From positions 310,001-374,000 of the forward strand of contig NZ_WKJO01000001.1 in the NCBI RefSeq assembly GCF_009674605.1: DNA of 64,000 nt. The letters run 5' to 3'. Positions 1-64,000 of the stretch are shown here, one piece after another. The position numbers and the translations under genes were made by a program. Each line of letters opens with the position of its first letter. The stretch's first letter is position 1. Source of the stretch: Haloferax litoreum. GTDB taxonomy: Archaea; Halobacteriota; Halobacteria; Halobacteriales; Haloferacaceae. The notes beneath the pieces are model-generated. The model ran no database searches. It saw only the letters and a program-made list of their open reading frames with translations, and was not told where the DNA came from.

Positions 1-5
1 AGACC

Positions 6-36
6 GGGGTGGTCCCGTTCGAGTATTTAAATCTCA
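6..36 (-). promoter_or_regulatory. Promoter for a gene just left of the window
   Basis: Read on the minus strand this holds a strong TATA box (GATTTAAATAC) followed by TCGAACGGGACCACCCC. The same 17 bases recur before pilB at 3743-3759. By analogy with pilB, a leaderless minus-strand gene should start within a few bases of the left edge. It would be the next gene of the pilus cluster, possibly a pilin, but it is not visible here. Confidence 0.6.
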
Positions 37-42
37 GCCCGG

Positions 43-1764
43 TCAGAACAACGCGCCTGCGGCGACGAACGCGGTGAGAAACGTCGCCGTCGACGAGACG
101 AGTGCGCTCCCGACACGCGACGCGACGAGGTGTCTGTCGAGTCCGTCGGCGATACCGACGGCCAGCGTGGTCAAGACGGCGGCCGAGACGAGAACGTACA
201 CGCCGACGGCGACACCGAGGTCGCTTGTCGCCATCGGCGCGGCGACTGCGGCTTCGTCCAGTGTCCGTGCTGGCGTCATTCCGTCGGCGAGTGCGACGGT
301 TGCACCTGCGACGAGTGGCCCGAAGAGTGCCGCCGTGTTCGAGAGTGTCTCCGTGACCGAGGCGAGTTCGCGACGTGACTCGGCGTCGAGTCGAGAGAGC
401 GCAGCGAGTTGGTCGGCCATCGAGACGATTGCTCGCCCCGCGGGACGCCCCTCACTGGCGGCGAGTCCGAGTAAGGTGACGACGCCTTCGACCCGAGGAC
501 TGGGCACCGAGTCGAGGACGCCGTAGTCGCCGCAAAACGACTCGACGACGCCCACCCGAAGTCGGCGCTGGACGCCAACCGCGTCGCCGAGGAGTGCACC
601 CGCTTCGCCGGGAACCGACTCGGCGGCACGGGCGAGTGCCGACTCGACTGCTTCGCCTTCGCCGACCGCGCGGCCAACGAGGTAGAGCACGTCTGAGAGA
701 CTGTCTTCGACCGCTCGCACACGGACACGGAGCGCCATCATCGGCCGGGCGGCGACGTACAGCGCGGTTCCGACGCCAGCACCGACTGCCGCGAGCGGTG
801 CCGCCCACGGGGCGACGACGGCATCGGCAGCGACGAAGCACCCGACGGCGACGACGAGACCAGCGAGTGCGGCGCGGTAGCGATGGTCGGACACCGCCGG
901 GTGGGTGGCGTCTATCGAGAGTGGGGCGAACGCGACGGGCCGACGGACGAGCACCCACGCGACTGTCGCGAGGAGACTGACTGGTAGTACGAAGTCGTAC
1001 AGGAAGACGACGTGTCCGGTGGAGATGCCGACACCAGCGACCCGTGCAGCAGGAAGCGCGCCGACGAGTGCAAGCGGGAGCAAGACGCCGAACGCGTAGA
1101 CGGCAGTGACCGGGCCACGAATCTTACCGACGAAGTCGGCGAGGCGGTCACGCGTCCCCTCGCGGACGACTTCGTGCGCTCTGTCGAGTGCACGGTCACG
1201 TTCACCTGCGGGAACGTCGGCGGCAGTCTGGAGCAACGCCGCCGACCGGTCGAGCGCAGGGAACCACGAGCGCCACGCAGTCGCGAACGCGCCGAGGCCA
1301 GACGTCGGCGTTCCCCGAGCGCGTTCTGTGTGTGCGGCGAGCGAGGCAGAGAGCGGTCCATCGTCCGCGTGGGCAGCGAACGCCACCGCGCGTTCGACCG
1401 ATGGTTCGATTCGCATTCGGAGCGCGATTCGACCGACGAGTTCGGGGGCGCTACCGAGCGCGCGGGTTCGCTGAAGTGTCGCCAGCCAGATTGGTACGGC
1501 GTGAACCGCGTGGGCAGACCCGAGCGCTGCGGCGAGTGCAACCACGAGGACCGTCAGCGTCGGCATTCGGGCGACAGTCGCGAGGGTCCACCCGAGAAGC
1601 GCAGCGGGAATCGCGGCCCCGTATCCAGCCTCGACGACCACTTCGGGGTCCGTCTCGGAACCGAGGAACGCGAGCGCACGTCGCAACTCGTCGCTCGGGT
1701 CGGCAGACGTCGGTGCGAGTCGTGCGAGCATCGGCGTCAGCGTGTGGGCGACGGCGGTCAGCAT
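43..1764 (-). CDS. pilC: Type IV pilus / type II secretion platform protein (PilC/TadC-like)
   Basis: A 573-residue integral membrane protein with several hydrophobic segments (about 50-85, 220-275, 300-340, 480-500, 520-573) separated by cytosolic alpha-helical stretches, the layout of archaeal T2SSF/TadC platform proteins that sit under the pilus and work with the PilB ATPase. The start overlaps the end of the upstream ATPase gene by 7 bases, so the two are translated together. No pilin gene lies in the window; a TATA box just past the stop suggests the cluster continues to the left. The family is clear from context and topology. Which of the several haloarchaeal pilB/pilC pairs this is cannot be decided. 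Confidence 0.85.
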   Translation of the reverse strand: MLTAVAHTLTPMLARLAPTSADPSDELRRALAFLGSETDPEVVVEAGYGAAIPAALLGWTLATVARMPTLTVLVVALAAALGSAHAVHAVPIWLATLQRTRALGSAPELVGRIALRMRIEPSVERAVAFAAHADDGPLSASLAAHTERARGTPTSGLGAFATAWRSWFPALDRSAALLQTAADVPAGERDRALDRAHEVVREGTRDRLADFVGKIRGPVTAVYAFGVLLPLALVGALPAARVAGVGISTGHVVFLYDFVLPVSLLATVAWVLVRRPVAFAPLSIDATHPAVSDHRYRAALAGLVVAVGCFVAADAVVAPWAAPLAAVGAGVGTALYVAARPMMALRVRVRAVEDSLSDVLYLVGRAVGEGEAVESALARAAESVPGEAGALLGDAVGVQRRLRVGVVESFCGDYGVLDSVPSPRVEGVVTLLGLAASEGRPAGRAIVSMADQLAALSRLDAESRRELASVTETLSNTAALFGPLVAGATVALADGMTPARTLDEAAVAAPMATSDLGVAVGVYVLVSAAVLTTLAVGIADGLDRHLVASRVGSALVSSTATFLTAFVAAGALF

Positions 1765-3737
1765 CCGGAACCCCCCTCCAAACGCGGTTCAGTGCGGTCG
1801 GCAGGGTCCGTCCGACCAGTCTCGGCGAGCGTCGCGAGTCGTCTCGACCGAGTATCGAGCACGGCGAGAACGTCGGCGTACGATTCGCCGGGATTCGAAA
1901 TCGACTCGATTGCGAGACTATCACCTCGTTCGACCGTTCCGGTCGGTGCGAGCGAAGCGCCGTCGTGGGCGAACAACGTCTCGAACGTCGCGTCTCCCGC
2001 CGTCGGACGAACTTCTTCGACGCGAGCGACACGATGTGAGTCCGCGCGCTGGCAGGTGACGACGAGGTCAGTCGCGGCGAACGACGACGCAGGGACTCCC
2101 AAGTCGGAGACCACGCGCTCTCGAACGTCAGTCGCGCCGTCGCCGTGAATCGTCCCGAGGACGGCGCTGGCGTTCGCGCCGACGCGCATCGCTTCGTAGA
2201 GGACCGCTGCCTCGTCACCGCGGACTTCGCCGACTGCGAGTGCTCCGTCACCCAAACGGAGTGCGGCGTGAAGCGCCTCCTGTGGCGTCGGTTCGGGGCC
2301 ACCCGTGGTGTCGGTTCGGAGCGTCTGCACGTCTCGCCCGGCGTCTCGGAGACTCGCTGCCGGGAGTTCTGGCGTATCCTCGATGAGGACCGCCCGAACG
2401 TCACTCGGGAGTTCCCACAGAAGCGACTCGAGGAACGTGGTCTTGCCAGCACCTCGTGCTCCGGCGACGAGAACCGAGGCACCGCGTTCGACGGCGAGCG
2501 AACAGAGGGCCGCGGCCTCTGCCGACAGCGTCCCGTTTCGCACCAACGCGGGGAGTGTCAGCGGCGTCTCGTCGTGTCGGCGGAACGCGAACCCAAGTCC
2601 GTCACTCGCCGGTTCGGTGACACCTGCGACGCGAATACTCGTGCCACCCGCGTCGATGACGGTGTCGAGCGTCGGGTCCGCACGCGAGAACGATGCACCG
2701 CTCACACGACGGAGACGCGAAGCGAGTGATGCAGCACCGCCGGGTGTGAGGCGCACGTTCGTCGGCATCGCCTCGCTGTCGACGACAACGCGAATCGGAT
2801 TCTCGTCGGCGGGTGTCGAGACGTACACGTCTGAGACGTGAGCGTCAGAGAACAGGTCGTCGAGGACACCGTGTCCGTGGGTGTGTTTTCTGAGAACCGC
2901 GGTGAGCGTATCCACCGGGTCGTCCGCGTCGGCGACGAGACGAACAGCACGGCCGGGTGCCCGTGGCCCGGCATCGACCGCTCCGCGAGCGAGTGCATCG
3001 TGTGCCGCCGCGAGCGTCTGCGCCGCGGACGGGGTGAGATTCGACTCCGGCGGGTCGAGATGGTAGTGCGGGCCGTGGCGTGTCTCGTACCGACGCGCGA
3101 CTGCACCAGTCTCGAGGTCGGTACGTGCGACGAGTCGGGCGTCTGCTGGCGGGTGCGGGTCGATACGTGAGCGTGCGAGCGTCGGCCCGACGACTGCCCG
3201 AAGCGCGTCACTGTAGCCCTCGACGTCACTCGCCCCCACTGCGAGTCCGGTTTCGACTGCCGCCCGTCGTATCGGTCCCGCACGCCCAGTCGCTTCGTAC
3301 GCGGCACCCAACGGGTCGTGTCGGGCGCGTTCGGCCAGTCGGTCGTCGTAGAACCCGACTCGCTCGGCGAACCGGCCGGCGGCGACGAGGAGGCCGACCG
3401 CTCCGTCGTCGAATCGACGCTCCACACCGTCGGTTCTGACGACGACGGCGTCCACGTCGCGGTCCTCTAGCGTACTGACGACAGTCGCACGGCACGCCGG
3501 CGCAGTTGCGAGCGACCCTCCGTTCGGACAGTCGGCCGCATCCACGACGAGCGTGGCCGTCTCGTCGTCCAGACGGTCCGTCGGGGTCGTAATCGAGGAC
3601 ATACACCGGCAGGTATCGGACGTGTCGTGTTCTATCAGTCGGCCAGCACCGACGGCAACGAGCGCACTGGTGAGTGACTCGGGGAGCGATGCGTGGGAGA
3701 ACGCACGGACCGGCGAACGGTCGAAGTCGAGGGGCAT
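1758..3737 (-). CDS. pilB: Type IV pilus assembly / secretion ATPase (PilB, VirB11-like)
   Basis: A 659-residue hexameric secretion ATPase. The Walker A loop GARGAGKTT is followed by a Walker B region (VLIEDTPELP) and a His-containing segment (GTIHGDGATDV) typical of GspE/VirB11 ATPases. The first 90 residues carry four scattered cysteines (DTCRC, DCPNGG, ACRA) that could form a small metal-binding N-domain. I chose the ATG at 3737 over an in-frame upstream start at 3815 because a TATA-like element and shared promoter motif lie 6-33 bases before 3737. It would energise pilus subunit assembly or export with the PilC protein encoded next. Confidence 0.88.
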   Translation of the reverse strand: MPLDFDRSPVRAFSHASLPESLTSALVAVGAGRLIEHDTSDTCRCMSSITTPTDRLDDETATLVVDAADCPNGGSLATAPACRATVVSTLEDRDVDAVVVRTDGVERRFDDGAVGLLVAAGRFAERVGFYDDRLAERARHDPLGAAYEATGRAGPIRRAAVETGLAVGASDVEGYSDALRAVVGPTLARSRIDPHPPADARLVARTDLETGAVARRYETRHGPHYHLDPPESNLTPSAAQTLAAAHDALARGAVDAGPRAPGRAVRLVADADDPVDTLTAVLRKHTHGHGVLDDLFSDAHVSDVYVSTPADENPIRVVVDSEAMPTNVRLTPGGAASLASRLRRVSGASFSRADPTLDTVIDAGGTSIRVAGVTEPASDGLGFAFRRHDETPLTLPALVRNGTLSAEAAALCSLAVERGASVLVAGARGAGKTTFLESLLWELPSDVRAVLIEDTPELPAASLRDAGRDVQTLRTDTTGGPEPTPQEALHAALRLGDGALAVGEVRGDEAAVLYEAMRVGANASAVLGTIHGDGATDVRERVVSDLGVPASSFAATDLVVTCQRADSHRVARVEEVRPTAGDATFETLFAHDGASLAPTGTVERGDSLAIESISNPGESYADVLAVLDTRSRRLATLAETGRTDPADRTEPRLEGGSGC

Positions 3738-3742
3738 GCGGT

Positions 3743-3770
3743 GGGGTGGTCCCGTTCGACTACTTGAACC
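3743..3770 (-). promoter_or_regulatory. pilB promoter with repeated 17-base element
   Basis: On the minus strand a weak TATA-like AGGTTCAAGTAG is followed by TCGAACGGGACCACCCC, ending 5 bases before the pilB ATG. The 17-base element is identical to the one at 6-22, and the TATA half is similar. It lies between TATA box and start codon, where a repressor or a conserved initiation element could sit. Confidence 0.6.
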
Positions 3771-3811
3771 TACGGAGTCATTCACTCGTGTCGAACTGCG
3801 AGGACCATCGG

Positions 3812-4252
3812 TCACGCTGGCGCGACGACGACCACGGGACCGGCGGTGTTCGCCGCCAGCGTCAACCGAAGTCGATGTTCACCGGGGCCGAGAACCAGTC
3901 GCTCACCAACGACGTGAACCCGTGGGCCACCGACACGACGGACGATAGTCGTCCCCGACGCCGTCGTCGCCGCGAGTTCGACACCATCTCCCCCGTGAAC
4001 CGTGAGTCGTGAGACGCCAGTCGCCCGCCACGACCCAGACGGAACGTCGAGGACGACGTGTCGACGTGCACCAGCGAGACCAGCAGGTGGTGGGTCTTCT
4101 GTGGCCGCGAGCGAGGCGGCGGCGTGGGCGATGTCGTCCGCCATCGTCCCGATTGTGACAGTCGTCGCATCTGCTCGTGCGGCGTCGACTGCCGGGAACG
4201 CAACACCCGCGATTGCCACCGTGAGAAGACACGTGAGGACGACGCGAATCAC
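3812..4252 (-). CDS. Exported or membrane-anchored small protein, DUF7311-like
   Basis: A 146-residue protein with an N-terminal hydrophobic signal or anchor (VVLTCLLTVAIAGVAFPAV) and a beta-rich, Gly/Val-rich remainder. Its start overlaps the end of the DUF7310-like gene by 4 bases and it precedes pilB, so it belongs to the pilus operon. I recall haloarchaeal proteins of this type in the same place labelled DUF7311. The signal and position suggest a minor pilus or envelope component. No catalytic motif is visible. Confidence 0.7.
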   Translation of the reverse strand: MIRVVLTCLLTVAIAGVAFPAVDAARADATTVTIGTMADDIAHAAASLAATEDPPPAGLAGARRHVVLDVPSGSWRATGVSRLTVHGGDGVELAATTASGTTIVRRVGGPRVHVVGERLVLGPGEHRLRLTLAANTAGPVVVVAPA

Positions 4253-4737
4253 AGTACGTCACGGAGGCGCGCCGCCAGTCCGCGGGTGTTATCGGCAGAC
4301 GTGTGCTGGTCGTCGGGACGGGAACGTCTGTGTTGAGGTGGTTCAGCGTCTGGGGCTCTCTGCTGCTCGATTGCTGCCGACTCGAACGTCGTCTCAGATT
4401 CGTCTACGAGAGCAGATTCGAGTGACTCCGCTTTGGCCAGTGCCGCGTTCGCCCGTCGTTCCACGTCTTCGTTGACGGTGCGAACACCACCGAGGTAGCC
4501 TCGAACCGCCTGCGTCGCTGCATCGACTTCGTCGAGACGTTCGGAGAGTGACTCGACTGTCGACTCGACAGCGGAGAGTCGGTCCTCGATAGCCGCGACG
4601 TCTTCGAGCGAAGAGACGTCGGTGTCGGTCCCCGTGACGGTCCGTTCGACTGCTTCGAGTCGGGAAACCAGTTCGTCCGTTCTGTCGACCGCGTGTGCGA
4701 ATCCGTCGTGAGTCTCCGCGGAAGTGTCGGGAGTCAT
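4249..4737 (-). CDS. Coiled-coil protein of the pilus operon, DUF7310-like
   Basis: A 162-residue acidic protein whose centre (about residues 10-100) is a heptad-rich coiled coil with repeated SxLExVxxxE-type segments. The C-terminal third is polar and probably disordered. Cytosolic, with no signal peptide. The ATG at 4737 is preferred because a TATA box (plus-strand tacataaac) lies about 27 bases upstream; an alternative ATG at 4758 would fall inside the promoter spacing. First gene of the operon with the DUF7311-like gene, pilB and pilC. Function unknown; a cytosolic scaffold for the pilus machine is a guess. Confidence 0.7.
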   Translation of the reverse strand: MTPDTSAETHDGFAHAVDRTDELVSRLEAVERTVTGTDTDVSSLEDVAAIEDRLSAVESTVESLSERLDEVDAATQAVRGYLGGVRTVNEDVERRANAALAKAESLESALVDESETTFESAAIEQQRAPDAEPPQHRRSRPDDQHTSADNTRGLAARLRDVL

Positions 4738-4758
4738 AGCCCCGGTTGGGGCCGTCAT

Positions 4759-4770
4759 CGTACATAAACG
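4759..4770 (-). promoter_or_regulatory. TATA box of the pilus operon
   Basis: The minus strand reads CGTTTATGTAC, about 27 bases before the ATG at 4737, giving a leaderless transcript for the DUF7310-like gene. Confidence 0.55.
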
Positions 4771-4854
4771 TCCGGCGGTCGAAAGCGGGGAACTGCTCGT
4801 CCAGAAGTGGGTTCGTGGGGAACGTTCAAGGCGGGGCCAAGAGTGTGTTGTCGC

Positions 4855-5937
4855 ATGAAGACCGTCCTGATTGGTGTAGGTCAAGCAGGTGGGAAACTCA
4901 CCGCTGCCCTCCAGTCGTTCGACCAACAGATGGGATTCGGTGCTGTCCTCGGTGCCATCGGGGTCAACACCGCAAAGACCGACCTCCAGTCGCTCCCATT
5001 CGAGACCGTTCTCATCGGTCAAGACCGTGTCAACGGACACGGCGTCGGTGGCGACAACGAACTCGGCGCTGAAGTGATGGAAGCGGACAAGACGGAAGTC
5101 ATGTCGGCACTCGACGGCCGAATCACGGCGAAGACGGAGGCGATATTCGTCGTCGCCGGGCTTGGTGGCGGGTCCGGGTCCGGTGGAGCGCCTGTCCTCG
5201 CGAAGGCTCTCAGACGAGTCTACGACGTTCCTGTCTACGTACTCGGCATCCTCCCCGGACAGGACGAAGGCGCGATGTATCAGGTCAACGCCGGTCGGTC
5301 GCTCAAGACTGTCGCCCGAGAGGCCGACGCCGTCCTCCTCGTCGACAACGACGCGTTCCGCTCGTCCGGTGAGTCGATGAGCGAAGGCTTCGACGCCATC
5401 AACGACGCCATCGCCCGCCGCGTTGGGTTACTCCTCGCGGCAGGCGAGGCAGTCGAAGGTGTCGGTGAGAGTGTCGTCGATAGCTCGGAAGTCATCAACA
5501 CGCTCCGTGCCGGCGGAATCGCTGCACTCGGCTACGCCAGCGCCGAGGCCTCCGAAGTCGCAGAAGAGAACATCAACGCCGTGATGAGTACGGCACGTCG
5601 CTCACTTCTGACGGGAACCAGCCTTCCAGACGCGAGCGACGCCGACTCGGCACTCGTCGTCGTCGCCGGGAAACCGGACACCATCCCCAGAAAGGGTGTC
5701 GAACGCGCCCGCCGGTGGGTCGAGGAGGAGACCGGGAGTCTACAGGTTCGCGGCGGCGACTTCCCACTGGAGAGCGGTCGAATCGCGTCGCTCATCCTCC
5801 TCGGTGGCGTCGAACGCTCAGACCGCGTCGAGTCGTTCATGGAGCGGGCACGTGCCGCTATCGAGGAGGCCGAGAACGAGGTCCGGGAAGACCCGAAAGA
5901 GATGTGGCACAACGACGAACTAGACGACCTGTTGTAG
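4855..5937 (+). CDS. cetZ2: CetZ-family tubulin-like GTPase
   Basis: A 360-residue protein of the FtsZ/tubulin superfamily. It opens with the nucleotide-binding MKTVLIGVGQAGG and carries the tubulin signature GLGGGSGSGGAP near residue 100. It also has the CetZ-type loop DSSEVINTLRAGG and an acidic C-terminal tail ending in DDLL. CetZ proteins are haloarchaeal cytoskeletal GTPases; CetZ1 controls cell shape and motility in H. volcanii, and other paralogues are less well understood. The ATG at 4855 has a TATA-like element about 27 bases upstream. The assignment to CetZ2 rests on remembered gene order relative to ftsZ1, so the paralogue number is less certain than the family. Confidence 0.82.
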   Translation: MKTVLIGVGQAGGKLTAALQSFDQQMGFGAVLGAIGVNTAKTDLQSLPFETVLIGQDRVNGHGVGGDNELGAEVMEADKTEVMSALDGRITAKTEAIFVVAGLGGGSGSGGAPVLAKALRRVYDVPVYVLGILPGQDEGAMYQVNAGRSLKTVAREADAVLLVDNDAFRSSGESMSEGFDAINDAIARRVGLLLAAGEAVEGVGESVVDSSEVINTLRAGGIAALGYASAEASEVAEENINAVMSTARRSLLTGTSLPDASDADSALVVVAGKPDTIPRKGVERARRWVEEETGSLQVRGGDFPLESGRIASLILLGGVERSDRVESFMERARAAIEEAENEVREDPKEMWHNDELDDLL

Positions 5938-6077
5938 GCGTCGCACTGCTGGACGAAGCGAGCGTGCCACTGCGCTGGGGGGAATCAGCGACGAGCGACG
6001 AAAGCGCGGCCGAAGCGACATCGTCTGCACCGGCCACCGCGTGATTTTTCGAATCGAGGGTCCTGTGTGAGACTCGT

Positions 6078-7427
6078 CTACTGGTGGACGAGACTCGCAC
6101 CGTCGAGTTCGGTGCGGGCGTAGTCGAGTTCCATCAGGTCGAGAATCGTCGGCGCGATGTCGTAGAGGTCGGCGTCTTCTATCTCCGCGTCGGGGTCGTC
6201 GACGTAGAGCGTGGCGTTGTCGAACGAGTGCATCCCGTTGCGCGGCCCGGTTCCGAACACGTCGTCGTGACCCTTGAACCCGGACTTCAGGTCGAAGCCG
6301 TGGTTCGGGATGACGACGAGGTCAGGCGCGATGTCGTCGTGGTTGCCGCGGAAGGCTTCTTCCTTGACGACGACGCGTTCTGCGACCTTCTTGCCGTCGG
6401 GGCCTTCGAGTGCTTCGAGTTCCGCTTTGAGTTCGTCGCGGACTGCCTCGTACTCGTCCTTCGGGACGGAGCCACGGGGTTCGCGGCCTTCGAGGTTGAT
6501 GAAGAACCGCCCGGGGATGAGCGAGTACGCCTTCGAGTCGGCGTGGATGTCGGACAGTGAGTCGTGGTCGTCCGATTCGTACGAGAGCCACCCTTCCTGT
6601 TCGAGCCACGTGTTACAGTGAACCTCGTAGTCGAGCGAGGTGAACCCGTGGTCGGAGGCGACGACGAGTGTCACGTCTTCGGGGAGCATCTCACGGATAT
6701 TCCCGATGTACTCGTCGACCTTGCGGTAGAACTCCACGAACGCGTCTTTGTTCTTCCCGTCGCGTTCGTAGTCCTTGAAGAGGAAGTGGTTGACCCGGTC
6801 GGTGGTCATGAAGACGCCGAAGAAGAGGTCCCAATCGTCTTCCTGGAGGTAGTGCGAGAAGGCTTCGTACCGCTTGTCTAAGGTCTCGTGGGCGTCGTCC
6901 ATGAACGCAGATTTGTCGTCGTCGTGACCGAGTTTGGCGTTCACGTCGATTTTGTAGCCCATCTCTTCGAGTTGGTCGCGGAAGTCGTCGGGGTAGGCGG
7001 CCTTGTCGACGCCGGGCGAGAGGAATCCGGAGACCATCCGCTGGACGTTTCGCTGGGGCGGGAACGTCACGGGGACGTTCATCACGGTGGCCTTCCGGCC
7101 GGCGTCGGTCACACGGTCCCAGAGGCGCGTGGCCTGCACGTCGCGGCCCATCGGGACGTACGTGTCGTACGACCCGACCTCGCGGTCTTGGAACCCGTAG
7201 ACACCCGTCTCACCGGGGTTGACACCAGTGGTGAGCGCCGGCCAACACGCGCTGGATTCCGGTGGGACGATGCTGTCGATAGAACCTGCTGCACCATCGT
7301 CTGCGAGCGCCGCGAAGTTCGGGAACTCTTCGGGGTGCTCAGAGAGGAGACTAAATGGGACCCCGTCGATGCCGATGAAGGCGACGCGGGGGTGGTCCTT
7401 GCCGCGGAGTCGGTCGAACAAACCCAT
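6078..7427 (-). CDS. Alkaline-phosphatase-superfamily phosphodiesterase
   Basis: A 449-residue cytosolic protein of the type I phosphodiesterase/nucleotide pyrophosphatase family. The N-terminal metal-binding segment IGIDGVPF, the SSACWPALTTGVNPGETG block with the nucleophile Ser/Thr, VVASDHGF and the late GMHSFDN/GxHxD-like block are all in place. The ATG at 7427 gives a normal family start (MGLFDRLRGKD) and has a TATA box (CTTCTTATGG, minus strand) about 28 bases upstream. It stands alone. The substrate is unknown; relatives hydrolyse nucleotide-sugar or phospholipid phosphodiesters. Confidence 0.85.
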   Translation of the reverse strand: MGLFDRLRGKDHPRVAFIGIDGVPFSLLSEHPEEFPNFAALADDGAAGSIDSIVPPESSACWPALTTGVNPGETGVYGFQDREVGSYDTYVPMGRDVQATRLWDRVTDAGRKATVMNVPVTFPPQRNVQRMVSGFLSPGVDKAAYPDDFRDQLEEMGYKIDVNAKLGHDDDKSAFMDDAHETLDKRYEAFSHYLQEDDWDLFFGVFMTTDRVNHFLFKDYERDGKNKDAFVEFYRKVDEYIGNIREMLPEDVTLVVASDHGFTSLDYEVHCNTWLEQEGWLSYESDDHDSLSDIHADSKAYSLIPGRFFINLEGREPRGSVPKDEYEAVRDELKAELEALEGPDGKKVAERVVVKEEAFRGNHDDIAPDLVVIPNHGFDLKSGFKGHDDVFGTGPRNGMHSFDNATLYVDDPDAEIEDADLYDIAPTILDLMELDYARTELDGASLVHQ

Positions 7428-7573
7428 ACGTTCCGGTACCAAAGAGAGCCATAAGAAGGTTCGTCTCTCTACGCGCGTTTGCGCCAATGTACGACGGATG
7501 TGCGCGTGTGTCCGAGTAGGCGGCGAGATTCACCGCCGAGCGACGAGACGAACAATGAAATCTGACTGAGTGT

Positions 7574-8413
7574 TCAGGCACGCGGCGAACCACGTATCCT
7601 GAGTGGACGCTCCGCCGAGACGGTGGTCCGACCACTCACGCGGAGTTCGCTCACGACGACGAACGCGAGACCCCACAGAACGAGCGCGACAGCCCACATC
7701 GTGCCCACGCTCGAAATCTGCGTCGGGAAGGCGAGTGAGACAGCGCCGAAGTAGATGGCGAGACCTGCGGTCAACCACGCGACGAAGCGGTGTCCCGGCG
7801 CACCCGCGGCCGCGATAAGGCCGAGGAGCAACAAGCCGATGGACATCGTCGTCATCTCCATGTAGTGACCGGCGACGGCGTGAACGTCACCCGTGCCCTG
7901 GAGGACGAACTGATTGGCTGCGAACGCGAGGACGGGGAGGGCCGCCACCGCGACGAGGCCGAGCAGTGCTGGACTGTAGTCGTCGCCGAGAGAGAGCAAC
8001 TGCCGACCTGCGGGGTGGAACAGCGCCATGAGGCCCGTGAGGACGAAGAACGGGACGACTTCTTCGACCGGTCCACCGCCGACGATGGTTCCGACGAGGA
8101 CGAGCGTCGTGACGAGGAACGCGACTTGCATCAGCGCAACCCGCTTGAGCGGACGGTACAGCTGACTCGCGACACCGAGGATGATTATCCAGACGTTTGC
8201 CGCGATGACCATCACGTGGAGGCGGTGCTCTGCGAGAATCTCGCCACCGGACCCCCACCCGGTGATGGCGAACGCGAGAAGTTCCGAGACGAACGCGGCG
8301 GCCATCCCGAGCGTCACCAGTGCAAGGAGGTAGAACGTGTACACCCGAACGCGCCTGAAGCTCGTTGTCGATTCCTCACTCTCGTCAGTATGTTCATTGG
8401 TATCAATAGACAT
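7574..8413 (-). CDS. Polytopic membrane protein of unknown function
   Basis: A 279-residue protein with a short acidic cytosolic N-terminus (residues 1-20) and about eight transmembrane helices. It contains two His-containing segments (HRLHVMVIAANVW and AGHYMEMTTMSIG) that could bind heme or metal and that recall cytochrome-oxidase-subunit-like or hemerythrin-type membrane proteins. That resemblance is weak. Monocistronic: it lies between the phosphodiesterase and a divergent DUF5788 gene. I do not recognise the family with confidence. Confidence 0.75.
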   Translation of the reverse strand: MSIDTNEHTDESEESTTSFRRVRVYTFYLLALVTLGMAAAFVSELLAFAITGWGSGGEILAEHRLHVMVIAANVWIIILGVASQLYRPLKRVALMQVAFLVTTLVLVGTIVGGGPVEEVVPFFVLTGLMALFHPAGRQLLSLGDDYSPALLGLVAVAALPVLAFAANQFVLQGTGDVHAVAGHYMEMTTMSIGLLLLGLIAAAGAPGHRFVAWLTAGLAIYFGAVSLAFPTQISSVGTMWAVALVLWGLAFVVVSELRVSGRTTVSAERPLRIRGSPRA

Positions 8414-8566
8414 AATTGTAGAAGAGGGTACGCGTGATGACGAGATAACCGTTTTTCGCGGTTTGTGGACCTATCTCTCCCCGTGGGTGTATCGAGGGAG
8501 GAAGCAGTGCCACCGACGGGGAGATGGGGCGAAGGAGCGAAGTGTCACGCGAGGTAACGTCAGAGC

Positions 8567-9007
8567 GTGAAGGAGTTCGAGCGCAAACAACTCCTGGAAC
8601 GAGTCAATCGGGAGGGGGCGACGGTCGGTGTCCAGATTCCCGAGCGAATCGAGGTCCAGGGTGAAGATATCGACCTCAAACAGTTCGTCTTCGAGATAAA
8701 GCGCCGCGACACTATCCCTCCGGGCGAGCGCGAACGAGTCGACCAGGCGAAGCGAAATCTCCGTCGTGAGCGCCTCGAACGACTCGAACCAATCGAAGAC
8801 GGCGAGATAAGCTACGAGGAAGGCCGCCAACTCGTCGACGACATCATCGGTATCGACCGGGCGCTGAACGCGCTCGAACAACTCCGGCCCACGGACCTCG
8901 AACAGGAGGCGAAACTCCAGAACGCCGCCGACCAGAAGCGCTGGATGAACTTCCTGAAGAAAGCGCTCGGTCGTGACGGTGGCAAGAGCAAGCGAGGTGG
9001 CCGATGA
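8567..9007 (+). CDS. DUF5788-like small cytosolic protein
   Basis: A 146-residue charged protein, largely helical, starting at a GTG. It begins MKEFERKQLLERVNREGATVG (first residues) and ends in a Lys/Arg/Gly tail (GGKSKRGGR), unusual for an acidic proteome and possibly nucleic-acid binding. Its stop overlaps the polX ATG by 4 bases (ATGA), so it is translationally coupled to DNA polymerase X. I recall the family as DUF5788 in haloarchaea. The coupling suggests a role in the same repair step, which is inference. Confidence 0.75.
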   Translation: MKEFERKQLLERVNREGATVGVQIPERIEVQGEDIDLKQFVFEIKRRDTIPPGERERVDQAKRNLRRERLERLEPIEDGEISYEEGRQLVDDIIGIDRALNALEQLRPTDLEQEAKLQNAADQKRWMNFLKKALGRDGGKSKRGGR

Positions 9008-10752
9008 GCCGAAACGACGAGATTGCGACCCTCCTCGAAGAGTTCGCCGACCTGCTCGACGCGAAGGACGTGGCGTACAAACCGTCGAGTTACCGCCGTG
9101 CGGCAGAGAACGTCCGCGAGTACCCCAACCCAGTCGAAGAACTCGCCGAGGAGGGCGAAGACGCCGTCAAAGCGATAGACCGCGTCGGCGACGCTATCGC
9201 CTCGAAAATCGTCGAGTACGTCGAGACGGGCCACATCGAAGAGTTAGACGAGTTGCGAGACGAGTTGCCAGTGGACATGGCCGGCCTGACGAGCGTCGAA
9301 GGCGTCGGCCCGAAGACGGTCGGTACACTCTACGAGGAACTCGGCATCACCGACCTCGACGAGTTGGAGGCCGCCGCCCGCGACGGGCAGATTCAGGAGG
9401 TCAAAGGCTTCGGCGCGAAGACCGAAGCGAACATCCTCGAAGGCATCGAGTTCGCCCGCAAGGCGACGGGTCGAGAACTCCTCGGGAAGGCCCGCCCCGT
9501 CGCCGACGACCTGCTGGCGTACCTCGGCGAGCACGACGCTGTCGGCCGAGCAGAACCCGCCGGGTCGATGCGACGCTGGCGCGAGACAGTCGGCGACATC
9601 GACATCCTCGTCGGCAGCGACGACCCCTCCGCAGTCATCGACCACTTCCTCGCGTGGGACCTCGTCGACGACACCATCGAGGCAGGCGCACAGAAAGCGA
9701 GTACCCGAGTCAACGCGATGCGCGTCGACTTGCGCGTCGTCGACCCGTCCGAGTACGGTGCTGCTCTCCAGTACTTCACGGGGAGCAAGGACCACAACGT
9801 CCACCTGCGAAACATCGCAATCGACCGCGGCCTCAAGATGAACGAGTACGGGATGTTCGATATCTCGGACGTAGACGACCCTGACGGTGGCCCCCGCGTC
9901 GGGAGACGTGTCGCCGGCGAGACGGAAGCATCGATGTACGCGGCGCTCGACTTGCCGCTCATCACGCCGGAGATGCGCGAAGACACCGGCGAAATCGAAG
10001 CGGCCACCGACGGGTCGCTCCCCGACCTCATCGAAGCCGGTGAGATTCGCGGTGACCTCCACACGCACACGAACTGGTCCGACGGCGACAACACCATCGC
10101 AGAGATGGTCGCCGCGGCGGAAGAACGGGGCTACGACTTCCACGTCGTCTCGGACCACGCCACGGGACCGGGAATGGTCGGTGGCGTCGGCGTGGACGAC
10201 GACGAGTTACTCGAACAGATAGACGAAGTTCGGGCCGTCGCCGAAGACGCGAGTATCACCGTCTTCACCGGTGTGGAGGCGAACGTCGACGCCGAAGGCG
10301 GCCTCTCCGTCGCCGACGACGTACTCGACCACCTCGACGTGGTCGTCGCCTCGCCACACAGCGCCCTCGACCAGGACCGCGAGACGGCCACCGAACGACT
10401 CGTTCGGGCCATGGAACACCCCGCGGTCGACGTCCTCGGCCACCCGACCGGTCGCCTCATCAACCGCCGTCCCGGACTCCCACTCGATTACGAACGACTC
10501 GCAGAGGCCGCCGTCGAGAACGGCGTCGCACTCGAACTCAACGCCAGTCCGTACCGTCTGGACCTGAACGGCGAAGCGCTCAAAATCGCCGTCGAAGCGG
10601 GGGCGACCATCGCAATCGACACCGATGCCCATCGCCCAGCAGAACTCGACCACGCCCGCTACGGCGTCCACACGGCCCGACGCGGGTGGGTCGAGACGGC
10701 CGACGTGATAAACACGTGGTCTCTCGACGACCTCACCGACTTCCTGCATTGA
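9004..10752 (+). CDS. polX: DNA polymerase X with PHP domain
   Basis: A 582-residue family X repair polymerase. Residues 1-150 hold helix-hairpin-helix DNA-binding repeats (VGDAIASKIVEYVETGHIEEL, GVGPKT). The nucleotidyltransferase palm has GSMRRWRETVGDIDILV with D199 and D201 and a third Asp near D242. A C-terminal PHP domain (about 345-575) begins GDLHTHTNWSDG with His353 and His355 and carries later His/Asp ligands, consistent with the 3'-5' exonuclease or phosphatase activity known for bacterial PolX. Acts in base-excision or gap repair. The start overlaps the DUF5788 gene and the end overlaps the Mut7-C gene. Confidence 0.95.
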   Translation: MSRNDEIATLLEEFADLLDAKDVAYKPSSYRRAAENVREYPNPVEELAEEGEDAVKAIDRVGDAIASKIVEYVETGHIEELDELRDELPVDMAGLTSVEGVGPKTVGTLYEELGITDLDELEAAARDGQIQEVKGFGAKTEANILEGIEFARKATGRELLGKARPVADDLLAYLGEHDAVGRAEPAGSMRRWRETVGDIDILVGSDDPSAVIDHFLAWDLVDDTIEAGAQKASTRVNAMRVDLRVVDPSEYGAALQYFTGSKDHNVHLRNIAIDRGLKMNEYGMFDISDVDDPDGGPRVGRRVAGETEASMYAALDLPLITPEMREDTGEIEAATDGSLPDLIEAGEIRGDLHTHTNWSDGDNTIAEMVAAAEERGYDFHVVSDHATGPGMVGGVGVDDDELLEQIDEVRAVAEDASITVFTGVEANVDAEGGLSVADDVLDHLDVVVASPHSALDQDRETATERLVRAMEHPAVDVLGHPTGRLINRRPGLPLDYERLAEAAVENGVALELNASPYRLDLNGEALKIAVEAGATIAIDTDAHRPAELDHARYGVHTARRGWVETADVINTWSLDDLTDFLH

Positions 10753-11288
10753 CCGACGAGAACCGACCGACTAGAGGTATCGGGGCCGACCACCCCGGGA
10801 CGGTCGCATCCGGCGTCGAGTCGCCCTCACCGGACGACACCGCACTCCTCCTCGACGTGATGCTCGGGAAATTGGCTACGTATCTACGGATGTGTGGCTA
10901 CGATACCGCGTACGCGATGGACGGTGACGGGGGGGACCCCGGTGACGAAGCCCTGTTACATCGCGTGAGTGAGGAGCACCGTGTCCTCTTGACCCGCGAT
11001 ATCTCCCTCGCAGAACAGGCACCGCGAAGCGTCCTCGTCGCGGGCCGGACACCACTCGACCAACTCCGGGAACTCGAGTCAGTCGGGTTCATCATCTCAC
11101 TCGGTGAGTTCCCTGCACGGTGTAGTGCGTGCAACGGAGTCATCGACGTGCTCGAAGACGGCGACTCAGTCCCCGAATACGCGCCAGAATTGAGCGAGAC
11201 GACGTTGTGGCGGTGTCGTGACTGTGGGCAAGTGTACTGGCGCGGGAGTCACTGGCGCGACGTCGAATCGCGGCTGAACGAATCCTGA
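10749..11288 (+). CDS. Mut7-C RNase-domain protein with zinc ribbon
   Basis: A 179-residue protein. The N-terminal Mut7-C (PIN-like) fold is shown by LLDVMLGKLATYLRMCGYDT, LLTRDISLAEQA and the C-terminal zinc ribbon by CSACNG plus CRDCGQVYWRGSHW. Family members normally begin at the LLDVMLGKL strand, so the start must lie upstream of it. The only good candidate is a TTG at 10749 that overlaps the polX stop (TTGA), implying termination-reinitiation. A predicted ribonuclease; its substrate is unknown. Coupling to polX suggests a nucleic-acid processing role. Confidence 0.8.
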   Translation: MTDENRPTRGIGADHPGTVASGVESPSPDDTALLLDVMLGKLATYLRMCGYDTAYAMDGDGGDPGDEALLHRVSEEHRVLLTRDISLAEQAPRSVLVAGRTPLDQLRELESVGFIISLGEFPARCSACNGVIDVLEDGDSVPEYAPELSETTLWRCRDCGQVYWRGSHWRDVESRLNES

Positions 11289-11318
11289 GAATGGGAGAAA
11301 TCGAGACTCGTTACCGAC

Positions 11319-12317
11319 TCAGTAGCGACTTCGAGGGAACCACTCGTCGCACTCTTCCATGTCCTGCATCATCTCGTCGTGGGCCGCACAGTACGGCTGG
11401 AGGCCCTCCGAGGTGCGGACGTACTCGAAGTACGTGCAGTTTCCACAGTATCGGTCCCCGACCGTGGCAGTCTGTGGTCGCTCCGCGGCCGGATGCTCCA
11501 TGGCGTTGGCGGGAGCGCCGGCGGTGGACGCCGAACCACCAGCACGCTGCGCACTCTGGGTGGACTGTGCGGTCTGTGCGGTCTGTGTGGACTGGGTGGA
11601 CTGGGTGGTTTTCGGGGCCTCAGTCGGTTCGAGGTCGAGTGGCGTAATCGCGTTCGACGAGGCACCACCGTCGGTGGCACCTGCGGCGCCGCCCATCCCC
11701 GACCCGGACGGCGAGTTCGTCTGTGTCTCGACGTTGCCGTCGGGGGTCCCACCGAGGAACCCGATGCCGCTGAGTCCGCCGCGAACCGTCTTTTCGACTT
11801 CGACGATGCGGGTCTCACCCTTCTTCGTCACCTGAACGGTCGCCGTGCCGCCGGGGTCGTTTCGCGTCTTGAAGTTGGCGACGCCGACGAACAGACACCA
11901 GAAGGTGGTGATGGTGCCGAAGAAGTAGACGCCGACGGTCTCTAGGGTCAAGTCTGTCAGGCCCGCACCACACGTCGCACCGGTCCACTGACACGGGTAC
12001 GCGTGCGAGAACAGTCCGACACCGAGGACGGCGATGCTGGCACCGATGACTGCCGCAGCGCGAGTCCGACGGCTTGCTGGTAGCACCGCGAACACGCCGA
12101 GGAAGACGGCGGGGACGCCGAGGCCACCGAGGATGCCCCCGAGTTCGCGTGCTTCGCCGAGTGTGGCCCCACCCAACGTGTAGACGTCGGTGGTCGTGAC
12201 CACGATGCCCGCGATGACGAGCAGTGCGCCGGCGATGAACACCCCGAACCCCAGGGACAGCCGTCGGAGACTCGGGCCGCCGCGGCCACCGTGATATGCC
12301 TCCGATAGACTAGTCAT
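11319..12317 (-). CDS. Membrane protein with TQ-rich linker and C-terminal Cys cluster (DUF7139-like)
   Basis: A 332-residue protein: four hydrophobic helices (about 22-45, 60-80, 87-103, 128-148), a short basic/acidic cytosolic segment, then a Gly/Ser/Thr/Gln-rich linker containing a run of TQS/TQT/AQS triplets (about 235-260). It ends in a compact Cys/His module (CGNCTYFEY, YCAAHDEM, ECDEWFP) that likely binds zinc or iron. I recall the membrane domain as a haloarchaeal DUF7139-type family. Divergent from the DUF5789-like gene. The metal module may sense or recruit a partner at the membrane, which is inference. Confidence 0.75.
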   Translation of the reverse strand: MTSLSEAYHGGRGGPSLRRLSLGFGVFIAGALLVIAGIVVTTTDVYTLGGATLGEARELGGILGGLGVPAVFLGVFAVLPASRRTRAAAVIGASIAVLGVGLFSHAYPCQWTGATCGAGLTDLTLETVGVYFFGTITTFWCLFVGVANFKTRNDPGGTATVQVTKKGETRIVEVEKTVRGGLSGIGFLGGTPDGNVETQTNSPSGSGMGGAAGATDGGASSNAITPLDLEPTEAPKTTQSTQSTQTAQTAQSTQSAQRAGGSASTAGAPANAMEHPAAERPQTATVGDRYCGNCTYFEYVRTSEGLQPYCAAHDEMMQDMEECDEWFPRSRY

Positions 12318-12463
12318 GACACGGCCTACGAAACCAGTCCCTAAAACGATGCGTCAGACGATTGTCTGTTTGTCGACACGTCGCGGGCTGTCGGTCTCGG
12401 GTCGTCGCGGGATCACATACGAATCTCGAAGGGATTATCATGCGCGGTGGCTAACCCTCGCCC

Positions 12464-12745
12464 ATGGCTGACGAGGAAGCAGACGAGGCACCCGTCGTCG
12501 AACTGGGCGAAGGAGAGTCCGTCGAAGGTGCGCCCCTCGCGCGCGTCGCCTCTCGACTGACGTGGCCCCAGGAGAAGAGTAGCATTCTGAAGAAAGAAGG
12601 CGACGCGGTCATCCGCACGCCGAGTGGTCCGCAGACCCTCGAAGACATCCTCGCCGACGTCGACGAGACGTACTTCGACACGCGCCAGACCTTCGTCAAC
12701 GACGTGCTCGACGTCGTTGGCCGTGGTCCGGTTGCGACCGAATAG
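12464..12745 (+). CDS. Small acidic protein, DUF5789-like
   Basis: A 93-residue cytosolic protein with a conserved core (RLTWPQEKSSILKKEGDAVIRTPSGPQTLEDILADV) typical of the haloarchaeal DUF5789 family and no cysteines. A TATA-like gggattatc lies about 30 bases before the ATG. The CPBP gene starts 2 bases after its stop, so they form an operon with the GrpB gene. Function unknown. Confidence 0.75.
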   Translation: MADEEADEAPVVELGEGESVEGAPLARVASRLTWPQEKSSILKKEGDAVIRTPSGPQTLEDILADVDETYFDTRQTFVNDVLDVVGRGPVATE

Positions 12746-12747
12746 CG

Positions 12748-13419
12748 GTGCTCCGTCGCCGGTTCGCGCGACTCCCGTGGCTCTACCGCGCCCTCCTCGT
12801 CGGAGGCGTGGTCGGTGCCGCGTGGAGTCTCTGGTCTCTTCCCGCCGGCGACCTTACCTACCGCGCGGTCCACGACGCCCTCCTGTTTATCCTCGTCCCC
12901 GGAGCATTCGCGCTCGCACACGGGAAGAACCTCGGGTGGACCGTCGACCGCAACGCACTCCGTAACACCGTCCTCCTCGCCCTCTTCGTCCTCCCGTTCT
13001 ACCTCGTCGGGTCGTCGCTGCCGACGATTCGGACGTACTACCCGATGTGGCACACGTCGACGGCGCTCGCCGACTTCCTTCCGCACGCCGCACAGCAACT
13101 GCTCGTCGTCGTCGCTGCCGAGACGTACTACCGTGGCTTGCTCTGTGTCGGTATCCGTGAAATCGGCCGCAAGAGCGCACTCATCAGCCCGGTTCTCTAC
13201 GCATTCCACCACGTCGGGAAACCGCCGATTGAACTCCTGCTGTCGGCCCCAACCGACGTGCTGTTCGGCCTCGTCGACTACGAGAGTAGCTCGATTCTCC
13301 CCTCCATCGTCGCTCACGGGTTCGGCCTCGTTCTCCTCGACTGGTTGGTACTGCACCCACCGTTGTTCCCACCGGAAGACGTCGCGGCCGCGTTGCAGTG
13401 GCTTCCGATTCCGCTATGA
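12748..13419 (+). CDS. CPBP-family intramembrane protease homologue with altered motif 1
   Basis: A 223-residue membrane protein with about six helices. The segment AETYYRG stands where CPBP/Abi glutamic proteases have EExxxR. LYAFHH corresponds to the second motif (FxxxH) and SIVAHGFG to the third His motif. The first Glu of the pair is Ala here, while the second Glu and the Arg are kept. It starts at GTG 2 bases after the DUF5789-like gene and its stop overlaps the GrpB start. A CAAX-like protease or a catalytically weakened relative. Confidence 0.75.
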   Translation: MLRRRFARLPWLYRALLVGGVVGAAWSLWSLPAGDLTYRAVHDALLFILVPGAFALAHGKNLGWTVDRNALRNTVLLALFVLPFYLVGSSLPTIRTYYPMWHTSTALADFLPHAAQQLLVVVAAETYYRGLLCVGIREIGRKSALISPVLYAFHHVGKPPIELLLSAPTDVLFGLVDYESSSILPSIVAHGFGLVLLDWLVLHPPLFPPEDVAAALQWLPIPL

Positions 13420-13985
13420 CTGACTCGGACGACGACTCGGCCCACGCAATGGCCGACGACTCGGGACTCGGACTCGCTCGCGGAACAGTCGAACTCGTCT
13501 CACACAATCCGGCGTGGTACGACGCGTACGAGCGCGAAGTCGACCGTCTCCGCCCACGCCTCGGACCCAACGTCCTCGGGTTCGAACACGTCGGCAGCAC
13601 CGCGGTTCCGGGACTCGCCGCGAAGCCAATCGTCGACATGCTCGTTCTCGTTGCGGACCTCGGCGAGACGGGCGAAGTGGCCCGCGTGCTCGCCGACGCG
13701 GGGTACGAGGAACGACTGAACGACGAGGTTCCGGACCGACGTTTCTTCGCCCACGGGCCACCCTCGCGTCGCACGCACTACCTCTCTGTGACCGAACGAG
13801 GGAGCGACTGTCACCGCGAACAGGTGGTGTTTCGTGACGCGTTGCGCTCGAATCCGGACCTTGCGGCCGAGTACGAACAGAAGAAGCGGGCGTTGGCCGA
13901 CGCGCACCCAGACGACCGCGAATCGTACACCGACGCAAAAGCGAAGTTCGTCCAGTCTGTCCTCGACGACTGCGATTTGGACTGA
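13416..13985 (+). CDS. GrpB / UPF0157 family protein
   Basis: A 189-residue protein of the GrpB family (nucleotidyltransferase-fold relatives). Recognisable blocks are VELVSHNPAWYDAYERE, GFEHVGSTAVPGLAAKPIVDM and RTHYLSVTERGSDCHREQV. The ATG at 13416 overlaps the stop of the CPBP gene (ATGA). The fold resembles the antibiotic nucleotidyltransferase superfamily, but no activity is established for most members. Third gene of the DUF5789-CPBP-GrpB operon. Confidence 0.85.
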   Translation: MTDSDDDSAHAMADDSGLGLARGTVELVSHNPAWYDAYEREVDRLRPRLGPNVLGFEHVGSTAVPGLAAKPIVDMLVLVADLGETGEVARVLADAGYEERLNDEVPDRRFFAHGPPSRRTHYLSVTERGSDCHREQVVFRDALRSNPDLAAEYEQKKRALADAHPDDRESYTDAKAKFVQSVLDDCDLD

Positions 13986-14071
13986 CCACCGAGAGACAAC
14001 AGACGGACACCTCTGTGCGTGCCCCACACAATACAGGTACCTTTTCCACGCCGGAGAGAGAACACGTGGGT

Positions 14072-14527
14072 ATGGCACTCCCAATCGACCCGACCGCCAT
14101 CGAACCGGAAGACATCGGCGAGGAACGCGTCGTTCTCGACATGGACCACGAGGCGGCAATCGAGCACGTCCGCGAGGCATTCACGGACGCCGGGTTCGGT
14201 GTCGCAACCGAATTTTCGCCGTCGGAGATGCTCAACGAGAAAGTCGACGCCGGCCGTGACCCGTACTACGTCCTCGGTGCCTGCAACCCCGCGATGGCGG
14301 ACCGCGCTCTCACCGCCACCGACAACAAGATGGGTGGCCTCTTCCCGTGCAACGTGGTCATCTGGGAGGAAGAACCCGGGAAGCAAGTCGTCTACCACCT
14401 GAGCATCATGCGCGTCGCTCGCCTCATCGGCATCGGACCGGACAACGAGGAGATGGCGGACATCATCGCCGACACGGGCGAACTCGTCGAAAAAGCCCTC
14501 GCCAACCTCGACGCCGTCGAGGCCTGA
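14072..14527 (+). CDS. DUF302 domain protein
   Basis: A 151-residue protein of the DUF302 family: paired beta-alpha units around AIEHVREAFTDAGFGVATEF and a YYVLGACNPAMADRAL core with the conserved Cys. No signal peptide. The ATG at 14072 has an upstream TATA-like caggtacctttt at about -30. DUF302 proteins are small, probably ligand-binding and often near redox or metal genes; no such neighbour is seen here. Confidence 0.85.
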   Translation: MALPIDPTAIEPEDIGEERVVLDMDHEAAIEHVREAFTDAGFGVATEFSPSEMLNEKVDAGRDPYYVLGACNPAMADRALTATDNKMGGLFPCNVVIWEEEPGKQVVYHLSIMRVARLIGIGPDNEEMADIIADTGELVEKALANLDAVEA

Positions 14528-14551
14528 GCGTCGTCCAGCGGTTCGGCCGAA

Positions 14552-14725
14552 CTACACCGAATTTTGGTCTTCGAGTGCGTCCGCGATTCGCCCGATGTCG
14601 TTGCGAATCTTGTACAGGAGGTACATCCCCACGAGCGCCGCCGCAATCGGCAAGAGGCCGAGGACGCCGTAGATGAGGAAGATGATGAGCAGTTCTGGGC
14701 CACCGGGTATCTGTAACGGGACCAT
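14552..14725 (-). CDS. Small single-span membrane protein (57 aa)
   Basis: A 57-residue ORF: MVPLQIPGGPELL, a long hydrophobic stretch (residues 11-38, IIFLIYGVLGLLPIAAALVG), then a charged tail (YKIRNDIGRIADALEDQNSV). Third codon positions are mostly G/C, as in neighbouring genes. This is the shape of the small preprotein/IMP-type membrane proteins common in haloarchaea. It lies in the gap between the DUF302 gene and nreA, too short for most ORF callers. Function unknown. Confidence 0.75.
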   Translation of the reverse strand: MVPLQIPGGPELLIIFLIYGVLGLLPIAAALVGMYLLYKIRNDIGRIADALEDQNSV

Positions 14726-14761
14726 GCGAGAGTATGTCTCGGGGCTGTCAAATATGTGTTA

Positions 14762-16024
14762 CTAACCGAAGTCGAAGATGTTGGTCTGGAGACCGGCGGC
14801 CATCGTGGACTTCCGGCGGAGGTCACCCAGTGAGACGGGTAAGTAGTTGGTCACGTCGCGAACTGCACCGCCGAACGTCTCTGCATCGGCTTTGTCACCC
14901 TCGAAGGCGTGCCGAATCGACTCACGAATCTGCCAGACGCCGACCGGCCCCCAGTACTCGTCGGAGACGTGTCGAAGGACGAGCGCCTTCGCCTGCCTTC
15001 CTCGGTCGTGGAGGTGTTCGAGGACACCCAACCGAGAGGCGTGGTACGCGCCGGCCGTCTCGTTCACGTACGAGGTGCGCCCCTCGTACCCTTCGCTGTC
15101 CGCGGCGAGGTACATCCCCGCCTCAGGGTCGGGGTTCCAGACGCTTCCCGGCGCTTTCATCTCGACCAACTCGAACTCCCAGCGACCCGGCGCGAGGATG
15201 ACCCAGAAGGCGTTTCCGAGGAACTCGTTTCGGTAGATTTCGACGCCGTCGATGGTCTCTGCGTGCTTGACCGTGCCACGGAGGTACTTCCCGAGTGTGT
15301 CGTCCACTGCGGTAATCGACCAGCGCGTCGGGACGAGACGGCGTTGTTGGGTCTGGCCGAGCGCACCCGCCGACAGAATCGTGTTGATGTCGTACACGTC
15401 GAACCCGCGTCGGTAGAGGTACGTCATCGCCCCCTGTGCGTTCCAGTCGTCGTCTTCGAGCGTCTTTTCTACCGCCCGTGGGACGTGTGGGTTCTCGGCG
15501 AGGTCAGCAGACCGAGCACGGGCCCGGGGACCGACGGGCGTCGCCACGTCGTCGGAGTGTGCGTCGAGGTCCAACTCGGGTTTCCCGTCGAGGCCGATTT
15601 CGACCGTGACGGGTCTGTCGGCGATGGCGACTTCGCGCTGAGTACCGAGGAATCCGTCCCACGAGTCTGCGACGTTCGTCACCTTCGTGCCGCGGTTCGA
15701 GTTGAGAAGCGACGTGCGGCGCTGGAACACGTCCGAGATACTCACGCCTTCGTCGTACCACGCGGCACTCGTCTCGAACGTGTCGGCGTCCTCGTCGTGG
15801 CCGACAGGCGAGAGGATGCCCGTCGAGACGCGCGGGTAGTTCGACCGTCCGACGAAGATGGACGGCGAGACGCCGCCGTAGAGCGAGTCGCCTTGGACCG
15901 TCTCCTCGAACCGGTCTTGAAACGTCTCGAGGTGGTCGAGGATGCCGTAGGACTTCTCTTCGGCGAGACGCCGTCGCTCGGCGCGTTCGTCTCGCTCGAT
16001 GTCCATGAACTCGTCGAGCCGCAT
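14762..16024 (-). CDS. nreA: DNA repair protein NreA
   Basis: A 420-residue protein of the archaeal Nre family, shown in H. volcanii to act in repair of mitomycin-C damage together with UvrABC. Family blocks include GVSPSIFVGRSNYPRVSTG near residue 55, NRGTKV and GPVGVWQIRESIRHAF. The last eight residues (QTNIFDFG) are a PCNA-interacting motif, so the protein should dock on the sliding clamp. MRLDEFMDIERDERAERRRL from 16024 is the natural start. It lies downstream of the TFB gene on the same strand. Confidence 0.93.
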   Translation of the reverse strand: MRLDEFMDIERDERAERRRLAEEKSYGILDHLETFQDRFEETVQGDSLYGGVSPSIFVGRSNYPRVSTGILSPVGHDEDADTFETSAAWYDEGVSISDVFQRRTSLLNSNRGTKVTNVADSWDGFLGTQREVAIADRPVTVEIGLDGKPELDLDAHSDDVATPVGPRARARSADLAENPHVPRAVEKTLEDDDWNAQGAMTYLYRRGFDVYDINTILSAGALGQTQQRRLVPTRWSITAVDDTLGKYLRGTVKHAETIDGVEIYRNEFLGNAFWVILAPGRWEFELVEMKAPGSVWNPDPEAGMYLAADSEGYEGRTSYVNETAGAYHASRLGVLEHLHDRGRQAKALVLRHVSDEYWGPVGVWQIRESIRHAFEGDKADAETFGGAVRDVTNYLPVSLGDLRRKSTMAAGLQTNIFDFG

Positions 16025-16167
16025 CACCGGATGTGAGTCGCCCTCAGGTATGAACCTTCGGCGACAGCGTCGTCGAGACAGGGGTGAAAACGAAGTGTGT
16101 CAGCACCCACGATGAGTGTCGCGACGGTTCTGTCGGGTACCGTGCCAATTCAGGGGGCTGAGACCAA

Positions 16168-17151
16168 TCAGGCGTGGATGCCCATCGCTTCGATTTGTTC
16201 TTGATAGCGATTCCGGATAGTGACTTCCGTCACCTGCGCCACGTCGGCGACTTCGCGCTGAGTCTTCTTCTCGTTACAGAGCAGCGAGGCGGCGTAGATT
16301 GCGGCGGCGGCGAATCCCGTCGGTGACTTCCCCGAGAGGAGGCCTTGTTCGGCCGTCGTCTCGATAATCTCGTTCGCCTTCGACCGGACTTCCTTCGAGA
16401 GGTCGAGTTCCGACGAGAAGCGAGGGACGTACTTCTTCGGGTCGACCGGGCGCATCTCCAAGCTGAGTTCTTGGGAGACGTACCGATAGGTTCGACCAAT
16501 CTCCTTTCGCTCGACGCGCGAGACTTCGGCAATCTCTTCGAGTGAGCGCGGAATCCCCTCTTTCCGACAGGCGGCGTAGAGCGTCGCGGTGGCGACGCCC
16601 TCGATGGAGCGTCCCCGAATCAGGTCTTCGTTGAGTGCACGTCGATAGATGACCGATGCGACTTCACGTACGGACCGTGGGACGCCGAGTGCGGACGCCA
16701 TGCGGTCGATTTCGCTGAGGGCGAACTGCAGGTTCCGCTCGCCGGCGTCTTTGGTCCGAATGCGCTCTTGCCACTTTCGAAGACGGTGCATCTGCGACCG
16801 CTTCTCCGACGAAATCGACCTGCCGTAGGCGTCTTTGTCCTTCCAGTCGATAGTCGTCGTCAGGCCTTTGTCGTGCATCGTCTTGGTGGTCGGCGCACCG
16901 ACACGCGACTTCGACTGTCGTTCAGAGTGGTTGAACGCACGCCACTCCGGGCCGGGGTCGATTCGTTCTTCTTCGATGATGATTCCTGTCTCTTCGTGGA
17001 TTAACTCACCGTCCGCAGTCCGAACGACTTCGTCCGGGTCGAGGTTGTCGAGGTCTATCTCGTCTTCGTCTGTCACTTCGTCATCTTCCGACTCGCCTCC
17101 CCATCGAGTCCGGTCGTACTCGCGTTCCCGCTGGCGTGTGGGCCGTTTCAT
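16168..17151 (-). CDS. tfb: Transcription initiation factor TFB without zinc-ribbon cysteines
   Basis: A 327-residue TFIIB homologue. The B-reader/linker ([41 protein letters not shown]) and both cyclin repeats (about 130-220 and 225-315) are complete, so TBP-DNA binding should be intact. Residues 1-68 contain no cysteine at all. Where other TFBs have the CxxC pairs of the zinc ribbon, this one reads [20 protein letters not shown], with His and Thr at the second pair. The ribbon normally contacts RNA polymerase, so this TFB either uses a metal-free fold or recruits polymerase differently. Haloarchaea carry many TFB paralogues. Monocistronic and divergent from rnhA. Confidence 0.93.
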
Positions 17152-17270
17152 CGCATTTATATACTGTCTATGGCCTGATACTTGAAAGTTTTCCCGGCGA
17201 GAGTGACAGTCAAGATACGAACGCGGCGGCGAACGGAGCGCCTATACCGAGGCCCCAGCGAGGTGGTGGT

Positions 17271-17864
17271 ATGCCGACGGTCGAGTGTGACCCCGACGAT
17301 GCCAGACGACGACTCGAAGAGGCAGGCGTATCCGTCAAATCCGGCAACACGGAGTACGAGCGCTGGCGCGCCGAGCGTGGCGACGCCAGCGCCGTCGCCT
17401 ACGACGACAAAGTCGTCGTTCAGGGTGCCAACCCGGCCGACCTGCTGACTACCCTACAACCAAAGGGCGGACGGGCACACGTCTACTTCGACGGTGCGAG
17501 TCGCGGGAACCCCGGCCCTGCGGCCATCGGATGGGCAATCGTGACGAGCAACGGCATCGTCGCCGAAGGCTCCAAACGCATCGGAAAGACGACCAACAAC
17601 CGCGCGGAGTACGAAGCACTCGTCGAGGCCCTCTCGGTCGCCAAAGACTACGGCTACGACGAAGTCGACGTCCGCGGCGACTCGCAACTCATCGTCAAGC
17701 AGGTCCGCGGCGAGTGGAAGACCAACGACCCCGGCCTCCGCGAACGACGTGTGAAAGCCAACGAACTCCTCTCTACGTTCGACCGCTGGTCGCTCGAACA
17801 CGTACCGCGAGAGATAAACGACCGCGCCGACTCTCTAGCCAACGAGGCCCTCGACGATGCCTGA
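17271..17864 (+). CDS. rnhA: Ribonuclease HI
   Basis: A 197-residue type 1 RNase H. The catalytic carboxylates are D74 (VYFDGASRGNPGPAAIGW), E113 (NNRAEYEAL), D137 (VRGDSQLI) and D187 (NDRADSLA). Residues 1-65 form an N-terminal extension (CDPDDARRRLEEAGV...) found in haloarchaeal members, perhaps a hybrid-binding or regulatory domain. It removes RNA from RNA/DNA hybrids. The downstream gene overlaps it by 8 bases. The start chosen is the ATG at 17271; a longer in-frame ORF upstream runs through the TFB promoter and is rejected. Confidence 0.93.
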   Translation: MPTVECDPDDARRRLEEAGVSVKSGNTEYERWRAERGDASAVAYDDKVVVQGANPADLLTTLQPKGGRAHVYFDGASRGNPGPAAIGWAIVTSNGIVAEGSKRIGKTTNNRAEYEALVEALSVAKDYGYDEVDVRGDSQLIVKQVRGEWKTNDPGLRERRVKANELLSTFDRWSLEHVPREINDRADSLANEALDDA

Positions 17865-18417
17865 CCCAGAACTCCCCGAAGAGGTATTGCAAGAAGCAGA
17901 GCGGTTGACTCGGTTGGCACGCGACGCCGTCGACCCAGACGAACGCGCGACGTATCTGTCGGCACGAGACGAACTCGTCGAACCGCACGACTTCGTCGCC
18001 CGCCTCCGCGACGAAGACGAGACGCTCGTCCTCCACCCTGCCGAGTGGGTCGACGACGATGGAACCGTCCGCCCGTCACAAATCGACGACGTCGACCGTG
18101 GGATAGAACGCCCACTCTCGGGGACTGGCGAAGAACACGAGTGGAGCGCAGTCGAAACACACAACGCCGCCGTCGTCGAGGCTGTCGCCGCCGAACACGG
18201 TGAAGTGCACGCAGCAAACGCTCGCGCGTTCGCGGACTTCCTCGGTAACCACTACGTTCGGAAGATAGAGACGGCAGGCGCTCCTGAGGTACGCGAGTTC
18301 GTCGAAGAATATTATCCACGCAATGCGTGGCCGACCACTGAACAGCAGTCGTTACTTTCGGACTCGCTCGAACTGATCTTCGACACCGTAGGCGCCGAAG
18401 TGCCCGAATACAGGTGA
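17857..18417 (+). CDS. rnhA-operon protein (DUF7108-like)
   Basis: A 186-residue acidic, mainly helical cytosolic protein overlapping rnhA by 8 bases. Features include an N-terminal ERLTRLARDAVDPDERATYLSARDELV helix pair and a C-terminal FADFLGNHYVRKIETAG / EEYYPRNAWPTTEQQ block. Proteins at this position in haloarchaea are labelled rnhA operon protein. No cysteines or catalytic signature. The tight coupling argues for a role alongside RNase HI. Confidence 0.75.
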   Translation: MPDPELPEEVLQEAERLTRLARDAVDPDERATYLSARDELVEPHDFVARLRDEDETLVLHPAEWVDDDGTVRPSQIDDVDRGIERPLSGTGEEHEWSAVETHNAAVVEAVAAEHGEVHAANARAFADFLGNHYVRKIETAGAPEVREFVEEYYPRNAWPTTEQQSLLSDSLELIFDTVGAEVPEYR

Positions 18418-18439
18418 GCGAACCGGGGGTTTCGTGTGA

Positions 18440-18799
18440 TTACAGCTTGGCTTCGATGAGGTCCGAGACCATCTCGGCGCGTTCGTCGTCGGTGACGAAC
18501 TTCGAGAGCATCCAGTCGAAGCGGTCGAGGACGGCCTGGAGACCATCGTCGGTCAGTTCGTACTGGTTGGTGCGCTTGTCGAGTTCGCTCTTCTCGACGA
18601 GGTCCATCTCGACGAGGTCGTCGAGGTTGGGGTACAGACGCCCGTGGTTGACTTCGGTGTCGTAGTACTCTTCGAGGTGGCGCTTGATTGCAAGACCGTA
18701 CATCGGTTCCTCGGCGAGGATGACGAGGATGTTCTGTTGGAACGCGGTGAGGTCCCGAGCCGCACCGGATTTGTTGCCAATAGTTTGTGCCTCTGACAT
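18440..18799 (-). CDS. rosR: PadR-like winged-helix regulator, RosR family
   Basis: A 119-residue winged-helix protein: FQQNILVILAEEPMYGLAIKRHLEEYY forms the DNA-binding helices, NHGRLYPNLDDLVEMDLVEK the recognition helix, TNQYELTDDGL the wing, and a C-terminal helix serves for dimerisation. It matches the family of RosR, the reactive-oxygen-species regulator of Halobacterium, which is also encoded beside inorganic pyrophosphatase. The promoter holds a TATA box at 18822-18829 and an inverted repeat overlapping the start codon, suggesting autoregulation. The family is firm; the RosR role is inferred from similarity and neighbourhood. Confidence 0.8.
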   Translation of the reverse strand: MSEAQTIGNKSGAARDLTAFQQNILVILAEEPMYGLAIKRHLEEYYDTEVNHGRLYPNLDDLVEMDLVEKSELDKRTNQYELTDDGLQAVLDRFDWMLSKFVTDDERAEMVSDLIEAKL

Positions 18800-18829
18800 G
18801 CATATGGAAATGTCACCTACCTATTTAAA
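18794..18829 (-). promoter_or_regulatory. rosR promoter with TATA box and inverted repeat
   Basis: The TATA box (TTTAAATA on the minus strand, 18822-18829) lies about 27 bases before the rosR ATG at 18799, so the mRNA is leaderless. Between TATA and start is TGACAT-N10-ATGTCA (18794-18815), a perfect 6+6 inverted repeat whose left arm includes the start codon. A dimeric winged-helix repressor bound here would block transcription initiation. Confidence 0.55.
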
Positions 18830-19138
18830 CTTTGTCAACGCGCAGTCGGTTTCGTGCATCCGGGCACCCGTAGTATAGCGGGAACCACGGAGAAGACGGA
18901 CAGGTATGCCGATTTTCGGACAGATTCATTCGTCCGTGAGTATCTATCTCACGAGGAGGAGAGAAACAGAGAGCATACCTAGAGAATACCTCACGGATAC
19001 CTGTACGATTCGGAGAGGAAGCTCTGAGGAATATATCTGAAATCAGGTACGTAGCGTCGCCGCCGTAGAACCAACTTGGAGCGAAGCTACGAGACCGATG
19101 CCGAAAGGACTTTTGCCCGTTTCGAGGATGGGTTCAAT
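18830..19138. promoter_or_regulatory. rosR-ppa intergenic region with phased ATACCT repeats
   Basis: A 300-base intergenic region less GC-rich than its surroundings. Three direct ATACCT copies start at 18975, 18986 and 18997, spaced exactly 11 bases apart, and an inverted copy (AGGTAT) lies at 18902-18907. The ppa TATA-like element (ggacttttgcc) is near 19106-19116, about 28 bases before the ppa ATG. I see no convincing gene in the interval. Confidence 0.45.
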
Positions 19139-19672
19139 ATGGCGAATCTCTGGGAAGACATGGAGACCGGCCCCAACGCGCCGGACGAAATCTACGCAGT
19201 TGTCGAGTGTCTCAAAGGCGAGCGCAACAAGTACGAGTACGACAAGGACATCCCCGGTGTCGTCCTCGACCGTGTGCTTCACTCGAACGTCCACTATCCG
19301 TCTGACTACGGGTTCATGCCGCAGACGTACTACGACGACGAAGACCCATTCGACGTGCTCGTCCTCGTCGAAGACCAGACGTTCCCCGGCTGCGTCATCG
19401 AAGCACGCCCCGTCGCACTCATGAAGATGGACGACGACGGCGAACAGGACGACAAGGTCATCGCCGTCCCCACCGAGGACCCGCGCTACGACCACATCGA
19501 GGACCTCGAAGACATCCCACAGCAACTCCAAGACGAGATTGACGAGTTCTTCTCGACGTACAAGAACCTCGAAGCGGGCAAGGAAGTCGAGACCCTCGGC
19601 TGGGAAGACAAGCAGGCCGCGAAGGACGCCATCGAGCACGCGATGGACCTCTACGAAGAGAACTTCGCGTAA
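19139..19672 (+). CDS. ppa: Inorganic pyrophosphatase, family I
   Basis: A 177-residue soluble family I pyrophosphatase: ECLKGERNKYEYDKD, HYPSDYGFMPQTYYDDEDPFDVLVLVE with the DxDPxD metal signature, and KVIAVPTEDPRY. It hydrolyses PPi made in biosynthesis. Start MANLWEDMETG at 19139 agrees with the family and with a TATA-like element 28 bases upstream. An in-frame upstream ATG at 19076 would add 21 unconserved residues. Length is normal. Oligo-T (19690-19694) follows the stop. Confidence 0.95.
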   Translation: MANLWEDMETGPNAPDEIYAVVECLKGERNKYEYDKDIPGVVLDRVLHSNVHYPSDYGFMPQTYYDDEDPFDVLVLVEDQTFPGCVIEARPVALMKMDDDGEQDDKVIAVPTEDPRYDHIEDLEDIPQQLQDEIDEFFSTYKNLEAGKEVETLGWEDKQAAKDAIEHAMDLYEENFA

Positions 19673-19687
19673 GCGACACCATCACTG

Positions 19688-19695
19688 TCCTTTTT
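19688..19695 (+). terminator. Oligo-T terminator candidate after ppa
   Basis: The sequence cctttttcg lies 15-23 bases after the ppa stop. Short T-tracts without a hairpin are the common archaeal termination signal. No other support. Confidence 0.35.
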
Positions 19696-19882
19696 CGCGC
19701 CGTCAGGTCGGGAGCAGATGCGCTCGTCGTCGTCAGGAGCCTCCACGCTATTTGCCGAACTGAGTCGGAGGGACCACCCGACAGCATCGAGGTGCATACC
19801 CTGCAGTTATCCTCACCGCCCCGCGGATAAATTATGCGCATGAGTAATTATTTGGCTATCGCTCTCGTAGGTACACGTGAGT

Positions 19883-19999
19883 ATGGCAGCGAAGCAACCC
19901 CGCCTCGGGCTTAACCACCCGACTGTCGTTCCGACGAACTTCACGCCCCCAACTGAGGCGAGCGCAGACGCCGACGAAGACAGCGACGACGACGCCTGA
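19883..19999 (+). CDS. Possible 38-residue small acidic protein
   Basis: An ORF beginning MAAKQPRLGLNHPTVVPTNF and ending in an Asp/Glu/Ala tail (DADEDSDDDA), with GC-rich third positions. The acidic tail and codon use are haloarchaeal, and AT-rich gagtaattattt lies about 33 bases upstream as a possible TATA box. No cysteines or membrane segment. It stands alone in the 490-base gap between ppa and the rhomboid gene. Support comes only from codon bias and promoter. Confidence 0.45.
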   Translation: MAAKQPRLGLNHPTVVPTNFTPPTEASADADEDSDDDA

Positions 20000-20163
20000 T
20001 TTTCGGATTCTCTCCCGCCGTTCGCCTCGGCTAGTGTCGTCTCTCGGCGCCGATACCGCCTGTGACGCGTACGGCGACCAGAGACAGATGTCCGGAGAGA
20101 GGTGTGCGATTGACACGCGCGCGAGGCAACCCCTTTTTATCTCGTCGCTGCAAGTCGTGAGTA

Positions 20164-21072
20164 ATGGCTACCTGCGACGTTTGCGGACGGCACGAGAACC
20201 TGCCGTACCGTTGTTCGCGGTGTGGCGGCACGTTCTGTGCTGAACACCGACTTCCCGAGAACCACGACTGCCCGGGGCTCTCGGAGTGGGACGACCCCTC
20301 TGGCATCTTCGAGAGCGACTTTGACGACTCTGTTCGGACGGAGAAGCGTCGGGCCGGCGGGCTTTTGAACTCACTGACGAGCACGGGCGGGTTCCTCGGC
20401 TACTTCCGGGGGAACATGGCCTACCTGTTCCTCGCAATCATGTGGGTGATGTTCCTCTTCGAGTGGCTCGTCCTCCTCGTGACGAACTCGGGCGCACTGT
20501 TCAGCGCTATCTTCACGCTGAGTACGGAGCACCCGCTGTACGTCTGGACGTGGGTCACCTCGGTGTTCTCGCACAGTCCGTTCTCGTTCTACCACATCGT
20601 GGGGAACAGCATCGTGCTGTACTTCTTCGGCCCACCAGTCGAACGGTACATCGGGTCGCGGAAGTTCGCCCTCCTGTTCGTCGGTGCGGGCGCACTCGCC
20701 GGCCTCTCGCACATCGGGAGCGCCCTCATCCTGACGCCCGGCGTCCCCACGTCGGTTCTCGGAGCGTCTGGTGCCGTCTTCGCCGTCCTCGGCGTGCTCA
20801 CGGTGCTGAACCCCGGGCTGCGCATCTATCTGTACTTCCTCATCCCCATCCCGCTGTGGCTGTTCACCTTCGGGTTCGCGGCCCTCTCTGTCGTGTTCTT
20901 CCTCTCGCCGGGGACGGCCGCGACGGCCGGACAGGGGAACGTCGCGCACTTCGCTCACCTCGTCGGCCTCGTCATCGGACTCGCCTACGGACAGCGTGTG
21001 AAAGGCAACCGAAGCGTCCCCAGTGAGATGTCGCTCGGGGGAGGAATGCGTCGCGGCCCCGGCCGACGCTGA
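20164..21072 (+). CDS. rhoII: Rhomboid intramembrane protease with AN1-type zinc finger
   Basis: A 302-residue protein. Residues 1-40 form an AN1-like zinc finger (CDVCGRHENLPYRCSRCGGTF start, CAEHRLPENHDC end). Six to seven transmembrane helices follow, with catalytic Ser202 in GASGAVF and His265 in AHLVGLVIGLAYG, the rhomboid Ser-His dyad. It cleaves membrane proteins inside the bilayer. Haloferax RhoII has the same zinc-finger fusion. A TATA box (ctttttatc) lies about 28 bases upstream. One base separates it from endonuclease V. Confidence 0.92.
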   Translation: MATCDVCGRHENLPYRCSRCGGTFCAEHRLPENHDCPGLSEWDDPSGIFESDFDDSVRTEKRRAGGLLNSLTSTGGFLGYFRGNMAYLFLAIMWVMFLFEWLVLLVTNSGALFSAIFTLSTEHPLYVWTWVTSVFSHSPFSFYHIVGNSIVLYFFGPPVERYIGSRKFALLFVGAGALAGLSHIGSALILTPGVPTSVLGASGAVFAVLGVLTVLNPGLRIYLYFLIPIPLWLFTFGFAALSVVFFLSPGTAATAGQGNVAHFAHLVGLVIGLAYGQRVKGNRSVPSEMSLGGGMRRGPGRR

Positions 21073-21073
21073 G

Positions 21074-21868
21074 ATGCGGCAAGTACATCCCGGACTCGCA
21101 CCGCGACCCGGACTCGCGCGCGCTGAGATGGAGTCTCTCCAGCGCCGCGTCGCCGAGACGGCCGTCTTCGAGGACGACCTGTCGTTCGACCCGACAAGCG
21201 TTTCGCTCGCCGACCCCACAACGACGACGCTCTCGGGCGTCTCTGACCCGCCGCTCGTCGCCGGCATCGACCAGTCATTCCTCGACGACCGTGCCCTGAG
21301 CGCCGTCGTCGTCCTGCGCGGCGGTGAAGTGGTCGAACGCGTCCACGCCGTCTCCGAACTCGACTTGCCGTACGTTCCCGGTCTCCTCTCGTTCCGCGAG
21401 GGTGGACCCATCCTCGACGCGCTCGCCACACTCGACAGCGACCCCGACCTCCTCGTCTTCGATGGGTCTGGTCGCATCCACTTCCGACAGGCCGGCCTCG
21501 CCACACACCTCGGCGTCGTCTGCGACGTGCCGAGTATCGGCGTCGCCAAGTCGCTCCTCTGCGGCACACCTGACGAGGACGTAGACGGCCGACCCGAAGG
21601 CTGGCAGACACCGATTCGCGCAGACGACTCGGTCGATGCCGTCGGCGGACACCCCGCCACTCCAGAGACGACCATCGGATACGCCTTCCAGTCGCGACAG
21701 TACGATTCGCGGCCGATTATCAATCCACTGTACGTCAGTCCCGGTCACCGACTCTCGGCCGAGACGGCAGTCGAACTCGTCTCACGCCTCTCCGGCGACT
21801 ACAAGCTCCCCGAACCGACGCGCCTCGCAGACACCTACGCCGACGAGGCGAAAGCGCAGTACGAGTAG
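21074..21868 (+). CDS. nfi: Endonuclease V
   Basis: A 264-residue endonuclease V, which nicks DNA (or RNA) near deaminated bases such as hypoxanthine. Conserved blocks: VAGIDQSF (first catalytic Asp), LPYVPGLLSFREGGPIL, LLVFDGSGRIHFRQAGLATHLG (second Asp; the family usually has HPR where HFR is seen) and SIGVAKSLLCG. The start at 21074 lies one base after the rhomboid stop, so they are cotranscribed. The C-terminal region (PINPLYVSPGH-like, TRLADTYADE) is complete. Confidence 0.92.
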   Translation: MRQVHPGLAPRPGLARAEMESLQRRVAETAVFEDDLSFDPTSVSLADPTTTTLSGVSDPPLVAGIDQSFLDDRALSAVVVLRGGEVVERVHAVSELDLPYVPGLLSFREGGPILDALATLDSDPDLLVFDGSGRIHFRQAGLATHLGVVCDVPSIGVAKSLLCGTPDEDVDGRPEGWQTPIRADDSVDAVGGHPATPETTIGYAFQSRQYDSRPIINPLYVSPGHRLSAETAVELVSRLSGDYKLPEPTRLADTYADEAKAQYE

Positions 21869-21952
21869 CAACCCCGCCCAACGGGGTTCACGACGGTCGA
21901 ATCGTCGTGGCGAATCGCGTACACTTAACAGCGCACGGTTCGACGTACCGAC

Positions 21953-22795
21953 GTGCATCAAAAGACGGTCCTCATCACCGGTTGTTCCTCGGGAATCGGG
22001 CGTGCCACGGCGCTCGACTTCCTTGACGAGGAGTGGGAGGTCTACGCCACCGCCCGAAACCCGGCAGACATCCAGACGCTGGGTGACCGCGGTGCGAACA
22101 TCGCGACGCTCGACGTGACCGACCAGAGTGACGTCGACCGCGTCGTGGACCGCATCCTCGACGAACAGGGTCGCATCGACTGTCTCGTCAACAACGCTGG
22201 CTACGGCCAGATGGGCCCCATCGAGGACGTGCCGACGGAGATGGTTCACAAACAGTTCGACGTGAACGTCTACGGACCACACCGCCTCACGCGTGCCGTC
22301 CTCCCTCACATGCGGTCGCAGGGCGACGGGACCATCGTCAACGTCTCCAGTGTCGTCGGGCGCGTCTCCTTCCCCGGCGGCGGCGTCTACGCGGGGTCGA
22401 AGTTCGCGCTCGAAGCGATGACCGACGCACTCCGCGCCGAGGTCGAAGAGTACGGTATCGACGCCGTGCTGGTCGAACCCGGCCCGGTGGAGACGCAATT
22501 CTCAGACCGCGTCGAAGACCAGGTCAACGGCGGCGACGAGACCGACGGTATCGAGCGGTCGGGTGCCTACGAGAAGTTCTACAAACTCTTCGACGATACC
22601 GAAGCACTCGGCGGCACTGGTCCCGGTGCGATTCCCCCGGAGCGAGTCGCAGAAGACATCGTCAACGCGGCGAGTTCGACGAAACCACGGGCACGCTACC
22701 AGCCCGGAACAGTCGCCCAAATCGGCGTGCTCGGTCGCTTCCTGCCAGATTCGTGGCGCGACACCCTGTTCGGGTTCGCACGCAAACTCCCGTAG
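21953..22795 (+). CDS. SDR-family oxidoreductase
   Basis: A 280-residue classical short-chain dehydrogenase/reductase: TGCSSGIGRA dinucleotide-binding motif near residue 9, NNAGYG, catalytic Ser (VNVSSVVG) and YAGSK with the active Tyr and Lys. Asp after VTD and Arg in TARNP suggest NADP(H). It starts at GTG with acttaac about 28 bases upstream. Substrate unknown. Confidence 0.9.
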   Translation: MHQKTVLITGCSSGIGRATALDFLDEEWEVYATARNPADIQTLGDRGANIATLDVTDQSDVDRVVDRILDEQGRIDCLVNNAGYGQMGPIEDVPTEMVHKQFDVNVYGPHRLTRAVLPHMRSQGDGTIVNVSSVVGRVSFPGGGVYAGSKFALEAMTDALRAEVEEYGIDAVLVEPGPVETQFSDRVEDQVNGGDETDGIERSGAYEKFYKLFDDTEALGGTGPGAIPPERVAEDIVNAASSTKPRARYQPGTVAQIGVLGRFLPDSWRDTLFGFARKLP

Positions 22796-22819
22796 GGCCG
22801 GTTTCGCCGACGGCCTTCC

Positions 22820-24034
22820 TTACTCCAGACAGGACGCGACGACGCGAAGCGCGTCTTCACCCTGCACCTGGTCTGCGAGGAGCGGAACCCGTTTCACGTC
22901 ACGGCCACGGAAGAGGTCCGTCGCGGACCGAAGTGCCTCTTGCTGAACTTTCCAGCGACGCTGACAGAATCCACAGTGTTCGAGGTCCGGTGATTCGAAC
23001 CACGAGGAGTCCACGTCAGCCACGTCGTCTACCTGCTCCATGACGCGATTGACGACGAGCGTCTGCACCGGGATGCCGAACTCGTCGAGACGGGCGACGA
23101 GACGCTTCGACTCGACCACGCTCATCTCTTCGGGAATCATGACGACACGGAAGTCCGTCTTCGAGGGGTCACGAAGGACGGCGCGAAGGCGCTCGATACG
23201 TTCGCGGAGTTCGTCGAGGTCGGCCATACCCGCTTGCGGGTCGTCCGGGCCGCCGCCGAACATGCCTTTGACGCTGTCCATCATCCCCGAGAAGCGTTCG
23301 CGCATGCGGACGATGCGACCGAGCATCGAGTCCATCATCTCCGGTAGTTCGAGGAGTCGGAGCGTGTGGCCGGTCGGCGCGGTGTCGATGACGACGCGTT
23401 CGAATCGCGGGTCGTCCAGATATTCGAGGAGTTGCTGCATCGCCGCTGCCTCGTCCGCGCCGGGCATCGACCCAGCCATCCCCATCGGCCCGTCGCCACC
23501 GAGCAGGTCCTCGAATCCACCCATCGCGTCACCCATACCGCCGAACGGAGAGGCCCCGCCGTCGTCGCCGACGAACGGGTTGTCGTCGTCGTAGTCGCTC
23601 GTGTCGTAGGCCGTCTCGTCGTCCGCGGGAGCGTCTCCGCCGCCCGCAAACGGCCCTTCCATCACCGAGTCGGGGTCGATTTCCGCCGCGTAGAGGGGGA
23701 TGTCCTCGCGAACCCGCGCCGGTTCGGCGGGGAGGGGCATGCCCAGCGTGTCGGACAACGAGTGGGCAGGGTCCGTCGAGACGACGAGCGTCGCCGTCCC
23801 GTCTGCTGCACTGGCGAGTGCCGTCGCCGCGGCCATCGTGGTCTTTCCGACGCCGCCCTTGCCGCCGTAGAGGACGTAGTCGGGGGCGTCGATGCCACGC
23901 GGGAGGTCTGCACGGTCCGTAGTCGTCTCCTCCTCGCGGTCCGTGACTTCGACTTCTATCTCCGCTGGACCGTCGTCGCCAGCGTCGTCTGCGTCGTCTT
24001 GGGGGCGGTCGGTCGGCTCGACGTCGATGTCCAT
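22820..24034 (-). CDS. Get3/ArsA-family ATPase with acidic/glycine-rich insertion
   Basis: A 404-residue P-loop ATPase of the ArsA/Get3 (TRC40) family: deviant Walker A YGGKGGVGKTTMA near residue 50, STDPAHSLSD (switch I) and IDTAPTGHTLRLL (switch II). A CxxC pair is seen in EHCGFCQRRW, the zinc-mediated dimer motif of Get3. An acidic N-tail (1-40) and a Gly/Asp/Met-rich insertion (about 120-185) are extra. It may target tail-anchored membrane proteins; an arsenite pump role is less likely because no ars genes are near. Divergent from cinA. Confidence 0.85.
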   Translation of the reverse strand: MDIDVEPTDRPQDDADDAGDDGPAEIEVEVTDREEETTTDRADLPRGIDAPDYVLYGGKGGVGKTTMAAATALASAADGTATLVVSTDPAHSLSDTLGMPLPAEPARVREDIPLYAAEIDPDSVMEGPFAGGGDAPADDETAYDTSDYDDDNPFVGDDGGASPFGGMGDAMGGFEDLLGGDGPMGMAGSMPGADEAAAMQQLLEYLDDPRFERVVIDTAPTGHTLRLLELPEMMDSMLGRIVRMRERFSGMMDSVKGMFGGGPDDPQAGMADLDELRERIERLRAVLRDPSKTDFRVVMIPEEMSVVESKRLVARLDEFGIPVQTLVVNRVMEQVDDVADVDSSWFESPDLEHCGFCQRRWKVQQEALRSATDLFRGRDVKRVPLLADQVQGEDALRVVASCLE

Positions 24035-24171
24035 GTCGGACCCCAAACGGCCAGGCTTTGTGTACTTCTCGGTCTCGGAACCTCGGATTGGGTGCCGCGG
24101 GAGACGGGACGGTGGTGACCACCACCGCCTCGCCGACCGGGTTTTTGTCCCATCCGACCGTCGTCTGTCGC

Positions 24172-24705
24172 ATGCGCGAGTTCGCATCCGACCCACCCGA
24201 GGAAGAACGCGTGGGCGACGCCCTCCGCGACGCGGGCCACACCGTCGCCGTCGCCGAGTCCTGTACCGGTGGCCTCATCGGGTCGCTCCTCACCGACGTG
24301 CCGGGGTCGAGCGACTACTTCGACCGCTCGCTCGTCACCTACTCGTACGACGCCAAGCGCCACGAACTGGCCGTCTCGCGGGAGAGTCTCGACGAGTACG
24401 GTGCTGTCTCGGAACCCGTCGCCCGCGAGATGGCCGCCGCCGTCCGCGACGTTGCCGACGCCACGTGGGGTGTGGCGACGACGGGTATCGCCGGGCCAGA
24501 CGGCGGGTTACCCGGTAAGCCAGTCGGCACCGTCTTCGTCGGCATCGCGTTCGCCGCGCCGTGGGGGTCCGAAGAATCGTACACGCGTGTCGAACGATTC
24601 GAGTACGACGGGTCGCGGACGCAGGTGAAAGAACAGATTGCGCGCGGTGCGCTGGAGATGCTTCGTGAAGAAATCGGGTCGGTCAGCGCGAACGCCGACG
24701 ACTGA
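24172..24705 (+). CDS. CinA-family amidase (nicotinamide-nucleotide amidase-like)
   Basis: A 177-residue protein matching the C-terminal CinA/PncC domain alone: VAVAESCTGGLIGSLLTDVPG with the catalytic Ser, SLVTYSYDAK, and TTGIAGPDGG. It deamidates NMN to NaMN in pyridine-nucleotide salvage. The MoCF-like half of full-length CinA is absent, which is usual in archaea. The ATG at 24172 has gtttttgtcc 27 bases upstream. Confidence 0.88.
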   Translation: MREFASDPPEEERVGDALRDAGHTVAVAESCTGGLIGSLLTDVPGSSDYFDRSLVTYSYDAKRHELAVSRESLDEYGAVSEPVAREMAAAVRDVADATWGVATTGIAGPDGGLPGKPVGTVFVGIAFAAPWGSEESYTRVERFEYDGSRTQVKEQIARGALEMLREEIGSVSANADD

Positions 24706-24722
24706 GACACCACAGACGCCAT

Positions 24723-24766
24723 GCGACAGGTCGGACAGACGCGACAGGCCGGACGGACGCGACAGT
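24723..24766. repeat. 18-base tandem repeat after cinA
   Basis: Two adjacent 18-base units (24723-24740 and 24741-24758; consensus gcgacaggYcggacRgac) are followed by a partial third copy (gcgacag). Noncoding and short. Confidence 0.55.
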
Positions 24767-24829
24767 GGGCTACCGCAGTCGGTCGGTTTCGTGGGAAAGC
24801 TTTGTATCCCGGCGGGCCAGTCTCAGCGC

Positions 24830-25378
24830 ATGAACAAGAAGGGGCACGTGCTCAATGCCATCCTCTTAGCCCTCGGACTCGGTGTCATTCTCACTGTCGA
24901 CCCGCGGACGTTCGAACCGAATCGTGTGGAGACGTACGTCCACCTCGCGCAGAAAATCGGACAGTTGTCGCTCCCGGTCATCCTCGGCGCACTCTTTCCC
25001 GACGTGGACACCGCCTTCGGAAAGCACCGCAAGACGCTCCACAACCTCCCGGTGTTGATTGCGTTCCTCGCCTTCCCACTCGTCTTCGACAACCTCCACT
25101 TCGTCTGGATTGGCGTCGCCACCCACTACGTCCTCGACATGGTCGGGTCGAAGCGGGGCATCGCCCTGTTCTACCCCCTCTCGCCCCAGGAGTACGACCT
25201 GCCGACGGGTGTGGCGACGAGTTCGAAACACGCTGACGCGGTCACGCTCCTCGTGACGGCCGCGGAACTCGGCGTCTTGGCCGGCGTCCACTACTACCTC
25301 GTTTCGCTCGACGTGTCGCTGGCGAACGCCGCGGCGTCGTTCGTGGACGCGACGGCGGCGCTCACGGTGGTTCTCTGA
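24830..25378 (+). CDS. Membrane-bound metal-dependent hydrolase (DUF457/YdjM-like)
   Basis: A 182-residue polytopic protein starting MNKKGHVLNAILLALGLG. The early His, the LFPDVDTAFGKHRKTLHN block with Asp/His ligands and THYVLDMVGSKRG match the YdjM/LexA-regulated membrane hydrolase family. About four transmembrane helices. A TATA-like ctttgtatcc lies 27 bases before the ATG at 24830. Physiological substrate unknown. Confidence 0.85.
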   Translation: MNKKGHVLNAILLALGLGVILTVDPRTFEPNRVETYVHLAQKIGQLSLPVILGALFPDVDTAFGKHRKTLHNLPVLIAFLAFPLVFDNLHFVWIGVATHYVLDMVGSKRGIALFYPLSPQEYDLPTGVATSSKHADAVTLLVTAAELGVLAGVHYYLVSLDVSLANAAASFVDATAALTVVL

Positions 25379-25403
25379 ACGGCAAATCAGGCAAATCAGA
25401 CGC

Positions 25404-26168
25404 TCAGTAGACGCTCACGTCGTCGAACGCGCCGTCGTACGCGATGTGGTTCGGGTGGGTCGGTTCCATCCCCGAGAGGAGGAGTCGGTCTATCTTCCCC
25501 CACGAGTTCTCGAAGCCGAGGTGGGCGAATTCGACTGCGCCGCGAAGCGTGTGTGAGAGTCCAGAGCGGCGCATCACGTGTCGCTCGTCACCGTTTCGAA
25601 GTGCGTCGACGAGGTCCGCCTCCGAGTCGATGTCACGGTCGAACTCGGTCCACGCTTCGCCGATGCTCCCGCGCAGGTGCGCGTACGACGACCCGAATCC
25701 GGGGAGCGCGGCCTCGCGGGCGATTTCGCGTCCGCGACGATTGTGACGCGAGAACGCTTTGGCGTTGTACGTCTCGACAGCGTGGATGGCGTCGCGGTGC
25801 TGACGGATGTCGTCGATGGTCAGACTCACCGTCAGCAGTTCAGGGTGCGGGACGAGGGTCGCTGCCTCCTGTCGGGCGAACTCGTCGAGTGCGCCGTCGA
25901 GGGTGATGAAGTCGGGGACTGGGTCGTCGAGGCCGACTGCGAGGAGGTGTTTGCGGTCGCGCCACGACCCCGTGAACACCTCACGGGCCGGGACGACGAG
26001 CAGTTCGTCGTCGGAAAAGCGCTCGGCGCGAGCACGGATGTCGGGAAGACGGACGAAGTGCGGTGCGTAGACGAGCACGTCGATACCGCGGGCTTTCGCA
26101 CGAGAGACGACTCGCTCGTCGAGAATCTTCACGTGCATGTCTACCCGTGTCGTCGTGCTCGCGGTCAC
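25404..26168 (-). CDS. PHP-domain-like protein lacking the second His of the HxH motif
   Basis: A 254-residue cytosolic protein resembling PHP phosphoesterases: RVDMHVKILDER (normally DxHxH, so the second His is Lys), GIDVLVYAPHF, VVPAREVFTG, LVPHPELL, AVETYNAK and a late HPNHIAYDG segment. Other ligands look intact, so metal binding may persist in altered form. The GTG at 26168 is favoured by a TATA-like element near 26190-26200. An ATG at 26138 is the alternative. Divergent from a small zinc-finger gene. Confidence 0.78.
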   Translation of the reverse strand: MTASTTTRVDMHVKILDERVVSRAKARGIDVLVYAPHFVRLPDIRARAERFSDDELLVVPAREVFTGSWRDRKHLLAVGLDDPVPDFITLDGALDEFARQEAATLVPHPELLTVSLTIDDIRQHRDAIHAVETYNAKAFSRHNRRGREIAREAALPGFGSSYAHLRGSIGEAWTEFDRDIDSEADLVDALRNGDERHVMRRSGLSHTLRGAVEFAHLGFENSWGKIDRLLLSGMEPTHPNHIAYDGAFDDVSVY

Positions 26169-26266
26169 ACGACCACGTCGGGGTAGACGATAGTTAGTGG
26201 TTGCTATTTCTGAGACGACAGGGGTCCGAAGAAACGGTTTAGTCCCCCACGTCCGTCGGGTCGAAC

Positions 26267-26569
26267 ATGCCTAGGTGGAAGTGCGGTGTCGAAGGGTGTG
26301 GTGGACGCTTCGAAGACGTCGAAAGTGTCATCATCCACCAGACGACGGAACACGAGCGACACGAGTGTAAGGTGTGTGGGACCATCGTCCCCGAGGGTTA
26401 CTTCGCGATTCGCCACGCCTTCGACGAACACACCCGCGCGGAGTTCGTCCGCGCGTACGAAGCAGACTCCACGGCGGTCCGCATCCGTGAAGACGTCAAA
26501 GACGCCGTCGAAGACGAAGCAGACCTCAACAGTATCGTCCAGCAACTCCGTGAGAAGGGCGCGCTGTAA
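26267..26569 (+). CDS. Small C2H2-type zinc-finger protein (DUF7565-like)
   Basis: A 100-residue protein whose first half has two zinc-binding modules: WKCGVEGCGGRFEDVESVIIHQTTEH (C2H2-like) and HECKVCGTIVPEGYFAIRHAFDEH (CxxC...H...H). The rest is a charged helix. Haloarchaea encode many such small zinc-finger proteins, several thought to regulate transcription or bind partners. The ATG at 26267 has cggttta about 30 bases upstream. Confidence 0.85.
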   Translation: MPRWKCGVEGCGGRFEDVESVIIHQTTEHERHECKVCGTIVPEGYFAIRHAFDEHTRAEFVRAYEADSTAVRIREDVKDAVEDEADLNSIVQQLREKGAL

Positions 26570-26703
26570 GAACGACTGTTCGCGTGCGGCAGGGTGTTGG
26601 TGGGACCGTCGATACGCCCGACTCCGGTGAGAGCTTCATACGCTCGACTCGGTAGGGGTGCCGCGGAATACGGAGAGAGGAGAGAGAACTGACCGAGCGG
26701 TGC

Positions 26704-27156
26704 TTATCGCTCTTCGGAGTCGAGGACGCGAATCTGGTCGCCGCGGACGGTGACCGGAATCGGAACCGTCGCCTCGTAGAGTTCGACGGTGACCTGGTCT
26801 TTCGTCTCGTCGATACGCTGGACGCGTGCCTTCTCGCCTTTGAACGGGCCGGCGATGAGTTCGACGATGTCACCCTCGGCGATGCCTTCGACGTCGGGCG
26901 TCGGCGACAGGAAGTGTTCGACTTCGGCCATGCTGGACGTGCCGACCATCCCACCACTCTCGACGAGACCACGGGCGTGTGGAATCTCTTCGAGGACGCG
27001 CGTGACGATACCGTCGTCGTCTGCTTCGACCATCACGTAACTCGTGAGCGAGTCGGGCGCGAGGACGGCGTGAATCTCGGCGAAGTCCTTCGACGCAATC
27101 ATGTCCGCGACCGTTCGCTCTTGGCGAGCGGTCGTCTTTACGGCGAAGATTGGCAT
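26704..27156 (-). CDS. spt5: Transcription elongation factor Spt5 (NusG)
   Basis: A 150-residue archaeal Spt5: NGN domain ([20 protein letters not shown] start, residues 1-85) and a KOW domain ([19 protein letters not shown], about 93-145). It clamps RNA polymerase to promote processive elongation with Spt4, which is not here. The start lies one base after the SecE stop, so secE-spt5 are cotranscribed downstream of ftsZ1, the typical archaeal order. Confidence 0.96.
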
Positions 27157-27157
27157 C

Positions 27158-27331
27158 TCAGACGCCTCCGGGGAGGAAACTCATGACCGCGAAGATGATG
27201 AATCCGAGCAGTCCGACCAGGAAGATGCCCGCGCCGGCAATCTTGGAGATTTGAGAGAACTCCTGCCAGGAAGGCGTGCTCGCGAGTTTCAGCACGCGAA
27301 CGTAGCTGTTGAGGTCGTATTTGACGTCCAT
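27158..27331 (-). CDS. secE: Preprotein translocase subunit SecE
   Basis: A 57-residue SecE/Sec61-gamma: cytosolic amphipathic helix [20 protein letters not shown], the conserved [14 protein letters not shown] hinge and one transmembrane span ([18 protein letters not shown]). It clamps SecY in the translocon. Too short for a standard ORF cutoff, but the sequence and its position between ftsZ1 and spt5 make it certain. Confidence 0.95.
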
Positions 27332-27504
27332 GTTGGTGGGGGCTAAGACGGCCGGCTTTTTCTATCTATTGATGCTCGTCGCTTCGGAGCGACACGTCTG
27401 TACGACATGCGTCGACAGAAAAACGAGTGCGGTCGTGTCCAGCACGGACGACCCGCCGACACGAGTCCGACCGATGCGGTCCACCGAGTCGCGGTTGCGA
27501 CCGA

Positions 27505-28638
27505 TTACTCGACGTAGTCGATGTCTTCGAGGCGTTCCTGTGCGGCTTCTTGGACCTGCCCGTTGCGGCCGTAGATTTGCGGCGATTCGACGCCCGTGAC
27601 GACAATCATCGTCCGCATCATGCCTTCGAGTTCGTCGTCGACGGAGGTCCCCCAGATGATACGCGCGTCGGGGTCGATGCGGTCGTAAATCTCCTCAACC
27701 ACACCTTCTGCCTCTTCGATGCTCATGTCCGACCCACCGGTGACGTTGACGAGTGCGGAGTTCGCGCCGGAGATGTCCACGTCGAGAAGCGGCGAGCGAA
27801 GCGCGGATTTGACCGACTCCTGCGCCTTGGACTCCGAATCGGACTCGCCGAGACCAATCATGGCGACGCCACCACGTTCCATGACCGTCTTCACGTCGGC
27901 GAAGTCGAGGTTGACGAGACCCGGTTTGGTGATGAGTTCGGTGATGCCCTTGACAGAGCGCATCAGCACTTCGTCGGAGACTTTGAACGCTTGCCGGACG
28001 GGGAGTTTCCCGACGGCGTCGAGCAGGCGGTCGTTCGGAACGACGATGACCGTGTCGGAGACGTCGCGGAGGCGTTCCAGACCCGCTTCGGCGTTCGTTC
28101 GTCGGACCTCTCCTTCGGCCGTGAAGGGGGTCGTGACGATAGCGATGGTGAGTGCGCCAGATTCGCGTGCCGCCTTCGCGACGACGGGCGCGGACCCCGT
28201 CCCAGTGCCGCCACCAAGACCGGCCGTTACGAACACCATGTCAGAGCCTTCGATGGCGTCGTAAATCTCCTCTTGCGATTCGAGTGCCGCCTCTTCACCC
28301 ACCTGCGGGAGGGACCCGGCACCACGGCCCTGCGTCTTCTGCTCGCCCATGAGAATCTTCGTGTCAGCACCGATTTCGACGAGGTGCTGCACGTCGGTGT
28401 TCGCAGCGACGAGTTTGGCTCCCTTGATACCCTCTTGGTGCATTCGGTTGACGGTGTTGCCACCCGCACCACCGCACCCGACCACCGTGATGTTGGTCTG
28501 AAGGTCTTTGAGAACCGCTTTCAGTTCGTCGTCAGTCATCGTGCCAGACCGGTTGATGTTGTTCGGGCCGCCGACTTCGGTCGTCCCATCCCCCATGTCC
28601 TCGGCCTCATCGATTGCGTCGTCGACGATAGAGTCCAT
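27505..28638 (-). CDS. ftsZ1: Cell division protein FtsZ1
   Basis: A 377-residue FtsZ. An N-terminal extension of about 45 acidic residues precedes [17 protein letters not shown]. The GTP-binding signature [12 protein letters not shown] is near 140-151 and the catalytic T7 loop is [11 protein letters not shown]. The C-terminal tail ends IDYVE. In Haloferax, FtsZ1 forms the scaffold ring on which FtsZ2 constricts. secE and spt5 follow on the same strand. The promoter has a TATA element (AAGATAATTAG) at about 28667-28677 and an upstream palindrome. Confidence 0.95.
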
Positions 28639-28666
28639 ATTTGTGCAGACGGTTTACGGAGGATGA

Positions 28667-28705
28667 CTAATTATCTTTCCCCCTTGTGTCAGACGAGCGT
28701 CTGAC
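28667..28705 (-). promoter_or_regulatory. ftsZ1 promoter and upstream palindrome
   Basis: A TATA-like AAGATAATTAG lies at about 28667-28677 (minus strand), about 30-38 bases before the ftsZ1 ATG. Just upstream, GTCAGACG-AG-CGTCTGAC at 28688-28705 is a perfect 18-base palindrome. It sits where an activator, or a repressor touching the BRE, would bind. The surrounding 150 bases are unusually AT-rich. Confidence 0.5.
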
Positions 28706-28793
28706 GATGCCGATATTTGGGTCATTTAATAATTTCATTCTGATACAATCTACGAGAAATATGACAATCGCACTTAATTGATAACTAACTGCG

Positions 28794-30113
28794 TCACACT
28801 GTGAACTCGACAACTCGCTCGCGCGAGACGTCCGTGGGGTCGATAGTCTCCCCGTCGACTTCGACTACCTGTCCAGCCGATAGTTTCCCGAACGCCGGGC
28901 CCTCTGGAACGCCTAACTCGCGTGCCGCGTCGGGGTCGAACGCACTGGTGCGGGCCGTGACAGTACCGTCCTCACGGACGACCGAGTCGTACTTCCGGCG
29001 TAAAATCTCACAGAGACGCTCGACGAGTTCGTCGTATCCCGCTCCGGTGACTGCGGCGCGACCGACCGCGCGCACGCCGCCCTCGGTCGTGTGGAACGCG
29101 ACTGTCGTCTCTGCGACGGCGTCGAGAGCGTCGTCGAGGTCGACGCCCTGTGCCTCGCCGAGGAGTCCATCTGGAAGCGATACGACGTCGTACGCGTCCG
29201 CGTCGATGTGCGCTCCGAATCGGAGTCCGTCTTCGATGCGCGTGATATCAGATTCGAGTTCGCGGACGCGAGCGAGTGGGACGCCAGCAGTCTCGCGGAC
29301 CCACGTCTCGGAGACGACGCGATACCCCTCCTCATCGAGGACGGCGGCGAGGTCGTCTCGGTCGCCGTCGACGAGTGCAACGTCGGCCGCCGACGCCTCG
29401 AACGCGCGACGAAGCACGTCACGGTTCTCGTCGGGCGACCCCATCGCCTTCAGTTGCCAATCCGCCGCGATGTGCCCCACACACCAGTCGGTGTCGTCGA
29501 GGACGCGAAGGAACCGCGGCGCGTAGTGGCCGCCACCGAATCCGACGAGTTGTCGGTCGGTGTCGGCGTCGACGCCCTCGATGTCGAGGACGGCGACCGC
29601 CACGGCGCGTGCACCGTCTGGGTCTTCCCACTCGTCCTCGCCACTCCCGAGTTCGACGAACATCGACGGGACCGTGGTCCGCGTCGGCCCGTGGTGTGTC
29701 GCCTCGATACCGACCTCGTAGCCGTCGGGTGCGTGGTCACGGAGGGCCGCGACGACGGCGCGTTGGGCGTTTGGACAGGCGCGAGCGAAGTCACCTGCAT
29801 CACCACCGTAGTCGGCGGGGCCGAAGTTCCCAGTGAAGTGTGCGGTCAAGAGTGGCCCCGTCTCGCCGGAGTGTCGAGAGACGACGGCGAGGTGGTCGAG
29901 GTCCGCAGCAAACGCCTCGGCGGGGTCGTCGAGGTAGATGTGGAGGTCGTCGAACTCACGGAGTTCGAACCCCTCACGGCGATAGAACGTGCCGCCACCG
30001 TCGGCGTCCGGTCGGTCCTCGTCGGTCTGTGCGTCCCACTCGGCGATGTCGAGTAGGTGCTCGCCGATGTGGACCGATGCGATGTCGGCGCGGCTGACGA
30101 CGATTCCAATCAC
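28794..30113 (-). CDS. dtdA: D-aminoacyl-tRNA deacylase (DtdA/DTD2)
   Basis: A 439-residue archaeal D-aminoacyl-tRNA deacylase, which frees tRNA mischarged with D-amino acids. The catalytic core (about residues 1-265) has VVSRHSGETGPLLTAHFTGN, EATHHGPTRTTVPSMFVELGS and GFGGGHYAPRF. About 170 extra residues follow (C-terminal LESDITRIEDGLRFGAH... to PEGPAFGKLSAGQVVEV), longer than the roughly 280-residue form of other archaea but common, as I recall, in haloarchaea. Confidence 0.93.
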   Translation of the reverse strand: MIGIVVSRADIASVHIGEHLLDIAEWDAQTDEDRPDADGGGTFYRREGFELREFDDLHIYLDDPAEAFAADLDHLAVVSRHSGETGPLLTAHFTGNFGPADYGGDAGDFARACPNAQRAVVAALRDHAPDGYEVGIEATHHGPTRTTVPSMFVELGSGEDEWEDPDGARAVAVAVLDIEGVDADTDRQLVGFGGGHYAPRFLRVLDDTDWCVGHIAADWQLKAMGSPDENRDVLRRAFEASAADVALVDGDRDDLAAVLDEEGYRVVSETWVRETAGVPLARVRELESDITRIEDGLRFGAHIDADAYDVVSLPDGLLGEAQGVDLDDALDAVAETTVAFHTTEGGVRAVGRAAVTGAGYDELVERLCEILRRKYDSVVREDGTVTARTSAFDPDAARELGVPEGPAFGKLSAGQVVEVDGETIDPTDVSRERVVEFTV

Positions 30114-30206
30114 GATTCGAGGGTCGCCGACGGTGGCGAAAAGGGCGTCGGAAACGGCGAAGAGACGTGTAGTCGAAGCGACTGCAACCGAACAGTACGG
30201 GCGCGT

Positions 30207-31568
30207 TCAGTCCTCGGCAGCAGCGACGGGTTCCTCGGAAGCGTCCTCGGTGAAGTCGCCGCGTACCCGTCGGATGGACCGTCTGGCGACCGAGTGCAGT
30301 TCACGCCAGCGGATGATGAACAGCCCCGTCCCGAGCGCCATGTAGACGACAGCGAAGGCGAAGAGCGACGTCGTCCCGTCGAGCGTGACGAGGCCGAGGA
30401 CGGGAATCGGGAGGGTGACTGCTGCCCCCGTGACGGCGTAGATGAACTGCGCGAAGAACAGGCCGAGGAGGACCAGCGCTTCGCGGACGCTAATCGTGAG
30501 CGAGATGAGGACGGCGATTGCGAAGTAACTCTGCGCGGCGGTGAGCCAGATTTCACCTGCCTGGTGGTTGTCGAGCGGGAGCGGTCCGTAGTAGCCGAGC
30601 GAGAGGCTGTAGACGAGGACGAGCGTGCCGATGAGGAGCGTCCACTGGTTGAGTTTCGACGAGATGAGTGCGTTGAATCCAGCTGTCGACCGGGCCTTGT
30701 TGACGAGGTAGGCGACGACGATGAGTTCGGGACTCTCACTGGCGAGCGGTGCGACCCACTGAATCATCAAGAACGGCGGGACGCCGACGGCGGTGCCGAG
30801 TTCTTCGAGGCCGTGGGCGAAGGGTTCGACGGCGACGAGGATGACGAACCCCGAAAAGAGGAACAACGAGAGCGTCGTGGCGATGCGCTTCGGTTTGACG
30901 TACGACTGAAGATACGCGGGAACGCCAATCTGTTCTTCGTGTTCGTGCGGCGAGTTCAACGCGACGAGGATGTACGAGACGTAGAGGCCGACGAGGACGA
31001 ACATGTCGAACGCGCCGATTCCGTCACCGAGTGGCACGAAGAACGCGAACATCGTCGCCACGAAGAGGAAGAGAATCTCCGTCGAGATGCCCGTGTCCAG
31101 ACGGACGGCGTCGGCGAGGAACCCGGGGCGGTTCTCGACAGCCTCGTCGCCGGTCTCACGCGCTCGGAAGACGGTGAAGAGCGCGATTGCAGACCAGCCG
31201 ATACCGATGAGGATGCGGTTCGCACCAGTCATGTTGGCGACGGCGAGACTGGCAGCCTCGGCGGATTCGGGCGACCCTGGATTGATACCCGCCTCCCACG
31301 CGTAGAGTGCGTCGACGGCGTATTCGGGAGCGACTGCGAGGACAGCGAGGATAGCCAAGGCGAATGCGCGCGGCACGTCCGCTTCCGCCGTCTCGGCACC
31401 CCACGCGAGGAGGAACGATGCGCCGAGGACGGCGATGCCGCTCAATGCGACCGTGACACCAGTCTGGAGCTCGATACCGAAGAGTGAGTGGAGCCCCAAC
31501 CACGGCACGGTGAGGAGGGCAGCACCGAACACTGCGACCAGTGGGTGGCTCAGTCGTCGTCGTACCAT
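30207..31568 (-). CDS. Divergent Na+/Ca2+ exchanger-like membrane protein
   Basis: A 453-residue protein with about 11 helices and two degenerate CaCA alpha-repeats (ILAVLAVAPEYAVDALYAW and QWVAPLASESPELIVVAYL, each with the key Glu after Pro). It has a central His/Glu loop (SPHEHEEQIG) and an acidic C-terminus. It probably exchanges Ca2+ or another cation for Na+/H+. It lies head-to-tail with a second CaCA antiporter 87 bases away. Confidence 0.85.
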   Translation of the reverse strand: MVRRRLSHPLVAVFGAALLTVPWLGLHSLFGIELQTGVTVALSGIAVLGASFLLAWGAETAEADVPRAFALAILAVLAVAPEYAVDALYAWEAGINPGSPESAEAASLAVANMTGANRILIGIGWSAIALFTVFRARETGDEAVENRPGFLADAVRLDTGISTEILFLFVATMFAFFVPLGDGIGAFDMFVLVGLYVSYILVALNSPHEHEEQIGVPAYLQSYVKPKRIATTLSLFLFSGFVILVAVEPFAHGLEELGTAVGVPPFLMIQWVAPLASESPELIVVAYLVNKARSTAGFNALISSKLNQWTLLIGTLVLVYSLSLGYYGPLPLDNHQAGEIWLTAAQSYFAIAVLISLTISVREALVLLGLFFAQFIYAVTGAAVTLPIPVLGLVTLDGTTSLFAFAVVYMALGTGLFIIRWRELHSVARRSIRRVRGDFTEDASEEPVAAAED

Positions 31569-31655
31569 CGTGCCTACACTAGCGTCTGGGGGGTCGGTAG
31601 CTCTTGCGTTTCAACCGCACGACAAGAATGTCACCCTCCGCCGACAGGTTCGCTG

Positions 31656-32627
31656 TTAGGGGAGGATGAGCCAGAAGAAGACGAGATAGCCACCTAGCAG
31701 AATCCCGCCGTCGAGGCGAGACACGTCTCGATTGCGGAGCATCAGGAGGATGACGCCGAACGTGAACGCGAGGAGTGCGGGGAAGTCGAGCGAAATCGTA
31801 CTCGCGGGAACGTTCACCGGAACCATGATGGCGAGGATGCCGAGGACGGCGACGACGTTGTAGATGTTCGACCCGACGACGTTGCCGATACTGAACTCGG
31901 ACTCGCCGCGGACGGCGCTGATGACCGACGCCGCGAGTTCGGGCAGGGAGGTACCGAACGCGAGGATGGTGAGTCCGATGAAGCGCGTGCTGAAACCGTA
32001 GGCTTCGAGGAGTCCCTTCCCTCCCTGGATGAGCCAGTTCGACCCGATGAACAAGAGAAGCAGACCAGCACCGAGGTAGAGAACGTCTTTGAACTGGGCG
32101 GATACCGCATCTTCGTCTTCGATGTCGATTTCGTCGGTTCCAATCGCGTCGGCCTTCGCGGAGCGTGCGCGGTAGAGCAAGAACGCAGTGAACACCACGA
32201 GGATGACGAGGAGGATACCGCCGTCGAGTGCGCTGAGGTTCCCGTCCATTCCGAGGGCGACGAGTGTCACCGCTGCAGCAATCATGAAGGGGACGTGACG
32301 GCGGAGTGTCGCCGTCGAGACACCCATCGGTTGGATGAGCGCGGAGATACCCAACACGAGGCCGATGTTGGCGATGTTCGACCCGACGATTGCGCCCAGT
32401 CCGAGGTCAGAACTGTATCCCAGTCCGCTCAACACGGCGACGAACAGTTCTGGCGTCGTCGTCGCGAACGCGACGATGGTCACACCGACGATTGCTGCCC
32501 GGAGACCCAGACCGATAGCGAGGCGGGAAGCACCCTCGACGAGTGCCTCGGCCCCGAGATAGAGTGCGACGATACCAGCCACCAAGAGGGCGGTATCGAA
32601 GGAAAGCAGGGTTGCGAGTGCCGACAT
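31656..32627 (-). CDS. Ca2+/Na+ antiporter, CaCA family (YrbG-like)
   Basis: A 323-residue antiporter with about ten helices. Both alpha-repeats are canonical: [19 protein letters not shown]...[16 protein letters not shown] and [17 protein letters not shown]...[17 protein letters not shown] cytosolic acidic loop ([14 protein letters not shown]) lies between halves and may sense Ca2+. It exports Ca2+ in exchange for Na+. Same strand as the divergent exchanger downstream. Confidence 0.92.
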
Positions 32628-32835
32628 ACGCGGGAGTAGACCAACGGGGGACCAAAAGTACGCCGGTACACCGTGCGGTCGCTATCGATTGACATACCGA
32701 GGCCTCACTGGTAGCTCTGGTGACTGTTCACGTGCGAATCACGGCGGCTTCGTCGCCGTGGGGACGCCGAACAGAGTCGCGGCGGAATCCGACGCAGACG
32801 GGCGAATTATATCACCAGCGAGACTCCACCCGGCT

Positions 32836-33645
32836 ATGGAAGTCTACGGCCTCGTCGGCAACCCCGTCGGGCACTCGTTGTCGCCGCCGATGCACGAAGC
32901 GGCCTACGAGGCGACGGGGGTCGACGCGCGATACGTCACCTTCGAACCCGAACTGGACGCCATCGCCGACGCCATCGCCGGTGCGGACGCACTCGGTATC
33001 GCCGGCGTGAACGTCACGATTCCGTTCAAACAGGACGTACTGGCCCTCGTCGACCCGGACCCACTGGCCGAACGCATCGGTGCGGTCAACACCATCGACT
33101 TCGGCCCAGATGGCCCGGTAGGCTACAACACGGACGCCGCCGGCGTCACACGGTCACTCGAACGACACGGCGTAGAAATCGACGGGTCGAGCGCCGTCGT
33201 GGTCGGTGCCGGCGGTGCGGGCCGTGCCGCCGCGTTCGCACTCTCCGATAGTGGTGCAACGGTCCACGTCGCCAACAGAACGGCGGAGAAGGCGACTGAA
33301 CTGGCCGCTGCCGTCCCCGGTGCGACGGGCGGCGGGTTAGACACACTCGAACGGGTCGGAGACGCAGATATCCTCGTCAATGCGACCAGCGTCGGGATGG
33401 ATGCACCCGATGAGACTCCAGTTCCGGCGTCGTACCTCCACGCAGACCTCGCCGTCCTCGATGCGGTGTACGCACCGCTCGAAACTCGGTTGCTCCGCGA
33501 GGCGGCCGACGTGGGCGCGGTTACCGTCGACGGTGCCTGGATGCTCCTCCTCCAAGGTGTCGAAGCGTTCGAGATTTGGACCGGACTCGACGCACCCGTC
33601 GACGAGATGAACGCCGCACTCAGGGCACACCTCGCTGACGGCTGA
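32836..33645 (+). CDS. aroE: Shikimate dehydrogenase
   Basis: A 269-residue AroE, which reduces 3-dehydroshikimate to shikimate with NADPH. Motifs: [17 protein letters not shown] near residue 7, NVTIPFK with the catalytic Lys, [17 protein letters not shown] nucleotide loop, and [14 protein letters not shown]. The ATG at 32836 has aattatat 28 bases upstream. A longer in-frame ORF upstream crosses that promoter and is rejected. The stop runs into a palindrome at 33651-33669. Confidence 0.95.
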
Positions 33646-33650
33646 GGCCG

Positions 33651-33669
33651 CCGGTTTTTAAATAACCGG
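33651..33669. promoter_or_regulatory. Palindrome enclosing the TATA box of the HhH gene
   Basis: CCGGTTTTTAAATAACCGG has 6-base arms (CCGGTT/AACCGG) around a TTTAAAT centre. The centre is the TATA box of the HhH gene, about 30 bases before its ATG at 33690. The element starts 5 bases after the aroE stop, so it may also end aroE transcripts. Confidence 0.5.
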
Positions 33670-33689
33670 ATTGCATATGACAAACTAAT

Positions 33690-34349
33690 ATGGGCTTGCT
33701 TGACAGTATCTCGTCCTTCTTGAAATCCCTCATTGGTGGCGACTCCTCGTCCACTTCGCAAAGCGAACGTGACGAATCAGCGACCGTTACGGTCGAACGG
33801 GACACGCGCGCCGAGCGCGAGGAAGCGAACATCGAGACGGAAGCAGCGGTGAAAGAACCGGTCGAAGAGACGCAGGAACCCGAACCTGAAGCGGGAGACG
33901 AAGCCGAAGCGACCATCGAAGAGGCCGAACCCGAAGCAACGGAAGAACCGGACGCCGCTGTCGTCGACGAAGGTGAAGACGCCGATGAAGTGGCTGAAGA
34001 CGCTGAGGAAACTGCACCGGCCGAAGAAGCCGAACCAGAGAGCGTCGAAGAGGACGAACCGGCCGAAGAAGCCGAAGCGAAAGCAGCGGACGAAACTGAA
34101 GAGACCGACGCAGCAGAGCCAGACGCAGTCGAAGCCGACGAGGACGAAGAGCCTGAGGCCGAAGAGAGTGAATCGCCCTCCGTCGATACGATTCGCGGCA
34201 TCGGCCCGGCCTACGCAGAACGGCTCTCCGACATCGGTATCGAGACCGTTTCGGACCTCGTCGCCGCCGACGCAGACGACGTCGGCGACGCAATCGACGT
34301 GTCTCCGAAGCGGGTCCAACGCTGGATTGACCGCGCGAGCGACGCGTAA
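33690..34349 (+). CDS. Highly acidic helix-hairpin-helix protein
   Basis: A 219-residue protein with three parts. Residues 1-17 (MGLLDSISSFLKSLIGG) form an amphipathic helix that could touch the membrane. Residues 20-160 are an extreme Glu/Asp/Ala-rich low-complexity region. The last 55 residues are a helix-hairpin-helix (TIRGIGPAYAERLSDIGIETV, DVSPKRVQRWIDRAS) of the type found in DNA-repair and recombination proteins. No enzymatic domain. It lies between aroE and pabB, with its own promoter. Function unknown; it could link DNA to the membrane or a partner. Confidence 0.85.
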   Translation: MGLLDSISSFLKSLIGGDSSSTSQSERDESATVTVERDTRAEREEANIETEAAVKEPVEETQEPEPEAGDEAEATIEEAEPEATEEPDAAVVDEGEDADEVAEDAEETAPAEEAEPESVEEDEPAEEAEAKAADETEETDAAEPDAVEADEDEEPEAEESESPSVDTIRGIGPAYAERLSDIGIETVSDLVAADADDVGDAIDVSPKRVQRWIDRASDA

Positions 34350-34406
34350 GCAGAACCGCTGACACGTCACGAAACCGTTTACCCGACGCGCCGATTGGTG
34401 CGAGTA

Positions 34407-35909
34407 ATGACCGCACCGACCGTCGTCACCGACCGCGACGACTTTCGCGCGACTGCGGCGTCGGCCCCCGACGGCGCGCGCGTCCCCGTCGAAGTTCGGG
34501 TCCGCGTCTCGGACCCCTTCGACGCCTATCGGCGTAGCCGACGGGACGCTGGTGGCTTCTTCTACGAGACGACCGGCGGCCAATCCGGGTGGGGCGCGTT
34601 CGGCGTCAAACCCGTCGAACGTCTCGCTGTTGGCGCAGATGCCGTCTCCCGAGACGATACCGCGCCGACGCTCGCCGCACTCGAAGGACTCGTCGACGCC
34701 GAGACACTCGTTCGTGGCGAGTGCGACGTTCCGTATCCCTGTGGCCTGTTTGGTTGGCTTTCGTACGACGTGGCCCGCGAACTCGAATCCCTCCCCGACC
34801 ACACGACCGACGACCGACACCTCCCGCACCTGCAACTCGGCGTGTACGACCTCGTCGCCTCGTGGGAAGAACCGCGGACCGACGACGGTGACGACACGCT
34901 CCTTCGAATCACCTGCTGTCCCCGAACCCCCACGGATTCGGACTTCGGCGAAGTGTACGACACGGCACGTGAGCGTGCGCTGGGACTCGCAGAGGACGCA
35001 GTGGACGGAACTCCCAGACCGGTGGAAGCGCCTGTCGCGTCTCACGAAGCGCAGTTCGAGAGTGAATGCGGGCGCGAAGTGTTCGCCGACCGCGTTCGCG
35101 CGGCAAAGCAGTACATCCACGACGGCGACACCTTCCAAGCGAACCTCTCGCAGCGACTCGTCGCACCTGCGGCGGTTCATCCTGTCGACGCCTACGCGGC
35201 CCTCCGTGCCGTCAATCCGGCACCGTACTCGGGACTCCTCGAACTTCCCGGCCTCGACCTCGTGAGTGCCAGTCCCGAACTACTCCTTCGAATCGACGGC
35301 GAGCGACTCGTCACGGAACCCATCGCCGGAACCCGTCCCAGAGGGGCGACACCGGAGGAAGACCAGCGACTCGAAGCCGACCTGACGACAGACGAAAAAG
35401 AGCGGGCCGAACACGCCATGCTCGTGGATTTGGAGCGAAACGACCTCGGAAAGGTCTCCGAGTACGGGTCGGTCGACGTGACCGAGTACCGTCGTGTCGA
35501 CCGCTACTCCGAAGTCATGCACCTCGTCTCGCTCGTCGAGGGCCGGCGGCGCGAAGGCACAACGCTCGCCGACGCCATCGCGGCGGTGTTCCCCGGCGGG
35601 ACCATCACGGGTGCGCCAAAGCCCCGGACGATGGAGATTATCGACGAACTCGAATCGACCCGTCGCGGCCCATACACCGGGAGCATGTTCGCCATCGGAC
35701 TCGACGACAGCGCGGTGTTGAACATCGTCATCCGGACGCTCGTTCGCTACCGCGACGAGTACCACCTCCGCGTCGGCGCGGGCATCGTCCACGACTCCGA
35801 CCCGAACAGCGAGTACGACGAGACGTTGGCGAAGGCACGCGCGCTCGTCACTGCAATCGACGAGGCACTCGGCGAACGCGCGAAGATGACTGTGGGTGCA
35901 GACCGATGA
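34407..35909 (+). CDS. pabB: Aminodeoxychorismate synthase component I (PabB; TrpE-like active site)
   Basis: A 500-residue chorismate-binding enzyme. [18 protein letters not shown], the PIAGTRPRG motif with Ala307, [32 protein letters not shown] and [12 protein letters not shown] are all present. With PabA it aminates chorismate for p-aminobenzoate/folate. E. coli-type PabB has Lys at the Ala307 position (PIKGT), while TrpE has Ala. The downstream pabC-like lyase and absence of trp genes argue for PabB. Start at ATG 34407 is supported by a TATA-like cgtttac at -28. Overlaps pabA by 4 bases. Confidence 0.85.
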
Positions 35910-36574
35910 CGCGCATCCTCGTCGTCGACAACTACGATTCGTTCGCCTACAACCTCGTCCAGTACGTCGGCGAGTTCGCAGACGAGGTGGACGTGTACCG
36001 AAACGATGCCCTGACGACCGAGGATATCCGCAACATCGACCCCGACGGAATCGTCATCTCACCCGGTCCGGGAACACCCGCCGACGCGGGCATCTCTATC
36101 CCCACGTTCCGTGACCTCGACTACCCGACCCTCGGTGTCTGTCTCGGCCACCAGTCGCTCTGTGCGGCCCTCGGTGCCCACGTCGGCCACGCGCCCGAAG
36201 TCGTCCACGGAAAACCCTCGTTGGTCGAACACGACGGCAAGGGCGTCTTCACCGGCCTCCCCGACCGAATCGAAGTCGGGCGCTACCACTCACTCGCCGT
36301 CGAACTGGACGACATTCCCGACGAGTTGGTCGTCACCGCGTACACGGTCGGTGATGAGAGTGGGGGCGACACCAAATCGGCCGTTGGTGCCGACGACACG
36401 CAGGTCGTGATGGGCGTCCGCCACCGCGAGAAACCGCATGTCGGCGTCCAGTTCCACCCCGAGAGCATCCTGACCGAGTCGGGCAAAGCCATCGTCCGCA
36501 ACTTCGTCGCTCTCGCCGCGGGGGAGTCACCAGTCGCGGATACGTGGCAGGCGCGGGAGGCGAACCATGAGTGA
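35906..36574 (+). CDS. pabA: Glutamine amidotransferase PabA/TrpG
   Basis: A 222-residue class I glutamine amidotransferase supplying ammonia to Pab[18 protein letters not shown] opens the protein, GVCLGHQSL carries nucleophile Cys79, and [12 protein letters not shown] has the catalytic His and Glu. A non-conserved insertion (about 150-165, [17 protein letters not shown]) is extra. ATG overlaps the pabB stop (ATGA) and its end overlaps pabC by 8 bases, so three genes form one translational unit. Confidence 0.92.
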
Positions 36575-37481
36575 CGACGACACGGTGCGGCGGTACTACG
36601 TCGACGACGAACTCGTTCCGGCGGACGAGGCGTCGATTCCTGTCACGGACCGCGGGTTCCTCTACGGGGACGCAGCATTCGAGACACTCCGTGCATACGG
36701 CGGTGGCGTGTTCCACTGGGAGGCCCACGCGGACCGCCTCGCCGAGACGTGCGACGTACTCGGCATGGACCACGGTCTCTCAGACGACGACTTGCGAGCG
36801 CGTATCGACGAGACACTCGCAGCCAATGGCCTCGAAGAAGCGTACGTCCGCCTCTCGATTACTCGCGGGTCGCAACCCGGTCGCCTCACCCCCGCCGAAG
36901 ACGTAGACCCGCGAGTCGTCGTCATCGTCGAACCGCTCCCGCGCGGTGGTCGCAATTCGGACCCTGTCTGGGACGGCCCGGCGACGGTCCAGACGGTCAG
37001 GACGCGCCGAATCCCTGACCGGGCCGTCCCCGCACGGGCGAAGACACACAACTACCTCAATGGAATCCTCGCACGCGTCGAACTCCGCGTCACCGGCGCT
37101 GACGAAGCGCTCATGCTGGATTCGGATGGGTACGTCACCGAAGGTGCGACGAGCAACCTGTTTTTCGTCGCCGACAACGCCCTCTGCACACCGAGTCTCG
37201 ACGGTCCCGTCTTGCCGGGTATCACCAGACGAGTCGTCTTGGACCTCGCTCGACAGGAGGGCATCCCGATTCGCGAACGACGCTTCACCCCGGACGACGT
37301 GCGCGACGCGGACGAGGCGTTTCTCACGAACTCGACGTGGGAACTCCGCCCCATCGAGACAGTCGATGGCATCTCGGTCGGCGACGGTCCCGTGACGAAA
37401 TTGCTCTCTCGACTCTACGACGACTACGTGGAGCGACGGTACTACGAGGAGTCGCGCGACGAGGGTATCGCGTCCGAGTAA
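36567..37481 (+). CDS. pabC: Aminodeoxychorismate lyase / class IV aminotransferase
   Basis: A 304-residue fold-type IV PLP enzyme. DRGFLYGDAAFETLRAYGG opens the active site; Lys159 in ARAKTHNYLNGI is the PLP lysine; DGYVTEGATSNLFFV and LPGITRRVVLDLA are the other family blocks. In this operon it most likely converts aminodeoxychorismate to p-aminobenzoate and pyruvate; by sequence alone it could be a D-amino-acid or branched-chain aminotransferase. Last gene of pabBAC. Confidence 0.87.
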   Translation: MSDDDTVRRYYVDDELVPADEASIPVTDRGFLYGDAAFETLRAYGGGVFHWEAHADRLAETCDVLGMDHGLSDDDLRARIDETLAANGLEEAYVRLSITRGSQPGRLTPAEDVDPRVVVIVEPLPRGGRNSDPVWDGPATVQTVRTRRIPDRAVPARAKTHNYLNGILARVELRVTGADEALMLDSDGYVTEGATSNLFFVADNALCTPSLDGPVLPGITRRVVLDLARQEGIPIRERRFTPDDVRDADEAFLTNSTWELRPIETVDGISVGDGPVTKLLSRLYDDYVERRYYEESRDEGIASE

Positions 37482-37492
37482 CCGCGGCCGTC

Positions 37493-37909
37493 TCAGAATT
37501 CGACGTTCGACTTCGAACTGCGGTCCGCGGGGTCGGTCTCTATCGCACCTGTTCCTTCGAACGAGAAGTCGTCGTCGGAGAGGAACACGTGGTCGCCGTC
37601 GATGGTGAGGTCGATGTCGTCGAGGACGGCACCCTCGCACGGCCCGTAGTTGCAGTACCCGGAGTCCGCTTCGAAGTACGCGCCGTGGTTCTCGCAGATT
37701 ATCTCGCCGTTGCGCATCTCCGCGCCCGACCCCTTGTCGAGTTTGATGTGCGTCAGGTGCATGCAGTAGTTCAACCAGCCGGTGATATCGCCGTCGTCGC
37801 GGACGAGAATCGCCTCGCGTTCTTCTCCGTCGTCGTCGCGGACGCGGAAGAGAAACGTCGTGTCCTCGGGGACGTCGTCGACACCACAGATTCGTTCCAA
37901 GTCGCTCAT
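37493..37909 (-). CDS. Rieske-type 2Fe-2S protein
   Basis: A 138-residue soluble Rieske protein: first ligand pair in NYCMHLTH (CxH) and second in ICENHGAYFEADSGYC (CxxH). No signal peptide or membrane anchor, so a cytosolic ferredoxin-like electron carrier or oxygenase component. It ends with an acidic tail. A TATA-like GATTTTCTAC (minus strand) is about 27 bases before the ATG. Convergent with pabC, 11 bases apart. Confidence 0.88.
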   Translation of the reverse strand: MSDLERICGVDDVPEDTTFLFRVRDDDGEEREAILVRDDGDITGWLNYCMHLTHIKLDKGSGAEMRNGEIICENHGAYFEADSGYCNYGPCEGAVLDDIDLTIDGDHVFLSDDDFSFEGTGAIETDPADRSSKSNVEF

Positions 37910-38045
37910 TGGGGTCAGGTTGGAGGGGTGTAGAAAATCTCCTTCGGAAGTGGACGATGAGTCTCCGGATAGAGGCGGGGTTGTGTCAGGCCGGTAAGGG
38001 ACGAAGAATTTATCCAGCTGAATGACAAAAATCCGAACTCGTGTA

Positions 38046-38081
38046 ATGGAGCCTAACTCTACTCAGCCCGAGGACGAATGA
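38046..38081 (+). other. Short leader ORF overlapping the antiporter start
   Basis: An 11-codon ORF (MEPNSTQPEDE, stop TGA) begins at 38046, close behind a TATA-like gaatttatcc (38006-38015). Its stop overlaps the antiporter ATG at 38078 as ATGA. Translation of the leader could deliver ribosomes to the main start. No Shine-Dalgarno is seen before 38078. Confidence 0.4.
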
Positions 38082-39007
38082 CCGACAGCGTACCCGTCGC
38101 GATTGTCACGTTCGCTTTGAGTATCGGGGCTATGTGGGTCGGTGCAGAAGCGTTCGTGTCCAGCGCCGCCGGGGTGGCACGTCGCTTCGGCCTCTCGGAC
38201 CTCGTCGTGGGTCTCACGGTGGTTGCCCTCGGAACGTCGGCCCCGGAGGCCGCCGTCAGTGTCGACGCCGCTCTCGTCGGAAACGGTGATATCGCAGTGG
38301 CGAACGTCGTCGGCTCGAATCTCTTCAACATCGGTATCGTTCTCGGTGGTATCGCGGCCATCGTCGGCGTTCGAAGTTCTTCTCGGATGGTCCGGCGAGA
38401 CGGAGTGGCGATGATACTCTCGACGGTGTTGCTGCTGGCGGTCCTGTGGGATTTACAGGTGAGCCGTCTCGATGGGGTCGTCTTGCTCCTCGCGTTCGCC
38501 GGCTACCTCACCGCCCTGTTCGTCCGACCGGACGAGTCGGGAGACGCACCGACCGAACCCCGTCGAGCAACGTGGCTCACCGCTCTCCTTCTCGTCGGTG
38601 GACTCGCTACTATCGTCGCTGCCGCGCACTTCCTCGTGGAGTCGGCAGTATCTATCGCCGAGACGGCGGGCCTCTCCGAGTGGGTCATCGGGGAAACTAT
38701 CGTCGCAGTGGGCACGTCGACTCCGGAAATCATCGCCTCCGTCACCGCCGCACGGAACGGGATGGGCGACATCGCCGCGGGCAACCTCATCGGGAGCAAC
38801 GTGTTCAATGCGCTGTTCATCTTGGGCATCACGTCGACGATAGCACCTATCGTGGTCGTCGAGACCGCTATCGGGACCACAACGTGGTTACTTTTCCTCT
38901 CCGTGCTCACCGCCGTCCTCCTCGGAACGAAAGGACGATTGGGACGACTCGAAGGTGCGGTGCTCGTTGCGATTAACGTGAGTCGCTGGATACTCGATAT
39001 CTTGTGA
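38078..39007 (+). CDS. Ca2+/cation antiporter, CaCA family
   Basis: A 309-residue antiporter with about ten helices. Two canonical alpha-repeats: VGLTVVALGTSAPEAAVSV...NVVGSNLFNIGIVLG and IGETIVAVGTSTPEIIASV...NLIGSNVFNALFILG. A third CaCA gene within 9 kb. It is transcribed toward the tRNA region and has a short overlapping leader ORF. Ion specificity cannot be read from the sequence. Confidence 0.9.
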   Translation: MTDSVPVAIVTFALSIGAMWVGAEAFVSSAAGVARRFGLSDLVVGLTVVALGTSAPEAAVSVDAALVGNGDIAVANVVGSNLFNIGIVLGGIAAIVGVRSSSRMVRRDGVAMILSTVLLLAVLWDLQVSRLDGVVLLLAFAGYLTALFVRPDESGDAPTEPRRATWLTALLLVGGLATIVAAAHFLVESAVSIAETAGLSEWVIGETIVAVGTSTPEIIASVTAARNGMGDIAAGNLIGSNVFNALFILGITSTIAPIVVVETAIGTTTWLLFLSVLTAVLLGTKGRLGRLEGAVLVAINVSRWILDIL

Positions 39008-39093
39008 CGGTGGCCGAGTCGAATTCCTAGAGAAGCACGTCCTCCCAGCACGACGAGATGCACTGCGTGTGGGAGTGTCGTTTTCAGGAGAAG

Positions 39094-39114
39094 TAGCGGG
39101 AGGTAGATGTGAAC
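39094..39114 (-). repeat. tRNA-iMet 3'-end copy 1
   Basis: Copy of the 3' 21 bases of the initiator tRNA (T-loop, T-stem and acceptor arm) with one mismatch (plus strand agatgtgaac instead of agatttgaac). It is followed by sequence unrelated to the tRNA body, so it is a fragment and not a gene. Confidence 0.75.
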
Positions 39115-39232
39115 CTCACTCGCAACGCTTCGCGTTGCTCGCTGGTTCAAACTACCTGGTGCAATTTTCAGAGAATCACGTCGGCGAAGTGCGACAAGAC
39201 GCACTGCGTGGGAGTGTCGTTTTCAGGAGAAG

Positions 39233-39253
39233 TAGCGGGAGGTAGATTTGAAC
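39233..39253 (-). repeat. tRNA-iMet 3'-end copy 2
   Basis: Exact copy of the 3' 21 bases of the tRNA, 139 bases from copy 1 and 129 bases from the intact gene. It diverges from the tRNA beyond the T-loop, as expected of an attachment-site core. Confidence 0.8.
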
Positions 39254-39297
39254 CTCGGTCGCTGACGCTCCCTGGTTCACATCTACTGAGCTATGAG

Positions 39298-39354
39298 GCC
39301 GACCTCAGTGGGTCACGCCGAGACGAGACTCGGCGTTCAGGAGTTGAGGTCGGC
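39298..39354. other. Nested perfect hairpin beside the tRNA
   Basis: Outer stem gccgacctca / tgaggtcggc (39298-39307 with 39345-39354) encloses an inner stem acgccgag / ctcggcgt (39315-39322 with 39329-39336). All 18 pairs are perfect. It ends 8 bases before the tRNA 3' end (minus strand sense) and could be a terminator, a recombination-site structure or a small RNA. Confidence 0.6.
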
Positions 39355-39362
39355 AAAAACAT

Positions 39363-39436
39363 AGCGGGAGGTAGATTTGAACTACCGATCTCCGGGTTAT
39401 GAGCCCGGCGGAATCTCCTGGCTATCCCATCCCGCT
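39363..39436 (-). tRNA. Initiator tRNA-Met (CAT)
   Basis: A 74-base cloverleaf on the minus strand: acceptor AGCGGGA/TCCCGCT with the A1-U72 pair of archaeal initiators, anticodon stem CCGGG/CCCGG (three G-C pairs next to the loop, an initiator hallmark), loop CTCATAA with anticodon CAT, and T-arm GGTAG-TTCAAAT-CTACC. No intron; CCA is not encoded. Its 3' end faces the repeat block. Confidence 0.95.
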
Positions 39437-39496
39437 GAATCAACAAAAGTGACGTTCACTGTTAAGGCTTCTGTTTCGGGAGCTGTGTGGCAATTT

Positions 39497-39964
39497 TCAC
39501 CGTGAGTCACGGTGACGCGAACCCGCCCCGATTCGCCACGTGAAGAGACTCTCTGCGACGTAGTTCAAGAACATCGAGGCACCGATTGCGATGGGGAGCG
39601 GGATGAGTTGCCAGAGGTCGATGCCAGCGACGGGAATCGTCAGCGGAACCTCTCTGAGTGCGCGGACGACGAGTACCTGCACGGCGAGGCCACCGCTCCT
39701 GACGAGATTCGACTTGACGAACCGCCGAACCTTCGCGAGGAGGTGGTCCGACCCCGCGTCGGCAAACGTCCAGCGGTCGTTGATGACGAACATCACGACG
39801 ATGGCGACTTCTGCGCCGGCGAGTTTGGCTACCTCGCCGACGACGCCGAACACGACGATGAGCAGGCTACTCACCGTAAGGTCGAACATCGCCCCGACAG
39901 CACCGACAGATGCGAACTTCCCGAAGCGGGCACCAGAGAGGAGCGCGGACAACCGATTAGTCAT
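39497..39964 (-). CDS. GtrA-like membrane protein
   Basis: A 155-residue protein with four transmembrane helices, typical of GtrA/DPMS3: GKFASVGAVGAMFDLTVSSLL, EVAIVVMFVINDRWTF (the conserved N-x-x-W-T-F), and FLNYVAESLFTWR. GtrA proteins are thought to flip polyprenyl-phosphate sugars or to support dolichol-phosphate mannose synthase. It overlaps the upstream glycosyltransferase by 8 bases, so the two act together. Confidence 0.9.
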   Translation of the reverse strand: MTNRLSALLSGARFGKFASVGAVGAMFDLTVSSLLIVVFGVVGEVAKLAGAEVAIVVMFVINDRWTFADAGSDHLLAKVRRFVKSNLVRSGGLAVQVLVVRALREVPLTIPVAGIDLWQLIPLPIAIGASMFLNYVAESLFTWRIGAGSRHRDSR

Positions 39965-40742
39965 CCATGACCTCGCACGAGGCGTCCTCGACGAGGGTTC
40001 GCTCGTCGTTGCGGGCGGCGATGAACTCGTGGAGCCTGTCCTGTCGAATCGTTCGCGCGCGATGCCGTGACCGAAGGAGGCCGCGGCCCATCTTGAGCGT
40101 CGTGTCGATAGGCGAGACGGTCGAATTCGGCTGGTCCTCCCAGACGACCGGGACTTCGGCGATTCGGTGGTCGAACGCCCCCGAAACGGCGATGAGTTCG
40201 ATGTCCCACGCGAACCCGGGTTCGTACAGGTGCGTCCGCACGTCGCCCCACGCGTCGGCGGTGATGGCCTTCGCACCGCACTGGTAGTCGTAGAGTGGGA
40301 CCTCGGTGAGATGGCGTGCCAACCACGCGAAGCCGTCGCCGAGATAGCGACGGGCGACGGTCTGGTGCGAGGCGACGGTTGCGTCCGGGTGGCGTCGTGA
40401 CCCGACTGCGAGGTCAGCGCCGTCGTGGACGGCGTCGACGACCTGTGCCATGGACTCGGCGGGCGTGCTCCCGTCGGCGTCTGCGAACGCGAGGATATCA
40501 GTGTCGAGGGCTTCGAACCCCGCGGTGATGGCCGCGCCCTTTCCGCGGCGGGCGTCGACGGGGTTCACAGTCACGACTGAAGGGAGGGAATCGAGGGCGT
40601 CGAGGGTCGTCGACCGCGGCGCATCGAGTTCGACCCGGACCACCTCAGGGTCGAGTTCCTCGACGAGGGCGTGGACGTACGGGACCAGACGATCGGGGTT
40701 CGGTCGATAGGCTGGGACCACGACCCCGACAGACTGCGACAT
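39957..40742 (-). CDS. GT2 glycosyltransferase (dolichyl-phosphate sugar synthase-like)
   Basis: A 261-residue soluble GT2 enzyme: VGVVVPAYRPNPDRL (nucleotide site), ARRGKGAAITAGFEALDTDILAFADADGS (with the DxD), YDYQCGAKA and LYEPGFAWDIEL. It resembles DPM1/GtrB-type synthases that load a sugar from NDP-sugar onto dolichyl phosphate. No C-terminal membrane helices. Coupled to the GtrA gene and divergent from DUF2298. The ATG at 40742 has a TATA-like GCTTTTTACC 27 bases upstream. The sugar is unknown. Confidence 0.88.
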   Translation of the reverse strand: MSQSVGVVVPAYRPNPDRLVPYVHALVEELDPEVVRVELDAPRSTTLDALDSLPSVVTVNPVDARRGKGAAITAGFEALDTDILAFADADGSTPAESMAQVVDAVHDGADLAVGSRRHPDATVASHQTVARRYLGDGFAWLARHLTEVPLYDYQCGAKAITADAWGDVRTHLYEPGFAWDIELIAVSGAFDHRIAEVPVVWEDQPNSTVSPIDTTLKMGRGLLRSRHRARTIRQDRLHEFIAARNDERTLVEDASCEVMDD

Positions 40743-40839
40743 GCACGTCCATTCTTCGAACGGGGTAAAAAGCAAACCGCTCTCGCACGCACACGTCATC
40801 CACAACACGTATTGTGTCGGCCGAACCTTCCTCGGACAG
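40743..40839. promoter_or_regulatory. Divergent promoter of GT2-gtrA and DUF2298
   Basis: A 97-base gap with minus-strand GCTTTTTACC (about -27 from 40742) and plus-strand acgtattgtgtc (about -30 from 40840). Both transcripts would be leaderless and could share regulation. Confidence 0.5.
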
Positions 40840-43185
40840 ATGGAGTACGCCCTCGTGGTCCGTTGGCTGGTGATGTTCGCGGCCCTCTGGGCAGTCGGGC
40901 TTCCGCTCTCGGCCCGTCTGTTCCGCCGCCTCCCCGGTCACGGCGCTGGTTTCACGCTCCCCGTATCGCTCGTGGTCGTGACCCTTCCGGTCTACTACGT
41001 CGGCCACCTCTCGTTCGGCCCCGCCACACTCCTCGTCGGTTTCGGCGTCCTCGTCGCTGCGGCGGCGCTGAGTGGACTCGACCTGACGGCGCTTCGGGGC
41101 GGGCAGATTCGTTTCGCGTCCGACATCGACATCGACAGGCGAGCAGTCGCGGAAGCGGCCACAGTGTTCGCAGTCGCCTTCTTGTTCGCCGTGGCCCTCC
41201 GCGCACTCGACCCGGCCGTCCACGCCGGCGGCGGTGAGAAGTTCCTCGACTTCGGCCTCCTCCAGTCGCTCTCTCGTGCGACGGTCTTGCCCCCCGAAGA
41301 CATGTGGTTCGCCGGCGAACCGGTCCGCTACTACTACGGTGGCCACCTCGTGTCGATTCTCCTTGCGTGGCTCACGGGAACCGAACCCGAATTCGCCTAC
41401 AACCTCGCGCTCGCGGGGTTCTTCGGGTTCCTCGTCACGGCGGCGTTCGAACTCGGGCGGAGTATCTCGGCCGCCGCCGATGCGGACGGCGTGCTCGGCG
41501 GCCTCCTCGCCGCGTTCTTCGTCGGGTTCGCTAGCAACCTCGTCACGGCAGGACGCTTCCTCATTCTCACTCTCCCCGAGGGGTTCCAACGGCCACTCGC
41601 GCAGGCCGTCGCCGAGCGCTCCCGGTACACCGTCTCGGAGCTTCTCGCGGGGGCAAACGAGTTCTCGTACTGGGACGCCAGTCGCGTCATCCCCGGCACC
41701 ATCAACGAGTTCCCACTGTTCGCGTGGCTCAACGGGGACCTCCACGCACACATGATGGGCACGCCGTTCTTACTCCTCGCGGCGGGCCTCACGTTCGCGT
41801 ACTTCGTGACCCCCGAAGACGCACGCTGGGAGCGTCGGCGTCTCGTGGGTGTCGCCGCTCTCGTCGGGGGATTGCAGGTCGTCGTCGATACGTGGAGTTT
41901 CCCGTCCGTGTTCGGTGTCCTCTTCCTCGGGATGGTCTTCGCGCCCGCACGTCCGTGGACACTCCTTCCCGGTCGTGAGCGCCTTCGAACGGTCGCAGAG
42001 CGTTCCTCAGTCACCAGCGAGGTCGCTCGACTCGTCGGCACGACAGTCGTCGTCGGCCTCGCGGGCGTCTTCGCCGTCGTCCTCGCGAGTCCGTTCCTCC
42101 TCGGGAGTGTCGCGGGCGGCGGGAGCACCCGGACGATAGAGATTCTCGCGCCGGCCGAACGGAGTGGCTTCGGCGTCCTGCTGCTCGTTCACGGGGCATT
42201 CATCGGCGCGTTCGCGCTCCACTACGCGCGGGAACTCGGCGCTCGACAGCTCGTTCCAGTGGTCGTTGGTTTCGTCGCCGTGACCGCCGTCGCTGTCGTC
42301 CACTCCTTCGCAGCCCTCGCGCTCGTCGTGCCGTTCGTCGTCGTCGGGTGGGTCCTCCTCAGACTGAGTGACACTCCGACGTTCGACACCGTGCTCGTCG
42401 TCGCCGGCGCAGGTCTCGTGATGCTCGTCGAAGTCGTCTTCGTGAACGAGCAGGCAGGGCCGGGTCGGATGAATACGGTGTTCAAGACGTACATGCAGGT
42501 GTGGGTCCTCTGGGGGAGCGCGATGGGGTCGGTTCTCGCAGGATTCGTCCGCGACGCGGCCGACGAGACCGACCTGTCGCTTCCGAACGTCGACTTCCAC
42601 GTTCGCTCGGGCGCAGTTCGGGGAGTGAGCATCGCTCTCGTCGCGCTACTCGTCGCCTCCACGTCGGTCTACGCCGGCCTCGCCGTCGCCGACCACACAC
42701 AAACCCCACGTCAAGAGACGACGCTCGACGCGACGGCCTTCGTCGAGTGGTATCACCCAGACGAAGATACGGCGATAACGTGGCTCGACGAGAACGTCGA
42801 AGGCACGCCGACCATCCTCACGGCCCCCGGAACAGAGTGGTCGGCGACACTCGATGACCAACGGGAACACGTCATGTACGCGTGGCGCGGGAACCCCGAG
42901 TCGAGTCTCACGGGCGTGCCGACAGTTGCTGGATGGGCACACGAAGTCGGCTACCGCGGCCCCGACGCCTACTACGACCGGGTCCGCGACGTGGATGCGA
43001 TGTACGTGGGTAACGAGTCGACCCGGGCTCGCCTCATCGAGACCTACGACGTGCAGTACGTCTGGGTCGGCCCGGGCGAACGCGCTCGCTACGGAGAGAT
43101 AGCGACCGACGTCCCGTGGCTGACGCCGGTGCACCGCTCGGGGTCGGTCGTTGTCTACGAAGTAGAAGAAGCGAGGCTGCCTTAG
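40840..43185 (+). CDS. DUF2298 polytopic protein, candidate GT-C-type glycosyltransferase
   Basis: A 781-residue membrane protein with about 14 helices. DUF2298 blocks: DMWFAGEPVRYYYGGHL, INEFPLFAWLNGDLHAHMMGTPF (conserved ND/GDLHAH in a lumenal loop) and NTVFKTYMQVWVLWGSA. The final 130 residues form a soluble exterior domain (ITWLDENVEGTPTILTAPG...). The fold resembles GT-C enzymes that use polyprenyl-phosphate sugars, but no activity is proven. Divergent from a GT2 synthase and GtrA. The stop overlaps the convergent HAH_0734-like gene (TTAG). Confidence 0.88.
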   Translation: MEYALVVRWLVMFAALWAVGLPLSARLFRRLPGHGAGFTLPVSLVVVTLPVYYVGHLSFGPATLLVGFGVLVAAAALSGLDLTALRGGQIRFASDIDIDRRAVAEAATVFAVAFLFAVALRALDPAVHAGGGEKFLDFGLLQSLSRATVLPPEDMWFAGEPVRYYYGGHLVSILLAWLTGTEPEFAYNLALAGFFGFLVTAAFELGRSISAAADADGVLGGLLAAFFVGFASNLVTAGRFLILTLPEGFQRPLAQAVAERSRYTVSELLAGANEFSYWDASRVIPGTINEFPLFAWLNGDLHAHMMGTPFLLLAAGLTFAYFVTPEDARWERRRLVGVAALVGGLQVVVDTWSFPSVFGVLFLGMVFAPARPWTLLPGRERLRTVAERSSVTSEVARLVGTTVVVGLAGVFAVVLASPFLLGSVAGGGSTRTIEILAPAERSGFGVLLLVHGAFIGAFALHYARELGARQLVPVVVGFVAVTAVAVVHSFAALALVVPFVVVGWVLLRLSDTPTFDTVLVVAGAGLVMLVEVVFVNEQAGPGRMNTVFKTYMQVWVLWGSAMGSVLAGFVRDAADETDLSLPNVDFHVRSGAVRGVSIALVALLVASTSVYAGLAVADHTQTPRQETTLDATAFVEWYHPDEDTAITWLDENVEGTPTILTAPGTEWSATLDDQREHVMYAWRGNPESSLTGVPTVAGWAHEVGYRGPDAYYDRVRDVDAMYVGNESTRARLIETYDVQYVWVGPGERARYGEIATDVPWLTPVHRSGSVVVYEVEEARLP

Positions 43186-43445
43186 GCGACCTGGCCGCTC
43201 TTACGAACGACCTCGATAGCCTCGGCGTCGACGCCCTCGGTCTCGAGCCAGTGAGGGACGTACTCGCGCTTCTCGAATGCCTCGCGCTCGTCCTCGGTCC
43301 CGACAGTGCACCACAGTTGGACGCGGTCCGGACCGTGCCAGTCGCCCTGACGGTCGATGGAGAAACAGACGTACTCTTCGCCGTCGTGTTCGATGACGGC
43401 GTCGCGCCGAATGCCGGGGTCGCCGTGGATGATGAGCTTCTTCAT
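43182..43445 (-). CDS. HAH_0734-family small protein
   Basis: An 87-residue protein beginning MKKLIIHGDPGIRRDAVIEH with a beta-rich core (EEYVCFSIDRQGDWHGPDRVQLWC) and two cysteines. Conserved haloarchaeal family of unknown function. A TATA-like CGATTAAGCA (minus strand) is 27 bases before the start. Convergent with the DUF2298 gene; the stop codons overlap. Confidence 0.8.
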   Translation of the reverse strand: MKKLIIHGDPGIRRDAVIEHDGEEYVCFSIDRQGDWHGPDRVQLWCTVGTEDEREAFEKREYVPHWLETEGVDAEAIEVVRKSGQVA

Positions 43446-43715
43446 GTGCCGGGATTGGCACAGTCATTGCTTAATCGCTTCGGCTTCCGCCTTGCAGATG
43501 GGGCTCCAGCCGAGAATTCTCGTTGCGTGCCCGGGTGCGACGGCCGACCCCCTACGAATAGCGGGCGTCTCCGAGTGCGGATGGTCGGCCCGGCTCGTGG
43601 TCTGCCCACACGTGCCACAGCGCCCCGCGAACGCGTCGAACGCGGGTCTGGGCGTCGCGGCGAACCAAACGGGTTTTAACGGGCGACACCAAATCCCTCC
43701 ACAAGGTCGATATCT
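43446..43715. promoter_or_regulatory. Upstream region of the L44e operon
   Basis: A 270-base gap. The TATA-like gggttttaacggg (43671-43683) lies about 39 bases before the L44e ATG, implying a leader of about 12 bases. A minus-strand frame with a CxxC pair (CGTCG) crosses it but has no good start codon and is not called. Confidence 0.45.
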
Positions 43716-43997
43716 ATGCAGATGCCACGCCGTTTCAACACGTATTGCCCCAACTGTAAGGGCCACCACGAGCACGAAGTCGAGAAAGTCCGCAAAGGCC
43801 GTCCGACCGGCATGAAGTGGAACGCCCGTCAGACCCGACGCGGGAAGGCGACCATCGGGAACGCTGGTAAGTTCTCCAAGGTGCCCGGTGGCGACAAGCC
43901 GACGAAGAAGACCCACCTGAAGTACATCTGCTCGGACTGTGGCAAGGCGCACATGCGCAAGGGATGGCGAGCAGGCCGTCTCGAATTCCAGGAGTAA
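43716..43997 (+). CDS. rpl44e: Large-subunit ribosomal protein L44e
   Basis: A 93-residue basic ribosomal protein with zinc-binding YCPNC and ICSDC pairs and the family core [17 protein letters not shown]. First gene of a translation operon (L44e, S27e, aIF2-alpha, Nop10). [14 protein letters not shown] is the standard start. Confidence 0.97.
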
Positions 43998-44001
43998 ACA
44001 C

Positions 44002-44196
44002 ATGGCAGGAAATTTCTACAAAGTCGCGTGCAGTGACTGTGAAAACGAACAAATCGTCTTCGGAAAGGCCTCCTCGGTCGTCAACTGTGCCGTCTGTGGC
44101 ACGACCCTCGCGACCCCGACCGGCGGAAACGCCGAGTTCCACGGCGAGGTCGTCGAGACGGTCGAGCGTCGCGAGAGCGACGAACTAGAGGCGTAA
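44002..44196 (+). CDS. rps27e: Small-subunit ribosomal protein S27e
   Basis: A 64-residue zinc-ribbon ribosomal protein: FYKVACSDCENEQIVFGKAS and VNCAVCGTTLATPTGG, four Zn ligands. Starts 5 bases after the L44e stop with GGAG nearby as a ribosome-binding site. Confidence 0.96.
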   Translation: MAGNFYKVACSDCENEQIVFGKASSVVNCAVCGTTLATPTGGNAEFHGEVVETVERRESDELEA

Positions 44197-44203
44197 CGTC
44201 CCG

Positions 44204-44208
44204 GAGGA
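44204..44208 (+). promoter_or_regulatory. Shine-Dalgarno of aIF2-alpha
   Basis: GGAGG lies 6 bases before the ATG at 44215. Within this operon translation uses Shine-Dalgarno sites, unlike the many leaderless genes of the window. Confidence 0.6.
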
Positions 44209-44214
44209 TTCCTC

Positions 44215-45015
44215 ATGAAGTACAGCGGATGGCCTGACTCCGGCGAACTCGTCGTCGGAAAGGTAGACGACATTACGGACTTCGGTGTCTTCGTCGACCT
44301 CGAAGAGTACGAAGACAAACGTGGCCTGTGCCACATCAGCGAAGTCGCCAGCGGATGGATCAAGAACGTCCGCGACCACGTCCGCGAGGGACAGACGGTC
44401 GTCGCCAAGGTGCTCGAGGTCAACGAGAGTTCGCAGCAGATAGACCTCTCTATCAAGGACGTCAACGAGCACCAGCGGAAAGAGAAGATTCAGGAGTGGA
44501 AGAACGAGCAGAAGGCGGACAAGTGGATGGCCCTCGCGTTCGGCGAGGACATCGACGACGAGCAGTACGGTGCGATTGCGAACGCCCTGCTCGCCGAATA
44601 CGACTCGCTCTACGACGGATTCGAGCAGGCCGCCATCCACGGCACTGAAGCACTCGAAGACGTCGACCTCGACGACGACGAAATCGACGCCATCGTCGAC
44701 ACGGCACGACAGAACGTCTCGGTGCCGTACGTCAACGTCACCGGCTACGTCGACCTGCGTTCGCCCGCGGGCGACGGCGTCGACGACGTGAAAGAGGCGC
44801 TGAAGGCCGCCGAAGGCGACGGCGAAGTCAGCGACGAAATCGAACTGACGGTCACCTACGTCGGCGCACCTGAGTACCGCATCAAGGTGAAAGCGCCCGA
44901 CTACAAGACCGCTGAATCGGAACTCGACGCGAGCGTCGCCCGCGCCCGCGAAGTCATCGAGTCGAAAGGTGGCACCGCGTCGTACCACCGCGAACGAAGC
45001 GGCGACGACGAGTAA
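44215..45015 (+). CDS. eif2a: Translation initiation factor aIF2 alpha subunit
   Basis: A 266-residue aIF2-alpha: S1/OB domain ([20 protein letters not shown] to [14 protein letters not shown], about 8-85), helical domain and alpha-beta domain ([18 protein letters not shown]...[24 protein letters not shown]). It completes the heterotrimer that binds Met-tRNAi. It overlaps nop10 by one base. Confidence 0.96.
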
Positions 45016-45200
45016 TGAAATCTGACATCCGGGTGTGTAGCGCGTGGCGAGGCCGCCACGACCGCCCGGTGTACACGCTCTCTTCTGCTTGTCCGGAGTG
45101 TGGCGCACCCACAGCAAACAGCGCGCCCGCACCGTACAACCCCGACGACACGTACGGCGAGTACCGTCGTGCGCGGAAGCGCCGCACCGCCGACGAGTAG
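45015..45200 (+). CDS. nop10: H/ACA RNP protein Nop10
   Basis: A 61-residue Nop10, the small linker of H/ACA pseudouridylation complexes: DRPVYTLSSACPECGAP with a CxxC zinc site (the N-terminal pair is reduced to VCSAW) and PYNPDDTYGEYRRARKR, which contacts Cbf5. Starts on the last base of the aIF2-alpha stop (TAATG). Confidence 0.94.
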   Translation: MKSDIRVCSAWRGRHDRPVYTLSSACPECGAPTANSAPAPYNPDDTYGEYRRARKRRTADE

Positions 45201-45273
45201 TGCGCCGCCGCCGAGTGGCCGAGGCCGTTCGGCTACCGACGCCCTCTTAACCGGTGCGTTCGGCACTACGTGC

Positions 45274-46038
45274 ATGGACGACATCGAAATCGAGGCAGTC
45301 GCAGAGGCCGACCTCTCGAATCCGGTCTTCGTCGAGGGGCTCCCGGGCGTCGGGAACGTCGGAAAACTCGCCGTCGAGCACCTGCTCGAAGAGTTCGAAG
45401 ACGCGACGTTGGTCCGGCGCATCTACGCCGACGTGTTCCCACCGCAGGTCGGACTCGAAGACGGTGTAGCCGAGTTGACCCACGCCGAAATCCACGCCGT
45501 CGAGACGCCCGGTGAGGGGCCAGACCTCCTCTTACTCACGGGCGACCACCAGGCACAGTCCAACGAGGGACACTACCACCTCACCGACGCCTTCCTCGAC
45601 GTGGCCGAGGAGTTCGGTGCCGAACGACTGTTCGCGCTGGGCGGCGTCCCAACCGGCGAACTCATCGACGAACCGTCGGTCCTCGGGGCCGTCACCGACG
45701 AATCCCAACTCGACGAACTCGAAGACGTCGGTGTCGAGTTCCGCGACGGCGAACCGGCAGGCGGCATCGTCGGCGTCTCCGGTCTCCTCCTCGGCCTCGG
45801 TGGCCGCCGTGGCTTCGAAGCGGCGTGTCTGATGGGTGAGACGAGCGGGTACCTCGTCGACCCGCACAGCGCACAGGTCGTCATCGAGGTGCTACAGGAC
45901 CTCCTCGACTTCAGCGTCGACTTCGAAGCACTCGAAGACCGAGCAGAGGAGATGAAGGAAGTCGCCGCGAAGATTCAAGAGATGCAGCAGCAACAACAGG
46001 GACTGCCGAGCGACGACGACCTGCGGTACATCGGGTAA
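45274..46038 (+). CDS. PAC2-family protein (proteasome assembly chaperone-like)
   Basis: A 254-residue cytosolic protein of the PAC2 family: VFVEGLPGVGNVGKLAVEHLLEEF, PDLLLLTGDHQAQSNEGHY, FALGGVPTGELI and GGIVGVSGLLLGLGGRRGFEAACLMGET. A C-terminal coiled coil (AEEMKEVAAKIQEMQQQQQG) follows. Archaeal relatives (PbaA/PbaB) chaperone proteasome-type complexes. A TATA-like ccctcttaacc is 27 bases before the ATG at 45274, separating it from the nop10 operon. Confidence 0.88.
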   Translation: MDDIEIEAVAEADLSNPVFVEGLPGVGNVGKLAVEHLLEEFEDATLVRRIYADVFPPQVGLEDGVAELTHAEIHAVETPGEGPDLLLLTGDHQAQSNEGHYHLTDAFLDVAEEFGAERLFALGGVPTGELIDEPSVLGAVTDESQLDELEDVGVEFRDGEPAGGIVGVSGLLLGLGGRRGFEAACLMGETSGYLVDPHSAQVVIEVLQDLLDFSVDFEALEDRAEEMKEVAAKIQEMQQQQQGLPSDDDLRYIG

Positions 46039-46161
46039 GCACAGTCGGAATCGAACGGCCGAAGCGCACATCTCGTCCCGACCGAAGCGTCCACTTCGGA
46101 CTGTTCGAGGCGTCCACCCTCGGAACGCAGTCGAAGGCACCGACTGTCGATATCCGAGGCG

Positions 46162-47061
46162 CTACGCCTCGATGATGTCGTCGGTGTCGAATTCAGGAAT
46201 CGTCACTTCTCCATCGAGCGACTGCACCGCACGACCACCGACTCGTATCTGCTCATCGACCGTGACGCGGACGAGACTCGGCCGGTCCACGAAGTGGCCC
46301 TGTTCGAACCGAAGTTCGTCGGGGACAGAGTCGAACGCCCCGACCTGTCGGAGGTACGCACCGCAAGCACCACTGGCGGTGCCAGTCGCGGGGTCCTCGG
46401 TGATTCCGACGCCCGGCGCGAAACACCGGGCGTGGAGGGTCGAATCGGCGTCGATGGCGTCGAAGGTAAACGCGTAGACACCCGCAGCGTCGTGTTCTGC
46501 GGCGAACTCCGCGATGGCATCCATATCGGGCGTGGACCCAGAGAGGTGTTCGAGGAAGTTCACGGGGACGACGACGAACGGGAGGCCCGTCGATGCGAGG
46601 GCGACCGGAAGGTCGGCACCAACGTCGCGGAGGGCGGCCACGTCGACGCCCAACATCTCTGCGATTCGGTCGTAGTCGACGTCGAGTGGCCGAACCGTCG
46701 GTGCGTCCTGTGTCATCCAGACCTCTCCAAGTTCGCCAATTTCGATATCGAGTGTTCCGACGTTCGTTTCGAGGGTGTGCGTCCCCGGTTCGATGGCGCG
46801 TTCGGCCGCGAGGTGAGCGTGTGCCGCGATGGTCGCGTGGCCACAGAGGTCAATCTCCTGTGTCGGCGTGAAGTACCGGATGCGGCGGTCCGCGCTCGCC
46901 GACGAACAGACGAACGCCGTCTCACTCGCGCCGAGTTCGCCCGCGACAGCGCGCATCTGTTCTGCGTCGAGTCCGTCGGCGTCGGGGACGACGCCGGCGA
47001 CGTTGCCAGACAGTGGTTCGGTCGTAAATGCGTCGACGAGAAGGGCGCGTCGGCGGTCCAT
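46162..47061 (-). CDS. PhzF-family isomerase/epimerase
   Basis: A 299-residue PhzF protein: LVDAFTTEPLSGNVAGVV, ASETAFV (catalytic Glu), EIDLCGHATIAAHAHL, PGVGITEDPATGTASGACGAYL. The PhzF fold is like diaminopimelate epimerase; most members are uncharacterised isomerases, and phenazine genes are absent here. The ATG at 47061 has TTTGATACAG (minus strand) about 27 bases upstream. Confidence 0.9.
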   Translation of the reverse strand: MDRRRALLVDAFTTEPLSGNVAGVVPDADGLDAEQMRAVAGELGASETAFVCSSASADRRIRYFTPTQEIDLCGHATIAAHAHLAAERAIEPGTHTLETNVGTLDIEIGELGEVWMTQDAPTVRPLDVDYDRIAEMLGVDVAALRDVGADLPVALASTGLPFVVVPVNFLEHLSGSTPDMDAIAEFAAEHDAAGVYAFTFDAIDADSTLHARCFAPGVGITEDPATGTASGACGAYLRQVGAFDSVPDELRFEQGHFVDRPSLVRVTVDEQIRVGGRAVQSLDGEVTIPEFDTDDIIEA

Positions 47062-47190
47062 GGGAGTGCACACTACACGACACTGTATCAAACCCGTGGG
47101 TCGGCAGTCGGTCGCTCCCCGTCGGCGGGCGAAAATGGAGGGTCGAAAGAGGCGATGCGGGGGCCGGAGGTGTATCAGTCAGGAACCCGG

Positions 47191-47361
47191 TTACGCACGA
47201 GTCCACCGGACTCGACTACTCTGGGCAGCAGCACCGTTGCCCTGCATCACTTCTCGCATGTTCATGCAGGCGGGACAACCGACGACTTCGTCCATATCGT
47301 TGCCGAAGACGCGGACGAAATCTCGGGACACGAACTCACCACAGTTACCACACGTGTGCAT
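47191..47361 (-). CDS. Small zinc-finger protein (DUF7563-like)
   Basis: A 56-residue protein MHTCGNCGEFVSRDFVRVF... with two zinc half-sites, TCGNCG and GCPACMN. It ends with a basic/Ser tail. One of the haloarchaeal micro zinc-finger proteins. The start at 47361 is fixed by a strong Shine-Dalgarno (GGTGATC, 5-base spacer). Function unknown. Confidence 0.82.
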   Translation of the reverse strand: MHTCGNCGEFVSRDFVRVFGNDMDEVVGCPACMNMREVMQGNGAAAQSSRVRWTRA

Positions 47362-47366
47362 TGTTT

Positions 47367-47373
47367 GATCACC
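47367..47373 (-). promoter_or_regulatory. Strong Shine-Dalgarno deciding the DUF7563-like start
   Basis: The minus strand reads GGTGATC, complementary to the 16S rRNA 3' end (GATCACC), 5 bases before the ATG. It excludes the longer in-frame ORF that starts at 47424. Confidence 0.65.
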
Positions 47374-47571
47374 AACGAACTCGGGTACTCCCCGACTCAC
47401 TATAACTATGACCCTTGTTAGCATACGTTATGAAATTCCTGACGTGACAAATTCGAGGTTAATGGTATCTTAATCGGATGATTCCCGTATTGTGACTGTT
47501 CCACACCCTCGGGACGAGTCGTACAGATTAAAGGGCGTCAGGCTCCCCACTACGGACGGTGAACCGAAGAC

Positions 47572-48285
47572 ATGGGCAATCTCCCCGACGAATTTAAGTG
47601 CACCATCACAAACTGGGAGTACATCTACGGACTCTGTCGTGACGTCTCGGACGAAGTGAAGTCGTCCGAGTTCGAACCCGAAGTCATCGTCGCGCTGGCA
47701 CGCGGCGGTTGGTTCGCGGGGCGCTGTATCTGTGACTTCGTCGGGCTCGACGACCTGACGAGTCTCAAGATGGAGCACTACGTCGGCACTGCTCAGAAGT
47801 CCAATGAACCAGAAGTACGCTACCCGATGCCAGAGGGAAGCGTCGAAGGCAAAGACGTGCTCATCATCGACGACATCGCCGACACCGGCGGGTCCATCAA
47901 GCGCGCGTACGAGTACGTGACCGACAGAAACGCGGGCGAAGTCCGCACCGCGACGCTCCAACTCCTCCAGACGAGCGAGTTCGAACCCGACTACGTGGGC
48001 GAACGTCTCGAAGAGTGGGCGTGGGTCGTCTACCCGTGGAACTTCATCGAGGACATGATAGACCTCACCTCGGGCGTCATGTCGAAGGCCGACGAGGAGA
48101 CCTTCGAACTCGACGACATCCGTCACTACCTCTCGGAGTACCACGACGTCGACCGCATCGAGATGGAGATTGCCCAACCCGACCGCATGGAGGAAGTCAT
48201 CACGGAGATGGAACGACGCGGTGTCGTCGAATCCACCGGTGACGGTGCGTGGCGTCTCCTCGAAAACGACGGCGTCGGTGCCTAA
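47572..48285 (+). CDS. Phosphoribosyltransferase with C-terminal winged-helix-like domain
   Basis: A 237-residue protein. Residues 1-160 are a type I phosphoribosyltransferase: VIVALARGGWFAGRCICDFV and DVLIIDDIADTGGSIKRAY (PRPP loop). Residues 170-237 add a small domain (FELDDIRHYLSEYHDV, MEEVITEMERRGVVESTGDGAWRLL) that looks like a winged helix. Probably purine-base salvage, possibly with a regulatory role. A GGTGA ribosome-binding site is 9 bases before the ATG, and cagattaaaggg is its TATA-like element. Confidence 0.87.
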   Translation: MGNLPDEFKCTITNWEYIYGLCRDVSDEVKSSEFEPEVIVALARGGWFAGRCICDFVGLDDLTSLKMEHYVGTAQKSNEPEVRYPMPEGSVEGKDVLIIDDIADTGGSIKRAYEYVTDRNAGEVRTATLQLLQTSEFEPDYVGERLEEWAWVVYPWNFIEDMIDLTSGVMSKADEETFELDDIRHYLSEYHDVDRIEMEIAQPDRMEEVITEMERRGVVESTGDGAWRLLENDGVGA

Positions 48286-48393
48286 TCGACGCGCCGAACC
48301 GCAGTCGTAAGCGGGGGCCAGATACCTTCTGGTCTCCGTTCTGTACGCGACAGAAGCGAAACGTTGGTGAGTGTAACCTCCGTCGGCACAGCC

Positions 48394-49365
48394 ATGTCGC
48401 TTCTGTCTATCTTCGTCACGGCCCTGTTGCCGATTCTCGCTATCGGCGCAGTTGGTTTCCTTTTAGGGCGGACTCGCGACATCGACCCGGACCCCCTCAA
48501 CACCGTGACAGTGTACGTGCTCGCGCCGGCACTCGTCTTCTATAGTCTCGCGACGACCGAACTCGCCGGTTCGACGCTGGCGACCATCACTGCCGGTGTC
48601 GTCGTCTACCACGTCGTGATGATTCTCGTCGCCGGCGGTATCGCCCGACTCGCCGGTCTCTCGGAGCCACTCCTCGGTGCACTCGTCCTCGTCTCTGCCT
48701 TCCCAAATTCGGGGAACTACGGTATCCCAGTCAGCTCGTTCGCCTTCGGCGACACCGGGAGGTCGACAGCGGTTATCTACCTCGCCGTGCAGGGCGTCCT
48801 CATCTACACGCTCGGGGTCTACATCGCTGGACGAGGGGCGTCTGGCGGTGACGACGGGGGCGCGGCGTGGCGCGTCGGAATCTCCCGCGTCCTCAAGATT
48901 CCACTCGTGTACGCCGTCGTCGCCGCACTCGCCGCCCGGTGGCTTGGCGTCGTCCCACCGACTGACATCGCCGCCATGCAGACGCTCAAACTCGTCGGTG
49001 ACTCTTCGATTCCGGTCATGCTCCTCATCCTCGGCATCCAACTCGCCGGTGCCGACCTCGGGTCGACGCTCAGAGAAGTCGGCCTCGTCGCCGGACTGAA
49101 GATGGTCGTCGCACCCGCAATCGCCGTCGGTATCGCCCTCGTCGCCGGGTTCGGCGACCCAATCGTCGCGCGGACGTTCGTCCTCGAGTCGGCGATGCCC
49201 GCCGCGGTGACGCCGCTCATCCTCGTCGGTGAGTTTGGCGACACGAGTGGGTCGACAGTCAACCTCGCGGAGTTCGTCTCCGCCGCCGTCTTCGCGACGA
49301 CGCTCCTCAGCGTTCCGATACTCTCGGTCCTCATCTTCCTCCTCGACGCCGGCGTCGTCGTGTAA
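48394..49365 (+). CDS. AEC-family (auxin efflux carrier-like) transporter
   Basis: A 323-residue protein with ten transmembrane helices in two repeated halves: LLPILAIGAVGFLLGRTRD, SAFPNSGNYGIPVSSFAFG (the AEC hallmark), and VGDSSIPVMLLILGIQLAGADL, ESAMPAAVTPLILVGEFG. AEC carriers export or import organic acids or other anions; the substrate is not predictable. The start chosen is MSLLSIF at 48394; upstream in-frame starts at 48364 extend into a GTG region without support. Confidence 0.88.
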   Translation: MSLLSIFVTALLPILAIGAVGFLLGRTRDIDPDPLNTVTVYVLAPALVFYSLATTELAGSTLATITAGVVVYHVVMILVAGGIARLAGLSEPLLGALVLVSAFPNSGNYGIPVSSFAFGDTGRSTAVIYLAVQGVLIYTLGVYIAGRGASGGDDGGAAWRVGISRVLKIPLVYAVVAALAARWLGVVPPTDIAAMQTLKLVGDSSIPVMLLILGIQLAGADLGSTLREVGLVAGLKMVVAPAIAVGIALVAGFGDPIVARTFVLESAMPAAVTPLILVGEFGDTSGSTVNLAEFVSAAVFATTLLSVPILSVLIFLLDAGVVV

Positions 49366-49425
49366 TCGCCCACTTCACACATCCCGATTCGCCACGATTT
49401 TGTGCACTCTCCGCGTCGTTCGGGT

Positions 49426-50286
49426 ATGAAAATCGGATTTATCGGCGGCAGCGGCATCTACGAAGCACTGCCCCTCGAGAACACGCGCGAAGAACCGGTC
49501 GACACACCCTTCGGTGAACCCTCCACGACACCAATCGTCGGTGAGTTCGGTGAGACTGGCCGCGAAGTCGTATTCCTCCCGCGACACGGCCCCGACCACC
49601 AGCACTCGCCGACGACGCTCCCGTACCGTGCGAACATCTTCGCGCTGAAGAAACTCGGCGTGACGCACATCCTCGCCAGCAACGCTGTCGGGAGTCTGAA
49701 AGAAGACCTGCCACCACAGACGCTCGTCGTCCCCGACCAGATTTACGACCGCACGAAGCACCGCCCCCTCACCTTCTTCGACGAGGGTATCGTCGTCCAC
49801 CAACCGTTCGCGATGCCGTACGACGAAGAACTCGTCTCCATCCTCGCCGAGGCCGCCGAGGAAGCGACGGACGCGACGGTCCAAGAAGGTGGCACCTACG
49901 TCTGCATCGAAGGCCCCTCGTACTCCACGAAGGCCGAGAGCGAGCACTACCGCGCACAGGGGTGGGACATCATCGGCATGACCACGATTCCGGAGGCGAA
50001 ACTCGCCCGTGAGGCCGAGATTGCCTACGCGACCATCACCGGTGTCACCGACTACGACGTCTGGAAAGAAGACAGCGAAGTCACGCTCGACGAGGTGCTG
50101 AAGAACGCCGCCGCCAACGAGGAGGCAATCAAGGACACTGTCGAGGCCGCCATTCGAAAGATTCCAGACGACCACGAGACGGACAGTCACTCCGCACTCG
50201 AAGGCACCATCAACACGCCCGACGAGGCCATCCCCGCAGAGACGAAAGCGAAACTCGCACCACTCATCGAGCGGTACGTCGAGTAA
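49426..50286 (+). CDS. mtnP: S-methyl-5'-thioadenosine phosphorylase
   Basis: A 286-residue MTAP/PNP-family phosphorylase: IGFIGGSGIYEALPL, VVFLPRHGPDHQHSPTTLPYRANIF, SNAVGSLKEDLPP, CIEGPSYSTKAES and IIGMTTIPEAKLAREAEI. It splits MTA to adenine and methylthioribose-1-phosphate in methionine salvage. The ATG at 49426 has gattttgtgc about 28 bases upstream. Confidence 0.94.
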   Translation: MKIGFIGGSGIYEALPLENTREEPVDTPFGEPSTTPIVGEFGETGREVVFLPRHGPDHQHSPTTLPYRANIFALKKLGVTHILASNAVGSLKEDLPPQTLVVPDQIYDRTKHRPLTFFDEGIVVHQPFAMPYDEELVSILAEAAEEATDATVQEGGTYVCIEGPSYSTKAESEHYRAQGWDIIGMTTIPEAKLAREAEIAYATITGVTDYDVWKEDSEVTLDEVLKNAAANEEAIKDTVEAAIRKIPDDHETDSHSALEGTINTPDEAIPAETKAKLAPLIERYVE

Positions 50287-50415
50287 GCGAGCGACAGGTG
50301 TCTCGGTAGTCGAAACGGTATCTGTGGGCACCTCGCAACGAGAGCGGGCGACGGTGCAAAAGTGTACACACAGCTAGGTGAACTTTCATAACCCTCCGTC
50401 ACCGTCGTCTACGGA

Positions 50416-50790
50416 ATGAGTTCTTCTGATAGAGTGACCGTCGAAGACGTCATGTCCACGCCGCTCGAGATGATTTCGAAAGACGCGACAGTGATGGAGG
50501 CGGTTCAGCAGATGCGCGAGAAGGATATCAACGCACTCGTCGTTCGGACCACGCCGCGGGCGATTGTCAGCAGTACGGACGTCCTCGACGCCATCGCTGA
50601 CGGAAAGGACGTCTCGAAACTGAAAGTGACCGACGTGATGACGACCGACGTCGAGACTGCGACCCCCGACCTCTACATGGAGGAGGTTGCCGCGATGATG
50701 ACCTCCTACGGTATCAAACACCTCCCTGTCGTCGACGACGACTACGTCGGGATGATTTCCTCGACTGACGTCACCGCTCACCTGTCGTAA
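50416..50790 (+). CDS. CBS-pair protein
   Basis: A 124-residue stand-alone pair of CBS domains: VEDVMSTPLEMISKDATVMEAVQQM and VTDVMTTDVETATPDLYMEEVAAMM, each ending in a xDV/STD strand. Such modules bind adenosine ligands and regulate partners. Leaderless, with ctttcataac at about -28. Confidence 0.9.
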   Translation: MSSSDRVTVEDVMSTPLEMISKDATVMEAVQQMREKDINALVVRTTPRAIVSSTDVLDAIADGKDVSKLKVTDVMTTDVETATPDLYMEEVAAMMTSYGIKHLPVVDDDYVGMISSTDVTAHLS

Positions 50791-50823
50791 TCACGGTCGC
50801 AAAATCGCAGTGTGCGTTTGCCC

Positions 50824-51849
50824 TCAGTCGAGGGCGACTGCTTCGACTTCTTGTTCGCCGTCTGCTTCCTCTGTGTCCAGTCCCTCGTCGTCGTCCGCGT
50901 GCTGGTCGAACACCTCGGGATTCTGTATCCAGAGGTCACCGAACAGTTCGTCCTGTTCGAGGTAGACCGTGCTCCTGTGTGCGAGGAACAACAGCGCGAG
51001 GTACGTCGTCATCACGGTGTCTGCAACGTGGCGAATCTCTCGGAAGAGCACCTCGTCGCGTCCCTTCTCGTAGTGTTCTGTGAGCACGTCGCCCACTTCT
51101 TCGACGATTGCTTCGATGTCCTCGTTGTGGGCCGTGCCGGTCACGTCGTCTTCGGTCGGTTCGCCAGCGCCGCGCATGTCGCCCGCGGCGTGGTAGTCGA
51201 GCGTCTGCGTCCCGCGAGAAAACCCGCGGGGTGATTCGGAGGTGTCGTACTCGCGGCGGCGTTTCCACCACGACCCACGCTCTGCTTCGCGGAGTTCGTG
51301 GACGAGTTCGTCCAGCGTCTCCGGCGACCCACGGGCATGCTTGCGTTCGAGGCGACGGTCCATCTCCGCTTCCAGTGATGCGATGGGGTCGAATCCGGGC
51401 GCGCCGTCGTCGTCCGGACGGCCGCCCTCTGCGCCACCCTGCATGGCGAGTTCCCACGGTTCGAGTTCCTCCTCGTCCGGTTCGTCCGGTGCGAGCAGTT
51501 CGTCCGACTTCATCCGCAAGAGGACGCTCGCGTAGAACAGTGCCCGCCCGGTGGTCCGGAGGTCCATCGCGTCGAGTCGTTCGAGGAAGGCGTCCGTGAC
51601 CTCGACGATGTCGATGTCCCACGGGTCGATGTCTCCCTCTTTGGCGAGTTGGACGAGCAGTTCGACGGGTTCGACTTCGTCGTCGTCGGACTCCGACACG
51701 TCGTCCGGGAGGACGTCGTCTACTGCCCCTTCTTCGGGCGCGTCGGTTCCGTCGTCGAGGGCCGCGTCGCCAGAGAACTGAAACGTCTCACTGTCGTCGG
51801 ACTCGCCACGGTCCCGCGTCAGGTTGAGTTCCGGGATGTCGTCAGTCAT
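50824..51849 (-). CDS. scpA: Segregation and condensation protein ScpA
   Basis: A 341-residue kleisin. An acidic N-tail (1-50) precedes the conserved PVELLVQLAKEGDIDPWDIDIVEVTDAFL, which contacts the SMC neck, and ATGRALFYASVLLRMKSDELL. A disordered middle and a C-terminal winged-helix (VLFREIRHVADTVMTTYLALLFLAHRSTVYLEQDELFGDL) bind the SMC head. The ATG at 51849 overlaps the smc end by 8 bases; an upstream in-frame extension lies inside smc and is rejected. No ScpB gene is nearby. Confidence 0.92.
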   Translation of the reverse strand: MTDDIPELNLTRDRGESDDSETFQFSGDAALDDGTDAPEEGAVDDVLPDDVSESDDDEVEPVELLVQLAKEGDIDPWDIDIVEVTDAFLERLDAMDLRTTGRALFYASVLLRMKSDELLAPDEPDEEELEPWELAMQGGAEGGRPDDDGAPGFDPIASLEAEMDRRLERKHARGSPETLDELVHELREAERGSWWKRRREYDTSESPRGFSRGTQTLDYHAAGDMRGAGEPTEDDVTGTAHNEDIEAIVEEVGDVLTEHYEKGRDEVLFREIRHVADTVMTTYLALLFLAHRSTVYLEQDELFGDLWIQNPEVFDQHADDDEGLDTEEADGEQEVEAVALD

Positions 51850-54800
51850 CCGCCGGAACCTCCGGTTCCGCCGCAGTCTCGTCGCTGCTGTCACCACCGT
51901 CGTCGTCGCTGTCGCTGCCGCCGGTATCGTCGCCAGCATCACTGTCGGGTCCGGAACCGTCCTCCGAGTCACCGCCCTCGCCACCGCCGAACTGGATACC
52001 GGTGACGGCACTGACGTTGTCTCCTTGCATCGTCACACCGATTGCACGTTCGGCGCGTTCGAGCAGGGCAGAGCGGTGCGAGACGACCACGAACTGGGCG
52101 TCGCCGGCCAAGTCGTCGACCATCTGACCGACGCGTTCGGCGTTCGCGGCGTCGAGGAAGGCGTCGACTTCGTCGAGTGCGTAGAACGGGGCGGGGTTGT
52201 GTCGCTGGATGGCGAAGATGAACGCGAGCGCCGTCAGCGACTTCTCGCCGCCGGACATCGCGTCGAGGCGCTGAATCGGCTTGTCGCCGGGTTGTGCCTT
52301 CATCGTCAGGCCTTCTTCGAACGGGTCTTCGGGGTTCTCCAAGTGGAGGTGTCCGGTCCCGTTCGAGAGTCGCTCGAAGATGTCGGTGAAGTTCTCGGCG
52401 ATGGCGTCGAACGACTCCATGAACGTCTGTTTCTTCTGTGACTCGTACTGCTCGATGCGCTCTTGGATGGCGTCACGCTCTTCGACCAGCACGTCGCGGC
52501 GTTCCTGAAGGTCTTCGAGGTCGGCCTTCACGTCGTCGTACTCGTCGATGGCGAGCATGTTGACCGGTTCGAGTGCCTCCATCTCTTCGGTGAGGCGTTC
52601 GATTTCGGATTCGACCGTACTGTGGTCGGGTATCTCCTCTGGGTCGTAGTCGCCGACCTGCGCTTCGAGTTCGTCTATCTCCCACTCGAGGCGTTCTGCG
52701 GCCGATTGCAGACTCTCCAGTTTGGACTCGACGGCGTTGACGCGGTCTTTCTTCTCGTCGCGGGCGGTGCGCGCCTCACGAAGGTCGCCTTGGAGTTCGC
52801 GGCGGTCTTCTTTGAGGTCGACCAGTTCCTCTTCGAGTTCTGCGACGGCCTCACGCTTCGCGTCGAGGTCGTCTTCGCGGTCTTCTATCTTCGACTCGGC
52901 GTCCGTGATGGTCTCGCGCGCCTCGGCCTTGCGGTTCTGGGCGGCCTCGACCGTGTCGTGGAGGTCGTCCACCGCGTCTTCGGCGTACTGCTTCTCCAGT
53001 TGAATCTCGTTGAGGCGACCATCGAGGGTACTCATCCGGTCTTCGAGTTCGTCGATATCGGCCCGAACCTCGTCCGCGCGAGCGGTGAGTTCCGGAATCT
53101 CCGAGTCGGCAAGTTCGCGCTCGATGTCTTCGATATCGGACTCGACGGCGGTGATTTTCTCGTCGTACGCGGCGATTTCGTCGTCGAGGTCCGACATCTG
53201 CTCGTCGACCGACTCACGCTCGGACTGGAGTTCGTCGAGTCGGTCGTTCAACCGGTCGATTTCGACCTCTGCGTTCTCGATATCCTCTTCGGCATCCTCG
53301 ATTTCGCGCTCTATCGCGCGAACTTGGTCTGCCGCGTCGGAGGCCCGGCCACGGGCGTCCTCCAGGTCGTCGTCGATGTCCCGGATTTCGCCGTTGAGTG
53401 ACCGGCGACGGTCTTCGAGTGTGGTAATCTCCTTGGCGATGCGTTCGAGGCGTCCCTCACCCGACTTCGAAAAGGAGTAGCGAGAACCGCCGCCGGACCC
53501 ACCGGTCATCGCGCCGGAGCGTTCGACTAGGTCACCGTCGAGGGTGACCATGCGGTAGTCGCCCATCAGGTCGCGGGCAGTCTGCATGTCTTCGACGACG
53601 AGTGTCGACCCGAGGACGTACGAGAAGATAGATTCGTACTGACTGTCGTAGTCGACGAGGTTGCGAGCGAAGTCCACGACACCCGGATGCGACGGTTTGC
53701 GCGGCAGTCCGCGGTTGTCCATCTTCGTGATGGGCAAGAACGTCGCGCGACCCGCGTTCCGGGACTTCAGGTGGTCGATACAGGACGACCCCACGCCGTC
53801 GTCGTCGACGACGACGTTTGCGAGGCGGCCACCAGCGGCCGTCTCACAGGCTTTCGCGTACTCGCCGTCGACGGACCCGAGTTGACCGACTGCGCCGTGG
53901 ACACCGGACATACCGGCGTTGAGGATGGTCGTGACCGCACGCGGCCACGAGTTGTCGCCGTCCGACCCGGCCCGCGCTTCGAGGCGAGCGTACTCGGACT
54001 GCTTGGTCTGGAGTTCGTCGTTGACCTCCGAGAGTTCGTCTTTCAACTCGGCTTTCTCGGCCTGCAAGTCCTCGATGACGCCGTCTATCTTCGATTTGTT
54101 CTTCGCGGCAGTGTCGAGTTCGCTGTGCAGGTCCGAGAGCGTCGCCTTCAGTTCGGGGATGCGTTCGTGGGCGGCGTCGATGTCGGCTTGCGTCTCAGAA
54201 ATCTCGTTCGAGCGACGACGCGCGTCGTCGAGGAGGCGGTCTTTGGCACGCTGACGGTCGTTCTTCTCGTCTTTGTACGCGTCGACCGTCTCTTTCTTCT
54301 CGGCGAGTTCGGATTTCAGTTCGTCGAACTCGGTGTCGACCGAGTCGATTTCGGCCTGTACTTCGGAGAGTTCGACCTGCTTGGACTGGATGTCGCTCTT
54401 GACGGACGCCTTCTCAACTTTTATCTCGCGGATGTCGCCCGACAGGTCGTCTATCTTCTCTTGCTTGCGGTCGATATCGACGAACGCCTTCCGCCGTTCG
54501 GCCTCGGCGTCGTCGCGTTTCTCTTCGGCCGCTTCGATGGAGTTCTCGAGGCGTGCGATGTCGCCTTTTATCTCCTCCATCTCGGACTTGATGCGGAGTT
54601 GTTCGTCCTCGCCCTTCCGCTCGATTTCGTGCGTGAGGTCTTCGAGGTCCTCTTCGAGACGGGTGACTTTCCCCTGTCGTTCGTCGAGTTCCGCGCGGAG
54701 GCTTTCGAGGTCTGATTCGGTCGAGTCGATGCGAGACTCGGTCCGCGAGAGGTCGTCGCGCTTGTCTTCGAGTTCCGCGGCTTTCAGGTAGCCTTCGTAC

Positions 54801-55537
54801 TCTTCTCTCTCGTCGCGGAGACCCTTGTACTGGAGCGCCGTCTCGCGTTCGTCGGCGAGTTGGTCGAGGCGCGTCTCCTTTTCTCCGATGCGGAGGTCCG
54901 CTTCGTCGACACGTTCTTCGACCGCTTCGAGTTCGCCGAACGCGGCGTCTTTCTTCTCGTCGAACTCGGCGACGCCCGCGATTTCGTCGATGATGCCACG
55001 ACGCTGGTAGGGCGTCATGTTGATAATCTCGGTCACGTCGCCCTGCATGACGACGTTGTAGCCCTCGGGCGTGATGCCGGCTTGCGCCAGCAGGTCTTTG
55101 ATGTCCGAGAGGTTGACCGAGCGTTCGTTGAGGTAGTAGTACGAGTAGTAGTTGTCTGGCGTCTCTTTGACGCGGCGCTTGATGGTTATCTCGTCGACGT
55201 CGCCGACGTTGTCCGTGCCGGCGGCGTTGACGACCTGTGACCGGTCGAGTGTTCCCTCGGAGTTGTCGAGGACGACGGTGACACTGGCTTCTTTCGGCCG
55301 CTTCGCTGCTTCGTCGCTCCCGTCGGCGTGGCCGGGGTTGTAGATGAGGTCCGTTAGCTTCTCGGCGCGAATCCCGCGGGTACGGGCGAGGCCGAGTGCG
55401 AAGAGCACCCCATCGATGATGTTCGACTTCCCGGAACCGTTCGGGCCCGTAACGACCGTGAAATCCTCGTAGAACGGGATGCGGGTCGGCCGCCCGAAGC
55501 TCTTGAAACCGTCAAGGACGAGCTCTTTGATGTGCAT
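51842..55537 (-). CDS. smc: Chromosome segregation ATPase SMC
   Basis: A 1231-residue SMC. Walker A GPNGSGKSN at 31-39, N-terminal coiled coil (about 170-510), hinge (about 520-680; AGMSGVHGAVGQLG...YAKACETAAGGRLANVVVDDD), C-terminal coil (690-1050), signature LDAMSGGEKSLTALAFIFAI and Walker B FYALDEVDAFLD. A 50-residue Asp/Ser-rich tail is extra. With ScpA, encoded next and overlapping, it loops and compacts the chromosome. Confidence 0.95.
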   Translation of the reverse strand: MHIKELVLDGFKSFGRPTRIPFYEDFTVVTGPNGSGKSNIIDGVLFALGLARTRGIRAEKLTDLIYNPGHADGSDEAAKRPKEASVTVVLDNSEGTLDRSQVVNAAGTDNVGDVDEITIKRRVKETPDNYYSYYYLNERSVNLSDIKDLLAQAGITPEGYNVVMQGDVTEIINMTPYQRRGIIDEIAGVAEFDEKKDAAFGELEAVEERVDEADLRIGEKETRLDQLADERETALQYKGLRDEREEYEGYLKAAELEDKRDDLSRTESRIDSTESDLESLRAELDERQGKVTRLEEDLEDLTHEIERKGEDEQLRIKSEMEEIKGDIARLENSIEAAEEKRDDAEAERRKAFVDIDRKQEKIDDLSGDIREIKVEKASVKSDIQSKQVELSEVQAEIDSVDTEFDELKSELAEKKETVDAYKDEKNDRQRAKDRLLDDARRRSNEISETQADIDAAHERIPELKATLSDLHSELDTAAKNKSKIDGVIEDLQAEKAELKDELSEVNDELQTKQSEYARLEARAGSDGDNSWPRAVTTILNAGMSGVHGAVGQLGSVDGEYAKACETAAGGRLANVVVDDDGVGSSCIDHLKSRNAGRATFLPITKMDNRGLPRKPSHPGVVDFARNLVDYDSQYESIFSYVLGSTLVVEDMQTARDLMGDYRMVTLDGDLVERSGAMTGGSGGGSRYSFSKSGEGRLERIAKEITTLEDRRRSLNGEIRDIDDDLEDARGRASDAADQVRAIEREIEDAEEDIENAEVEIDRLNDRLDELQSERESVDEQMSDLDDEIAAYDEKITAVESDIEDIERELADSEIPELTARADEVRADIDELEDRMSTLDGRLNEIQLEKQYAEDAVDDLHDTVEAAQNRKAEARETITDAESKIEDREDDLDAKREAVAELEEELVDLKEDRRELQGDLREARTARDEKKDRVNAVESKLESLQSAAERLEWEIDELEAQVGDYDPEEIPDHSTVESEIERLTEEMEALEPVNMLAIDEYDDVKADLEDLQERRDVLVEERDAIQERIEQYESQKKQTFMESFDAIAENFTDIFERLSNGTGHLHLENPEDPFEEGLTMKAQPGDKPIQRLDAMSGGEKSLTALAFIFAIQRHNPAPFYALDEVDAFLDAANAERVGQMVDDLAGDAQFVVVSHRSALLERAERAIGVTMQGDNVSAVTGIQFGGGEGGDSEDGSGPDSDAGDDTGGSDSDDDGGDSSDETAAEPEVPADD

Positions 55538-55621
55538 GTGTTGGTGTTCGCGCGGGTGAGGCCCGCAAGGGTGACACGCCGTATGGACACAGAGCGTGCC
55601 TACGTGGACCAGCGCGCCCGA

Positions 55622-55924
55622 TTAGGCGACGATGATGTCGTCGTCGGGCGACTGACTTTCTTCTTCGTCAGAGTCGTCGGCCTCATCCGGTTTAGTCTCA
55701 TCGCCGTCGACTGGGTCCGCCGTCTCTGCGTCTTCGGGCGCCGCCTCTTCGGCAGGCGTCCAGTCGCCACGTCGACGCGGGGCGCGCGAGGGCACCTCGA
55801 CGTCGTTCGCGTCTTCGAGTTGGCGAAGTCGTTCTTTCGTCTCGACCAGCTCCTCGGTGAGTCCGTTCACCGCGGCCTGCAGCTCTGCAACCTTCGATTC
55901 GAGTTCCTCCACCCGATTGCTCAT
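55622..55924 (-). CDS. Small coiled-coil acidic protein upstream of smc (DUF7518-like)
   Basis: A 100-residue protein: residues 1-45 form a leucine-zipper-like coiled coil (VEELESKVAELQAAVNGL...TKERLRQLED), followed by an acidic disordered tail (EEAAPEDAETADPVDGDETK...). A short basic patch (RAPRRRG) lies between. A TATA-like CATTTATGTC (minus strand) is about 27 bases before the ATG at 55924, so it is transcribed toward smc, 84 bases upstream of it. Confidence 0.72.
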   Translation of the reverse strand: MSNRVEELESKVAELQAAVNGLTEELVETKERLRQLEDANDVEVPSRAPRRRGDWTPAEEAAPEDAETADPVDGDETKPDEADDSDEEESQSPDDDIIVA

Positions 55925-56059
55925 GCGTACAATAGCCCCGCGCGTGAGACATAAATGTGCGTCAGACAATCACCGAAAATGTGATACGTGCGCGAACTAA
56001 CGCGCGTCTCTTCACTCGCAACGGGGGAGTCCGGTGCCAGTTCCCGACGTGCGGCCGAC

Positions 56060-57409
56060 TCACTCCTCGCGCACGTCGCTCTCCGCATCTTCGCGGTACG
56101 ACTCTGTCACCGTCCCGCGGAACGAGCGGACCGCGTCGAGATACGACTCACGAGACCGTTTTCGGTTCTTCGCCGCGCGAAGGTCGTTCATGGCCTCCGG
56201 GTCGGTGAGCACGTCGACGAGCGTGCAAGCCGTGAGTTTCGCCGGGACGACGTACGCCATCTCCTCGTCGACGACGCGGAAGTCGCGGGCGTGGACGGCC
56301 CCGTCGAATCCCCCGGTCCACGGGTGGAGACCGGGGACGAGTTGGGTGATATCGCCCATGTCAGTCGACCCAGAGAGGTGCGGGCGGCCCTCGGTGACGG
56401 CGTCCGGGCCGACGATATCGCGGGCGTTCGCCTCGTAGAGCGACGCGAGCGTCTGGTTCGTCCGAAGCGGCATGTAGCCCGGATAGTCCTCGATTTCGAC
56501 GTCGCCGCCGATGGCCATCGCACCCGACGAGAGGGCGCGGTTGACCGACTCGTTCGCCTCCGAGACTGCCTCGATAGAGGCCGCACGGACGTACGACTCC
56601 ATCGTGACCTCGGCCGGGACGACGTTTACCCCGTCGCCGCCGCGGGTGACAATCGGATGGACGCGAACGTGGTCGTCGTCGCGGAAGGTCTCGCGCAGCG
56701 CGTTCACCGCGTTCATGCCGAGCATCGCCGCGTTGAGCGCGTTGACGCCCTCCTCTGGGGCCGCACCGGCGTGCGCTTCGGTCCCCCGGTAGGTGACGAA
56801 CTTCCCGACGAACCCGTTGGTCGAGAAGTTGCTCGTGACCTCGCGCTCCGGCGTGTTGCTGCCGGCGTGCATCATCACCGCGGCGTCCCAGTCGTCGACG
56901 TAGCCGCGGCGAATGAGTTCCTGTTTACCGCCGAAGAATTCGATATCGCCCGATTCGTGGAGTCCGCGGCGGTAATCGAGGTCGAGGTACTCCTCGGCCG
57001 GGACGGCGACGAACTCGACAGCGCCGTCGAGGTCGTCGACGACGCCGCTCGCGACGAGTCCGAACGCGGTTCCGACGAGGTTTGCGAGTTGCGCGTTGTG
57101 GCCGCAGGCGTGAACTGCGCCGGTGTCCGGGTCGGCGTGTGGATGGTCGGGGTTGACGAGGGCATCGAGTTCGCCGAGGACGGCGGCGACGAAGTCACCG
57201 GACCCTGCTCGGGCGCGAGCGCCGGTGATGGCGAGTTCCGTCTCCACGTCGAGACCGAGGTCCTCGAATATCGAGACGACCTTCGCAGTCGTCTTTACTT
57301 CCTTGTAGCCGAGTTCTGGTTCGGCCTGCACGTCCTTGGCGAAGGCGACGATGTCCTCGGCGTGGGCGTCGATGGCGTCACAGACGCGGGCTTTGAGTTC
57401 CTCGGTCAT
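56060..57409 (-). CDS. M20-family amidohydrolase/peptidase
   Basis: A 449-residue M20D-like metallo-amidohydrolase: HACGHNAQLANLVGTAFGL, PAEEYLDLDY, MMHAGSN, dimerisation domain (FVTYRGTEAHAGAAPEEGVNALNA) and a late GSTDMGDITQLVPGLHPW with the last His ligand. It could hydrolyse N-acyl amino acids or aminobenzoyl-glutamate; the specific substrate is unknown. Start at ATG 57409 rather than the longer ORF upstream. Divergent from gatB. Confidence 0.9.
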   Translation of the reverse strand: MTEELKARVCDAIDAHAEDIVAFAKDVQAEPELGYKEVKTTAKVVSIFEDLGLDVETELAITGARARAGSGDFVAAVLGELDALVNPDHPHADPDTGAVHACGHNAQLANLVGTAFGLVASGVVDDLDGAVEFVAVPAEEYLDLDYRRGLHESGDIEFFGGKQELIRRGYVDDWDAAVMMHAGSNTPEREVTSNFSTNGFVGKFVTYRGTEAHAGAAPEEGVNALNAAMLGMNAVNALRETFRDDDHVRVHPIVTRGGDGVNVVPAEVTMESYVRAASIEAVSEANESVNRALSSGAMAIGGDVEIEDYPGYMPLRTNQTLASLYEANARDIVGPDAVTEGRPHLSGSTDMGDITQLVPGLHPWTGGFDGAVHARDFRVVDEEMAYVVPAKLTACTLVDVLTDPEAMNDLRAAKNRKRSRESYLDAVRSFRGTVTESYREDAESDVREE

Positions 57410-57508
57410 CTGGTCTGCGTGTCGAGACGGGTCCAACCATGATAAGTGAAACCGCCCGCTCGCGCCCGTCCCGTTAGTCTTTAGCCCACCGCCGTCGAAG
57501 CGCGCCCA

Positions 57509-58999
57509 ATGACTGCGCAAGCGCTCGAACAGCGCGAACTCGCGGTCGTCATCGGGTTGGAAGTCCACGTGCAACTCGAGACGTCCACGAAGATTTTCTG
57601 TGGCTGTTCGACTGAGCCTGCCGAAGACGAGGAGCCGAACACCCGCGTGTGCCCGGTCTGTCTCGGGCTACCCGGCGCGCTCCCGGTACTCAACGAGTCG
57701 GCTGTCGAGTCGGCGGTCAAAATCGGGAAGGCGCTCGACGCCACCGTCGCCGAAGACACCCGGTTCCACCGGAAGAACTACTACTACCCCGACCTGCCCA
57801 AGAACTTCCAGATTACCCAGTACGACGCACCAATCTGCGCCGACGGAACGCTGGAAGTGTCCGTCGAAGGGAAACGCCGTGACATCGGCATCACCCGTGC
57901 CCACCTCGAAGAGGACCCCGGGAGCCTCCAGCACAAAGGTGGCAGCATCGACACCGCGGACTACACGCTCGTCAACTACAACCGCGCCGGCACGCCGCTG
58001 ATGGAAATCGTCACGGAACCCGACTTCCGAAGTCCGCAAGAGACCCGCGCGTTCCTCGCCAAACTCGAAGAGGTGCTCGAATACCTCGGTGTCTTCGACG
58101 CCACTCGCGACGGGTCGCTCCGTATCGACGCCAACATCTCGCTCGTCCCGGCCGACGAAGTCGACGACGACGGCACGATTTCGGACGAGGCGCTCGAAGC
58201 CGCGAACCGGACCGAGGTCAAGAACATCTCCAGCCACAAGGGCGCAGAGAAGGCTCTCGCGTACGAGGTCACTCGGCAGAAGAACGCCATCAAGCGCGGG
58301 CGTGCCATCGAACAGGAGACGCGCCACTGGGACGAGTCCCGCGGCATCACCGTCTCGATGCGGTCGAAGGAAGAAGAGAAAGACTACCGCTACTTCCAAG
58401 AGGCCGACCTCCCGCCACTGCAGGTCGCCCACTGGAAAGAAGAGATTCCGATTCCGGAACTGCCGGACGCCCGCCGCGAGCGTTTCCAGAGCGAGTACGG
58501 ACTGGACGAAGAGTCCGCATCGAAACTCACCTCCACGAAGGAAGTCGCCGACTTCTTCGAGGACGTCGCCGCCGAGTTCGACGCCGACCTCGCCGCGACG
58601 TGGGTCGCCGACAACCTGCTGGGCGAACTCAACTACCGTGACATGCTCATCACCGACGTGTCGGACCGACTCGACGAGTTTACGCGCCTCGTCGAACTCG
58701 TGAACGCAGACGAGGTGACGACGAAGAACGCCGAGGAAATCGTCCTCCGCAAGATGCTCGACGAGGGAACGGACCCCGACACCATCGTCGACGATGAGGG
58801 CCTCGGCAAGGCCGACGACGACGAAATCGGCGGGTTCGTGCAGGACGCTATCGACGAGAACCCCGACGCTGTCTCTGACTACCACGACGGCGAGGGCGGT
58901 GCGCTGAACTTCCTCGTCGGACAGGTCATGCAGAAGTCCAAGGGGAGCGCCGACCCCGGCACCGTGAATCAACTGCTCCGCGAGAAACTCGACGAGTAA
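57509..58999 (+). CDS. gatB: Glu-/Asp-tRNA amidotransferase subunit B (GatB)
   Basis: A 496-residue GatB: GLEVHVQLETSTKIFCGCS, RVCPVCLGLPGALPVLN (Cys pairs bind zinc), YYYPDLPKNFQITQYD, and a C-terminal YqeY domain (about 355-496). With GatA and GatC it amidates Glu-tRNAGln and Asp-tRNAAsn. GatA and GatC are not adjacent here. Confidence 0.96.
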   Translation: MTAQALEQRELAVVIGLEVHVQLETSTKIFCGCSTEPAEDEEPNTRVCPVCLGLPGALPVLNESAVESAVKIGKALDATVAEDTRFHRKNYYYPDLPKNFQITQYDAPICADGTLEVSVEGKRRDIGITRAHLEEDPGSLQHKGGSIDTADYTLVNYNRAGTPLMEIVTEPDFRSPQETRAFLAKLEEVLEYLGVFDATRDGSLRIDANISLVPADEVDDDGTISDEALEAANRTEVKNISSHKGAEKALAYEVTRQKNAIKRGRAIEQETRHWDESRGITVSMRSKEEEKDYRYFQEADLPPLQVAHWKEEIPIPELPDARRERFQSEYGLDEESASKLTSTKEVADFFEDVAAEFDADLAATWVADNLLGELNYRDMLITDVSDRLDEFTRLVELVNADEVTTKNAEEIVLRKMLDEGTDPDTIVDDEGLGKADDDEIGGFVQDAIDENPDAVSDYHDGEGGALNFLVGQVMQKSKGSADPGTVNQLLREKLDE

Positions 59000-59058
59000 C
59001 GACGCTCGTCACGCGACGGGCCGCGTCACTGATTTTCGTTTCGACCGGTCCGCCGCGG

Positions 59059-59238
59059 TTACGCCGTCTTGTGACGGACGTACTGCTCGAACGAGACGAA
59101 CTCGGTCGACCCACACGCGGCGCACTCGTCGGGGGCGCTGTAGTGATACGTTCCGTCTCTGTGCTCGACAGTCCCCGCATACACGACGTGGCATCCATCA
59201 CAGACGAACCGTTCGGGCAGTTCTGGGGTGTGCGACAT
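59059..59238 (-). CDS. Small zinc-ribbon protein (59 aa)
   Basis: A 59-residue ORF beginning MSHTPELPERFVCDGCHVVY with zinc half-sites VCDGCH (13-16) and CAACG (39-43), ending EQYVRHKTA. Third codon positions are GC-biased. Too short for standard callers. A rubredoxin/zinc-ribbon-like fold of a kind common in haloarchaea. Convergent with gatB. Confidence 0.8.
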   Translation of the reverse strand: MSHTPELPERFVCDGCHVVYAGTVEHRDGTYHYSAPDECAACGSTEFVSFEQYVRHKTA

Positions 59239-59311
59239 AGGTCTCTATTGTATCTCCACCCACATGATACTAGGTTGCCAGTAATCCTCGCCACGCCACC
59301 GCAATCGCACG

Positions 59312-59992
59312 TCAGTCGCGTTCGAGCAACACCACCGCACCGTAGACGACGCCAAAGAACGACAACATCGCTTCTGCTTTCGGGTTCGACGCGGTTCCTT
59401 TCGACCCGGATTGATAGACCACGTAGTACGTACCGTCGAGTTCGAACACCCGGCCTTCGCCCTCGTCGGCCCAGAGTGGTTCGTCCGTCTGTATCTGCTC
59501 TGTCCGAATCGCTCGTTCAGCGGCAGGATTCGGATAGGTAGAGAGCGACTGGGCGACGTCGTCGAGGGCAGTCGCCGCCGATACGCGTTCCGTCGAGAGG
59601 ACGAAATGCCCATCCTCCCACGCCGAGTTGTACGCGTAGACCCGTCCGTCACTGTACGCGAGGTACTGTTCCTCGGTCGCGAGGTACCCCGACGTACTCG
59701 ATACGATAGTCGGGTGGTCGACTTCCACGCTCTCGTTCAACGTCAGTGCTTCCAGCGTGCAGTACCGCGTGTCTGTCATCCCGAACGAGCAGTCGAACCC
59801 GTCGATTCCGTGGTGCATCTCGAATACCGCACCCTCGTCGGCGACCACCAGACGGTTCTCTTCGACCGTTATCTCGGCCGACTCGTAGACGTAGTCGGTG
59901 CCGGTTACCTCGAGCGCCGGCCCCCAGAACGGATTCGTGACGAGGAGGAGACCGAGGAGGATGCGGCGTGTGCGTGGGGAGGGCAGTCGCAT
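59312..59992 (-). CDS. Membrane-anchored exterior protein of unknown function
   Basis: A 226-residue protein with an N-terminal hydrophobic anchor (RILLGLLLVTNPFWGPAL) and a C-terminal hydrophobic segment (AMLSFFGVVYGAVVLL). The beta-rich, acidic exterior part carries two cysteines (FDCSFGM, RYCTLE), possibly a disulfide. Starts at ATG 59992 after the MATE gene on the same strand. A much longer in-frame ORF upstream is a shadow of the MATE gene. Family not recognised. Confidence 0.75.
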   Translation of the reverse strand: MRLPSPRTRRILLGLLLVTNPFWGPALEVTGTDYVYESAEITVEENRLVVADEGAVFEMHHGIDGFDCSFGMTDTRYCTLEALTLNESVEVDHPTIVSSTSGYLATEEQYLAYSDGRVYAYNSAWEDGHFVLSTERVSAATALDDVAQSLSTYPNPAAERAIRTEQIQTDEPLWADEGEGRVFELDGTYYVVYQSGSKGTASNPKAEAMLSFFGVVYGAVVLLERD

Positions 59993-60078
59993 ATTCACTC
60001 GCCACACTGTGACCGAAAAGTCGTTTCGGCTGTCAGTTCGGTGCCGGCGGGCCGTTCTCGACCCCTCGCCCACGACTC

Positions 60079-61533
60079 TCAGTCGTCGCCCGCCGTCGGT
60101 GCGGGTTCGTGGTCCAAGACACCCTCGCGCCACGTCCCCGCACGGAACCACGCGACTGCGACGACGAACGAGGCGACAGCGCCGACGACGTACGCCCACC
60201 AGAGGCCTTCGACACCCCACCCGAGACTGGAGATGGGTCCGACGAGGGGAACGCTCACCGTCCACGTGAACGCGGCGACGATTGCGACTGGGACGCGGAA
60301 AATCCACCGCGAGAGGAACGACAGGGCCATCGAGGCTTTCGTGATGCCAGCGCCGCGGAACGCGCCCTGAATGACCATGACGCCGCCGAAGAACGCCCAC
60401 GACGGCGCGATGATGCGGAGGAACGTGACCCCCTCGTCGATGACGGCCTGCTCGTCGATGAACAGGCGCATCGCTTCGTCGGGGAGCGCGACGACGAGGC
60501 CCGCGGCGGCAAAGAGCAGGCCCATCGTCGCCGCCATCGCCGTCCACGTGACTGAGGCGGCCCTGTCGGGCGTTCTGGCACCGAGGTTCTGGCCGACGCC
60601 TGTCGCCGTCGCCTGACCGACGGCCCCCGAGACAGTCCACGAGACGGACATCAGGCGAACGCCGATACCGTAAGCGGCAGTGGGAATCGGGCCGAAGCGG
60701 GCGACGAACCCGGCCATCACGACGGCCGAGAAACTCCGTGCCCACCCATCGAGCGTCGCTGGAGAGCCGATATCGACGAGTTTCTTCAGGCGTTCCGGGT
60801 CGGGCCGCAAGTCGGCGACGTGGAGTTTGACCCCCCAGTCGCCGCGGAGGAGGATGTAGACGCCGACGGCCGTCGCGAACAGGCGAGCGACGAATGTCGC
60901 GATGGCCGCACCGCGGGTGCCCATGCCGGCAATCGTGAGGTCGACTCCGAAGACGGAAACTGGCCCCGTCCCGAGGATAAGAATCGGGTCGAGGACGACG
61001 TTCAACCCCGCGGAGACGACCATCAACCACATCGCCGTCTTGGTGTCGCCTGCGCCCTGCAACGCTGCGCGGAACGCGAAGAAGAGGAACGTGAGTGGGA
61101 GCGAGAGGAAGATGACCTCGATGTAGGCGAGCGCTTCCGTGTAGACGGCACCCTGCGCGCCGATGAGTTCGAGCAGCGGATGTCGAAAGAGGAAGCCAGC
61201 GGCGGCGAGAGTCACGGAGACGGCAATCGTCAGCAGAATCGTCTGGCCGACGACGTGGTCGGCTTCTCTGTCCTCGCCGGCACCGACGTGCTGTGAGACG
61301 AGGGCAATCGTCGCCGCGGTGATTCCCATCGCAGTCGAGACGAACATCCAACTCATGGGGAACATGAGTGAGACGGCGGCGACGGCGTCCGCGCCGACGC
61401 GTCCGACCCAGAACACGTCCGCGAGGTTGTAGAGTGTCTGGAGCAGGTTGCCGGCGACGAGGGGCCACGAGAGGGCGAACAGTTTGGGGGCGATAGCCCC
61501 ATCTGTCATATCTATTCGCGATTCACTCGACAC
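60079..61533 (-). CDS. MATE-family multidrug exporter
   Basis: A 484-residue protein with twelve helices in two halves: LSWPLVAGNLLQTLYNLADVFWVGRVG, GMGTRGAAIATFVARL, GSPATLDGWARSF, and ATGVGQNLGARTPDRA. It exchanges Na+/H+ for cationic compounds. A GTG at 61533 is supported by TATA-like ATTCTTAACG (minus strand) about 27 bases upstream; an ATG at 61509 is the alternative. Confidence 0.91.
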   Translation of the reverse strand: MSSESRIDMTDGAIAPKLFALSWPLVAGNLLQTLYNLADVFWVGRVGADAVAAVSLMFPMSWMFVSTAMGITAATIALVSQHVGAGEDREADHVVGQTILLTIAVSVTLAAAGFLFRHPLLELIGAQGAVYTEALAYIEVIFLSLPLTFLFFAFRAALQGAGDTKTAMWLMVVSAGLNVVLDPILILGTGPVSVFGVDLTIAGMGTRGAAIATFVARLFATAVGVYILLRGDWGVKLHVADLRPDPERLKKLVDIGSPATLDGWARSFSAVVMAGFVARFGPIPTAAYGIGVRLMSVSWTVSGAVGQATATGVGQNLGARTPDRAASVTWTAMAATMGLLFAAAGLVVALPDEAMRLFIDEQAVIDEGVTFLRIIAPSWAFFGGVMVIQGAFRGAGITKASMALSFLSRWIFRVPVAIVAAFTWTVSVPLVGPISSLGWGVEGLWWAYVVGAVASFVVAVAWFRAGTWREGVLDHEPAPTAGDD

Positions 61534-61627
61534 GTTCGTCGGGTTAGTGTGCGTCGCGTTAAGAATGTGGGTCGCGGAACGTCTCGGCCGCCCAGACCGA
61601 CGTGAACGACCGTATCATTCACCTCTC

Positions 61628-61642
61628 GCGCGCGATGCGCGC
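61628..61642. repeat. GCGCGC-GAT-GCGCGC palindrome before topA
   Basis: Perfect 6+6 inverted repeat in the MATE-topA divergent intergenic region, about 95 bases upstream of the topA ATG. May be chance in a GC-rich genome. Confidence 0.35.
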
Positions 61643-61701
61643 ACCCACTCGTACACCCATATACGCGCGCGTTGAGGCCTCTAACCATCGAATTCGGCAC
61701 G

Positions 61702-61712
61702 AAAGGTTTAGA
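61702..61712 (+). promoter_or_regulatory. topA TATA box
   Basis: aaaggtttaga lies about 27-36 bases before the topA ATG at 61738, implying a leaderless transcript. Confidence 0.5.
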
Positions 61713-61737
61713 ACCTCCCCCGTCATATCGCCGCGCA

Positions 61738-64000
61738 ATGAGTCGTGGCCCCGACCTCATCATCACGGAGAAGGACAACGCCGCGAGACGTATCGCCGAC
61801 ATCTTGAGCGGCGAGACGGCCTCCGCAGAGCGAATGAACGGCGTGAACGTCTACAAGTGGGGCGGCAAGCGCTGTATCGGCCTCTCAGGTCACGTCGTCG
61901 GTGTCGACTTCCCTCCGGAGTACAACGACTGGCGTGACGTCGAACCGGTCGAACTCATCAGCGCTCCCGTCGAAAAACACCCCACGCAGGAGAACATCGT
62001 CGCCGCCCTCCGCCGACTCGCCCGCCGCGCCGGCAGTGTCACCATCGCCACAGACTACGACCGCGAAGGTGAACTCATCGGCAAGGAAGCGTACGAACTC
62101 GTCCGCGAGGTGAACGAAGACGTACCCGTCGACCGGGTTCGGTTCTCTTCCATCACGAAACGCGAAGTGACGGAGGCGTTCGAGAACCCCGACGACCTGG
62201 ACTTCGACCTCGCCGCCGCCGGCGAAGCACGACAGATTATCGACCTCGTGTGGGGGGCCGCCCTCACGCGATTCCTCTCACTCTCGGCCCGGCAACTCGG
62301 CAACGACTTCATCTCCGTCGGCCGGGTGCAGGGGCCGACGCTGAAACTCATCGTCGACCGCGAACGCGAAATCGAGGCGTTCGACCCCGAGGACTACTGG
62401 GAACTGTTCACCAACCTGACGAAGGACGCCGACGGGGCCGCCGAATCCTTCGAGGCCCAGTACTTCTACCTCGACGAGGACGGAACCGAAGCGGAACGTG
62501 TCTGGGACGAAGCGGCCGCAGAGGAGGCCTATCAGACCCTCCTCGGCGTCGACGCCGCCGAGGTCACGTCCGTCAAGCGACGGACTCGCACGGACAAACC
62601 ACCCGCGCCGTTCAATACGACGCAGTTCATCCGCGCCGCCGGGTCGATTGGCTACTCCGCCCAGCGAGCGATGAGTATCGCTGAAGACCTCTACACGGCA
62701 GGGTACATCACCTACCCACGTACGGACAACACCGTCTACCCGGACGACTTGGACCCGCGCGAACTCCTCGGTGCGTTCGAGGGTGACCGCCGCTTCAAGG
62801 AAGACGCCGAGTCCCTCCTCGAACAAGAGGAGATAGAACCGACCGAGGGCGACAACGAGACGACCGACCACCCGCCGATTCATCCGACTGGGGAACTCCC
62901 CTCCGCGTCGGACCTCTCGGACGACGAGTGGGACGTGTACGAACTCGTCGTCCGTCGGTTCTTCGCAACCGTCGCAGAAGACGCCGTGTGGGAACACCTC
63001 CGCGTCGTCGCCGAGGCCGCCGGTCTCTCGATGAAGGCGAACGGCAAACGCCTCCTCGAAGCGGGGTACCACGAGGTCTACCCGTACTTCAACTCCACCG
63101 AATCGTTCGTCCCCGACGTGGAAGAAGGCGAATCGCTCGCCGTCACCGACACACACCTCGACGCCAAGCAGACCCAACCGCCGCGTCGCTACGGGCAGTC
63201 GCGTCTCATCGAGACGATGGAGCAGATGGGCATCGGGACGAAAGCGACCCGCCACGACGTGATTCAGAAACTCTACGACCGCGGCTATATCGAGAGCGAC
63301 CCGCCGCGTCCGACCCGCCTCGCGCGGGCCGTCGTGGAGGCGTCCGAAGACTTCGCGAAACTCATCGTGAGCGAGGAGATGACCTCCCAACTCGAATCCG
63401 ACATGATGGCTATCGCCCGCGGCGAGGCCACGCTGGAGGACGTCACCGACGAGTCCAAGGAGATTCTTCAGGACGTGTTCGAGGGGCTGATGGAGTCCCG
63501 AGAAGAACTCGGAAAGCAACTCCAAGACTCGCTGAAGGCCGACAAGACGGTCGGCCCGTGCCCCGACTGCGGCGGTGACCTCGTCGTCCGCAAGAGTCGC
63601 CGTGGGTCGTACTTCATCGGGTGTGACTCCTATCCCGACTGTACGTACACCCTCCCCCTCCCGTCGACGGGGAAACCGCTCATCATGGAAGAGACGTGTG
63701 ACGAACACGACCTGCACCACATCAAGATGCTCGCCGGGCGCAAGACGTTCGTCCACGGATGTCCGCTCTGCAAGGCCGAAGAGGCAGACGAGGAAGACGA
63801 CTTGGTCATCGGCGCGTGCCCCGAGTGCGGTGAAGAACACGGGGGAGAACTCGCTATCAAGCGCCTCCGTTCCGGGTCTCGCCTCGTCGGGTGTACTCGC
63901 TACCCCGACTGCGACTACTCGCTTCCACTCCCGCGGCGGGGGGACATCGAAGTGACCGACGACTCGTGTGACGAACACGACCTACCGGAACTTCGCATCA
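61738..64000 (+). CDS. topA: DNA topoisomerase I (type IA), cut by the window end
   Basis: At least 754 residues, running off the right edge. Toprim domain: LIITEKDNAARRIADIL and TIATDYDREGELIG near residue 105. The catalytic Tyr326 is in GYITYPRTDN. After the core come zinc-ribbon repeats: PCPDCGGDLVVRKSRRG, GCDSYPDCTYTLPLP, CPLCK, ACPECGEEHGG and GCTRYPDCDYSLPLP. It relaxes negatively supercoiled DNA. ATG at 61738. Only the extreme C-terminus is missing. Confidence 0.95.
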   Translation, partial: MSRGPDLIITEKDNAARRIADILSGETASAERMNGVNVYKWGGKRCIGLSGHVVGVDFPPEYNDWRDVEPVELISAPVEKHPTQENIVAALRRLARRAGSVTIATDYDREGELIGKEAYELVREVNEDVPVDRVRFSSITKREVTEAFENPDDLDFDLAAAGEARQIIDLVWGAALTRFLSLSARQLGNDFISVGRVQGPTLKLIVDREREIEAFDPEDYWELFTNLTKDADGAAESFEAQYFYLDEDGTEAERVWDEAAAEEAYQTLLGVDAAEVTSVKRRTRTDKPPAPFNTTQFIRAAGSIGYSAQRAMSIAEDLYTAGYITYPRTDNTVYPDDLDPRELLGAFEGDRRFKEDAESLLEQEEIEPTEGDNETTDHPPIHPTGELPSASDLSDDEWDVYELVVRRFFATVAEDAVWEHLRVVAEAAGLSMKANGKRLLEAGYHEVYPYFNSTESFVPDVEEGESLAVTDTHLDAKQTQPPRRYGQSRLIETMEQMGIGTKATRHDVIQKLYDRGYIESDPPRPTRLARAVVEASEDFAKLIVSEEMTSQLESDMMAIARGEATLEDVTDESKEILQDVFEGLMESREELGKQLQDSLKADKTVGPCPDCGGDLVVRKSRRGSYFIGCDSYPDCTYTLPLPSTGKPLIMEETCDEHDLHHIKMLAGRKTFVHGCPLCKAEEADEEDDLVIGACPECGEEHGGELAIKRLRSGSRLVGCTRYPDCDYSLPLPRRGDIEVTDDSCDEHDLPELRI

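Follow-up and report, generated by a model that had tools for sequence, protein, structure and literature searches.

Tandem small insertions that close with copies of the tRNA 3' end behind the initiator tRNA-Met gene and other tRNA genes of haloarchaea

The 64-kb stretch of Haloferax litoreum DNA analysed here (the window, from genome G000) carries a tandem stack of small insertions directly behind its initiator tRNA-Met (tRNA-iMet) gene, and the same arrangement was found behind many other tRNA genes. The stack is probably made up of miniature, gene-less units flanked by attachment (att) sites, placed at the tRNA 3' end through an SNJ2-type junction and mobilised in trans. That the units are att-flanked miniature insertions follows from their boundaries, the length of the duplicated core, the existence of filled and empty sites, their taxonomic limit and their co-location with integrase-bearing elements.

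The window was searched for tRNA genes using ARAGORN and for RNA families using Rfam, and a single tRNA gene was found, encoding the initiator tRNA-Met(CAT) (60.5 bits against RF00005), with no other Rfam match above the gathering score in the window. The gene and the units lie between genes for a Na/Ca exchanger (38078-39007, forward strand) and a GtrA-family protein (39497-40276, reverse strand). The 3' 21-mer of the tRNA (TAGCGGGAGGTAGATTTGAAC) is located at 39362-39382 within the gene and was found again, as the preliminary description had stated, in one exact copy (39233-39253) and one copy with a single mismatch, located in the T-loop (39094-39114), the spacings being 139 and 129. The last 14 nt (TCTACCTCCCGCTA) are identical in all three. 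As no further site was found in the 64 kb with up to 4 mismatches on either strand, chance repetition was rejected, a conclusion also reached from the comparison of own and other tRNAs described below.

In the direction of the tRNA, the gene is followed by unit A, unit B and a truncated unit B' (Table 1). The two similar 85-base blocks reported earlier are real but uneven, consisting of 55 nt at 95% identity (39069-39123 and 39208-39262) and 55 nt at 73% identity (39022-39076 and 39163-39217) shared by B and B'. Both extra copies form the right arm of a palindrome, the left arm of which (39274-39286 and 39144-39156) is the T-arm in reverse complement and is here called the anti-T element. These palindromes had been overlooked, as had the same arrangement at many other tRNA genes.

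Table 1. Features of the tRNA-iMet locus in the window
Feature	Position	Strand	Basis
Initiator tRNA-Met gene	39362-39436	-	ARAGORN, Rfam
Presumed attachment core, last 14 nt of tRNA-iMet	39362-39375	-	Core boundaries over 66 copies
Unit A, 129-bp insertion, from the first base past the tRNA through the end of the first 3'-end copy	39233-39361	-	
Left-end hairpin of unit A	39291-39364	-	Paired in 96-97% of cells; helices 2 and 3 changed on both sides
Helices of the left-end hairpin: CTATG/CATAG (last 3 tRNA nt included), GCCGACCTC/GAGGTCGGC, ACGCCGAG/CTCGGCGT			
Anti-T element of unit A (GTAGATGTGAACC), complementary to the T-arm in inverted orientation	39274-39286	-	Inverted repeat
21-nt tRNA 3'-end copy without mismatch, at the end of unit A	39233-39253	-	14-bp core 39233-39246
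Unit B, 139-bp insertion, second sequence type	39094-39232	-	Homologous type-B units at other Haloferax loci
Anti-T element of unit B (GGTAGTTTGAACC)	39144-39156	-	
tRNA 3'-end copy at the end of unit B, mismatched at one T-loop base	39094-39114	-	14-bp core 39094-39107 exact
Truncated third unit B', starting like unit B, lacking anti-T element and terminal copy	39008-39093	-	Direct repeats

A DNA search found the locus in all 15 Haloferax genomes (G000-G014), with a copy number that varies between species rather than an identical three-copy block throughout. Several extra matches were located behind tRNA-Val, tRNA-Ser and tRNA-Asp genes, with arms fitting those tRNAs; the few genome-wide matches inspected carried the 3' ends of the tRNAs they follow, and full-length copies sit at tRNA genes. 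All tRNAs of G000 were therefore surveyed for a second occurrence of the tRNA-specific 14-mer within 230 nt downstream (up to 2 mismatches), as were those of two further Haloferax genomes (G006 and G007), a genome from another family (G039), a few other haloarchaea and a set of 54 non-haloarchaeal tRNAs. The tRNA's own 14-mer was found downstream of 23 of 52 tRNAs in G000, 27 of 50 in G007, 20 of 49 in G006 and 21 of 42 in G039 (40-54%), and of 4 of 12 in the other haloarchaea and none of the 54 outside them. For comparison, in the four large haloarchaeal sets 0.12-0.39% was obtained with the 14-mers of other tRNAs, and the tRNA's own 14-mer occurred upstream in 4, 4, 4 and 0 cases. About four downstream cases in each Haloferax genome surveyed represent tandem tRNA genes (Gly, Val, Asp), which are also among the upstream matches, and correcting for them lowers the Haloferax fraction by a few points. 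With at least one small insertion behind about half of the tRNA genes in the sampled haloarchaea, tRNA trailers there are largely mobile-element territory. No published description of such units behind tRNA genes was found in the open literature searched.

For tRNA-iMet, close copies were present 80-280 nt downstream in many of 59 genomes representing 27 genera of the order. Searches of 73 genomes (15 Haloferax and 59 order-wide, with G000 common to both), which are insensitive to a lone 14-bp repeat, revealed no larger element at this gene, including the integrase-bearing element between the copies that had been proposed. A scar confined to tRNA-iMet was rejected, given the occurrence of the same arrangement behind many tRNAs in the survey. 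Apparent 5'-truncated tRNA-iMet copies joined through a single N (L011, L015, L020) were set aside as probable scaffold joins.

The extent of the duplicated segment was determined from 66 copies with no more than one mismatch in the 14-mer, comparing the identity of each copy to its own tRNA with that expected from other tRNAs. Only between about positions 60 and 73 was identity above the expectation. No excess was seen in the 5' strand of the T-stem (5' of the T-loop) and at most a slight one past the 3' end of the gene, and in some copies the T-loop had been swapped for other sequence with the final 14 bases intact. Thus, the duplicated core is ~14 bp long and ends exactly at the discriminator base. 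Across tRNAs, the units are 63-181 bp long and start exactly after that base.

Discrete insertions were seen in about ten filled/empty species pairs at orthologous tRNAs, in which the sequence past the copy in the filled species is the sequence past the tRNA in the empty one; rows pairing two members of one tandem Gly or Asp pair were discarded. Unit A of tRNA-iMet is present in G003 and absent from the same locus in G005, where the downstream gene is the same, and tRNA-Gly(gcc) differs between G000 and G007 by a 136-bp unit. Further units identified in this way are at Arg(tct) (107 bp), Ser(tga) (134 bp), Ala(cgc) (81 bp), Gln(ttg) (110 bp), Val(gac) (142 bp), Glu(ttc) (181 bp), Ala(ggc) (120 bp), Phe(gaa) (93 bp) and Gln(ctg) (63 bp). 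Outside Haloferax, the 20 nt past the copy closing the tRNA-iMet unit of G016 match the 20 nt past the tRNA in G051 at 19 of 20 positions. On these sequence comparisons, discrete units have been gained or lost between species. The two tRNA-Ala(ggc) genes of G007 (L128 and L129) are followed by the same two unit types in reversed order.

Variants of the copies were also observed. In several unrelated tRNAs, TTCAC(A)ATC repeatedly replaces TTCAAATC in the distal copy (L028, L043, L054, the window copy at 39094-39114 in L001, and others), pointing to a junction or a shared T-loop variant. Palindromes whose cores are of the CTCGCTTCGCTCGC type break some copies just before the final 14 bases, at tRNA-Ala(ggc) (L047/L048), tRNA-Gly(ccc) (L033) and tRNA-Tyr (L065/L066).

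None of the units encodes a recombinase, the integrase nearest to tRNA-iMet in G000 is 179 kb away, and the PF00589 genes of this genome are no nearer to tRNAs than expected by chance (5 tRNAs within 15 kb, 6.2 expected). Stretches of ~18, 32 and 20 kb containing integrase genes were, however, found behind tRNA-Thr(cgt), elongator tRNA-Met and tRNA-Val(cac) of G000, respectively. All three begin right after the discriminator base and end in a distal repeat of the tRNA 3' end, 13, 14 and at least 20 bp long, respectively, close to which an integrase gene is located. The Thr element is L363 (G000:C1:112533-130486). The region behind elongator tRNA-Met (L364-L365; G000:C1:527583-559463) holds several integrases, the sequence after the tRNA resembles that after the distal 14-bp repeat, and the sequence suggests two or more elements in tandem. 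The Met and Val integrases share 46.8% and 38.2% identity, respectively, with that of Natrinema virus SNJ2 over 96-97% of their length, also match those of HRPV-9, HHPV4 and Humcor2 (betapleolipovirus-type), and show the Pfam domain composition described for the SNJ2 family (PMC8371274). The integrase of the Thr element belongs to a different type, not SNJ2-like, with its nearest relatives in Humcor1 and BJ1. Past their distal repeats, the Thr and Val elements are followed by displaced small units, and the displaced Thr unit starts like the unit directly after tRNA-Thr(cgt) in G007; thus, small units and full elements accrete at one site, much as in the tandem arrangements known for cis-mobilizable elements (CIMEs).

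The junction is also that of published elements. The att site of SNJ2 is 13 bp at the amino-acid attachment end of the tRNA, in an integrase family confined to Halobacteria (PMC8371274), and Humcor2 starts just past the 3' end of a tRNA-Pro and stops after a 13-bp att site (PMC7911831). The attP of Halfgib1 (CCTGCAGCGCCCA) is the 3' 13 nt of tRNA-Arg(tcg). Like the units, SNJ2-type elements and betapleolipovirus-like proviruses have a 13-14-bp core at the tRNA 3' end, start right after the discriminator base, use many tRNA targets, are restricted to haloarchaea and occur in tandem with small units. However, the full elements are ~12-30 kb long and carry an integrase, whereas the units are 63-181 bp, gene-less and often have an anti-T palindrome beside the core.

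The preliminary description had read the copies as attachment sites left by elements that came and went, and was right in kind, in that the duplicated piece acts as a ~14-bp att core. Support for this comes from the position of the core in the 66 copies, from clean filled and empty sites and from three integrase-bearing elements at the same junction. The part of that reading concerning a scar finds no support, as the intervening DNA is structured sequence of the same size range behind about half of the tRNA genes. Because precise excision leaves no scar, a scar reading is also unsupported in principle.

A unit starts at the first base past the discriminator and closes with a copy of the last ~14 tRNA bases, so that insertion keeps the tRNA whole and shoves older units downstream. 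SNJ2-type tyrosine recombinases encoded by haloarchaeal viruses and integrated elements work at this junction, and in the mechanism proposed the enzyme acting on the units is presumably an SNJ2-type or similar integrase. Such integrases may act directly on the units in trans, or a neighbouring full element may excise and reintegrate and take units along, by accretion as for CIMEs. Later changes to a stack would arise by recombination between the repeated cores. As circles of 63-139 bp are poor substrates for a tyrosine recombinase, direct integration of ~100-bp circles is awkward, and therefore transport along with a neighbouring element that later excises on its own is more plausible. Other observations also weigh against trans-mobilised miniature insertions, namely the want of a unit-borne recombinase, the chance distances between G000 integrases and tRNAs, and the anti-T element, which in the units fits each tRNA beyond the core. 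Such a match is not produced by integration alone, and the anti-T element was absent from the viral att regions read. The match could reflect template-switch rewriting within the palindrome, or a binding structure could be under selection. At a guess, the integrase or an accessory protein might bind the left-end hairpin and the anti-T palindrome. The DNA beside the att core of HRPV-9 and SNJ2 folds strongly, and the HRPV-9 hairpin starts inside the core, as in the units. A general test for left-end hairpins in viral att regions gave no significance, with the HRPV-9 segment mis-offset in the run, and the predicted resemblance between viral and unit hairpins is only suggestive.

It is possible, though doubtful, that the units constitute a dedicated class of ~100-bp gene-less elements present throughout the haloarchaea, moving between tRNA genes in trans on viral-type integrases. 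Their hairpin ends, with an anti-T element complementary to the target, would recognise the target or be rewritten, making the units retargetable among most tRNA genes. The arrays can be regarded as a record of past integrase activity, and, given the filled and empty sites of close species, the mechanism could be tested in Haloferax volcanii. They also raise the question of how ~100 bp of DNA whose ends are tRNA-specific can spread from one tRNA gene to others.

The units could alternatively be decayed full integrative elements, in which the interior has been deleted and two att cores with their end structures are left. The junction and core are the same as those of the integrase-bearing elements of G000, truncated or degenerate units exist (39008-39093 in the window; L013), and intact elements have displaced units behind them. 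However, decay would require a full integration followed by a deletion for each clean insertion of 63-142 bp between related species. Moreover, the layout of left hairpin, short linker, anti-T element, loop and T-loop plus core recurs in many tRNAs and several families, which is not expected from random deletion, and an origin of this kind is thus considered unlikely.

The type-A tRNA-iMet units of 20 Haloferax loci retain four helices with 91.8% of cells paired, and both sides changed in 9 of 35 pairs, with a covariation score above those of all 500 shuffles, though relatedness inflates such scores. Stems of at least 8 bp starting from the tRNA end were found behind 15% of tRNAs with copies compared with 2% in shuffles, 10% of tRNAs without copies and 2% of upstream regions. 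The both-sided changes would suit functional tRNA trailers, in which paired hairpins terminate or process read-through RNA and the identity to the tRNA is kept by gene conversion. In addition, H. volcanii uses termination at a T-stretch plus C (PMC7237163), many units open with T-rich trailers, and some tRNAs that run straight into a downstream gene are without units. This explanation is quite improbable, as about half of the tRNAs have no unit, the same tRNA can be filled in one species and empty in another, the copy decays or is interrupted freely, and the identity stops exactly at the boundary of the attachment core.

Template switching or fold-back during replication at the tRNA 3' end would generate a copy in inverted orientation and after it one in direct orientation (X, X-inverted, X) with no recombinase. 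In favour of this, the anti-T element fits the tRNA beyond the core, an anti-T 9-mer with no more than one mismatch was found within 60 nt before 37 of 91 copies compared with 0.9% in shuffles, and palindromes with GAGCGA-type loops recur and sometimes interrupt copies. However, it explains neither the fixed end at nucleotide 73 and the ~14-bp length nor the restriction to haloarchaea. Unit sequences are also unrelated to the neighbouring trailer, homologous unit types occur at one tRNA across species, and more than half of the copies have no close anti-T element, making template switching a very improbable origin for the units. Insertion by a transposase or casposase-like enzyme with ~14-bp target duplication would fit direct repeats of this length at a fixed tRNA position and clean filled and empty sites, but is hardly credible, as terminal inverted repeats common to the units were not seen by eye and the integrase-bearing elements of the same genome already explain the junction.

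Among other known systems, CIMEs and bacterial accretion at tRNA genes resemble the units in being att-flanked, without a recombinase of their own, and in stacking beside full elements, as was found at Thr(cgt) and Val(cac) of G000. However, CIMEs are of kilobase scale with cargo, and the units are only putatively mobilisable. The MITEs, PATEs and small mobile repeats of Haloquadratum are likewise short, non-coding, palindrome-rich mobile haloarchaeal DNA, but have terminal inverted repeats or IS605-like ends and no tie to tRNA 3' ends, whereas the units duplicate a tRNA-specific 14-mer (PMC3119063). In Methanopyrus kandleri, half of the tRNA genes have a palindromic motif ~10 bp further downstream, which also places dyad symmetry just behind many archaeal tRNAs, but this motif has one fixed 18-bp consensus and includes no copy of the tRNA 3' end (PMC5217627).

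A viral source of the 21-mer, for which a search had been suggested, was rejected as the exact sequence is absent from IMG/VR. A scan of IMG/VR for palindromes formed by anti-T/T pairs identified 46 stretches, and on inspection by eye no haloarchaeal unit could be recognised among them. GC-rich IMG/VR contigs (L329, L332, L335, L342, L344, L349, L350 and L351) share a palindrome, CATG-GATTTGAACC...GGTTCAAATC-CATG, which as far as seen is unrelated to the haloarchaeal units. Searches of phage and plasmid DNA mostly returned similarity to tRNA genes, including extra tRNA-iMet genes on haloarchaeal megaplasmids. A second initiator tRNA-Met gene is present in many haloarchaea (L016-L019, L024, L025, L315, L316), and in PLSDB such genes are carried by megaplasmids of Haloferax gibbonsii, Natronorubrum, Halomicrobium, Halarchaeum, Halococcus and others. 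Some of the second copies in Haloferax also bear 3'-end units behind them.
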